NCBI GenBank assembly: GCA_947361225.1
Contig: CANAIK010000013.1
Coordinates: 1-36,044 of the forward strand
Reading direction: 5' to 3'
Length of the DNA: 36,044 bases
Source: an uncultured bacterium
GTDB taxonomy: Bacteria > Cyanobacteriota > Vampirovibrionia > Gastranaerophilales > Gastranaerophilaceae
In this document: positions 1 to 36,044 of the stretch, one piece after another
Position numbering within the stretch: the stretch's first letter is position 1
How the letters are laid out: every line of letters begins with the position of its first letter
The notes under the pieces: model-generated
Databases searched by the model: none
Told to the model about the DNA's origin: nothing
What the model saw: the letters and a program-made list of their open reading frames with translations, nothing else
Position numbers and translations under genes: made by a program

Positions 1-645
<645 letters not shown>

Positions 646-665
646 ATAAATTCGAAGGAGAAAAA

Positions 666-1064
666 ATGAAAAAAGCTTTATTGTTATCATTATTAGCACT
701 TTTTATTTTTGGTATTGGAGCTGATGCTAAACTTAGCTTTAAAAAAGACAGTCCGAAAGAACCAAAAGTTAAAGCGCAGAAAATAAAAAAACCAAAAGAA
801 CAAAAAGGATTACCGGTTGCAAAACAATCAAAATTTAGACGAGATGTTTTTAGGAATTCCGAATACAAAGAACTAAAAACACGTTTCTTTGAGGCAGAAG
901 GCTATGGAGATACTTACAACTGCAAAGTTGAACAACAAAAATTCTGCAAAGTTAAAGATGTTGAATCAGGTATCTATGTTCTATGCGATAGAGACGTAAC
1001 TAAAACCCAATGGGAATCGGCAAAAGTATTCTACAAATACGGAAGATGCACAAAACTAAACTAA
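666..1064 (+). CDS. Small exported protein of unknown function
   Basis: A 132-residue protein not recognised as a known family. It begins with a clear signal peptide (MKKALLLSLLALFIFGIGADA, cleavage near residue 21), continues with a Lys/Pro-rich stretch (residues ~25-55) and ends in a compact domain with four cysteines (NCK, FCK, LCD, RCT) that could form two disulfides in the periplasm. The start is supported by GAAGGAG about 6 nt upstream. It follows serS by 20 nt and is ended by a strong hairpin terminator at 1237-1262. Between its stop and that terminator lies the left copy of the inverted intergenic repeat. Confidence 0.8.
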   Translation: MKKALLLSLLALFIFGIGADAKLSFKKDSPKEPKVKAQKIKKPKEQKGLPVAKQSKFRRDVFRNSEYKELKTRFFEAEGYGDTYNCKVEQQKFCKVKDVESGIYVLCDRDVTKTQWESAKVFYKYGRCTKLN

Positions 1065-1071
1065 AATTTTT

Positions 1072-1230
1072 AAGCCCTATGTAACAGGTTACACTAAAAA
1101 ATAGTTAAAAACGTCATGCTGAACTCGTTTCAGCATCTTACCAATTATCGGATTCCTAAAAACAAATTCAAAATAACATTGTAATTAGTTTTTAGGAGTA
1201 TTTAGAGTAAAAATTGCATATAAATTCCAA
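1072..1230 (+). repeat. Intergenic repeat, left copy (inverted relative to 7641-7855)
   Basis: About 159 nt that align, on the opposite strand, with 7641-7855. Shared blocks include TTACACTAAAAA, TAGTTAAAA, GTCATGCTGAAC, CATCTTACCAATTATC, ATTAGTTTTTAGGA and ATAAATTCC. This copy lacks about 55 nt present in the right copy. It contains a palindrome, ATGCTGAA-ctcg-TTTCAGCAT, around 1117-1137. Similar CATGCTGAA palindromes are, from memory, common intergenic REP-like elements in many bacteria. The outer ends of the two copies face away from the ~6.8 kb block between them. Confidence 0.85.
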
Positions 1231-1236
1231 ATTCTT

Positions 1237-1269
1237 TAAGCCCTCAAAATAACGAGGGCTTAATTTTTT
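1237..1269 (+). terminator. Intrinsic terminator of the serS-side transcript
   Basis: Nine-base-pair stem TAAGCCCTC/GAGGGCTTA (1237-1245 and 1254-1262) with an 8-nt loop, followed by ATTTTTT. It lies directly inside the left repeat copy. Confidence 0.85.
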
Positions 1270-1281
1270 ACAAAAATTAAT

Positions 1282-1310
1282 TTGAATTTTTCTTATAAAT
1301 TATATATTAT
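1282..1310 (+). promoter_or_regulatory. Sigma70-type promoter of the metalloprotease gene
   Basis: TTGAAT (1282-1287), 17-nt spacer, TATTAT (1305-1310). Transcription would start near 1317, giving a ~25-nt leader that contains the TAGGAAG ribosome binding site of the gene at 1342. Confidence 0.65.
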
Positions 1311-1341
1311 TAAAATTATTAGGAAATTTTTAGGAAGTATT

Positions 1342-2028
1342 ATGAAAAAAATTTTATTAACCTTGACTCTTATTTTAATTTTTAGTGCAAATGTTGCTCA
1401 AGCATTTGAAATTGATTATTTAAAAGGTGGAAAATCGGAAGAATTAATGCAAAAAGTTGGATATAGAATATTGAATGCAAATAAAATTCCTTATCGAACC
1501 AATTTTCTTTTGGTTAAAAAAAGCCAAATTAACGCAGGGACTTCTTGCAGAACAAAATCGATTGTTCTTTATGATACAACCTTAAGATATCTAAACACAG
1601 AAGACGAGTTAGCGGCAATTTTAGCCCACGAAATTTCTCATTTGGTTGATTTGAATCAAGGGGCTTTTAAAGGACAATTTTCTTGTTTTACTCAATCATT
1701 CGCTCCTAAAAAATATGAATTTAAGGCCGATAAACGTGCTGTTGATTATTTAGTTAACGCAGGATATCATCCGGTGTCAGAAATTATTGTTCTAAATAAA
1801 ATTACCGATCAGCCTAGATACGATTGGTATTTATCCCATCCGCTAGGCTCCAAAAGAATGATGGCAATTTATGAATACATCTACAATAAATATCCGCAAT
1901 ATTTAGTTGAGAATCCATATAAAGACAATGCTGTTTATCAAAACTTTTTGTTAACTTCAAGAGACAACAGAAAAAAATTACAAGAAAAAGTTAAAGCAAA
2001 CTCAAATAAACAGATAAATTATCTATAA
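1342..2028 (+). CDS. Exported M48-type zinc metalloprotease
   Basis: A 228-residue protein with a signal peptide (MKKILLTLTLILIFSANVAQA) and a gluzincin active site. The HEISH motif at residues 96-100 gives two histidine ligands and the catalytic glutamate; E126 in YEFKADKRAVDYL is the likely third ligand; the SHPLGSKRM stretch (~165-173) matches the HPxxxxR element of family M48. It is therefore probably a periplasmic or envelope protease related to HtpX/BepA-like M48 enzymes, without the long TPR extension. An in-frame ATG exists at 1282, but the start at 1342 has the ribosome binding site TAGGAAG and yields the signal peptide; 1282 lies in the promoter. The next gene starts 10 nt downstream, so the pair is likely an operon. 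Its substrate is unknown; the neighbouring prepilin genes make envelope protein quality control a reasonable guess. Confidence 0.88.
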   Translation: MKKILLTLTLILIFSANVAQAFEIDYLKGGKSEELMQKVGYRILNANKIPYRTNFLLVKKSQINAGTSCRTKSIVLYDTTLRYLNTEDELAAILAHEISHLVDLNQGAFKGQFSCFTQSFAPKKYEFKADKRAVDYLVNAGYHPVSEIIVLNKITDQPRYDWYLSHPLGSKRMMAIYEYIYNKYPQYLVENPYKDNAVYQNFLLTSRDNRKKLQEKVKANSNKQINYL

Positions 2029-2038
2029 AAATAAAAAA

Positions 2039-2728
2039 ATGAAAAAATTTATTGCATTATTAATAATATTCAATTTTATTATAACCCCCTTGGCGCTGTC
2101 CCAAGAGGTTGAGTTTGACGACGCTTTTTTTGATAGTTTAATTGAAAACTTAGACAAAAACTTAACTATTAAAAAAATAAAACCCGATCCGATTGTTGAT
2201 GAGTTTGTTATTAATACTCTTAGTTCTAACTTAAAAATCAACTTAAAGCCTCAAGAACTAATTAAAGATGAGCTATTGTCTAATTTGAATTATAAAAAAC
2301 TAAAAACCTATAAACCTGTTAATTTTGAAAATATTGACTCAAATATAATTACAATTCGACCCCAAAAGCCTTATTCCACAAGGAATTTGTCGGAAGGTGA
2401 GGAAATTTATTTCTATTTATCGAAAGATTCAACAATTAACAATAAAAACCATAAAAAAGGTGAAATTGTAAAAGCTAGAGTTGAAAATATCACTAAAAAC
2501 GGGGCTTATGGGGTCCCTGCAGATTTTACAATAGGAAATTTTGTTCTTGTTTCAAATTCCCTGGAGCTTGAAGGAGAAATTTCAAAAACAGGCGCTAATA
2601 GATCCTTATGGGTCAATCCAACCGCTTATGTATTATCCCCTTTCTTTGGGATTGGCTTGTTAATCCTTCCAATTAGAGGAGGGCACGCAAAACTCAGCCC
2701 CAACAAAATTTATGAGTTAAATCTTTAA
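2039..2728 (+). CDS. Exported protein of unknown function
   Basis: A 229-residue protein with a signal peptide (MKKFIALLIIFNFIITPLALSQ). No family is recognised. The N-terminal half is charged and probably helical. The C-terminal half (residues ~120-229) looks like a beta-rich module (GEEIYFYLSKD, KGEIVKARVENITKNG) followed by a hydrophobic glycine-rich segment (YVLSPFFGIGLLILPIRGG) and the ending AKLSPNKIYELNL. A similar arrangement closes the SLH protein at 24893-26323 (PVGSIVYGRVV, then a Gly-rich stretch, then ALNPNEELTVIF), suggesting a shared module. It follows the metalloprotease by 10 nt and its 3' end overlaps the convergent HTH gene by 12 nt. The short spacing leaves little room for a Shine-Dalgarno, so translation may be coupled. 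Confidence 0.75.
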   Translation: MKKFIALLIIFNFIITPLALSQEVEFDDAFFDSLIENLDKNLTIKKIKPDPIVDEFVINTLSSNLKINLKPQELIKDELLSNLNYKKLKTYKPVNFENIDSNIITIRPQKPYSTRNLSEGEEIYFYLSKDSTINNKNHKKGEIVKARVENITKNGAYGVPADFTIGNFVLVSNSLELEGEISKTGANRSLWVNPTAYVLSPFFGIGLLILPIRGGHAKLSPNKIYELNL

Positions 2729-2968
2729 TAACTCAAGTTCTGTTTCGTTGTTATTTTTTTCTTTTTTGACGATTTTTAACTCATAGCCTAAAAACTCAAG
2801 AATATCTTGAACTTTGTTGAATTTTATCGATTCAGTTTTGAGCATTTTAGAAAACCCGCCAATCGTCATTTTTTCATAACCCGCATCGTTCATTTTTTGA
2901 ACGAGTTTTCGCATTGAAACCCCGTTTTTTAAAAGCAATATTCTAATTAACTCACGAACATTATACAT
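2717..2968 (-). CDS. Small Cro/C1-like HTH protein, divergent from the first prepilin gene
   Basis: An 83-residue, all-helical, basic protein. Residues ~15-60 (SMRKLVQKMNDAG, TIGGFSKMLK, FNKVQDILEFLGYEL) read as a lambda-repressor/XRE-like helix-turn-helix, the last part matching the helix that follows the DNA-binding unit in that family. It is transcribed away from the large prepilin gene at 3086, with 117 nt between the two starts. That gap contains a 10-bp palindrome overlapping the prepilin promoter, so it may repress that promoter or its own. The Shine-Dalgarno is weak; a start at the internal Met19 would cut off the first helix and is less likely. The 3' end overlaps the convergent gene by 12 nt. 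Confidence 0.65.
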   Translation of the reverse strand: MYNVRELIRILLLKNGVSMRKLVQKMNDAGYEKMTIGGFSKMLKTESIKFNKVQDILEFLGYELKIVKKEKNNNETELELLKI

Positions 2969-2998
2969 AATTATAACTGTAATCTAAAATTATACTTG

Positions 2999-3027
2999 TT
3001 GACAAATTTGTTCTATATTGTTATCCT
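2999..3027 (+). promoter_or_regulatory. Promoter of the first prepilin gene
   Basis: TTGACA (2999-3004), 17-nt spacer, TATCCT (3022-3027). The -35 box is a perfect consensus. Predicted start of transcription is near 3034, leaving a ~50-nt leader with AAGGAAT ahead of the ATG at 3086. Confidence 0.7.
3002..3011. promoter_or_regulatory. Candidate operator palindrome
   Basis: ACAAATTTGT is a perfect 10-bp palindrome overlapping the -35 box and spacer of the prepilin promoter, in the gap shared with the divergent HTH gene. Short palindromes in AT-rich DNA can arise by chance, so this is a candidate only. Confidence 0.35.
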
Positions 3028-3085
3028 ATAGTAGACATTGTATAACATTAATTATACATACATTAAGTAAAAATAAGGAATCACT

Positions 3086-4972
3086 ATGTGTATTAAAAAT
3101 GAGAACAAAAATTTGAAAAAAGCTTTTAGTTTAATTGAGCTATTAATTAGCTTAATCACAATTTCAGTCATTATGGCTGCTATGGCTCCTGTGGTTACAC
3201 ACAAACTTAAACACGGAGGGGTTTCGATTGGGACCAAGAAGTTAAGTATGAAATGCCCCGCAACAGTTGGGTCTCAATGCACACTTTGTTTGGGAAACCA
3301 GTGTATTGCTTGTCCAATTGGATGTGGGACTCAGTTTAAAAACACACTAACTTGTAAGTGTGAAACTTGTACACAAGCAAATTGTGTTAACTGTACTTCG
3401 GATAGAAATAAATGCGATAGATGTAAGTCAGGTTATCAAAAAAGCGGGGATGGATGTAGTGCTTGTGGAGCAGGATATTATTCCAATGAAGGCGGAACCT
3501 GTCAAAAGTGTGCTAAGGGTACTAAAGCTAATTCAAGTAGCGCTGCAACAGGATGCACAACTTGTGATGGGAATAAAGAATATCAAGATAGTGAAGGGCA
3601 AACTACTTGTAAAACCTGTAGTGGGTTTGTACACAACAATTATAGATCTTGTACAAGCTGTGCTGCCGGAACTTATTGGAGTGCATCCTCATCAACTTGT
3701 CAAAGTTGTGGCGCAGGAACTTATTCTAATAGTGCTAATGTTACAAGCTGTTCCAGCTGTCCAAGCGGACAATATCAACCCAATAGCGGACAAACAAGTT
3801 GTATATCTTGTAGTGGAGCTGTAAATGATTCTAAAACCGCTTGCAGGTCTTGTAGTGATTTTGGTTCAACTTGTATAGCTTGTAATTATTATGCTTGTAC
3901 TAATACAAGTTGTGAATCGAAATCCAGCTGCACCTCTACTCAAAAATACGATGGATGTCATTGCGTGGGATGTCCCAGTGGACAAGTAGCTAATGCAGAT
4001 AAATCAGATTGTTATACACCCTCCACTGCTCCAACAAGTTGCAAAGATGGGGAATACTTGGCGAATAGCAAGTGCAATCCTTGTCCAGCAGGGTGCACAA
4101 AGTGCTCCGGTGAGACGAGTTGCACGGAATGCAAGAATGCAACAGGGGATGATCCTGAGTATTTGTTAGATGGAGGCAAGTGCAAAGCTTACAAAAAACC
4201 CAATTCGCAGGAGGTTTGTAATACTTTAACAGGAAATACAACAATTTACATCCCGGACGATTACACAAAACCAAATGATGGTGGGTTCTGTATGTCCAAA
4301 AGGAATGCAGGGGATCAAGGGGGACCAAATGCCATTTACTCTGGTACAATTAGTTCGCTAAAAGCCGGAAGCAGCGCAACAAGAGATAACTGCACAAATA
4401 CAACAGGAACAAAATGTTGTTGGACTGATGGAAAAACTTCGGGTACTTGTTCAGGCAGTGATGTTGTTAATAATATTCCAATATTAACAGCTTTGAGCAC
4501 TGTAAACAAATTTAATTATGAATCCTGTAACAGAACTGTTTGCAATTGGTGGGCAGCGGATTATATTTGCAGAAATATTGAACCAGGCAACAAAAAGAAA
4601 ATTTGGAATCTACCCAGTAAAAAAGTTTTAGAATCCCTTGTAAGTGCCGTAAACAATGGTCCAACAAGCAAAACAGATACTTCTAAATTTAAAATTCAAA
4701 GATATAGCGGCAATACAGGACTTCAATTATGCCAATCTGGAACCGCTCAAAACACTGCGGGTTCTCCTCGCTGCGAGAATGGCTCTATTTGCTCCGGTTC
4801 AAAAGTTAACAAGTGCTATCCTAGTATTGTTTGGAGTCTGACTAATAGTGAAGATGGTTATACTGTGAGCTATTATTCCGGCGGTCTCGCTCTAGGTGTA
4901 TATTCTACTTTAGAAGGCAAACTTAACGCTTATTCTGTTCGCTGCGTTATGTATAAATACATAGAAGACTAA
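3086..4972 (+). CDS. Giant cysteine-rich type IV prepilin-like protein (copy 1)
   Basis: A 628-residue protein with a class III prepilin leader: a short basic start, then KKA|FSLIELLISLITISVI (cleavage expected before Phe14, with the conserved Glu at mature position 5), and a hydrophobic helix to residue ~35. Residues ~55-380 are packed with about 50 cysteines, mostly as CxxC units separated by 8-20 residues (e.g. CSACGAGYYSN, CQSCGAGTYSN, CSSCPSGQYQP). They resemble growth-factor-receptor/GCC2-GCC3-like repeats seen in eukaryotic and parasite surface proteins. The C-terminal ~230 residues (CNTLTG to SVRCVMYKY) resemble the FISUMP/DUF1566-type domain, with WNLPSKKVLESL and a closing SVRC. This predicts an extracellular, disulfide-rich protein presented on or by a type IV pilus-like machine. 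Ordinary pilins are 120-200 residues. It is paralogous to 5320-7113. Its base composition looks less AT-rich than its neighbours. The cargo or adhesion target is unknown. Confidence 0.85.
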   Translation: MCIKNENKNLKKAFSLIELLISLITISVIMAAMAPVVTHKLKHGGVSIGTKKLSMKCPATVGSQCTLCLGNQCIACPIGCGTQFKNTLTCKCETCTQANCVNCTSDRNKCDRCKSGYQKSGDGCSACGAGYYSNEGGTCQKCAKGTKANSSSAATGCTTCDGNKEYQDSEGQTTCKTCSGFVHNNYRSCTSCAAGTYWSASSSTCQSCGAGTYSNSANVTSCSSCPSGQYQPNSGQTSCISCSGAVNDSKTACRSCSDFGSTCIACNYYACTNTSCESKSSCTSTQKYDGCHCVGCPSGQVANADKSDCYTPSTAPTSCKDGEYLANSKCNPCPAGCTKCSGETSCTECKNATGDDPEYLLDGGKCKAYKKPNSQEVCNTLTGNTTIYIPDDYTKPNDGGFCMSKRNAGDQGGPNAIYSGTISSLKAGSSATRDNCTNTTGTKCCWTDGKTSGTCSGSDVVNNIPILTALSTVNKFNYESCNRTVCNWWAADYICRNIEPGNKKKIWNLPSKKVLESLVSAVNNGPTSKTDTSKFKIQRYSGNTGLQLCQSGTAQNTAGSPRCENGSICSGSKVNKCYPSIVWSLTNSEDGYTVSYYSGGLALGVYSTLEGKLNAYSVRCVMYKYIED

Positions 4973-4978
4973 ATTTTT

Positions 4979-5044
4979 CTTATATTTTTGTGTTTTGGTA
5001 TTTCGAGGGCTTTGATTTTTAATTCAGCCCTCTTTTTTTATAGA
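4979..5044 (+). repeat. Terminator-containing inverted repeat, copy A
   Basis: About 62-65 nt immediately after the stop codon of prepilin copy 1 that recur, inverted, after the stop of prepilin copy 2 (5251-5309). They start with CTTATATTTTTGTGTTTTGG and run through the whole hairpin terminator, differing at only a few positions. The coding regions are much more diverged than this repeat. Confidence 0.88.
5005..5039 (+). terminator. Intrinsic terminator of prepilin copy 1
   Basis: Stem GAGGGCT (5005-5011) with AGCCCTC (5026-5032), 14-nt loop that can pair further, followed by seven T residues. Confidence 0.88.
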
Positions 5045-5254
5045 CTGCATTAAAACTAAAAGCGGTTACAATGGTAGTTTTAGAATATTTTTTTAAACTT
5101 ATTCTTAACAAATCTTTAAATTTTTTAAACTTTTTATCAATTTTCAACTTTTCAATGGTTTTTAAATAATATTAATAAAAATTAAACTAAAAAAGGTACA
5201 GAAGGGATTATGTGATAATGGTTTACAATGAATTTGTAAACCATTATTTGCCAT
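5040..5254. other. Non-coding gap between the convergent prepilin genes
   Basis: This very AT-rich stretch between the two terminators contains no credible reading frame. Its only obvious structure is the perfect 13-bp inverted repeat at 5215-5247. Confidence 0.6.
5215..5247. repeat. Perfect 13-7-13 inverted repeat
   Basis: ATAATGGTTTACA (5215-5227), 7-nt spacer ATGAATT, TGTAAACCATTAT (5235-5247). There is no T-tract directly after either arm, so it does not look like a terminator. It could be a hairpin, a protein-binding site or a recombinase core site; only one copy was seen in the window. Confidence 0.7.
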
Positions 5255-5309
5255 AAAAAAAAGAGGGCTGGATTTAAAAATCAAAGCCCTCAAATACCAA
5301 AACACAAAA
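5251..5309 (-). repeat. Terminator-containing inverted repeat, copy B
   Basis: Reverse-complement partner of 4979-5044, placed just after the stop codon of prepilin copy 2. The two differ by single-base changes and small indels (for example TATTTCGAGGG against TATTTGAGGG). Confidence 0.88.
5255..5291 (-). terminator. Intrinsic terminator of prepilin copy 2
   Basis: On the minus strand: GAGGGCT (from 5291 to 5285), loop, AGCCCTC (5269-5263), then a run of eight T residues. It mirrors the terminator of copy 1. Confidence 0.88.
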
Positions 5310-5319
5310 ATATAAGATT

Positions 5320-7113
5320 TTATTCGACCCAGCTTTTTAGTATACATCTTGTTGAAAAAGCGCTGGTTTTATCAATACTTGCCCCGTCATATGAAGTGGC
5401 TTTTTCATTGTCATATATGTAGCTGGTACTACCTATCTTTACATGTGCTCTTGTAATTACAAAACCAGAACCACCCTGTATCCAAACTACGCCTGGAGCG
5501 CAGCCGTTTGTCTTATTGTTTCTTGCAAATTTTGCTCCTTTGCAGCTATCAAAACGAGCAAAACATCTTGGGGCGCCTCCGGTACCACCGCTTGACGCAT
5601 TACAAAGCTGCAATCCGCTTGCTCCTTTATAATTTTGAATATAGCTTATATTAGTGTATTTGCTTGTATCTGTAAAGGATGCTTTGAATTTTTTACCCTT
5701 GCAAGAATAAGTCTTATAATCTCCGCTTTCAGCATCGGGGTCAGGACAAGGTTCAAGATAATTTATAATATTTTCTATAATATCAACGATTGTTCCATCA
5801 GGTAAAGTCCAATCGCCTTCTATGCTTTTTCCTATTTTATAGTGAGAGCAAGCATATTCGGCAGCTTTGTAGTTGCAAACAGTTCTTTTGCAAGCGCCGT
5901 AATTAAAAGGAGAGTAGGTAGGACCGTGACTATAGCTTGACACGCTTTCTTGGCAATAATCGCCGTTTGCCGTGTTTGTTGTTGCTGCCCCACTCCAACA
6001 GCAGGCAGTATCAGCAGGACAAGTTCCCGCTCCGGTTCCTGAGGCTTTTAGTGTCGTTATTGTGCCATAATCAACAGTGGGTCCGTCTGAATCCCCTGCG
6101 TTTTTCTTTGTCATACAAACCCCGGGGGTATTATCAAGAATTTTAGTACCCGACTCACTCCCTGAAATTGCCGGGATAAATATGGCTCCGAATTGGTCAC
6201 AATCACTCTGGTTCTTCGGCTTTTTAATTTCTTTGCAGGTTTTATCGACCAGCTTATATCCATCAATGCAGCTTTCGCATTCAGCTGTCCCTGAAACACA
6301 AGTCTTACAAGTACTCGGACAAGTAACAATCGGCGTTATTACATCACAACTCGTCTTGTCTGTATTCGGTTGCGTCCCTGCTCCACAGGGTTTACAACGA
6401 CACCCATCGTGATAATTATTCCCCATACACGTACTTTTATCCACACACATAGAATCACACCCTGTGTGATTGGCATTCGCTGTTTCATTTACTCCACAAG
6501 CACTGCAGCTGGTCCCCGAATAACTTGGGTTTGATTGATACGTATTTCCGCTACACGCTGTACAGTTATTTCCCTCTCTTCGATATCCTGCTCCACACGT
6601 CTTTTGCGTACAACCTTTCCTGTCTGCATTCGGAAAATACCCATTTGCCGTATCACATTCCTTGCATTGTGTCTTTAGGTTCTCATTCTGATACTTGTAC
6701 CCCGTATCACACTTAATACACCCGCTACTTCCCCCATTGGATACATAGGGAGCATTGCACGCACTGCAAGACCCATTCGATTGTAACCCATACCCATCAT
6801 TGCACCTATCGCACTTGTTCCTATCTGAGTTGCAGTTCCCACAGTTGCCTTGAGTGCAGCTTTCACACTTGCAGGTTGAAGTATTCTTAAATTGATTCCC
6901 ACAACTTATAAGACAAGCAATGCATTGATTCCCAAGACACATTGCGCAACTTGAACCAACCGTAGGCGGACATTTCATTGATAGTTTAGTTCCAATTGAT
7001 ACCCCTCCGTGTTTCATTTTGTGCGTTATAATCGGCGCCATTGAGGCTAGGATTACTGAAATTGTAATTAAGCTAATAAGTAGCTCAATCAAAGAGAAAG
7101 CTTTCTTTTTCAT
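5320..7113 (-). CDS. Giant cysteine-rich type IV prepilin-like protein (copy 2)
   Basis: A 597-residue paralogue of the protein at 3086-4972, in the opposite orientation. The leader is MKKKA|FSLIELLISLITISVI with cleavage expected before Phe6 and Glu at mature +5. Both paralogues share THKxKHGGVSIGT right after the helix and the same order of parts: prepilin helix, cysteine-rich repeats (here ~residues 45-290, e.g. CDRCNDGYG, CSACNAPYVSN, CESCIDGYKL), then a C-terminal FISUMP/DUF1566-like domain (CDQFGAIFIP, VCMTKKNAGDSDGP, CCWSG, GLQLCNASSGG, FSTRC). The start has AAGGAA eight nucleotides upstream. It is transcribed divergently from the HTH gene at 7310 and has its own terminator. It is likely exported and disulfide-bonded. 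Both copies have intact frames, so both are probably functional, perhaps as alternative or paired surface components. Confidence 0.85.
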   Translation of the reverse strand: MKKKAFSLIELLISLITISVILASMAPIITHKMKHGGVSIGTKLSMKCPPTVGSSCAMCLGNQCIACLISCGNQFKNTSTCKCESCTQGNCGNCNSDRNKCDRCNDGYGLQSNGSCSACNAPYVSNGGSSGCIKCDTGYKYQNENLKTQCKECDTANGYFPNADRKGCTQKTCGAGYRREGNNCTACSGNTYQSNPSYSGTSCSACGVNETANANHTGCDSMCVDKSTCMGNNYHDGCRCKPCGAGTQPNTDKTSCDVITPIVTCPSTCKTCVSGTAECESCIDGYKLVDKTCKEIKKPKNQSDCDQFGAIFIPAISGSESGTKILDNTPGVCMTKKNAGDSDGPTVDYGTITTLKASGTGAGTCPADTACCWSGAATTNTANGDYCQESVSSYSHGPTYSPFNYGACKRTVCNYKAAEYACSHYKIGKSIEGDWTLPDGTIVDIIENIINYLEPCPDPDAESGDYKTYSCKGKKFKASFTDTSKYTNISYIQNYKGASGLQLCNASSGGTGGAPRCFARFDSCKGAKFARNNKTNGCAPGVVWIQGGSGFVITRAHVKIGSTSYIYDNEKATSYDGASIDKTSAFSTRCILKSWVE

Positions 7114-7191
7114 AAATGAATTCCTTATAGTTTTCTTATATTTTTACACTTATATGTTTCTCTTTTTCCCATTAACAGGAAATATACTTCT

Positions 7192-7220
7192 AAGATACCA
7201 TGGATTTAATTAAAAGTAAA
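7192..7220 (-). promoter_or_regulatory. Candidate promoter of prepilin copy 2
   Basis: On the minus strand: TTTACT (7220-7215), 17-nt spacer, TATCTT (7197-7192). Transcription would start near 7185 and give a ~70-nt leader. Each box matches the consensus at about four of six positions. Confidence 0.45.
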
Positions 7221-7231
7221 ACATATTTTAC
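7216..7231. promoter_or_regulatory. Candidate operator, GTAAAA-4-TTTTAC
   Basis: A 6-4-6 inverted repeat (7216-7221 and 7226-7231) that overlaps the proposed -35 box of prepilin copy 2 and lies in the gap shared with the divergent XRE regulator. The position suits repression by that regulator, but the motif is short. Confidence 0.35.
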
Positions 7232-7309
7232 ATTTGTACTAAAAAGTTAAATATGGTGGGTTAAAAAGGCAATATATGTAAGGTATTTTAAATAAAAAGG
7301 TAAAAACTT

Positions 7310-7642
7310 ATGATATATGATGATAAAAAATTTATTGGTGAGGTTATAAAAAAAGCAAGGCAAAAAGCCAAATTAAGCCAGGCTGAGCTATCCGAAAAAA
7401 TCGATATGACGGATAAAAACCTCGGAAATATTGAGAATGGAAAACAATTTCCCCAAGTGAACAATTTTTTAAGGCTCATTGAGTTTTTGGGTTTGTCTTT
7501 AGAAGATTTTGGCGTTAGGAAAAAAGAAGATAAAGACGAATCCAAAGAGGCGCTCCTAAAACTCATTCTTTTATCCACGACAAAGGAATGTCAGGGGTAT
7601 TTGGAAATTTTGAATGTTATTAATAATGTTATAAAAAATTAG
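7310..7642 (+). CDS. XRE-family HTH transcriptional regulator
   Basis: A 110-residue DNA-binding protein. Residues ~7-65 form a textbook Cro/C1-type helix-turn-helix (IGEVIKKARQKAKLSQAELSEKIDMTDKNLGNIENGKQFP); the remaining ~45 residues are a charged helical tail that may dimerise. The ATG at 7310 has AAGGT upstream. It is divergent from prepilin copy 2 with a 196-nt gap that contains a palindrome, a typical layout for local or self regulation. Its stop codon lies at the inner edge of the right copy of the flanking repeat, so it is the outermost gene of the repeat-bounded block. It is distinct from the smaller HTH protein beside prepilin copy 1. Confidence 0.88.
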   Translation: MIYDDKKFIGEVIKKARQKAKLSQAELSEKIDMTDKNLGNIENGKQFPQVNNFLRLIEFLGLSLEDFGVRKKEDKDESKEALLKLILLSTTKECQGYLEILNVINNVIKN

Positions 7643-7855
7643 GAATTTATATACAACTTTACACCAAATATTCCTAAAAACTAATCATAATGTCATTTTC
7701 GAACTGACTAGAAAATAAGTCGAGATTTATCGAGACGTAATTTTTTCCCTCCTGTGTAGGTGTTTTTTGAATCTGATAATTGGTAAGATGCGAAAAACAA
7801 GTTCAGCATGACAACGATTTTAACTATTTTTAGTGTAATCTGCTACATAAGCCCC
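7641..7855 (-). repeat. Intergenic repeat, right copy (inverted relative to 1072-1230)
   Basis: About 215 nt. Read on the minus strand it begins GGGGCTTATGTAGCAGATTA and follows the left copy through GTCATGCTGAAC, CATCTTACCAATTATC and ATTAGTTTTTAGGA to TATATAAATTCC. It carries about 55 nt (around 7704-7760) missing from the left copy. The CATGCTGAA palindrome is partly eroded here. It fills almost the whole gap between the XRE gene and the small membrane protein gene. Confidence 0.85.
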
Positions 7856-7861
7856 AAAAAA

Positions 7862-8092
7862 TTAATTTCCCATTTGCTTTTTTAAAGCCGCTTCAAGTGT
7901 TTCGATTTTGTTTTCTAAAGTTTTCACTCTTAAAGCTGAATCGTCCGCTCCGATTGATTTTTTTTCATATTGTCTTTTTGTTATTCTAATTTCTTTTTTT
8001 AGCTTAAGACAATAAATTGAAAAAATAATGGCTGCAAGGATAAAACCCCCTAAAAAATAGCAAATATCAAACAATTCAACATTAAGATTCAT
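7862..8092 (-). CDS. Small membrane-anchored coiled-coil protein
   Basis: A 76-residue protein with one transmembrane helix near the N terminus (CYFLGGFILAAIIFSIYCL, ~residues 11-29), followed by a charged segment and a heptad-like coiled coil (LRVKTLENKIETLEAALKKQ, ~54-73). No family is recognised. The start is well supported by AAGGAGG five nucleotides upstream, inside the end of the rluD-type gene, which it overlaps by 11 nt. It is the last gene of the minus-strand run that includes lspA. The layout resembles small envelope scaffold or LapA/phage-shock-type proteins, but function is unknown. Confidence 0.72.
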   Translation of the reverse strand: MNLNVELFDICYFLGGFILAAIIFSIYCLKLKKEIRITKRQYEKKSIGADDSALRVKTLENKIETLEAALKKQMGN

Positions 8093-9041
8093 TTTTCCTC
8101 CTTAAAAAATTTAATACTTTAATAAAATCTTTGCTAAAATTTTCTTCTTTTAGCTCGAACTCTTTTAATTCACCTGTTTTTGGGTGATTAAAAGAAAGAT
8201 AATAGGATTGCAAAAGTTGCTCTTGAGTTTTAAGGTTGTAGAATTCATTCCTTAGAAAACTTTTAGACCCATACAAACTATCCCCGAAAACAGGGTGGTT
8301 AATTGACGCCATATGCACTCTAATTTGGTGGGTTCGACCGGTTTTAAGCTCAAGTTCAACTAAAGCAGCGCCAAGAAATTCTTCCAATACCTTATAGTAA
8401 GTAATGGCGCTAAGCCCCTCGTTATTGTCAGCTATTGTCATTTTAACGTTATTTTTAATGTAATGCACTAAAGACTTATCAATAATTCCTTGTTTTTCTA
8501 TAAATTGTCCAAGACAAATCGCTAAATATTTCCTTTTTGCGCTTTTTTCCTTAATTTGTTGAGCTAAACTTCGATAAGCGCAATCGGTTTTTGCTATTAC
8601 CATAAGCCCTGCGGTGTTTTTATCAAGCCTGTGGACAATACCCGGTCTATCAAGTCCCCCAAGAGTCGATAGGGAATTTTTGTATCGATAAATAAGTGCG
8701 TTAACTAAAGTTTTGTTATCGTCGAATTTTGTTGGATGACAAAGAAGGTTTTTTGGTTTATTAATAACCGCCAAATCATCGTCCTCAAAAACAATATCCA
8801 ACTCAAATTCATAGGGCGCAAGGGTTTTTGTTGTATTTATAAAAGAATCTATTTTATCTGACAAAACCTCTATATTATCGCCTTTTTTTAGTTTGTAGGA
8901 AGTTTTTTGAGGTTTTTTATTAACCAGAACGAGTCCTTGTTCAATGCATTGAGCAATTTTTGTGCGATTAAGTTCTATTAAATATTCCTTTAAAAAAATA
9001 TCGAGTCGGATTTTTTCCTCATTCTCAACTATAATATTCAT
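8082..9041 (-). CDS. rluD: RluA/RluD-family 23S rRNA pseudouridine synthase
   Basis: A 319-residue enzyme that isomerises uridines in rRNA to pseudouridine. An S4 RNA-binding domain covers residues ~11-60 (IRLDIFLKEYLIELNRTKIAQ). The catalytic domain has motif I with the nucleophilic aspartate (GIVHRLDKNTAGLMV, D140) and the GRTHQIRVHMASINHP motif (~235-250) plus VFGDSLYG. Length and domain order fit RluD/YlyB-type enzymes; the exact target uridines cannot be read from sequence. Its start codon overlaps the lspA stop as ATGA. An lspA-rluD pair is a common arrangement in bacteria, which supports the call. Confidence 0.93.
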   Translation of the reverse strand: MNIIVENEEKIRLDIFLKEYLIELNRTKIAQCIEQGLVLVNKKPQKTSYKLKKGDNIEVLSDKIDSFINTTKTLAPYEFELDIVFEDDDLAVINKPKNLLCHPTKFDDNKTLVNALIYRYKNSLSTLGGLDRPGIVHRLDKNTAGLMVIAKTDCAYRSLAQQIKEKSAKRKYLAICLGQFIEKQGIIDKSLVHYIKNNVKMTIADNNEGLSAITYYKVLEEFLGAALVELELKTGRTHQIRVHMASINHPVFGDSLYGSKSFLRNEFYNLKTQEQLLQSYYLSFNHPKTGELKEFELKEENFSKDFIKVLNFLRRKNES

Positions 9042-9511
9042 TTTGATTCTTTCTTTTGTTTTATTGTTTCAACCAGAACAAAGAAAAAATAAATTGTTAC
9101 AGAAAGAAAAATAAAAATATCAAAACAGTTAAAAATCGCAAAATCAACAAAATTGAGCTTAATATAATCTACAACATAACCAAATTTTATTCTTTCAACC
9201 AAATTTCCTAAAGCCCCTGAGGCAAATAAAACCGAGCACAAAAGAGGAAATTTATCTTTAAAAGCAAGGTTTTTTACAACATAATAACTTAAAAAAATTA
9301 AAGCAAAAACTGCAAGCAGGGAAAGAAAAACCGTTTTATCCTCAAACAAACCCCAGGCACTTCCCGTATTTGTTATATGGATAATAGAAAAAATCGGATT
9401 GTCTAAATCTTCAAAATAAGGATTAAAACTAAGTTTTCTTATTTGATTTCCAAAGTCAAAAAGGATTATTGTCATTAAAAAATAAAAAATTAAAGCTTTT
9501 TTGTCTTTCAC
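9038..9511 (-). CDS. lspA: Lipoprotein signal peptidase II
   Basis: A 157-residue, four-helix inner-membrane aspartyl protease that removes signal peptides from diacylglyceryl-modified prolipoproteins. Conserved blocks are NTGSAWGLF (~48-56), the GALGNLVERI region (~99-108), and the two catalytic aspartates D115 in GYVVDYI and D131 in FNCFDI. The common GNLIDR motif reads GNLVER here, a conservative change at a non-catalytic site. The start is GTG at 9511, directly after the TAG of the upstream gene, with AAGGAG eight nucleotides before it inside that gene. The presence of LspA implies lipoproteins in this cell. Confidence 0.93.
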   Translation of the reverse strand: MKDKKALIFYFLMTIILFDFGNQIRKLSFNPYFEDLDNPIFSIIHITNTGSAWGLFEDKTVFLSLLAVFALIFLSYYVVKNLAFKDKFPLLCSVLFASGALGNLVERIKFGYVVDYIKLNFVDFAIFNCFDIFIFLSVTIYFFFVLVETIKQKKESK

Positions 9512-10375
9512 CTAAAGCTCCTTTATAAATTTTTTGTCTTTTTCCATTGTCACTCTTTTTAGAACGTATGCCATTCCCAGGATTTCAATTTTTGCTTTCG
9601 AAGAATCGTCATTGGTTGAAATTTTTGTAAATCCAATAGAGGCAATTGCGTATTCGTCCAGGTTTCTTTTATTTGCTTTAACAATACGCTCCAATAAGCC
9701 TTCAGGAGGAATTTTTCTAAATTTTTCCTGATAATCTTTGGGCGGATAAGAAATTTCTTCTTTAGAAATCGCTCCAAGCGCAATAACATCTTGTGGTTTA
9801 TTCATAGTTAAAGAAATATCATATGGTTCACCTTGTTTAATAAACAAAGGAGTATTGAGGTTAATATCTAAATCCTTTGCAATTCCATATTTAAGGCTGG
9901 TTTCCTCCATTATAATATCGTCATAAATAATTCTCCAGGAATCGCCTTTTTTTGCTAAATAAATACTATAAACACTTTTGCCGTCTAAAAGTCCTATTTT
10001 TGATTTGTCTTTTTTGTTGTATTTTTTATTATCCTGGGGATAAAGTTTTGCCGTTGTTCTATCTGAAACCTGCGCTATTGCAATGTTATCAAAAGTTGTA
10101 ATCGAGTTAACTTTTGTTTCATATTTTATATTCTTATAAGTATTATAGGTTTTTTCAACCATTTTTGTAAGATCTTCGACATTAAACCCGTCAGCGCTCA
10201 TATAATCTTTGGAATAGAAAGTTTGAAAGGTTTTAAAATCGTGGTTTTTTAAGGCACGATTGTGCTTATTAAGAACAACCTTTATCTCGTTTATTTCGTT
10301 TTTATTGAATTCTTTAGCGCTTGTAAAGGGAGTTAACAAAGAAAACAGAATAAAAAATATAAATAGTTTTTTCAT
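9512..10375 (-). CDS. Exported protein with an NTF2/SnoaL-like domain
   Basis: A 287-residue protein with a signal peptide (MKKLFIFFILFSLLTPFTSA). Residues ~25-165 look like an NTF2/SnoaL-like cone: EINEIKVVLNKHNRALKNHDFKTF, FYSKDYMSADG, TTFDNIAIAQVSDRTTAKL and SVYSIYLAKKGDSWRIIYDD follow the family helix-helix-sheet pattern. The C-terminal ~115 residues (ITMNKPQDVIALGAISKEEISYP onward) are not recognised. A cone without obvious catalytic residues usually binds small molecules or proteins. The start follows AGAGGT. It abuts lspA with no gap, and the upstream exported-protein gene ends 15 nt away, so the four genes probably form an operon. Confidence 0.72.
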   Translation of the reverse strand: MKKLFIFFILFSLLTPFTSAKEFNKNEINEIKVVLNKHNRALKNHDFKTFQTFYSKDYMSADGFNVEDLTKMVEKTYNTYKNIKYETKVNSITTFDNIAIAQVSDRTTAKLYPQDNKKYNKKDKSKIGLLDGKSVYSIYLAKKGDSWRIIYDDIIMEETSLKYGIAKDLDINLNTPLFIKQGEPYDISLTMNKPQDVIALGAISKEEISYPPKDYQEKFRKIPPEGLLERIVKANKRNLDEYAIASIGFTKISTNDDSSKAKIEILGMAYVLKRVTMEKDKKFIKEL

Positions 10376-10390
10376 TTAAAATTACCTCTT

Positions 10391-10972
10391 TTAGTCTTTC
10401 TTAAACAAAAGATAATACTTTTTGGAATCATAATATAATATCATATCCCAAAAATTTCCTTTATCCCTGAATTCGATATAAGCCTTTGGAATGGGGGTTC
10501 TTTTGTTTGTTTTTCCCCATTTTTTTCCAATAAACTCCATTGTTTTTTTGCCCATTTTTTGAGTAAAACTGAGTTTTTTTGAGGGAAGTTTGTCTTCATA
10601 AAACCCCTCGGGGACAATTTCTTCTTTGTATATAGGAATTGTACAAATGACTTTTCCGTTTTCTTTAAATAGAATCCAGGTTTTCCCATCTTGTTCTCTT
10701 GGGGTTAGCAAATAATATCCAGGAGGGATTTTTATTGATTTAAAAACTAAAGTCACACCTGATCGAAACAAAGGATAAGGAGAATACATATATTTTGTAT
10801 AATCGTCGTTCTGATAAGGATCAAGCCCGAAAATATAGTTAAAATCAGCCTCTTTAAGCTCACTATAAATTTTTTCATAGTCATTAAGCTCAATCGTTGG
10901 AATGTTTTCATTAGCGAAAACAAAATTAAAGGATATAACTAATAATATTAAAAAAAGAATTCTATTTGCCAT
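10391..10972 (-). CDS. Exported protein of unknown function
   Basis: A 193-residue protein with an N-terminal signal sequence (MANRILFLILLVISFNFVFA). The mature part is rich in aromatic and charged residues; no family is recognised. Features include FNYIFGLDPYQNDDYTKYMYSPYP (~44-67; the first half is Tyr/Asp-rich), a possible beta sandwich around GVTLVFKSIKIPPGYYLL and the ending MILYYDSKKYYLLFKK. It is the first gene of the minus-strand run leading to lspA. Only 30 nt separate its start from the divergent gene at 11003, so the two promoters must overlap the coding ends. The Shine-Dalgarno is weak. Confidence 0.72.
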   Translation of the reverse strand: MANRILFLILLVISFNFVFANENIPTIELNDYEKIYSELKEADFNYIFGLDPYQNDDYTKYMYSPYPLFRSGVTLVFKSIKIPPGYYLLTPREQDGKTWILFKENGKVICTIPIYKEEIVPEGFYEDKLPSKKLSFTQKMGKKTMEFIGKKWGKTNKRTPIPKAYIEFRDKGNFWDMILYYDSKKYYLLFKKD

Positions 10973-10995
10973 AATTATCTATCTAATGCTACCAT
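10966..10995 (+). promoter_or_regulatory. Candidate extended -10 promoter giving a leaderless transcript
   Basis: TTGCCA (10966-10971), 18-nt spacer, TG-C-TACCAT (TACCAT at 10990-10995). Expected initiation is near 11002, at or next to the ATG at 11003, which has no clear Shine-Dalgarno. Confidence 0.4.
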
Positions 10996-11002
10996 AGAGA
11001 CT

Positions 11003-12721
11003 ATGGAAAATAAAGTGTTAGAAAAAAATTTATTCTATATTAAAAAATACAATAAAAACTTAGCAGATAAAATTCTTAACTCGAGTTTTAACAGCTCAAA
11101 TTGCGCTTTAACAAAAACCAATAAGGACGAATACAACTTAATTTATAAAAACACCTTAATCCACGATGCAAAAGGCGCAATAGAAGAATCAGAGAGAATC
11201 GTATCCACAATTAATGATATTAACGATTCAATTCGAATCGTTTATGGATTAGGTCTTGGATATTTGGTTGATTTAATGGCGCAAAAAATAAAAAAGGGTA
11301 GAATTCTCGTTTATGAGCCGAATTTGGACTTGCTTTCTTTTGTTTTATCAATAGCGCAAATTGACGCAATTGCAAATGACAGAGTTTTTATATACAACGA
11401 CGAATCCCAATTTTTAGATAAAATTAATAAAATTACAAACCACGAAACGACTTTAAGTATTAGTTTTTTAAATTCTTATAAAAATTTATTTTTTTATGAC
11501 ATTAAAAAAATTTTTAACAAAGCGCAGAATATCCTGGGAGAAAAAATAATCAACCATAACACCCTTATTAACAAAAGCGAGGAGGCGATTAGTTATTCAA
11601 CTAAGAATTTAGTTAATATTATAAAAAATCCTCCCTTGGATTCGATTAAAAATATTTACAAGGGAAAAACCGCTCTAATTCTATCAGCAGGACCAAGTTT
11701 AGCAAAAAATTTGGATTTAATTAAGAATAATCAAGATAAATTTGTAGTTTTTGCAGTTAACAGGGTTGTTAACTTATTAATCGAGAACTCAATTTGTCCT
11801 AATTTTGTTGTTAATATTGAATCAATCGATACCCTAAGACAATTTAGGGGAATTGACACCAAAAAACTTTGTTTTATTCTTGAAGGGTTTACAAACCCCA
11901 AAATCCACGCACTTGAAACGAAAAAAACCTTTAATTACTTATCTTGTGACAATTTTTTAAACCCCTGGATTAGAGAGTGCTTAAAAATTGACAATAACTT
12001 AAAATCAATAGGAACCGTAACTTATAGCGCCCTATCCAGCGCTTGTTTAATGGGTTTTAAAAAAATTATTCTGTTAGGATCCGATTTAGCTTTTCAAAAC
12101 GGGGATTGCTATTCAAAAACGCAAGGGTGGTATGAAGAATTAGAGTGCGTTTTAGAAGGGGAAGAATATTTAATAAAACCAAAAAACTACGATAAATTTT
12201 TGCAAAGTTTTAAAAACGACAAAACAAAACTTAGGGAATATTTAAATAAACTAAACAAAAATTTATGCACGGTTGTAAACGAGCAAGGAAAACTAATTCC
12301 AAGCAGGCTTGATTATAGTTTTTATATTAATCATTTAAGTAATTTTATTCTTAATCACAAAAATATCGATTTTATTAATTGTTCCAAGGGTGGAGCGTTA
12401 ATTAAAGGATGCAGCAATATTGATTTTTCTCAAGTTGTACAAAAACTTGAAAAAATCGAAAAAATTGATTTAAGCAATATAAAAACAAATTATGATACGG
12501 TTTTTATAGTTAAAAAAATTGATTCAACTATAGAAATCTTAAATAAATTTATTAATTCAATCGATAATACAAAAAACTATTATCAATTCAAGGATAACTT
12601 AATTCTAAAACCTTTTATTTATAAACTTTTAAATTCGGATAGTGAAAAAACAAGAATCAAAAAATCAATTGAGGAAATTATTAACAACTTAACAAATTGT
12701 AAGTCTTTCATCGTTCAATAA
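11003..12721 (+). CDS. DUF115/MptE-like (motility accessory factor-type) protein
   Basis: A 572-residue cytoplasmic protein of the 6-hydroxymethylpterin pyrophosphokinase MptE-like/DUF115 family. The core domain (residues ~215-390) shows KTALILSAGPSLAKNLDLI, FVVFAVNRVVNLL, PNFVVNIE, then SIGTVTYSALSSACLMGFKKIILLGSDLAF, matching the GPSL and GQDLA-type motifs of this family. In several bacteria, members called Maf sit in flagellar loci and are needed to glycosylate flagellin. No flagellar gene is visible here, and the next genes are chemosensory. A role in modifying pilin or another surface protein is a reasonable inference. Its 3' end overlaps the convergent CheW-like gene by 33 nt. Start choice is uncertain because no strong ribosome binding site is present. 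Confidence 0.82.
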   Translation: MENKVLEKNLFYIKKYNKNLADKILNSSFNSSNCALTKTNKDEYNLIYKNTLIHDAKGAIEESERIVSTINDINDSIRIVYGLGLGYLVDLMAQKIKKGRILVYEPNLDLLSFVLSIAQIDAIANDRVFIYNDESQFLDKINKITNHETTLSISFLNSYKNLFFYDIKKIFNKAQNILGEKIINHNTLINKSEEAISYSTKNLVNIIKNPPLDSIKNIYKGKTALILSAGPSLAKNLDLIKNNQDKFVVFAVNRVVNLLIENSICPNFVVNIESIDTLRQFRGIDTKKLCFILEGFTNPKIHALETKKTFNYLSCDNFLNPWIRECLKIDNNLKSIGTVTYSALSSACLMGFKKIILLGSDLAFQNGDCYSKTQGWYEELECVLEGEEYLIKPKNYDKFLQSFKNDKTKLREYLNKLNKNLCTVVNEQGKLIPSRLDYSFYINHLSNFILNHKNIDFINCSKGGALIKGCSNIDFSQVVQKLEKIEKIDLSNIKTNYDTVFIVKKIDSTIEILNKFINSIDNTKNYYQFKDNLILKPFIYKLLNSDSEKTRIKKSIEEIINNLTNCKSFIVQ

Positions 12722-13729
12722 TTTTTCAACATCCACAACTTGATAAATTTCCCCGTCTTTTACAAATTCAATCGAGTTTGCGTCTTGATTCTGGAGTTTA
12801 TTCTGCAAGATTTCATCAAAATCAATATTCATTGATTCACAAATTCCATCAGCTAAGATACCGATTTTAAATTCTGTGGAATTAAGAATAATTATTGTCG
12901 ATTTTTCCTTAATTTCCGTTTTTGAATTATTGTAGAACTTTCGAATATCAACAACCGTAATATAATCGCCTTTAATATTAATAAGCCCTAAGATATAATC
13001 GTTTGTATACGGAACTTTAATAAACTTTGAATTATTAACCTTGAAAAATTCCTTAACATTATTCATATTAATATAATATTTGACATTATTAATTACAAAA
13101 GACACGCCCATATCATAAAGAGGCTTTGTTTCCTGCACTTCGGTTGATATTTTGTTAATAAAATTTTTTCTATCCCTTAGAATCTTTTTTGATTCCTCAT
13201 CGTTAATAATATAAGTCATATCTTTAGAGCCTGATTCAAATTTATCAGGGTTTTGACTAACGTATTTAACGATATTTGCTTGATTTACAATATAAATATT
13301 CTCGGATTCGTTAATATATAAACCATTAAAAAAATGCTGGGATTTTTGATACGGAAGAGCGTGGATTTTATCAACTTCGAGTTTTTTAATATCCAGAACC
13401 TTGTCACAAATAATTGAGCAAACACCTTCCCCTGATTTAAGAACAAGAATTTTAGCACTCAAATCATAAATAATTCTATCGAGCTTAAAAATATCCCTTA
13501 AATCAAAAACACCAACAGGTTGTTGATTATATTTAATTAAACCCAAAACACAGCTTAACATTTCGTCCGGATAATCCAGTTCCGAAATTTTTGTAATTTC
13601 AAGAACATCTTGCGCTAAGAATCCATAAACTCGTTTGTCAATTTCAACCAGAGTATAGTTTTCGCTTATAGTTTGAGGCTCGTCTTCAATTAATGTATTC
13701 TTTTTTGTAACCAAATTATTCTTCTGCAT
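12689..13729 (-). CDS. Double CheW-domain chemosensory adaptor
   Basis: A 346-residue protein made of two CheW-like domains. The first is at ~25-165 (TLVEIDKRVYGFLAQDVLEI, VLGLIKYNQQPVGVFDLRDIF), the second at ~205-342 (VSFVINNVKYYINMNNVKEFF, ILGLINIKGDYITVVDIRKFY, FKIGILADGI). CheW domains couple methyl-accepting receptors to the P5 domain of CheA; a tandem copy could bridge two receptor or kinase units. It contains no receiver domain, so it is not CheV. It overlaps the upstream REC protein by 14 nt and is surely co-transcribed with it. The likely partners are the MCP at 15190 and the CheA hybrid at 16241. Confidence 0.88.
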   Translation of the reverse strand: MQKNNLVTKKNTLIEDEPQTISENYTLVEIDKRVYGFLAQDVLEITKISELDYPDEMLSCVLGLIKYNQQPVGVFDLRDIFKLDRIIYDLSAKILVLKSGEGVCSIICDKVLDIKKLEVDKIHALPYQKSQHFFNGLYINESENIYIVNQANIVKYVSQNPDKFESGSKDMTYIINDEESKKILRDRKNFINKISTEVQETKPLYDMGVSFVINNVKYYINMNNVKEFFKVNNSKFIKVPYTNDYILGLINIKGDYITVVDIRKFYNNSKTEIKEKSTIIILNSTEFKIGILADGICESMNIDFDEILQNKLQNQDANSIEFVKDGEIYQVVDVEKLLNDERLTIC

Positions 13730-15128
13730 TTTTAATCACCGTAGTTTCTTCTTTTGTTACTAAATCAAGTGCTTTTCGAGCATTTTTTTGAGCTTGGAAA
13801 AAATTAATACTTCCTTCACATTTGCAACAACTTGCCCCTATTATTGCGATAGGTGAAATTGAATTTGTCGAAGTTGAATTAATTATATTTTTAATAAAAT
13901 TCAATTTTTGATAAGCCTGTTTCTCGTTTTTAGCATATATTATAATATTATACTCATCAGCTTCGGTTTTATAAACCTGTTCGTTTTTATCCAAATAATC
14001 AACAATATTCTTGGAAATTTTTAAGTTAAGAATATCTGTTTCTTCTTCGTTTAAATTCTTAATTAAATAAGAATAATTATTTATTTCAAGAATCGCAAAA
14101 TAAAGATTATCATCGTTATTAAGGTTAATTTTCTCAAACATTTGAGGTAAATATTTTTCCTTAATTGAATCTTTTTGAGCCGAGTTTCTTTTTTTGTTAA
14201 TTTCTCTTGCAACAAAAAAAGAATTTAGAATATTTTTTATAAACTCGACTTTTTCCTGTTCGTTTGTCCATTTGGATTTTTCCTTAGAAAAAAAACTAAT
14301 GTGCGCAATTTCTTTTTCTTTATACTCGAAAGAAAAAGAAATATTGGAGAAAAACTCATCCTCGTTTACGATTGTTTTTAAATTAGGAGCATATTTTTTG
14401 AATAAAACAGGATTTTTAGAATCATATTTTTTTAAAATAGCATTTCGGAAAATAGGGCTTAAGATAAAATCTTTAATGTCGAAATAAACCGTTTTTGTTG
14501 AATTTAAGTTAATAACGCAAAGATTATATTCAAGTTCTTGATATAGAATTGAAGTGATTTTTTGAATTATTTTCTCATCCGATAAGCTAAAATCATAGTT
14601 TTGTTTAACTTTGTTCTCAAAATCAATTTTATTGAATTCTTTTTTTTCAACAACAGGTTCCTCTAATTCAACAACAACAGCCTGCTCAACTTTTTCAGCA
14701 ACAGGATGGAATCGAAGACTTGCCTTTAGAATATTTAGTTTATAATCTTCACTTAAAGGGTGTTCTTTTACGATTTTATAAGCTAAATCCAACAGTTCGT
14801 CAATATTGTCTTCTTTTTTTAAAAAATATTCACTTTGGTTATCTTTAATGTAGAATTTTGCATTTTTTTTATCCAAAACGCTGTATACAATGGTGGGAAT
14901 TAAAGAAATATCTTCGTTTTGTTTGATTAATCGAACTAAAGAAAATCCTCCGATTTTTGGCATTATAGCGTCTGTTATAATAATATCGGGCGCAATATCA
15001 TAAATAAGTTCAAGAGCTTTATTAGATTCTTGAATACCCCAAACTTCCCAGTTCGCTTTTGCAAAAGCGGTTTTTATCAAATTAAGAGAAGTTATACTAT
15101 CGTCTATTATTATTACTTTTTTTGTCAT
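13716..15128 (-). CDS. Response regulator: REC, GAF-like, degenerate GGDEF domain
   Basis: A 470-residue protein. Residues 1-120 are an intact receiver domain: acidic pair D9-D10, phospho-acceptor D53 in [10 protein letters not shown]83 and a lysine in YFLKKE. Residues ~185-330 look GAF-like ([22 protein letters not shown], ending [12 protein letters not shown]). The C-terminal ~130 residues follow the GGDEF fold, but the signature reads EADEY at ~388-392 and is probably not a cyclase; [24 protein letters not shown] matches the family's final block. It could serve as a c-di-GMP/GTP sensor or a protein-interaction output. It overlaps the CheW-domain gene and is divergent from the MCP gene, whose -35 box overlaps its start codon. 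It is probably the CheY-like output of this chemosensory cluster. Confidence 0.82.
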
Positions 15129-15150
15129 GATTCAATTTATTGTTTATAAT
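15122..15150 (+). promoter_or_regulatory. Promoter of the MCP-CheA operon
   Basis: TTGTCA (15122-15127), 17-nt spacer, TATAAT (15145-15150). The -35 box overlaps the start codon of the divergent REC gene. Transcription would start near 15157, giving a ~33-nt leader with GGGTGG before the ATG at 15190. Confidence 0.65.
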
Positions 15151-15189
15151 TATAATACGATTATACATTTTTTTATAAAAGGGTGGAAT

Positions 15190-16236
15190 ATGTCAAAAGA
15201 AGTAAATAACAAAGTAAGCATCGCAAAAAAACTATTAAAAAAACAATTATTTGATTATAGTGTAATTTTTGTCGTTCTAGGGGCGATTTTTTATGTGGAT
15301 AAATTTCTGGAACTGTCAAATCGTGACAGTTTAATATTTTTCCTGGTTGGTTTTTTTGCACTAATAATTTTGCTTAAATATTCGACCAATTCTGTTAAAA
15401 AACCGCTGGACAATATTATTATTACGACTTTTGAGCGCACTTTAGATGATATTAGCTCAATTCAGGCTAAAAACAATTCACAAAAAGAAAACCATAATTT
15501 AGTTGATACAAAAATTAAAAATATGCAAACCTTAGCTGCAAACCTTCAAAAATACGCTGCTTCAATGGACGATCTTACCAATCAGGCAAATGAGAAAACA
15601 AACAAATCATTGAGCTTTACAAACAACGAATACAGTGCAGTTAAGACAAATATTGAAAAAATGTTCTCAATAAGACACAAAATTCAAACCATAGCTGAAC
15701 TTATCCTGGAATTATCGGATTTTGTTCAATCAATATCGTCCACCATTGGTCTTGTTGAGGATATTGCGGAACAAACAAATCTTCTGGCGCTAAACGCAGC
15801 CGTTGAAGCCGCAAGGGCGGGGGAACACGGAAAAGGCTTTGCCGTTGTAGCATCTGAAATTAGAAAATTAGCAGACGAATCAAAACAAGCAACAACAAAA
15901 ATAATTTCTTTAATTAATGATATCCAGCAAACTGCAAATTCAACCGTTCTTGCAACTGAAGAAGGAACAAAAGAAATTGAATCGGGTTTAGAATTAGCTC
16001 ATATTATTAGTGAGAATATCGAAAAACTAATTAATTCAATGAACGATATTTCCTCTAATATGAAAGAAGTTATTGCGTCGTCTAAACAAATTAACACTGA
16101 TTCTAAGGCGTGCGAGAACTATATTGAAGAAATTGCTAAAATGGCTGAAGTTAATAAAGAAATAACCAGTCAAAACGACTCAATTTTTGAAAAAATAGAA
16201 ACAACATCGAACGATTTAAAACAATTGGTAATTTAA
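15190..16236 (+). CDS. Minimal methyl-accepting chemotaxis protein
   Basis: A 348-residue receptor with two hydrophobic helices (~21-37 and ~47-65) separated by only about ten residues, so it has essentially no periplasmic sensor domain. No HAMP domain is evident. The rest is a cytoplasmic signalling coiled coil with a canonical hairpin tip at ~190-230 ([20 protein letters not shown], then [15 protein letters not shown]), the CheA/CheW contact site. A longer frame opens at 15127, but the start at 15190 has GGGTGG just upstream and the longer form would begin inside the promoter. The gene is followed by cheA after 4 nt. Sensing must occur through the membrane helices, the cytoplasmic rod or a partner protein. 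Confidence 0.9.
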
Positions 16237-16240
16237 AACA

Positions 16241-19222
16241 ATGGAATTTCAACAAAACGAACTGGAAGAAATTTTAAATATTTTCCAACAGGAAAGCTCC
16301 GAAATAATTTCTTCAATGGATGCAAAACTTCTTGCACTTGAGAAAGATACTAAAAACAAAGATATCGCAATGCAGCTTTTTCGAGACGCTCATTCTCTTA
16401 AAGGTTCTGCTCGAATGCTTGGATTTGAAGATATTCAGAATATCGCACATAAAATTGAAGATGTTATCAGTTTAATTAAAGAAGAAAAAATAACCATTAA
16501 TTCAAAAATTGCAGACACTTTATCCGATTGTTTGAGTTTTATTTCCGAATTAATTAACAAAACCGTAGCTCAAAAAGACGAATTTAAAAGCCCTAAAGTT
16601 GAATCATACATTGAAAAATTAATACAACTTGCACAATTTAATCCAAATTCAAAACCCCCTCAAGAATTTGTTTCAGAGGATAAAAGCAAAGAACAGTTTT
16701 TTTCCAATTTTGAACAAATTGAGAATTTAACAACCGATATTCTTGTTTCTTTGTGTATTTTAAGAAAAGACAAAAATTTCTCTAGCGCCTTTAATAAAAT
16801 TAAAGAAAACACGGAAAAATTTTTATCATTAACAGAAAAAATAATCGATCAAGAAATTGATAAAATTAAAAAATCGGCGCTGGAAATTATATCGTCTTTA
16901 GAAAAATTTAGCCTTTCAACCAACAAAGACTTTAGTTTTTTGGATTTAAACGACAAAACCACAAATTTTGTTGAAACAATCGGAACTTTTGCCGACAAAA
17001 ACGGAGTTACAAGAAAAGATTATTACGAAATTGCAGACAAAAAAACTAATGAAACTTCGGGTTTTGATTATGATGAAATAATTAAAAAAATCACTTTTGT
17101 TAACTCAGTTGACGAAACAATACAAATTATAAATTCGATTCCAATCCCTAAAAACCCTCAATCAAACGGACTTTTGACGATTTTAAAAGAAATTATCAAT
17201 TTTTACAAAGAAAAAAACACTCCTTTATCCCACGATATTTCTTTAGCTGTTAAAGAAGGTCTTGTTGCAATAAAAATGGAGAACAAAGAACTCATTAAGG
17301 AAGTTTGTCAAAAACTTGATGTTATTAAAACTCTGGCAAAATTTGAATTTAGCTCCCCGCCTCAAAAAAAGACTTTTTTAAAAGAACAAACTCAAAAAGA
17401 TATTATAAATACTATTTCTAATTCAGAAATTAAAACCCTAAGAGTAGATTCGGTTAAACTCGATTCTTTAGTAGGACAAATCGGAGAATTAATTGTTTCT
17501 AAGATAAAAACCAACGATCAGTTGTTATTGGCTAAAAAAATAAGCAACGATTTATCCGATTGGCAAAAAAACTTTATTAAAATGGATTATTATATTAAAT
17601 ATTTCGACAAAAAATATTTAAATACACCAAATCAAAACGAGGATATTGATTATAGAAAAGTTATTAACTACAACAGACAACTTTGCTCTTTGGTTGATAT
17701 CCATTCGAAAAAAATTAGCGCAATTACCAAAGAAATGAATTATTTGTTTAGACAACTCCAAGAAAGCGAAACAAAACTTAACAGCACAACAAACGAAATT
17801 GAATCTATGGTAAAGAATATGAGAATTTTGCCTCTTTCGACAATTTTTCAACTTTTCCCAAGAATGGTTCATAATATTGCAAGGGACAATAACAAAAAAA
17901 TTGATTTAATAATTGAAGGGGCGGATATTACTGCGGATAAGACAATTATTGAAGAAATTAAAATCCCCTTAATCCATATAATAAGAAACGCAATTGACCA
18001 CGGGATTGAACTTCCTGAAATAAGAAAAGCTCAAGGAAAAAACGAAACGGGAAAAATTGTAATAAGCGCTAACTACATTGACACTCAAGTAATAATCGAC
18101 ATTAAAGACGACGGAAAAGGTCTTGATATTGAAAAAATTAAGCAAAAAGCACTTGAGAAAAAATTATTAACAAAAGAAGAACTTAGCGCTATTAGTGATG
18201 ACGAACTTACAAATTTAATTTTTTATCCGGGGTTCTCAACGGAAAATTTTGTAACGGAATTGTCCGGCAGAGGCTTGGGGTTGGATATTGTTAATAGCAA
18301 AATTAATCAACTTCAAGGAAGAATTGATATTTTCTCTAAACTAAACAAAGGAACCGTAGTAAGAATAATATTACCCGCAACCGTTGCAACAAAAAAAGTA
18401 TTTATTATTCAAGAACAAGAACAGCTTTGGGCAATTGAAACTTCCGTTATTAAAACAATAGCAAGAATTAATTCGGATGAAATTTTCGAGAAGGATTCGA
18501 ATAATTACTATATTTATGATGGAAACGCAATTGCAATTTATACATTATCGCAAATTCTAAATTTTAAAAACGTTCCAAGAGAAACAAATAAATATACTCT
18601 TCTAATTATTGAAACAGATAATTTTGCTTTTGGAATTATCGTTGAAAAATTAATTTCAGACCAGGAAATTGTCCATAAAAAACTTGCTCCGCCCTTGTAT
18701 AAGGTTAAAAATATCTCGGGAATTACAACGCTTGCAAACGGTGAGGCTTGTTTAATTCTAAACACGGCGGATATAATTTCAACAATAACTTCAACCAAAA
18801 TCGGGACAAAAATTATTACAAAGAACGGAATTGTTAAAACAAAAGACAATTACAAATACAAAATTCTGGTTGTGGACGATTCTCATACGACAAGAATCCT
18901 GCAAAAAAATATTCTCTCTAATTACGGCTACAACACCCAAACCGCAACAAATGCAATAAATGCATTGGAAAAAATTAAAGAAAATAAATACGATTTAATT
19001 ATTACAGACGTTCAAATGCCCAATATGAACGGATTTGAGTTTGTTGAAGAATTAAGAAAAAACAACTCATACCTAAATTGTCCGGTTATTGTTGTAAGTT
19101 CAGAACCTAAGGATAATTATCTCGATAAAATCGAAAAAACCAAAATTAGTGCATATATCCAGAAAAATTTGTTTAAGCAGGAAGAACTTATAGATACGAT
19201 TGAGAATATTCTCAATTATTAA
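16241..19222 (+). CDS. cheA: Hybrid CheA-type histidine kinase with C-terminal receiver
   Basis: A 993-residue chemosensory kinase. Order of domains: HPt (~1-110) with phospho-accepting H51 in FRDAHSLKGSARMLG; a long linker (~120-400) without a second obvious HPt; dimerisation region (~405-550); HATPase (~555-712) with N box HIIRNAIDHGIELPE, DDGKGLD and GRGLGLDIV; CheW-like P5 (~715-850); and a receiver (~870-990) with the VVDDSHTTR acidic pair and D923 in IITDVQMPN. It autophosphorylates when controlled by the receptor, then passes phosphate to its own receiver, which may act as a sink, and to the REC protein at 13716. The fused receiver is typical of Pil-Chp/Pix-type (PilL/ChpA-like) systems rather than flagellar CheA. 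It follows the MCP gene by 4 nt. No cheR or cheB is in the window. Confidence 0.93.
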   Translation: MEFQQNELEEILNIFQQESSEIISSMDAKLLALEKDTKNKDIAMQLFRDAHSLKGSARMLGFEDIQNIAHKIEDVISLIKEEKITINSKIADTLSDCLSFISELINKTVAQKDEFKSPKVESYIEKLIQLAQFNPNSKPPQEFVSEDKSKEQFFSNFEQIENLTTDILVSLCILRKDKNFSSAFNKIKENTEKFLSLTEKIIDQEIDKIKKSALEIISSLEKFSLSTNKDFSFLDLNDKTTNFVETIGTFADKNGVTRKDYYEIADKKTNETSGFDYDEIIKKITFVNSVDETIQIINSIPIPKNPQSNGLLTILKEIINFYKEKNTPLSHDISLAVKEGLVAIKMENKELIKEVCQKLDVIKTLAKFEFSSPPQKKTFLKEQTQKDIINTISNSEIKTLRVDSVKLDSLVGQIGELIVSKIKTNDQLLLAKKISNDLSDWQKNFIKMDYYIKYFDKKYLNTPNQNEDIDYRKVINYNRQLCSLVDIHSKKISAITKEMNYLFRQLQESETKLNSTTNEIESMVKNMRILPLSTIFQLFPRMVHNIARDNNKKIDLIIEGADITADKTIIEEIKIPLIHIIRNAIDHGIELPEIRKAQGKNETGKIVISANYIDTQVIIDIKDDGKGLDIEKIKQKALEKKLLTKEELSAISDDELTNLIFYPGFSTENFVTELSGRGLGLDIVNSKINQLQGRIDIFSKLNKGTVVRIILPATVATKKVFIIQEQEQLWAIETSVIKTIARINSDEIFEKDSNNYYIYDGNAIAIYTLSQILNFKNVPRETNKYTLLIIETDNFAFGIIVEKLISDQEIVHKKLAPPLYKVKNISGITTLANGEACLILNTADIISTITSTKIGTKIITKNGIVKTKDNYKYKILVVDDSHTTRILQKNILSNYGYNTQTATNAINALEKIKENKYDLIITDVQMPNMNGFEFVEELRKNNSYLNCPVIVVSSEPKDNYLDKIEKTKISAYIQKNLFKQEELIDTIENILNY

Positions 19223-19309
19223 ATACTACACAAAACTATACATAAAATTTGAAAATTAAATTATTTGTGTGTTACAATTGATACAAGAAACGAGGAAACT
19301 TATTTTTCT

Positions 19310-20284
19310 ATGTATGAAACAGCTATTTTAGAAGAAAAATATTATAGAGTATTTCAAGGGGCTTATAATGATTTTCGTTTTAGAGCGAAAACAGATTATA
19401 AATTTGAAATCGATCCTTTGTCTTATGAAGAATTTATCGATTCGTTTAAAAAAAATCTTATTAATTGTGTAATCTTGCTGGAAGATTCAATTCCAACCGG
19501 TTTCCTTGCTTACACAACAGTTCCCGAGGGCGTTATTGAATTATTCGTAATTCATTGTCTTGGAGCTGAGGATATTAACAACAAAAGAAAATGCTTATTT
19601 GAAATGTTTATGGACTTAACCCGTCCTAAAAGAAAACACGCTCTGGTAAGTTATGCAATGTTAGGAGTGCAAGAAAGCTTTAAACCAATCGTTGCGCAAT
19701 ACGGATTCAGCTTTATTGATACAGGGGTTGTGGTTTTTGATGTTAATAACAAACAATTTATTAAAGAATTGTCTTTGTTTAATTTCCTTGAACTTCCAAT
19801 CGGATACAAACTCACTCCTTATCGGGATATTTACTTTGAAGAACTGGCTAAAGCAATCCACAGCGCTTTTTTGGATTCGTCGGATGTCAACTTTGATTAT
19901 CGTTTTGGCTCATTGGAAGGTTGTAATGATATAACAAATAAAATTACATCGTCCGTTTATGGAAGATTCCTGCCCCAGGCAAGCAAAATTTTGCTTTATG
20001 AAAATAAAATCGTTGGTTTTTGTCTTGCCAATGTTACAAATGACGGAATTGTAAATCTTCCCCTAATAGGAATTACAAGAGAACACAGAGGACAAAAACT
20101 CTCCCTGCCAATGATTAAAGCTACGGTTTCCGATATAATTAAGCTTTGTCAAAGCGGAATAATTGAATTAGTGGAACTTAACGCAAGTTTGGATTTAAAT
20201 TATCAAAGTGCTCATAAAATGTATGAGGCAGCGGGTTTTATCCCTTCTTATAAATATCCGCAGGCATATTTGCCAAAAGGCTAG
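19310..20284 (+). CDS. GNAT-fold acetyltransferase-like protein, probably tandem
   Basis: A protein of ~324 residues with a C-terminal GNAT domain (last ~140 residues: KILLYENKIVGFCLANV, then the acetyl-CoA loop GITREHRGQKLSLPMI, then SAHKMYEAAGF). The N-terminal half (ILLEDSIPTGFLAYTT, VIELFVIHCLG) looks like a second, degenerate GNAT copy. The substrate cannot be read from sequence. The frame is open back to a TTG at 19265, but the ATG at 19310 has GAGGAAA 11 nt upstream and is the more likely start. serA follows after 12 nt, so the two are likely co-transcribed; an amino-acid or small-metabolite substrate is possible. Confidence 0.75.
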   Translation: MYETAILEEKYYRVFQGAYNDFRFRAKTDYKFEIDPLSYEEFIDSFKKNLINCVILLEDSIPTGFLAYTTVPEGVIELFVIHCLGAEDINNKRKCLFEMFMDLTRPKRKHALVSYAMLGVQESFKPIVAQYGFSFIDTGVVVFDVNNKQFIKELSLFNFLELPIGYKLTPYRDIYFEELAKAIHSAFLDSSDVNFDYRFGSLEGCNDITNKITSSVYGRFLPQASKILLYENKIVGFCLANVTNDGIVNLPLIGITREHRGQKLSLPMIKATVSDIIKLCQSGIIELVELNASLDLNYQSAHKMYEAAGFIPSYKYPQAYLPKG

Positions 20285-20296
20285 TAAGGAAAAAAA

Positions 20297-21874
20297 ATGT
20301 CGAAAGTATTAATAACAGATAAAATTAATGATTTAGCGGTTCAAATTGTGTCTCAAGTTGCAACTGTTGATAATCTTCCTACAATGGACGAAGACAAACT
20401 TTGTGAAATAATTGGCGATTATGACGCAATATTAGTCCGTTCTCAAACAAAAATAACCGCAAAAATTATAGAGAAAGCAAACAATCTTAAAATAATTGCT
20501 CGAGCTGGAGTTGGGGTTGACAATATTGACGTTGCAGCAGCAACGCAAAAAGGGATAATTGTTGTTAATTCTCCCGACGGAAACACCCACGCTGCAGCAG
20601 AACACACAATTGCAATGATGATGGCAATGGCAAGAAATATCCCCGAAGCCAATGCGTCTGTTAAAAAAGGCTTGTGGGAAAGATCCAAATTTACAGGGAT
20701 AGAAGTTTATAATAAAACCTTGGGAATAATAGGACTTGGAAAAATAGGTTCACACGTCCTAAATGTTGCTCTTGCTTTGGGAATGAAAGTTGTGGTTTGC
20801 GATCCTTATGCAAATAAAGAGGTTGTTGAGCGTCTTGGAGCTCAATACATTGAACATTTTGACGATTTTTGGCCATTATGCGATTTTATAACAATCCACA
20901 CTCCTAAAACCAAAGAAACCGCAGGATTAATTAACACAAACACAATTAATCGAATGAAAAAAGGTGTACGGATAATTAACTGCGCAAGAGGCGGAATTAT
21001 TGATGAAAACGCACTTTCTAAGGCATTAGAAGAAAATCAGGTGGCGCAATGCGCAATTGATGTGTATGAAGATGAAAAAAATATCGATAAATCGCCTTTA
21101 ATCAAATTCGAAAAAAATGCGATTCTAACACCGCACTTAGGCGCAAGTACCGATGAAGCGCAAATTAATGTAGCAGTTGATGTTGCAAATCAAGTGGTTG
21201 ATGTTCTTGAAGGAAGAAACGCAACAAGCGCTATTAATATCCCTGCTCTCAAACCTCAAAAACTTGAGGCTGTTAAAGATTATATGAGCTTAGCTCAAAA
21301 CCTTGCCCAATTTGCCTCTCAACTAACCGAAGGGGCAATTAAAGAGGTAAATATCATAGTTAGCGGGCTTTTAGCTAAACTTGATGTTTCACCCTTAGAA
21401 ATTGCGATTCTAAAAGGGGTCTTAAGCGCCAATATGATTGGAATTAACTACGTTAATGCTCCAATTGTTGCGCAAAAACGTGGAATTGAAACAAAGGTTT
21501 CAAAAACCAACGAATCCCAAACTACAATTTCTTTAACAATTAAAACTTCCACCAAAACAACAACAATTAAAGGTGATTTAATTGGAAAAAACATTCAAAG
21601 AATAATTGAACTTGATAATTACAATGTTGCAATTGAACCTAAGGAGCATATGTTAATCGTTCCTCATATAAATAAACCTAATATGGTAGGTTCTGTTGCA
21701 GGGGTTCTTGGGTCTTGTAATATCAATATTTCGGCAATGAGCGTAGCAAAGAATGACGTTTCCAATAAATCTATAATGATTTTTAATATTGATTCTAAAG
21801 TGGAACAAGAAACACTTGATAAAATAAGTTCTATTGACGGCGTTGATAACCCCTGCTGCATTAATTTGGTTTAA
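20297..21874 (+). CDS. serA: D-3-phosphoglycerate dehydrogenase
   Basis: A 525-residue enzyme that oxidises 3-phosphoglycerate with NAD+, the first step of serine synthesis. The NAD-binding Rossmann motif is at ~143-152 (GIIGLGKIGSH). Catalytic residues are in the usual places: Arg in NCARGGIIDE (~229), Glu in AIDVYEDE (~258) and His in LTPHLGAS (~280). After the catalytic core come an allosteric substrate-binding domain (~315-445) and a C-terminal ACT domain (~450-525; MLIVPHINKPNMVGSVAGVL), so this is the long, type I form, potentially regulated by serine. The start has AAGGAAA upstream. Its stop codon directly abuts that of the convergent hisF. Confidence 0.96.
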   Translation: MSKVLITDKINDLAVQIVSQVATVDNLPTMDEDKLCEIIGDYDAILVRSQTKITAKIIEKANNLKIIARAGVGVDNIDVAAATQKGIIVVNSPDGNTHAAAEHTIAMMMAMARNIPEANASVKKGLWERSKFTGIEVYNKTLGIIGLGKIGSHVLNVALALGMKVVVCDPYANKEVVERLGAQYIEHFDDFWPLCDFITIHTPKTKETAGLINTNTINRMKKGVRIINCARGGIIDENALSKALEENQVAQCAIDVYEDEKNIDKSPLIKFEKNAILTPHLGASTDEAQINVAVDVANQVVDVLEGRNATSAINIPALKPQKLEAVKDYMSLAQNLAQFASQLTEGAIKEVNIIVSGLLAKLDVSPLEIAILKGVLSANMIGINYVNAPIVAQKRGIETKVSKTNESQTTISLTIKTSTKTTTIKGDLIGKNIQRIIELDNYNVAIEPKEHMLIVPHINKPNMVGSVAGVLGSCNINISAMSVAKNDVSNKSIMIFNIDSKVEQETLDKISSIDGVDNPCCINLV

Positions 21875-22636
21875 TTATCTAATATTAAAACCCTCTTTTT
21901 TTAAATCAGCCTTTAATTGCTCAACAGGTAAGGTATTGTAATGAAAAATCGAGGCAGCAAGTGCAGCGTCAACATTTGTGTTTTGAAAAAGCTCAATAAA
22001 ATGACTTGAATGCGCCCCTGCTCCACCTGAGGCAATAACGGGGATATTAACTGCATTAGAAATTAAAGAATTAAGCTCAAGATTAAATCCCGCTTGCGTT
22101 CCATCGTTATCCATCGAGGTCAATAAAATTTCTCCCGCTCCTAAGCTTTCAACCTGTTTTGCCCAATCGAGCGCTTTTAATCCGGTATTCACTTTTCCTG
22201 CGTTAATAAAAATATAATAGTCGTTGTCGACTTTTTTAGCATCAAGCGCCGCAACAATACATTGAGAGCCAAAATATTGCGCACTTTGAGAAATTATCGA
22301 AGGATTCTTTACAATAGCAGAATTAAGAGAAACCTTATCCGCCCCCATTAAAAGAATTGCTCGAATGTCTTCAATTTCTGAAATCCCTCCACCAACGGTA
22401 AAGGGAATAAAAACAACACGAGAAACCTTTTCAACCAACTCAAGAATAGTTTTTCTTTTCTCGTTAGTTGCACTAATATCAAGAAAAACAAGCTCATCAG
22501 CTCCATTATCGGAATATTTTTTAGCCAGCTCAACAGGGTTTGCTATGGTTTTAAGGTTTAAAAAATTAACGCCCTTAACGACAGATCCGTCTTTTACGTC
22601 TAAACAAGGAATAATTCTTTTGGTAAGATCGTTCAT
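21875..22636 (-). CDS. hisF: Imidazole glycerol phosphate synthase, cyclase subunit
   Basis: A 253-residue TIM-barrel enzyme that cyclises PRFAR with ammonia from HisH to imidazole glycerol phosphate and AICAR, linking histidine and purine synthesis. Catalytic aspartates are D13 (CLDVKDG) and D132 (ALDAKK), equivalent to the D11/D130 pair of studied enzymes; phosphate loops are VGGGISEIEDI and ASGGAGAHSSHF. A GTG six nucleotides earlier is possible, but ATG at 22636 makes a TAATG overlap with the stop of the upstream GGDEF gene and gives the usual family length. The partner hisH is not in the window, and coupling to a signalling gene is unusual. Confidence 0.95.
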   Translation of the reverse strand: MNDLTKRIIPCLDVKDGSVVKGVNFLNLKTIANPVELAKKYSDNGADELVFLDISATNEKRKTILELVEKVSRVVFIPFTVGGGISEIEDIRAILLMGADKVSLNSAIVKNPSIISQSAQYFGSQCIVAALDAKKVDNDYYIFINAGKVNTGLKALDWAKQVESLGAGEILLTSMDNDGTQAGFNLELNSLISNAVNIPVIASGGAGAHSSHFIELFQNTNVDAALAASIFHYNTLPVEQLKADLKKEGFNIR

Positions 22637-23511
22637 TAGCACCCCGGATTCATTTTCGAGAATTCAACAATTTTATTCTTCCCTGATTGTTTTGCGTTAT
22701 AAAGTGCGTGTTCAGCGTATCTTATAATTGTATTAGAGGTTTCTTCCACATCCTCCATACAAGGAAAAGAAGAAACTCCCCCTGAGATTGTTATTGGGTG
22801 GCGTTCTTGTTCGTTTGCAGGGATAAACTCCATCCTTTCAACGTCTTTTCTAAATCTTTCAGCGAAAATCATCGCTTGGACTTCTGTTGTTTCAGGAAGA
22901 ATAATAATAAACTCCTCGTCGCCGTATCTTGTTAATACATCTTCTTTTCTTACAAGCGCACTTAACATATTTGCGATTTTTTTAAGCAGGATATCACCCC
23001 AGTCATATCCATACATATCATTAACAATTTTAAAATAATCAATATCTAACAATAAACAAGACAAACTTGTCCCGTATCTTTTAGCACGGGAAATTTCCGC
23101 ATCTAATCTGTGGTGAAGATATTTTCTGTTGTAAAGTCCTGTCAATTCATCACAAATTGCGGATTTTACAAGATTTTTTTTGGTTTCATATGTTTTTAAC
23201 AAAGCCCTAATTCTTGTGTTAAGCTCAATTCTATCTATTGGTTTTTTAATATAGTCATAACTTAACGACCTTACTGTAAGATGCTCGGGGATTCTATCCA
23301 CAGGAACAAGAACACAGCATTCCAGTTTTCGAACTGCGCAGAATTCTCTAATTTTATCAATATCCAAATCCAGGATTAAAACAGAAGGATTGTATTGTTT
23401 GTAGTTCTCAAGTTCGGATAAATCAAATTCCCTTAAGTTAATTTCATCGTCCACATTAATAATGTCTGCAAATTCGCTTTTGCCATTGTCACTAAATAAA
23501 ACTATATTCAT
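22636..23511 (-). CDS. GGDEF-domain protein with atypical receiver-like N terminus
   Basis: A 291-residue probable diguanylate cyclase. Residues ~1-110 have the size and pattern of a receiver domain (MNIVLFSDNG, YNPSVLILDLD, VRSLSYDYIKKPID) but lack the usual acidic pair, so phosphorylation is uncertain. Residues ~120-285 are a GGDEF domain: CDELTGLYNRKYLHHRL, LLLDIDYFKIVNDMYGYDWGD, and a signature that reads RYGDEEF where RYGGDEF is usual, so the second glycine is replaced by Asp. A KxxD inhibitory site is not evident. The frame extends to 23574, but ATG at 23511 has AAGGAG nine nucleotides upstream. hisF is translationally coupled behind it. Confidence 0.85.
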   Translation of the reverse strand: MNIVLFSDNGKSEFADIINVDDEINLREFDLSELENYKQYNPSVLILDLDIDKIREFCAVRKLECCVLVPVDRIPEHLTVRSLSYDYIKKPIDRIELNTRIRALLKTYETKKNLVKSAICDELTGLYNRKYLHHRLDAEISRAKRYGTSLSCLLLDIDYFKIVNDMYGYDWGDILLKKIANMLSALVRKEDVLTRYGDEEFIIILPETTEVQAMIFAERFRKDVERMEFIPANEQERHPITISGGVSSFPCMEDVEETSNTIIRYAEHALYNAKQSGKNKIVEFSKMNPGC

Positions 23512-23641
23512 ACAGAAAAACTCCTTTTTATTTAGTATATCATAATCAAGAATCCAAAAGTCATACAAATACATTATGTAATATTCTAAAATCTTGTATA
23601 AACTAAAAATGTGAGTAGAAATATTATAGGTTTTATTAATC

Positions 23642-24805
23642 TTGGTTAAACCACTAAGACAACAAAAAACTTATGGTAATTATTATCCCCGACAAAATAC
23701 GGTTGAAATTGATTATCAAAAGGTAATAAGACAAAGAGCAAAAAAACAAAAGAAAAATCTTTATGTTGTTTTTTTAGCGTTCATACTGCTTGTTTGTTAC
23801 GGAATTTACATTTGTCCTTATACTTATAAGACATTCTTTAAACCAATGTTTCTCAATAGAATCCTTAATCGAAACATTGAACTCAATACTAAACAATACG
23901 CACTTCCAACAGGAGAATACATTAATAATTCTTATATTTTTGATGATTATATCCTAAGTACCAGAACAAAAAAAACAAAAGAACTAACCCCGATTCAAGT
24001 AACAGGGGAGTTAACGCAAACTAAAAATAAACTCCAAAATTTATTTAGAAGATATACAAAACTGGAACCAAGTGTTTTTGTATGGGAATATTCAACAAGT
24101 CAAGGGATTGAAATTAACGCTGACGAGGCTTATCCAAGCGCAAGTATTATAAAAATCCCCATAGCTTTTGAATTAATGAGATTAATTGACGATTCCACAA
24201 AAACCAAAAACCCGATAACCTTAGAAGACAGACGTGCTTTTACAGAAGACTTTAGAACCCTTGGTTCGGGAGATTTACAAAGAACAAGAGCGGGAGTTTT
24301 ATACACAATTGATTATTTGGCAAATATAATGATAACAAACTCCGATAATTCCGCAACCAATATGTTATTATACGAAATTGGAGGAATGGACGGATTAAAC
24401 CGCTCAATGAGAAATATTGGGTTAAAAACAACTTCTATGAGAAACTGGCTTCCGGATTTAGAAGGCACAAACAAAATAACGGCAAGGGAAGTTTCAACAT
24501 TATTATATAATATCGATAACCCAAAATACATTGACCCTAAATATAAATCCGTTCTTAAGGAATATTTGGTTAATACAAAAAATACACACTTGTTGAAAGA
24601 AAAACTACCCCCCGGAGCTATTGTTTTCCACAAAACCGGAAACATAGGAACAATGTTGGGCGATAGTGGAATTATCTACACAAGCAACGGGAAAAAATAC
24701 ATTGTAACAATTTTGGTTAAAAGACCCTTTAATGATTTAGGAGCTAAGTATCTCATCCAGGACGCATCGGCAATAATTTATAATGATATAAGTGCTTTGC
24801 CATAG
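23642..24805 (+). CDS. Membrane-anchored class A beta-lactamase-like serine hydrolase
   Basis: A 387-residue protein with a basic cytoplasmic N terminus, one transmembrane helix (~40-58) and a periplasmic domain of the class A beta-lactamase fold. All three serine-enzyme motifs are present in order: SxxK at S168-K171 (ASIIK), SDN at 234-236 (TNSDNSATN) and KTG at 331-333 (FHKTGNIGTMLG). An omega-loop glutamate candidate is E273 (PDLEGTNK). It could hydrolyse beta-lactams or be a peptidoglycan-related hydrolase or penicillin-binding protein; the fixed membrane anchor and long N-terminal extension are unlike secreted beta-lactamases. No ATG lies near the N terminus; TTG at 23642 is the most plausible start, with a weak ribosome binding site. 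Confidence 0.82.
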   Translation: MVKPLRQQKTYGNYYPRQNTVEIDYQKVIRQRAKKQKKNLYVVFLAFILLVCYGIYICPYTYKTFFKPMFLNRILNRNIELNTKQYALPTGEYINNSYIFDDYILSTRTKKTKELTPIQVTGELTQTKNKLQNLFRRYTKLEPSVFVWEYSTSQGIEINADEAYPSASIIKIPIAFELMRLIDDSTKTKNPITLEDRRAFTEDFRTLGSGDLQRTRAGVLYTIDYLANIMITNSDNSATNMLLYEIGGMDGLNRSMRNIGLKTTSMRNWLPDLEGTNKITAREVSTLLYNIDNPKYIDPKYKSVLKEYLVNTKNTHLLKEKLPPGAIVFHKTGNIGTMLGDSGIIYTSNGKKYIVTILVKRPFNDLGAKYLIQDASAIIYNDISALP

Positions 24806-24812
24806 TTTTTGC

Positions 24813-24841
24813 TTGACTAATTTTTATAATTAATAGATAAT
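24813..24841 (+). promoter_or_regulatory. Strong sigma70-type promoter of the SLH protein gene
   Basis: TTGACT (24813-24818), 17-nt spacer, GATAAT (24836-24841); each box matches five of six consensus bases. Transcription would start near 24848. The leader ends in TAGGAGTG just before the ATG at 24893, so high expression is expected. Confidence 0.75.
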
Positions 24842-24892
24842 TAGATATACTATTTTCTTTAAAGGTTCATAGATTAAGAATAGGAGTGAAAT

Positions 24893-26323
24893 ATGAAAAA
24901 AACTACACAGGCACTTTCAGTAACATTAGTAATGTTTCTAACTTGTGCAAATGTTATGGCAAAACAGCCTTGCAAACAGCAAGAAAAGGTTCAAATATAC
25001 GCACACCCTTCCCTTATGAATGCTGATGCAACTGAAGTTAAAGATGCCAATTATGTATATCGTATCGGCGGAAAAGTATTAAAACAAAAAAACAGATTGG
25101 GTTTTACAAACAAAGAAAACCTATATGTTAATGCTTTCTCTAAAGATTTGTTAAATACAATGAGCGTTAGAAAAGGCGATAGAGATTTCGACATCAAAAT
25201 GCCTATTTCAAGATCTGAATTAGCATTTATGTTATCTCAAGGCTTAAATATGTCAAGTGTTGGTATTGTTAAAAATTATACTGACGTAACTAATTCATAT
25301 TGGGCAAGCACTGAAATCAAAAACGCAACAGCAGCAGACGTTATGATTGGATATCCGGATAAATCATTCAAACCTGATCAAGCAATCACAAAAGCTGAAG
25401 TTTTTGCAACTGTTGCAAAATTAATCGATGTTCCTTATGAAAATGACGGCACAGCTCCTACAATGAACGGTCGAGTTATTGAAAATATTCCTTCTTGGGC
25501 ATATGGATGCACAAAAGAAGTTGTTAATTCAGGTTTAATTGACAATCTTCCCGATGCTAAAACATTGTTCGAAAATCCATATTTATCAAGACATCAAGTT
25601 GCTACTTTAGTTAGTGAATTAAGATTAAAATACGGTTCTAACGGACAACTTGTTGGTGATGCATTCAAAAACGCAGGAACTCCTGTTGCAGTTAAAATTA
25701 AAATGTTAGATAGAATCGATGCTAAACATTCTAATATCGGAGATGTATTCACTGCAAAAACTACAGAAGAAGTTATGCTAAACGGTGAAACTTTCCCTGT
25801 TGGATCAATTGTTTACGGTCGTGTTGTTACAGTTCAAAGACCCGGTCTTAAAAATCACCCCGGTTCAATCACTGTTAAATTCGAAAAAATCAAAAATGGC
25901 GATTGCGTAGCTGAATTTCCTAAAGAAATGACTTCTGCAACTGCTGAATGTCTAAAAAATCCTAATATCGTAGCAAGAATTCTTGGTGTTCCATTTACAG
26001 GCGCTGCAAGAACTGCAGGTGTTATCGGAAGAAGTGCAGGTCAAGTTGTTAATATCTCAGCTAATGGAATAGAAGAATACGGTGATAGAATTTCAGATAC
26101 ATTTGTTGAAACATTCACCGGTCATCCCGGCAGAGGTGCTGCTAGTTTCGGTCATTCTTTCGTAACTATCGGAAAAGGTATTTATGGAATTGCTAAAACT
26201 GTAGTTTCAGGTACTTTTGGTGTAATTTATGAAATCGGTGATGAAATTGTTTATACAATCGTTCCATCATTGTCTAATTCATCAGCACTTAATCCGAATG
26301 AAGAATTAACAGTAATCTTTTAA
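24893..26323 (+). CDS. Exported S-layer-homology (SLH) domain protein
   Basis: A 476-residue envelope protein with a signal peptide (~1-24, ending NVMAKQ). An SLH repeat at ~137-188 is clear (NYTDVTNSYWASTEIKNATA, GYPDKSFKPDQAITKAEVFA); a second, weaker one follows at ~200-250 (IPSWAYGCTKEVVNSGLID, LSRHQVATLV). SLH domains bind pyruvylated cell-wall polymers, or peptidoglycan-linked polymers in cyanobacterial-type outer-membrane proteins. Residues ~270-330 form a beta-rich module (IGDVFTAKTTEEVMLNGETF, GSIVYGRVV), and the end is Gly-rich (FTGHPGRGAASFGHSF). It has no long beta-barrel, so it is not an SLH porin. The strong promoter, near-consensus ribosome binding site and following terminator suggest an abundant, separately transcribed protein. 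Confidence 0.87.
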   Translation: MKKTTQALSVTLVMFLTCANVMAKQPCKQQEKVQIYAHPSLMNADATEVKDANYVYRIGGKVLKQKNRLGFTNKENLYVNAFSKDLLNTMSVRKGDRDFDIKMPISRSELAFMLSQGLNMSSVGIVKNYTDVTNSYWASTEIKNATAADVMIGYPDKSFKPDQAITKAEVFATVAKLIDVPYENDGTAPTMNGRVIENIPSWAYGCTKEVVNSGLIDNLPDAKTLFENPYLSRHQVATLVSELRLKYGSNGQLVGDAFKNAGTPVAVKIKMLDRIDAKHSNIGDVFTAKTTEEVMLNGETFPVGSIVYGRVVTVQRPGLKNHPGSITVKFEKIKNGDCVAEFPKEMTSATAECLKNPNIVARILGVPFTGAARTAGVIGRSAGQVVNISANGIEEYGDRISDTFVETFTGHPGRGAASFGHSFVTIGKGIYGIAKTVVSGTFGVIYEIGDEIVYTIVPSLSNSSALNPNEELTVIF

Positions 26324-26344
26324 TTCAAATCGGAAAAAATATTT

Positions 26345-26379
26345 AAAATCCCAAAAACATTGATTTTTGGGATTTTTTT
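26345..26379 (+). terminator. Intrinsic terminator of the SLH protein gene
   Basis: Twelve-base-pair stem AAATCCCAAAAA/TTTTTGGGATTT (26346-26357 and 26364-26375), 6-nt loop, followed by a T run. Confidence 0.88.
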
Positions 26380-26417
26380 ATTATAAAGTTATAAAACTTA
26401 AGGTAAAAACCCTCTTT

Positions 26418-26446
26418 TTCTTGCATATTTTATTTTTTGCTATAAT
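26418..26446 (+). promoter_or_regulatory. Candidate promoter of the PBP1A gene, possibly leaderless
   Basis: TATAAT (26441-26446) with a poor -35 (TTCTTG, 26418-26423) at 17 nt. Initiation would fall at about 26453, one or two bases before the ATG at 26455, where no Shine-Dalgarno is visible. Confidence 0.4.
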
Positions 26447-26454
26447 ATGTTGCT

Positions 26455-28554
26455 ATGAGAAATGTCAAAAGAAAAAGAGTAAAACCAAAAAAAGGTCCAA
26501 AAAAAAGAAGCATTTTTTTGTGTTTCTTCTCAATGTGTCTATCAGCGGTTCTCGCTGCATTAGCTGCATTTAACATATACTTAGCAAGTTTACCTCCAAT
26601 ATCTAATTTTGAAGATATTAAACCAAATCCCGTTACAACAATCTATTCAGCGGATGGTGAGGTAATTAAAACTTTTACAGCATTTAAATTCGAAAAAGTT
26701 TCAATTGATAAAATACCTGATTACTTAAAACAAGCGGTAATTGCAACAGAAGACAAAAACTTCTACCATCACAGAGGTTTTGACACAATCGGTATGGCTC
26801 GTTCTATTCTTGCAAACGTTACCTCAGGACAAGTTAAACAAGGAGCCTCAACAATAACTCAACAGCTCGCTAGAATCCTGTTTTTATCAAATGAAAGAAC
26901 TTTTGATAGAAAAATTAAAGAATTAATTATCGCTCATAGAATTGAAAAGACAATTTCTAAAGACGAAATTCTTGAAATGTACTTAAACTCGGTTTATCTG
27001 GGTTCAGGTGTTTATGGGGTTTCAAGTGCGGCAAGAACCTTTTTTGATAAAGACTTATCCCAGCTAACCCTAGCCGAACAAGCCCTAATTGCGGGTCTGC
27101 CTCAAGCGCCCAGTGTTTATTCACCTTTTGCCAATAAAAAAGCGGGTTTAAAAAGAAGAGATCAAGTATTAAGAAGAATGTATCGAAACAAATATATTAC
27201 TTATGAACAAATGGAGCAAGCTCAAAAGGAAAAACTCCGTTTATCGAACAAACCTCGAATTTATTCCTACAACAAAGCCCCTTATTTTATAGATTTCGTT
27301 CTCAATGAATTGAAAAATATTGGTTTTGAAGAACAAGAAATCTCTCAGGGCGGTTTAAAAATTTACACAACACTTGATTATAAATCGCAAAATGCAGCTC
27401 AAATTTCAGGCATAGAGGCTCTTAATAAAGCTAATCTTAAAAAATCATATAATCAAATGGCTTTGTTTTCATTCTCTCCCACAACAGGAAGAATTTACGC
27501 TTATATCGGGGGTAAAAACTATGAAGAAAGCCAGTATGACAGAGTTTCAAAAGCTATAAGACCCTCAGGATCGTCCTTTAAGCCTTTTGTTTATGCTACC
27601 GCATTGCAACAAGGCGTAACAATAGACGATTCAATTGAAGACACCCCTTTGACTTTTAAGGATTGGTCGCCTCGAAACTACGGTAAAAAATACAGAGGAA
27701 GAATCACAATCTGGCAAGCCCTGGCGGTTTCTTCCAACGTCGCTGCGGTTCGATTGATTAAAAAATCAGGAGTAGACGCAGTTATCCAAACAGCAAGGGA
27801 AATGGGCATAACCACACCTTTATCCAACGATATGACAATTGCGTTAGGGTCTAACGGTGTTAAACTGTATGATATGGTAGTTTCCTACGGCGCTTTTGCA
27901 AACGGCGGTTTTAGAGTCCGTCCATATAGCGTTGAGCGTGTTGAAAACTCAAGAGGGGTTACAATTTACGAGAATTCAGGAGCAAAAATTGTCAAGGTTA
28001 TCAATTTTGAAACCGCAGCCGGTATGACCTATATGCTCAGAAAAGTAGTTGAAGTGGGAACCGGAAAAGCCGCTAATATCGCTCAAAATATCGCAGGAAA
28101 AACAGGAACAACAAACAATTATAGAGACGCTTGGTTTGTGGGATACACTCCTGAAGTTGTAACAGGGGTTTGGGTTGGAAACGACAACAACTCAAAACTT
28201 CCCGGAATTACAGGAGGATCGCTGCCCGCTCGAATTTTTGCCGATTATATGAAGGTTATTGTTAAGAATTTCCCTCAAAGTGTGTTTGATTATCCGAAAA
28301 TGAACGGCGGACACGGATCTAACATTAAATTGGACGATGTTGATGAAACTCCCGACGAATCAGATGATGACGATGATAATATCGAAGTTCCAATCCCGCA
28401 AGACGTTAACGAGCCTGTTGAAGAAGAACCCGTAGGCAAGCCTCAAAAGCCTACAAAACCAAAAAAGCAGCTTTTTGATACTCAAAAATCGGATTTAATC
28501 GAATATGACGATGAAAAACCTGCTAATACCATAGTTCCGCTTCCAGGGGTCTAG
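26455..28554 (+). CDS. mrcA: Bifunctional penicillin-binding protein 1A
   Basis: A 699-residue class A PBP that polymerises glycan strands and cross-links peptides at the outer face of the inner membrane. Basic N terminus, one transmembrane helix (~19-45), then a GT51 transglycosylase domain: catalytic Glu in ATEDKNFYHHRGFD (~98), QGASTITQQLAR and KIKELIIAHRIEK. The transpeptidase domain has SSFKP (active Ser ~372), SSN (AVSSNVAAVRL) and KTGTTNNYRDAWF (~549). The C-terminal ~70 residues are a disordered Asp/Glu- then Pro/Lys-rich tail. ruvC starts one nucleotide after its stop, so the genes from here to mtnA probably form an operon. Confidence 0.96.
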   Translation: MRNVKRKRVKPKKGPKKRSIFLCFFSMCLSAVLAALAAFNIYLASLPPISNFEDIKPNPVTTIYSADGEVIKTFTAFKFEKVSIDKIPDYLKQAVIATEDKNFYHHRGFDTIGMARSILANVTSGQVKQGASTITQQLARILFLSNERTFDRKIKELIIAHRIEKTISKDEILEMYLNSVYLGSGVYGVSSAARTFFDKDLSQLTLAEQALIAGLPQAPSVYSPFANKKAGLKRRDQVLRRMYRNKYITYEQMEQAQKEKLRLSNKPRIYSYNKAPYFIDFVLNELKNIGFEEQEISQGGLKIYTTLDYKSQNAAQISGIEALNKANLKKSYNQMALFSFSPTTGRIYAYIGGKNYEESQYDRVSKAIRPSGSSFKPFVYATALQQGVTIDDSIEDTPLTFKDWSPRNYGKKYRGRITIWQALAVSSNVAAVRLIKKSGVDAVIQTAREMGITTPLSNDMTIALGSNGVKLYDMVVSYGAFANGGFRVRPYSVERVENSRGVTIYENSGAKIVKVINFETAAGMTYMLRKVVEVGTGKAANIAQNIAGKTGTTNNYRDAWFVGYTPEVVTGVWVGNDNNSKLPGITGGSLPARIFADYMKVIVKNFPQSVFDYPKMNGGHGSNIKLDDVDETPDESDDDDDNIEVPIPQDVNEPVEEEPVGKPQKPTKPKKQLFDTQKSDLIEYDDEKPANTIVPLPGV

Positions 28555-28555
28555 A

Positions 28556-29044
28556 ATGCTTGTTTTAGGTCTTGATCCGGGAATTGGAATAACAGGTTAC
28601 AGTTTTATCGAGGCAAAAAACGAAAAAATTAATCTTCTAACAAGCGGGTCAATTCAAACAGACAAAAACGCAGCCCATCCAAAAAGGCTTTTGGAACTTC
28701 AAAACGATCTTGATTTTTTAATAAAAAAATACAAACCCGATTGCGCCTCAGTTGAGCAGTTGTTTTTTTTCAAAAATCAAAAAACAATTATCCCCGTAGC
28801 GCAGGCAAGAGGGGTAATTTTATTGACATTAGAAAAAAATTCCATTCCAATGTATGAATACACTCCTTTGGTTGTAAAACAAACAATAACAGGTCACGGA
28901 CGAGCTGATAAGAGTTTGGTTAAAATAATGGTAAAAAAATTTATAGAATTAGACCAAAATATTAAATTAGATGATACAATAGATTCAGTAGCACTTGCGA
29001 TTTGTCATTTGCAGAACTTAAGATTCAAAGAGGAGATTCAATGA
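28556..29044 (+). CDS. ruvC: Holliday junction resolvase RuvC
   Basis: A 162-residue endonuclease that cuts Holliday junctions bound by RuvAB during recombinational repair. The four acidic active-site residues are present: D7 (LGLDPGIGITGY), E67 (SVEQLFF), and D140 and D143 (LDDTIDSVALAICH). Length matches the family. Its start follows the PBP1A stop by a single base, and its TGA stop overlaps the ATG of the next gene as ATGA, showing that TGA is a normal stop here. ruvA and ruvB are not in the window. Confidence 0.96.
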   Translation: MLVLGLDPGIGITGYSFIEAKNEKINLLTSGSIQTDKNAAHPKRLLELQNDLDFLIKKYKPDCASVEQLFFFKNQKTIIPVAQARGVILLTLEKNSIPMYEYTPLVVKQTITGHGRADKSLVKIMVKKFIELDQNIKLDDTIDSVALAICHLQNLRFKEEIQ

Positions 29045-29520
29045 ACCTGTTAATTATCAAAAGAACAATAATTTTTTCCTTAATTTTAGGTGCAATGCTT
29101 GGAATTGTTGGATTATTGCCATTTTTAATAGGGTATGTTCTTTTTATTCTATTATTTTTCTCATCTGTTATCGTAATCTTGTATATGAAAAAAAATGACA
29201 AATATTTAGGAATTATTGACACCCAGCAAGGTGCAATCCTAGGCTCAATTATAGGATTTTTCTCAACCGTCGGATTCTTCCTTGCGTTTAGTCCTATGGT
29301 TTGTATTATAAAATTAATTTTTAAAAACTATTATTCATATGCTATCCCCGATGCTTTTTCAATGGGCTTATGGTTATTTGCAATAATTGTTTTTATGGTT
29401 TCTATAATTTTTTCTATGGTAAATAGTGTTAGCGCTATGGGTTTAGCGTTTATTTTATCATATTTTGAAAAAAAACCCGAAGAATACGACGCACCGCTGG
29501 ATATTAAGATTGAGGATTAA
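29041..29520 (+). CDS. Small multi-pass membrane protein of unknown function
   Basis: A 159-residue protein with about four transmembrane helices (residues ~10-30, ~35-50, ~65-90 and ~110-140) and a short acidic cytoplasmic tail (KKPEEYDAPLDIKIED). No family is recognised. An in-frame ATG occurs at 29002, but the one at 29041 has AGAGGAGA just upstream and overlaps the ruvC stop, so translation is coupled. mtnA follows after 5 nt. Its position gives little hint of function. Confidence 0.75.
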   Translation: MNLLIIKRTIIFSLILGAMLGIVGLLPFLIGYVLFILLFFSSVIVILYMKKNDKYLGIIDTQQGAILGSIIGFFSTVGFFLAFSPMVCIIKLIFKNYYSYAIPDAFSMGLWLFAIIVFMVSIIFSMVNSVSAMGLAFILSYFEKKPEEYDAPLDIKIED

Positions 29521-29525
29521 CTCTT

Positions 29526-30560
29526 ATGGAAAAAACAATTGAATGGATTAAAACCAACAACTTTGGCTACTCAAAAATGATTGACCAAACGCAATTACCC
29601 TATATTTACAAAAAAATAAGCATAAACTCATCCAAAGATATGTATAGCGCAATTAAATCAATGATTGTAAGAGGAGCTCCGGCAATTGGAATAGCAGGGG
29701 CGCACGGGGTTATTTTAGGCGCAATCGAGAGTTTAAATTGCGACAATTTTGTTGAGAATATTAAAAAAATTGCATCATTTATAAATTCTTCCCGCCCGAC
29801 AGCAGTGAATCTTGTTTGGGCAATTAAAGAACAGCTAAAGGTCTTAGAAAAAAACAAAAATGAAGATAGAAAAACAATTATTGATTTATTAATCGAGAAT
29901 GCAATAAGACTGGAAAACGACGATATTGAAATTAACAAAAAAATCGGCGAATACGGTTCAGCTATAATTCCTAAAGGAGCAACGATTCTAACCCATTGCA
30001 ACGCAGGATCTTTAGCAACAGTCGGTTGGGGAACGGCACTGGGCGTTGTTCGAAGTGCATTTGAAAAAGACAAAACAATTAAAGTTTTTGCGGATGAAAC
30101 CCGCCCAAGAGGTCAAGGCGCAAGACTAACAACCTACGAATTAACAAAAGATAACATTAATACAACCCTTATAACAGACGGAATGGGGGCGTATTTTATG
30201 AGAAAAAAAATGATTGATGTGGTTGTGGTTGGTGCGGATAGAATTTCTTTAAATGGCGATTGTGCTAATAAAATCGGCACTTATATGGTTGCAATTGCAG
30301 CTAAATACCACAATATTCCTTTCTATGTTGCCGCCCCTAAATCCACAATTGACCCTGCAATTAAATCAGGAGATGAAATTGTTATTGAATTGAGAGACGA
30401 AAAAGAAGTTACAACAATTAACGATAAACCCATTTGCGTTTCCAATGTCAACATTATAAACCCCTCATTCGACGTCACTCCGGGCGCTCTAATTACGGGA
30501 ATTATTACCGAATATGGTATAATCAAACCAAATGAAATACATAAACTTTTTACAAAATAG
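29526..30560 (+). CDS. mtnA: Methylthioribose-1-phosphate isomerase
   Basis: A 344-residue enzyme of the methionine salvage pathway that converts 5-methylthioribose-1-phosphate to methylthioribulose-1-phosphate. Family marks are IVRGAPAIGIAGAHGV (~48-62), the catalytic Cys158 in LTHCNAGSLATVGWGTA, ADETRPRGQGARLT (189-202), and the catalytic Asp238 in VVGADRISLNGDCANKIGTY. Related eIF2B-alpha-type proteins share the fold, but the Cys/Asp pair marks a true MtnA. The gene starts 5 nt after the membrane protein gene and has no strong ribosome binding site of its own. No other salvage gene (mtnB, mtnC, mtnD, mtnK) is visible nearby. Confidence 0.95.
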   Translation: MEKTIEWIKTNNFGYSKMIDQTQLPYIYKKISINSSKDMYSAIKSMIVRGAPAIGIAGAHGVILGAIESLNCDNFVENIKKIASFINSSRPTAVNLVWAIKEQLKVLEKNKNEDRKTIIDLLIENAIRLENDDIEINKKIGEYGSAIIPKGATILTHCNAGSLATVGWGTALGVVRSAFEKDKTIKVFADETRPRGQGARLTTYELTKDNINTTLITDGMGAYFMRKKMIDVVVVGADRISLNGDCANKIGTYMVAIAAKYHNIPFYVAAPKSTIDPAIKSGDEIVIELRDEKEVTTINDKPICVSNVNIINPSFDVTPGALITGIITEYGIIKPNEIHKLFTK

Positions 30561-30577
30561 CAATACTATGGTATAAA
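30549..30577 (+). promoter_or_regulatory. Promoter of infC
   Basis: TTTACA (30549-30554), 17-nt spacer, TATAAA (30572-30577). The -35 box lies in the last codons of mtnA. Transcription would begin near 30584, 23 nt before the ATT start codon. Confidence 0.65.
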
Positions 30578-30606
30578 TAAATATATAGTTAATAGGAGAT
30601 AAAAAA

Positions 30607-31140
30607 ATTAGCAGAAATGATTACAAAGCTCAAAATGAGCTATTAAACGAAAGAATCCGGGCCAAAGAAGTTAGGCTCATTGATGACGAAGGTGTTAACC
30701 ACGGAACAATTTCCACCCAAAAAGCCCTTCAAATGGCACGAGAACGAGACTTAGACTTAGTTGTGGTATCTGCTAATCAAGCTCCCCCCGTAGCAAAAAT
30801 TCTGGATTGGGGTAAATATAAATACGAAACCGAAAAAAAAGCCAAAGAGGCTAAGAAAAAACAGCACACGGTTGATATTAAAGAAGTCAAAATGCGCTAT
30901 AAAATTGACGTCCACGATTATGAGGTGAGACTCAAAGCGGCAAAAAAATTCCTTAGTGCGGGGAACAAAGTAAAAGTTGTTATTATGTTAAGAGGCAGAG
31001 AAATGCAGCATTCTCACCTTGCAATGGATTTAATCAGCAAGTTTCAGAATGAATTTGAACAAGATAATGTTATTGTTGAAAAAAAACCGCAGGTTGAAGG
31101 TCGAAATGTTGTAATGGTACTTGCTCCGGGCGCTAAATAG
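30607..31140 (+). CDS. infC: Translation initiation factor IF-3, with an ATT start codon
   Basis: A 177-residue factor that binds the 30S subunit, prevents premature subunit joining and checks the start codon. The N domain (NERIRAKEVRLIDDEGVNHG, AKILDWGKYKYE), linker helix and C domain (EVKMRYKIDVHDYEVRLKAA, GRNVVMVLAPG) are complete. The first ATG is at 30733 and would delete the conserved NERIR region. Reading back in frame gives MSRNDYKAQNELLNERI from ATT at 30607, with AGGAG at 30594-30598, eight nucleotides away. Use of a rare AUU start lets IF-3 repress its own translation in E. coli, so the same feedback is likely here. The usual partners rpmI and rplT do not follow. Confidence 0.93.
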   Translation: MSRNDYKAQNELLNERIRAKEVRLIDDEGVNHGTISTQKALQMARERDLDLVVVSANQAPPVAKILDWGKYKYETEKKAKEAKKKQHTVDIKEVKMRYKIDVHDYEVRLKAAKKFLSAGNKVKVVIMLRGREMQHSHLAMDLISKFQNEFEQDNVIVEKKPQVEGRNVVMVLAPGAK

Positions 31141-31191
31141 TGCTCTATTTTTGCCCTTGGGTAGAATATCTTACTTTCTAATAAAAATTAA

Positions 31192-31229
31192 TATAGAACT
31201 TGGATTACTTAAAAAATCCAAGTTCTATA
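31192..31229 (+). terminator. Long hairpin after infC, probable terminator or mRNA stabiliser
   Basis: Perfect 15-bp stem TATAGAACTTGGATT/AATCCAAGTTCTATA (31192-31206 and 31215-31229) with an 8-nt loop. The following bases are AGTTTAATCCTTTTTT, so the T tract is displaced; it may terminate weakly or protect the 3' end. Confidence 0.6.
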
Positions 31230-31322
31230 AGTTTAATCCTTTTTTAGAATCCTGTAATAAAATTCGTTAAAATTATTTTTTTTAAAAAATGAGCAGTTAT
31301 TTGTAAAGTTTTGTAAAAAAAT

Positions 31323-31451
31323 TTGACAACTTAGATAAAAATACGCAAAATTAAAAATTCAGCATCATTAAATAAAATGTAAACTCCTCTATAAACTCCG
31401 TAATACTAATTCTATCCATCACGGCTTAATTTTTAAAGTTAGCCGTTTTTT
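31323..31451 (+). ncRNA. Candidate small RNA with its own promoter and terminator
   Basis: TTGACA (31323-31328) lies 17 nt upstream of CAAAAT (31346-31351). A transcript starting near 31358 would run ~90 nt to the terminator at 31421-31451. It would contain ACTCCTCT, complementary to a Shine-Dalgarno, in an otherwise open region. The -10 is weak and no conservation evidence is available. Confidence 0.3.
31421..31451 (+). terminator. Intrinsic terminator, plus strand
   Basis: ACGGCT (from ~31421) pairs with AGCCGT (~31441-31446); the inner bases can extend the stem, and eight T residues follow. On the minus strand there is no T run after the stem, so it does not obviously serve the convergent RNR-like gene. 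Confidence 0.75.
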
Positions 31452-32681
31452 TTATGTCTTTTTTTCATCCTTAAACACGCTAATTCCCTTAAGACCGTAG
31501 TTTTTAGCCGTTTTAATAATCCTATCAACGTCCTTAGTTGTTGAATTATTATCCAGAATTATTGTTTTAGATATTTGTCCGTCCAAATATTTTTGAGCAG
31601 TTTTAAGAGTCAAAAGCTCCTTATCAATATCTTTTTCCCTTGGTTCAATCGAAGGAAACACCCCTAAAACCCTTGAAGTTGTGCCGTTTGGAGAAAACGC
31701 CATTTTGCAGTTTAAACTTTTTGCCACTTTTAGAATTTTATCCAGAACCCCAAGTGCGTTTTTTGATCCATATTCAAAATTAAGCTTATAAAGCAAATCT
31801 TGATACCCTAAAACCCCGATATATGCGTTTTTATCAATATTATTAAGCGCTTTTTTTAGAATTTTCAAAGTCTTTTTTAAATATTTATAATCAACACTAT
31901 TTTTTTTATAATTATAAAATTTTGCTAAATTAATCTGTGCTAAAGTCAATCCCTCGTTGGGTTTTAGTTCAGCAGCAGCACAGCAATCGCAAATATAGTT
32001 TTTATTGTTAGAAAAAATAATCCCGGGCTCCCCTTTTTTTAACATTGAATCCAAAAGACAATTATAAACTTTTTCGTTGCGGTTGTTAAAAAATTCATCG
32101 TCAATAACAACCGATAAATCAAAACACCAATCATTATAGTCGGCATTATTTTTTAATTGAATAAATTCTTCAATTTTTGGATGATTTATATTCAAAAGCG
32201 CAATCCCGGCCGGAGGGCGAATTGCGAAGGGTTCTTTTTGCTTAAAATATTTATTAATTTTAATAATTTCTTCTATAGGATTCGAAAAATTAGAAAAATT
32301 AATCCCAACCCCCTTGGCGTTATCAATAAAATCGTCAAAATAACTTAAATCAACGTTCTTAGGGTCAAGTTCGATTCCAAGGGCGGAACTTGGATTTTTT
32401 ATATCCAAATAACAAGAACTTGAAAGGGTTACAAACCCTTTTTTTAGTAAATTTGATAATTCCTCTTTTTCTTTATTGTTAGAAAAAATTTGGGATGAAA
32501 TTTTATCAAAAAAAGTGTTAATATTCTCGTTTTGAGCAATTATTTTTCTTTCAACCAAAGGTTTTTTATTAATTCTAGGGTTTTCAAAACCACAAGAATC
32601 CGATTCTAAATCCGCTCTTACAGCAGGGTAGTGATTCAAAAAATTTATCGGTTTTACTTGATTTATCGGATTTAGAATCAT
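31452..32681 (-). CDS. Shortened class II ribonucleotide reductase-like protein
   Basis: A 409-residue protein that follows the block order of class II (B12-dependent) ribonucleotide reductase large subunits, usually 700 residues or more. Recognisable pieces: LSSSCYLD (C90, like the first redox Cys), GVGINFS, RPPAGIALLNINHPKIEEFI (~155-174, like RRGANMGxLxxDHPDIxxFI), EPGIIF, then CAAAELKPNEGLTLAQINL (~234-252), LGYQDLLYKL, SPNGTTSRVLGVFPSIEP (~330-347), and KTIILDNNSTTKDV with GLKGISVFKD at the end. The radical Cys position (C234) is kept. The paired Asn and Glu appear replaced (Asp two residues before, Ala two after), and the second redox Cys is Leu. The ATP-cone and N-terminal ~100 residues are absent. 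The frame is intact. It starts 3 nt after scpB, so is likely co-transcribed with smc-scpA-scpB. It may be a non-catalytic paralogue; function unknown. Confidence 0.78.
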   Translation of the reverse strand: MILNPINQVKPINFLNHYPAVRADLESDSCGFENPRINKKPLVERKIIAQNENINTFFDKISSQIFSNNKEKEELSNLLKKGFVTLSSSCYLDIKNPSSALGIELDPKNVDLSYFDDFIDNAKGVGINFSNFSNPIEEIIKINKYFKQKEPFAIRPPAGIALLNINHPKIEEFIQLKNNADYNDWCFDLSVVIDDEFFNNRNEKVYNCLLDSMLKKGEPGIIFSNNKNYICDCCAAAELKPNEGLTLAQINLAKFYNYKKNSVDYKYLKKTLKILKKALNNIDKNAYIGVLGYQDLLYKLNFEYGSKNALGVLDKILKVAKSLNCKMAFSPNGTTSRVLGVFPSIEPREKDIDKELLTLKTAQKYLDGQISKTIILDNNSTTKDVDRIIKTAKNYGLKGISVFKDEKKT

Positions 32682-32684
32682 AAT

Positions 32685-33197
32685 TTATAAATTTTTTAAA
32701 TCCTCGGTTGCATCCAGTTTTTTAACGAGTGCTTTAATATCGCCTTTTAGTTTAAAGTATTCCTTAAATTTATTTGTAGTTCTAATATTATAACTTCTTC
32801 CGTTTTTGTCCTTGGACCGAGATATTAAACCCTGTTCCAATAATTCTTGAATGTGTTCGTAAGCTGCGGGTCTTAATTCTTTTAAATATGATTGTCGAAT
32901 CGGTTCTTTTAGCGCAATTACCGTTAAAGTTTTTAGAATTGCGGGTTTAAGTTCAACCGGGCACAATTTTTCAACAATATCCAAGTGTTCTGCTTTAACT
33001 TGAATTATATATCCGTCTTCATCGTCAAGTTCCAGGGCGCCATTTCGAGACGAATAATCAAACATTAAATCAAGCAAAGCTTGTTCTGTTTCATCCTCTG
33101 ATAAACCCAAAATTTGTGCTATTTCGATTGGCTGCATAGCCCTTGAAGTAACGAATAGAACTGCTTCAATTTTCGCTTTTAATTCTTCAGTTTCCAT
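32685..33197 (-). CDS. scpB: Segregation and condensation protein B
   Basis: A 170-residue kleisin-associated subunit of the SMC-ScpAB condensin, which compacts and separates replicated chromosomes. It is made of two winged-helix domains: residues ~1-80 (LKAKIEAVLFVTSRAMQPIEIAQILGL) and ~85-160 (LKPAILKTLTVIALKEPIRQ, SRSKDKNGRSYNIRTTNKF), typical of ScpB. The start has GAGGTAAAC upstream and overlaps scpA by 11 nt. The downstream RNR-like gene begins 3 nt after its stop. Confidence 0.94.
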   Translation of the reverse strand: METEELKAKIEAVLFVTSRAMQPIEIAQILGLSEDETEQALLDLMFDYSSRNGALELDDEDGYIIQVKAEHLDIVEKLCPVELKPAILKTLTVIALKEPIRQSYLKELRPAAYEHIQELLEQGLISRSKDKNGRSYNIRTTNKFKEYFKLKGDIKALVKKLDATEDLKNL

Positions 33198-34047
33198 TGT
33201 TTACCTCGGCTTTTTTTACAAATAACTGTCCCCAGAATTCATTCTGGAAAATTTCAAATTGGTTTTCACGTGCTAAAAATAAAAGTGCAATATAAGCGCT
33301 GCTTCTGTCAAACCCCAGAAGACAAAGCTCCCTAAGTTCGATATTATCTTCCCTTGATAGAATTTGATTTAAGTTTTGACGCATTTTTTCAACAACTTCT
33401 TCCACATATTCCTCGTGCGCCAATTCCTTAATTTGTTCGGCTTTTAAACTTGCATAATTTCGAACCCTTCTTTCTTTTCTATCAAGCGCACTTTTAATTG
33501 CGTATTTTTTTTCTAATTCTTCATAGAATTGAATGTGGCGGATTAAATCTTTAAGGGTTACGGTTCTTTTTCTGTTTAATCTTGTTGAAGTCCTTCTTTG
33601 CAACACTTCATCAAAAGAAATTATGTTATTAGAAGGGATTTGCATTTGTTCGTACGAATCATCCGAAAAATCGTCCTCAAAATAGTCCAAGGGTTCAACT
33701 TCAAAATCCTCAACAGAAATTCCTCTTAATATATCTGATTTGATTTTTAATAAAGTAGAAGAAAACAAAAGAGCTTTCCCGATAGAGCGCAAATTATCCT
33801 GTTTAAGCTCTTGGATTCTTTCTAAATATTTATCATACAAATCAACAATATCAATATTCCAAGGATCAACTTTTCCCATTTTAACAAGGTCCAGAATAAT
33901 TTCAATAGCGTCGGTTTTTACGTCTTTTTTAATTCCGTTGCTTGAAATAAATTCAGGATTCGAAAAATCAACGGTTCCGTCTAGAACTTCGATATTATCA
34001 AGAATTGTTTTATCTTCTATATAAAAATTGCTAATCGCATTGGACAT
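33187..34047 (-). CDS. scpA: Segregation and condensation protein A (kleisin)
   Basis: A 286-residue kleisin that bridges the SMC neck and cap and recruits ScpB. The N-terminal part (IEIILDLVKMGKVDPWNIDI, VDLYDKYLERI, LLFSSTLLKIKSDIL; ~45-115) is the conserved SMC-neck-binding region. A variable acidic middle (~115-145) follows, and the C-terminal part (IELRELCLLGFDRSSAYIALLFLARENQFEIFQ; ~233-268) is the winged helix that contacts the SMC head. AAAGGG lies before the start, ten nucleotides after the smc stop. It is part of a compact smc-scpA-scpB operon. Confidence 0.95.
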   Translation of the reverse strand: MSNAISNFYIEDKTILDNIEVLDGTVDFSNPEFISSNGIKKDVKTDAIEIILDLVKMGKVDPWNIDIVDLYDKYLERIQELKQDNLRSIGKALLFSSTLLKIKSDILRGISVEDFEVEPLDYFEDDFSDDSYEQMQIPSNNIISFDEVLQRRTSTRLNRKRTVTLKDLIRHIQFYEELEKKYAIKSALDRKERRVRNYASLKAEQIKELAHEEYVEEVVEKMRQNLNQILSREDNIELRELCLLGFDRSSAYIALLFLARENQFEIFQNEFWGQLFVKKAEVNNGN

Positions 34048-34057
34048 TATTTACCCT

Positions 34058-36044
34058 TTATTCATCTTTCAACTTAACACCGGAAATTTTTGTAACCCCT
34101 TTGTCTTTTTGCGTTACCCCAATCATTCTATCGGCGTTATCTAACATTGGCTTTCTTAATGATACCACAACAAACTGCGCAGTTTTTGATTGTTTTGTAA
34201 TAATCGAAGACAATCTTTCAACATTGGGTCCGTCAAGATGCATATCAACTTCATCGAACGCATAAAAAGGACTTGGAAGATACTTTTGAATTGCAAACAC
34301 AAACGCTAAAGCCGTCAAAGATTTTTCCCCACCTGACATCGCAGCCAATTTTTGATTTTTTTTGTCCCTAATATTCGCAGCGAACGTTAAACCGCCCGAA
34401 AAGGGATCTTGCTCGTTTTCCAATACAAGGGTTCCTTCACCTTCTGATAATTGCGCAAAAACTTCTTTAAAGTTAGTGTTAATCGCCCTATAAGCCTCTA
34501 AAAAAGTGTCTTTTTTTAAAGTTTGATAACCGTTCATTCTAACTTTAATTTCGTTTTTCTCATTCTCCAAGGTAAGAACTTTTTCCTTGTAGTTGTTCTG
34601 TCTTTCTAAAACCTCGTCGTATTCGGTTAAAGCCCTCATATTAACAGGTTCCAGTTCGTCCATCTTTTTTTGAAGTTTAGAAATTCTAGAATTAATTTCA
34701 TCTAAAGAAATATCAACCTTCTCAAGTTTCTCAGGATTAATCCCGATTTGTTTAAATTCCTCTAAGATTTTTTCTAAAATTGGTTCTAATTCCCTTCTTC
34801 TTGCTTTATAGCTTTCTTCCTGTTCGTTTAATCTATCTAAGTCGTCTTGAGCTTTATTTTTGCTTGTTTTTAAGTTTAAAAGCTCTTCAGATAGAACATC
34901 TCTTTTTTGCTGGAGTTCAACTAAATTTTTTCCTAATTCCTCAATTTCTTTTTCCAGTTGTTCAATTTCTTTTTTAATTTCAATTGAATCGGATTTAAAT
35001 TGCTCAATTTCTTTTTTCAAGCTTTCATTGTCATTGCTTAGTTTTTCAATATCATTCTGTCTTGTTGAAATTTGAGTTTGTTGGAATTTTATTTGATTCT
35101 CGTCTTTTTCAATCTCGTTTTCTTTAGTCATTATTGCTTTTTCAAGATTTTTAATAACAAGTTCCACCCCTTGGGTTTTTTCTTTAAGTTTTTTTAGTTC
35201 CCCTTCATCGATTAATTTTTCAACTTCTAAAAGTTCTTCTTGGGTAGAATTTATTAACTCGTTTAGCTTAATATGTTTTTCTTCAATCAAATCGAGTTCA
35301 CGATTTAACTTTTCGTTTTTATCCTTTAGGATTCTAAGCTCGTTTTCCCCTTCTTTTATAATATCCAAAGCTTTTTCATTGTTATTAATCAAATTTTTAA
35401 GTTCAATTTTAGCTGAATTTAAAGTATTTAAACTTGTGGAATATTTTTGTCTTGTATCGTTTAGTCTTCGCTCTAAATCCTTTTCCAGCTGGATTAGTTC
35501 TTTTGCTTTTGATTCGAAATCAAAAAGCGCTTTTTTATATTTTTCCAATTCTCTTTCTTGGGTTTTATCAAAAAAAGATGTATTCTTTTTCTTTGCTCCA
35601 CCTGTTATTAACCCGCTTTTTTCTGTGATATCGCCCTCTAAAGTTACAACTCTATATTTCCCTGCTAATTTTTTAGCACAATTCTCATCCTCAACCACAA
35701 CTGTTTCACCAAGGGCAAAATAAAAAGCGTCTGTGTATTTATCGTCGAAATCAATTAAATTAATAGCAAAATCAATAACCCCTTTTTCTTTAGGGAGCGC
35801 TAGTCTTGAGGGCGCTTTTTTAATTATGCTTAAAGGAATAAAAGAAGCCCTGTCTCGACCTTGAGATCGAAGAATTTGGATAGCTCGATAAGCCGTATCT
35901 TGATCATCAACAACAATTGAATAAGCTCTTGCGCCCATTGCAACATTGATTGCGTCGATATATTCGCTTTCAATATCCGCCAGCTGAGCTAAAGGCTCGT
36001 GAACTCCTTTAATGTGCGCATTCATAACAGTTTCAATACCGGAG
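34058..36044 (-). CDS. smc: Chromosome partition protein SMC, hinge to C terminus (5' end outside window)
   Basis: About 661 codons of the SMC ATPase; the frame stays open to the window edge, so the Walker A head and first coiled coil are missing. Present are the hinge (GVHEPLAQL, AINVAMGARAYSIVVDD, LEGDITEKSGLITGGAKKKN; up to ~residue 160 of the visible part), a long right-handed coiled coil (~165-500), and the C-terminal head with signature AAMSGGEKSLTALAF, Walker B FYAFDEVDMHLDG, D-loop and VVSLRKPMLDNADRMIGVTQ. In many SMCs the last segment reads ITH; VVSLR is, from memory, typical of Cyanobacteria and relatives. The head dimerises on ATP and with ScpAB forms the bacterial condensin ring. 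Confidence 0.97.
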   Translation of the reverse strand, partial: SGIETVMNAHIKGVHEPLAQLADIESEYIDAINVAMGARAYSIVVDDQDTAYRAIQILRSQGRDRASFIPLSIIKKAPSRLALPKEKGVIDFAINLIDFDDKYTDAFYFALGETVVVEDENCAKKLAGKYRVVTLEGDITEKSGLITGGAKKKNTSFFDKTQERELEKYKKALFDFESKAKELIQLEKDLERRLNDTRQKYSTSLNTLNSAKIELKNLINNNEKALDIIKEGENELRILKDKNEKLNRELDLIEEKHIKLNELINSTQEELLEVEKLIDEGELKKLKEKTQGVELVIKNLEKAIMTKENEIEKDENQIKFQQTQISTRQNDIEKLSNDNESLKKEIEQFKSDSIEIKKEIEQLEKEIEELGKNLVELQQKRDVLSEELLNLKTSKNKAQDDLDRLNEQEESYKARRRELEPILEKILEEFKQIGINPEKLEKVDISLDEINSRISKLQKKMDELEPVNMRALTEYDEVLERQNNYKEKVLTLENEKNEIKVRMNGYQTLKKDTFLEAYRAINTNFKEVFAQLSEGEGTLVLENEQDPFSGGLTFAANIRDKKNQKLAAMSGGEKSLTALAFVFAIQKYLPSPFYAFDEVDMHLDGPNVERLSSIITKQSKTAQFVVVSLRKPMLDNADRMIGVTQKDKGVTKISGVKLKDE

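Follow-up and report, generated by a model that had tools for sequence, protein, structure and literature searches.

The betaherpesvirus proteins UL45 of HCMV and M45 of MCMV are derived from class I ribonucleotide reductase (RNR). These R1 homologues are inactive, with most catalytic residues missing, and have been kept for other roles (PMC5469499). The alpha subunits of class O RNR average 412 amino acids and look catalytically complete (PMC9531940), and their finger motif, NXCXE, is common to classes O, I and II (PMC9669993). In the open-access literature that we searched, we found no inactive bacterial RNR homologue derived from class II, and nothing relevant on a link between scpB and RNR or on RNR in Gastranaerophilales or Melainabacteria. 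We analysed an RNR-like gene that follows scpB in the genome of a Gastranaerophilales bacterium, whose genus comprises gut bacteria akin to cyanobacteria. Like UL45 and M45, its product is an RNR large-subunit homologue that has lost catalytic residues and appears to be retained for another role; the viral proteins act on host signalling, whereas the protein described here is bacterial, class II-derived and shortened.

Gene and operon

The window is the whole stretch of DNA that was analysed, 36,044 nt of one contig, and its source genome is 1.91 Mb and 95% complete. The genes at the locus are as follows.

30607..31140, plus strand: infC (IF3), identified from sequence; convergent, bounding the operon
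31452..32681, minus strand: RNR-like pseudoenzyme gene (409 aa), the terminal gene of the smc-scpA-scpB operon
32685..33197, minus strand: scpB (PF04079, E 3e-31)
33187..34047, minus strand: scpA (PF02616, E 7e-16), overlapping scpB by 11 nt
34058..36043, minus strand: smc, 3' part, identified from sequence by the SMC signature LAAMSGGEKSLTALAF; truncated by the contig end

The RNR-like gene has an ATG start 3 nt past the scpB stop and an open frame of 409 codons. This agrees with a sequence-only reading of the locus, to which we add the minus strand. The distance between smc and scpA is 10 nt, and since infC converges from the far side, the RNR-like gene is the operon end. No Rfam match to an RNA element was obtained within 30300-36044. 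For infC itself, the probable start is not ATG 30733 but ATT (30607) behind AGGAGA (window 30594-31140), which gives 177 aa; infC genes typically start at ATT.

Homology to RNR and predicted fold

The RNR-like gene was found in 26 of the 28 genomes of one Gastranaerophilales genus, with all 26 frames open. The class II RNR kinship that had been read from motif order was borne out by profile searches, as the 409-aa protein matched the RNR barrel domain of Pfam (PF02867) at E 5e-17 and the NCBIfam model TIGR02504 (NrdJ_Z) at E 6e-25, the latter with 87.8 bits, below the curated cut-off of 399.95. Each of the 26 family members matched PF02867 independently, and a profile built from the 26 orthologues in turn found T. 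maritima NrdJ at E 1e-26. These sequence matches argue that the relationship to RNR is not chance.

An AlphaFold2 model computed with the 26 orthologues reached a pLDDT of 89.7 and a pTM of 0.85, and was poor only at residues 8-31. It superposed on the solved structure of T. maritima NrdJ with Z 33.8 and 2.2 A across 369 residues, and the catalytic residues were not relocated elsewhere in the protein. A class Id alpha subunit, also one of the minimal types, matched with Z 36.4. The alignment to RNR catalytic subunits spans nearly the full length of the model, in which the alpha/beta barrel and the finger loop are present. As modelled, the protein would be an entire catalytic domain stripped of insertions, not half an RNR. 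The sequence-only reading had remarked on a length little more than half the usual one; the 409 residues stand, but the length is in line with the approximately 412 aa of class O, and it is the residue losses that are odd.

Loss of catalytic residues and segments

We compared the 26 orthologues of the genus with 17 canonical NrdJ sequences from the same class. The positions discussed below are as follows.

32379..32384, minus strand: A100-L101, position of the first redox Cys (T. maritima C119); Cys in 0 of 26
32124..32126, minus strand: C186, a newly fixed Cys in place of the canonical NrdJ Asn; found in 26 of 26 orthologues and in a longer relative in genome G284
32013..32030, minus strand: EPGIIF strand motif, kept from class II RNRs
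31974..31988, minus strand: finger loop D232-C-C234-A-A236, replacing class II NPCGE (NXCXE)
31947..31949, minus strand: L245, position of the second redox Cys (T. maritima C333); Leu in 23 and Phe in 3 of 26
31674..31694, minus strand: SPNGTTS, equivalent of the class II APTGTIS loop, with P331 and S336 invariant

Only the finger-loop Cys234 survived of the five residues required for catalysis, and the four others, among them the redox Cys pair of betaA and betaF, were replaced. Cys234 occupies the thiyl position (T. maritima C322) in every one of the 26. The finger-loop Asn (T. maritima N320), present in 17 of 17 canonical NrdJ, is Asp232 in all 26 orthologues, and the Glu (T. maritima E324) is replaced at Ala236, with Ala in 23 and Thr in 3. 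The alignment with T. maritima NrdJ is gap-free from residue 318, and the by-eye assignment of Asp, Cys234, Ala and Leu held at every position (N320 to D232, C322 to C234, E324 to A236 and C333 to L245). The LSSSC motif of the window protein is not the first redox-Cys block; T. maritima C119 falls at A100/L101, an alignment that may shift by one residue with the conclusion unaffected, and the Cys of LSSSC (C90) was found in only 4 of the 26 orthologues.

Among the 121 columns invariant in canonical NrdJ, 22 are unchanged and invariant in the short family, seven carry a different residue that is again invariant (N to S87, A to S99, C to A100, R to P156, N to C186, I to L209 and N to D232) and 35 further columns are deleted in all members. 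The refixed residues speak for a new function and not for decay. Invariant in the family are E218-P219, S371, T373 and, within the PTGTIS loop, P331 and S336; D232, C186, W185 and P156 are newly fixed. A Cys metal site formed by C186, C231, C233 and C234 was considered and rejected, as C231 (22 of 26) and C233 (19 of 26) are not fixed.

The deletions concern defined segments, for which we assigned the strand names from motifs. The loop 1 region falls from 27 residues in canonical NrdJ to 13 in the genus, the betaG-betaH segment from 98 to 42, the betaH-betaI segment from 98 to 37 and the finger loop from 21 to 10, and the C-terminal Cys/zinc tail, used for re-reduction in class II RNRs, has a median of 3 residues against 78. 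Loop 1 carries the specificity effector, and the hairpin that follows betaH is presumed to bind the class II cofactor (PMC9531940); this hairpin falls within the betaH-betaI segment, which is mostly deleted in the RNR-like family. With class II NrdJ (TIGR02504; T. maritima NrdJ, PDB 1XJE and 3O0O), the protein shares the catalytic-domain fold, the block order, the finger-loop Cys, EPGIIF, a PTGTIS-like loop and the SKT strand; unlike NrdJ, it lacks the Asn, the Glu, both redox Cys, loop 1, most of betaH-betaI and the Zn/Cys tail.

We considered an ordinary minimal RNR resembling the approximately 412-aa class O enzymes. The class O alpha subunit of Synechococcus phage S-CBP4 (PDB 7URG; PMC9531940) likewise has about 410 residues and few insertions round the barrel, and the similar length (PMC9531940) and the full barrel would fit such an enzyme. 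However, class O keeps NVCLE, both redox Cys and the C-terminal Cys pair (PMC9531940, PMC9669993) and pairs with a ferritin-like subunit, whereas all 26 RNR-like proteins have lost the Asn, the Glu, both redox Cys and the tail. Neither the NVCLE finger loop nor the redox Cys nor the C-terminal CXXC/CXC that mark class O (PMC9531940, PMC9669993) was found in the family, and we regard an ordinary minimal RNR as extremely unlikely. Since the residues needed for RNR chemistry are replaced, a non-RNR use is very probable.

Another reading is a radical enzyme with altered chemistry. Cys234, invariant in 26 of 26, would form the thiyl, C186 and D232 would take over from the old redox and acid/base residues, and something other than a ribonucleotide to be reduced would be the substrate. 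C186 is newly fixed and common to the G284 relative, D232 is invariant, and RNR is related in structure to the glycyl-radical enzymes (PMC9669993). Against this, the segment with the putative class II cofactor hairpin has been cut to 37 residues, the finger loop has been shortened to 10, and no radical-generating partner gene adjoins the RNR-like gene; we consider such an enzyme distinctly unlikely.

Conservation, selection and loss within the genus

In support of the sequence-only reading, an intact frame lies behind scpB in 26 of the 28 congeners, with the catalytic residues replaced in all 26. The RNR-like gene lies directly 3' of scpB in 26 of 26, at a spacing of -4 to +6 nt that includes several stop/start overlaps, and frame decay was found in none. 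The next downstream gene belongs to one family in only 18 of the 26, so that the downstream order turns over but the scpB junction does not. In these 18 congeners, the neighbour is a convergent gene of about 380 aa, labelled ATP-grasp-like from its sequence by eye, which overlaps the end of the RNR-like gene or lies directly against it (for example, L087 from about 5284 onward). The same junction and open frames in 26 genomes led us to reject a pseudogene or an assembly artefact.

The orthologues are 45-53% identical to the window protein, and the RNR-like protein diverges much faster than ScpB, at about 50% versus 84% identity. For the three close pairs in which the method converged, dN/dS of the RNR-like gene was 0.10-0.13, as compared with about 0.003-0.025 for scpA and scpB. 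Relatives of up to 53% identity come mostly from Candidatus Gastranaerophilales, several of them from animal guts. The gene is inherited vertically in the genus and is under purifying selection. The predicted RNR fold, the catalytic residues lost in all members and the purifying selection on the frame fit an RNR-derived pseudoenzyme, which would also lack RNR activity and have another role.

Two congeners, G016 and G027, keep scpAB without the RNR-like gene, and in G016 the same ATP-grasp-like neighbour lies no more than about a dozen nt beyond scpB. In the scpAB tree, which has modest inner support, both genomes branch within the genus, and the simplest account is that the gene was present in the genus ancestor and then lost twice. 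With at least two such losses, the gene is not essential. These losses and the fast evolution relative to scpB would suit a functionless relic decaying slowly in an expressed operon, but with 0 broken frames in 26 genomes, a dN/dS of about 0.1, a confident fold and new residues fixed genus-wide, a relic is very improbable.

A half-changed relative and the other RNRs

The G284 genome, from another genus of the same family, encodes a 562-aa RNR-like relative (INTERMEDIATE; L130:2375-4063, G284:C59), which scores 160 bits with the family profile as compared with 80-95 bits for canonical NrdJ. Like the short family, it lacks loop 1, the Asn (Ser in its place) and the second redox Cys (Ala in its place), and has C186 and the N-terminal region in common with it. 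It differs in keeping the Glu, in addition to the finger Cys, and the betaG-betaH segment, and it lies close to flagellar-type genes, not to scpB. A canonical nrdJ of 661 aa is present in the G284 genome as well. A tree joins the relative with the short family at 100/100; given the great length of both branches, kinship is better argued from the shared deletion and C186 than from the tree.

Of 142 genera sampled across the phylum, 1 has the short form. The full-length nrdJ that the sequence-only reading had envisaged alongside it was absent from the window genome and from all 28 congeners; elsewhere in the order, it occurs in most genera. An origin by in-place decay of an ancestral nrdJ behind scpB was not supported, since the sampled genera have nrdJ elsewhere and other genes after scpB. 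A phage or plasmid origin was likewise set aside, as phages, plasmids and viral contigs gave only ordinary RNRs at low identity and no close relative.

The window genome carries an intact class III nrdD (L006; G000:C2:12246-14021), with a PMGCR finger loop, an RMNGY glycyl motif and zinc cysteines, and a nearby radical-SAM ORF resembles nrdG. An nrdD was found in 27 of the 28 congeners. Class III NrdD is the likely dNTP source and appears to be the sole working RNR of the window genome. The congener G013 has a second NrdD, of TIGR02827 type, and G007 (91% complete) gave neither an NRDD match nor a full-length NrdJ, which reflects either an assembly gap or a genome with no recognised RNR.

A possible link to SMC-ScpAB

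The sequence-only reading had proposed that the protein perhaps senses nucleotides, or binds DNA or SMC, and ties the dNTP state to chromosome segregation. Such a nucleotide-sensing regulator would bind ScpB or SMC according to the nucleotide held and couple dNTP supply to segregation, and the scpB junction, stable in 26 of 26 at -4 to +6 nt while the downstream order changes, speaks for it. We modelled the natural in-frame read-through of scpB and the RNR-like gene, in which TAA was read as Gln for folding only. The fusion gave a pTM of 0.65, about the value expected from the RNR domain alone, with an unstructured junction (pLDDT <50) and no confident interface, although with few paired rows this was a weak test. 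Together with the G284 relative, which is unlinked to scpB, and with G016 and G027, which lost the gene and keep scpAB, this result did not favour a specific SMC role. In addition, the family has lost effector loop 1, at which dNTPs are usually sensed. Operon position is what connects the protein to SMC, and we consider a regulator that would link dNTPs to SMC rather unlikely.

Discussion

On balance, we lean towards a class II RNR-derived pseudoenzyme that serves as a ligand-binding accessory protein made in step with ScpB. The RNR-like protein very probably has been put to another use and would not reduce ribonucleotides. Its invariant and newly fixed residues suggest that the old substrate pocket most probably still binds a nucleotide or another phosphorylated ligand, to which the protein would respond as an accessory factor co-translated with ScpB. 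Against this explanation are the at least two gene losses in the genus, the faster evolution than that of scpB, and Cys234, whose retention in 26 of 26 would be unexpected had all radical chemistry been abandoned. More tentatively, the RNR barrel could be a subunit or regulator of SMC-ScpAB that tunes chromosome loading by reading a nucleotide or, through Cys186 and Cys234, a redox state, or else a radical enzyme with a new reaction; we hold this broader proposal to be possible but doubtful.

Betaherpesviruses offer a precedent for an inactive RNR homologue, and in the literature searched we found no bacterial one derived from class II and fixed throughout a genus. The canonical NrdJ of 635-834 aa, the half-changed 562-aa relative and the end form of roughly 410 aa constitute a natural series, in which one can test the sequence of steps by which an essential radical enzyme gives up chemistry, allostery and cofactor contact while its fold persists. 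The fixed place of the gene behind scpB provides a direct hypothesis on what the RNR-like protein now serves.
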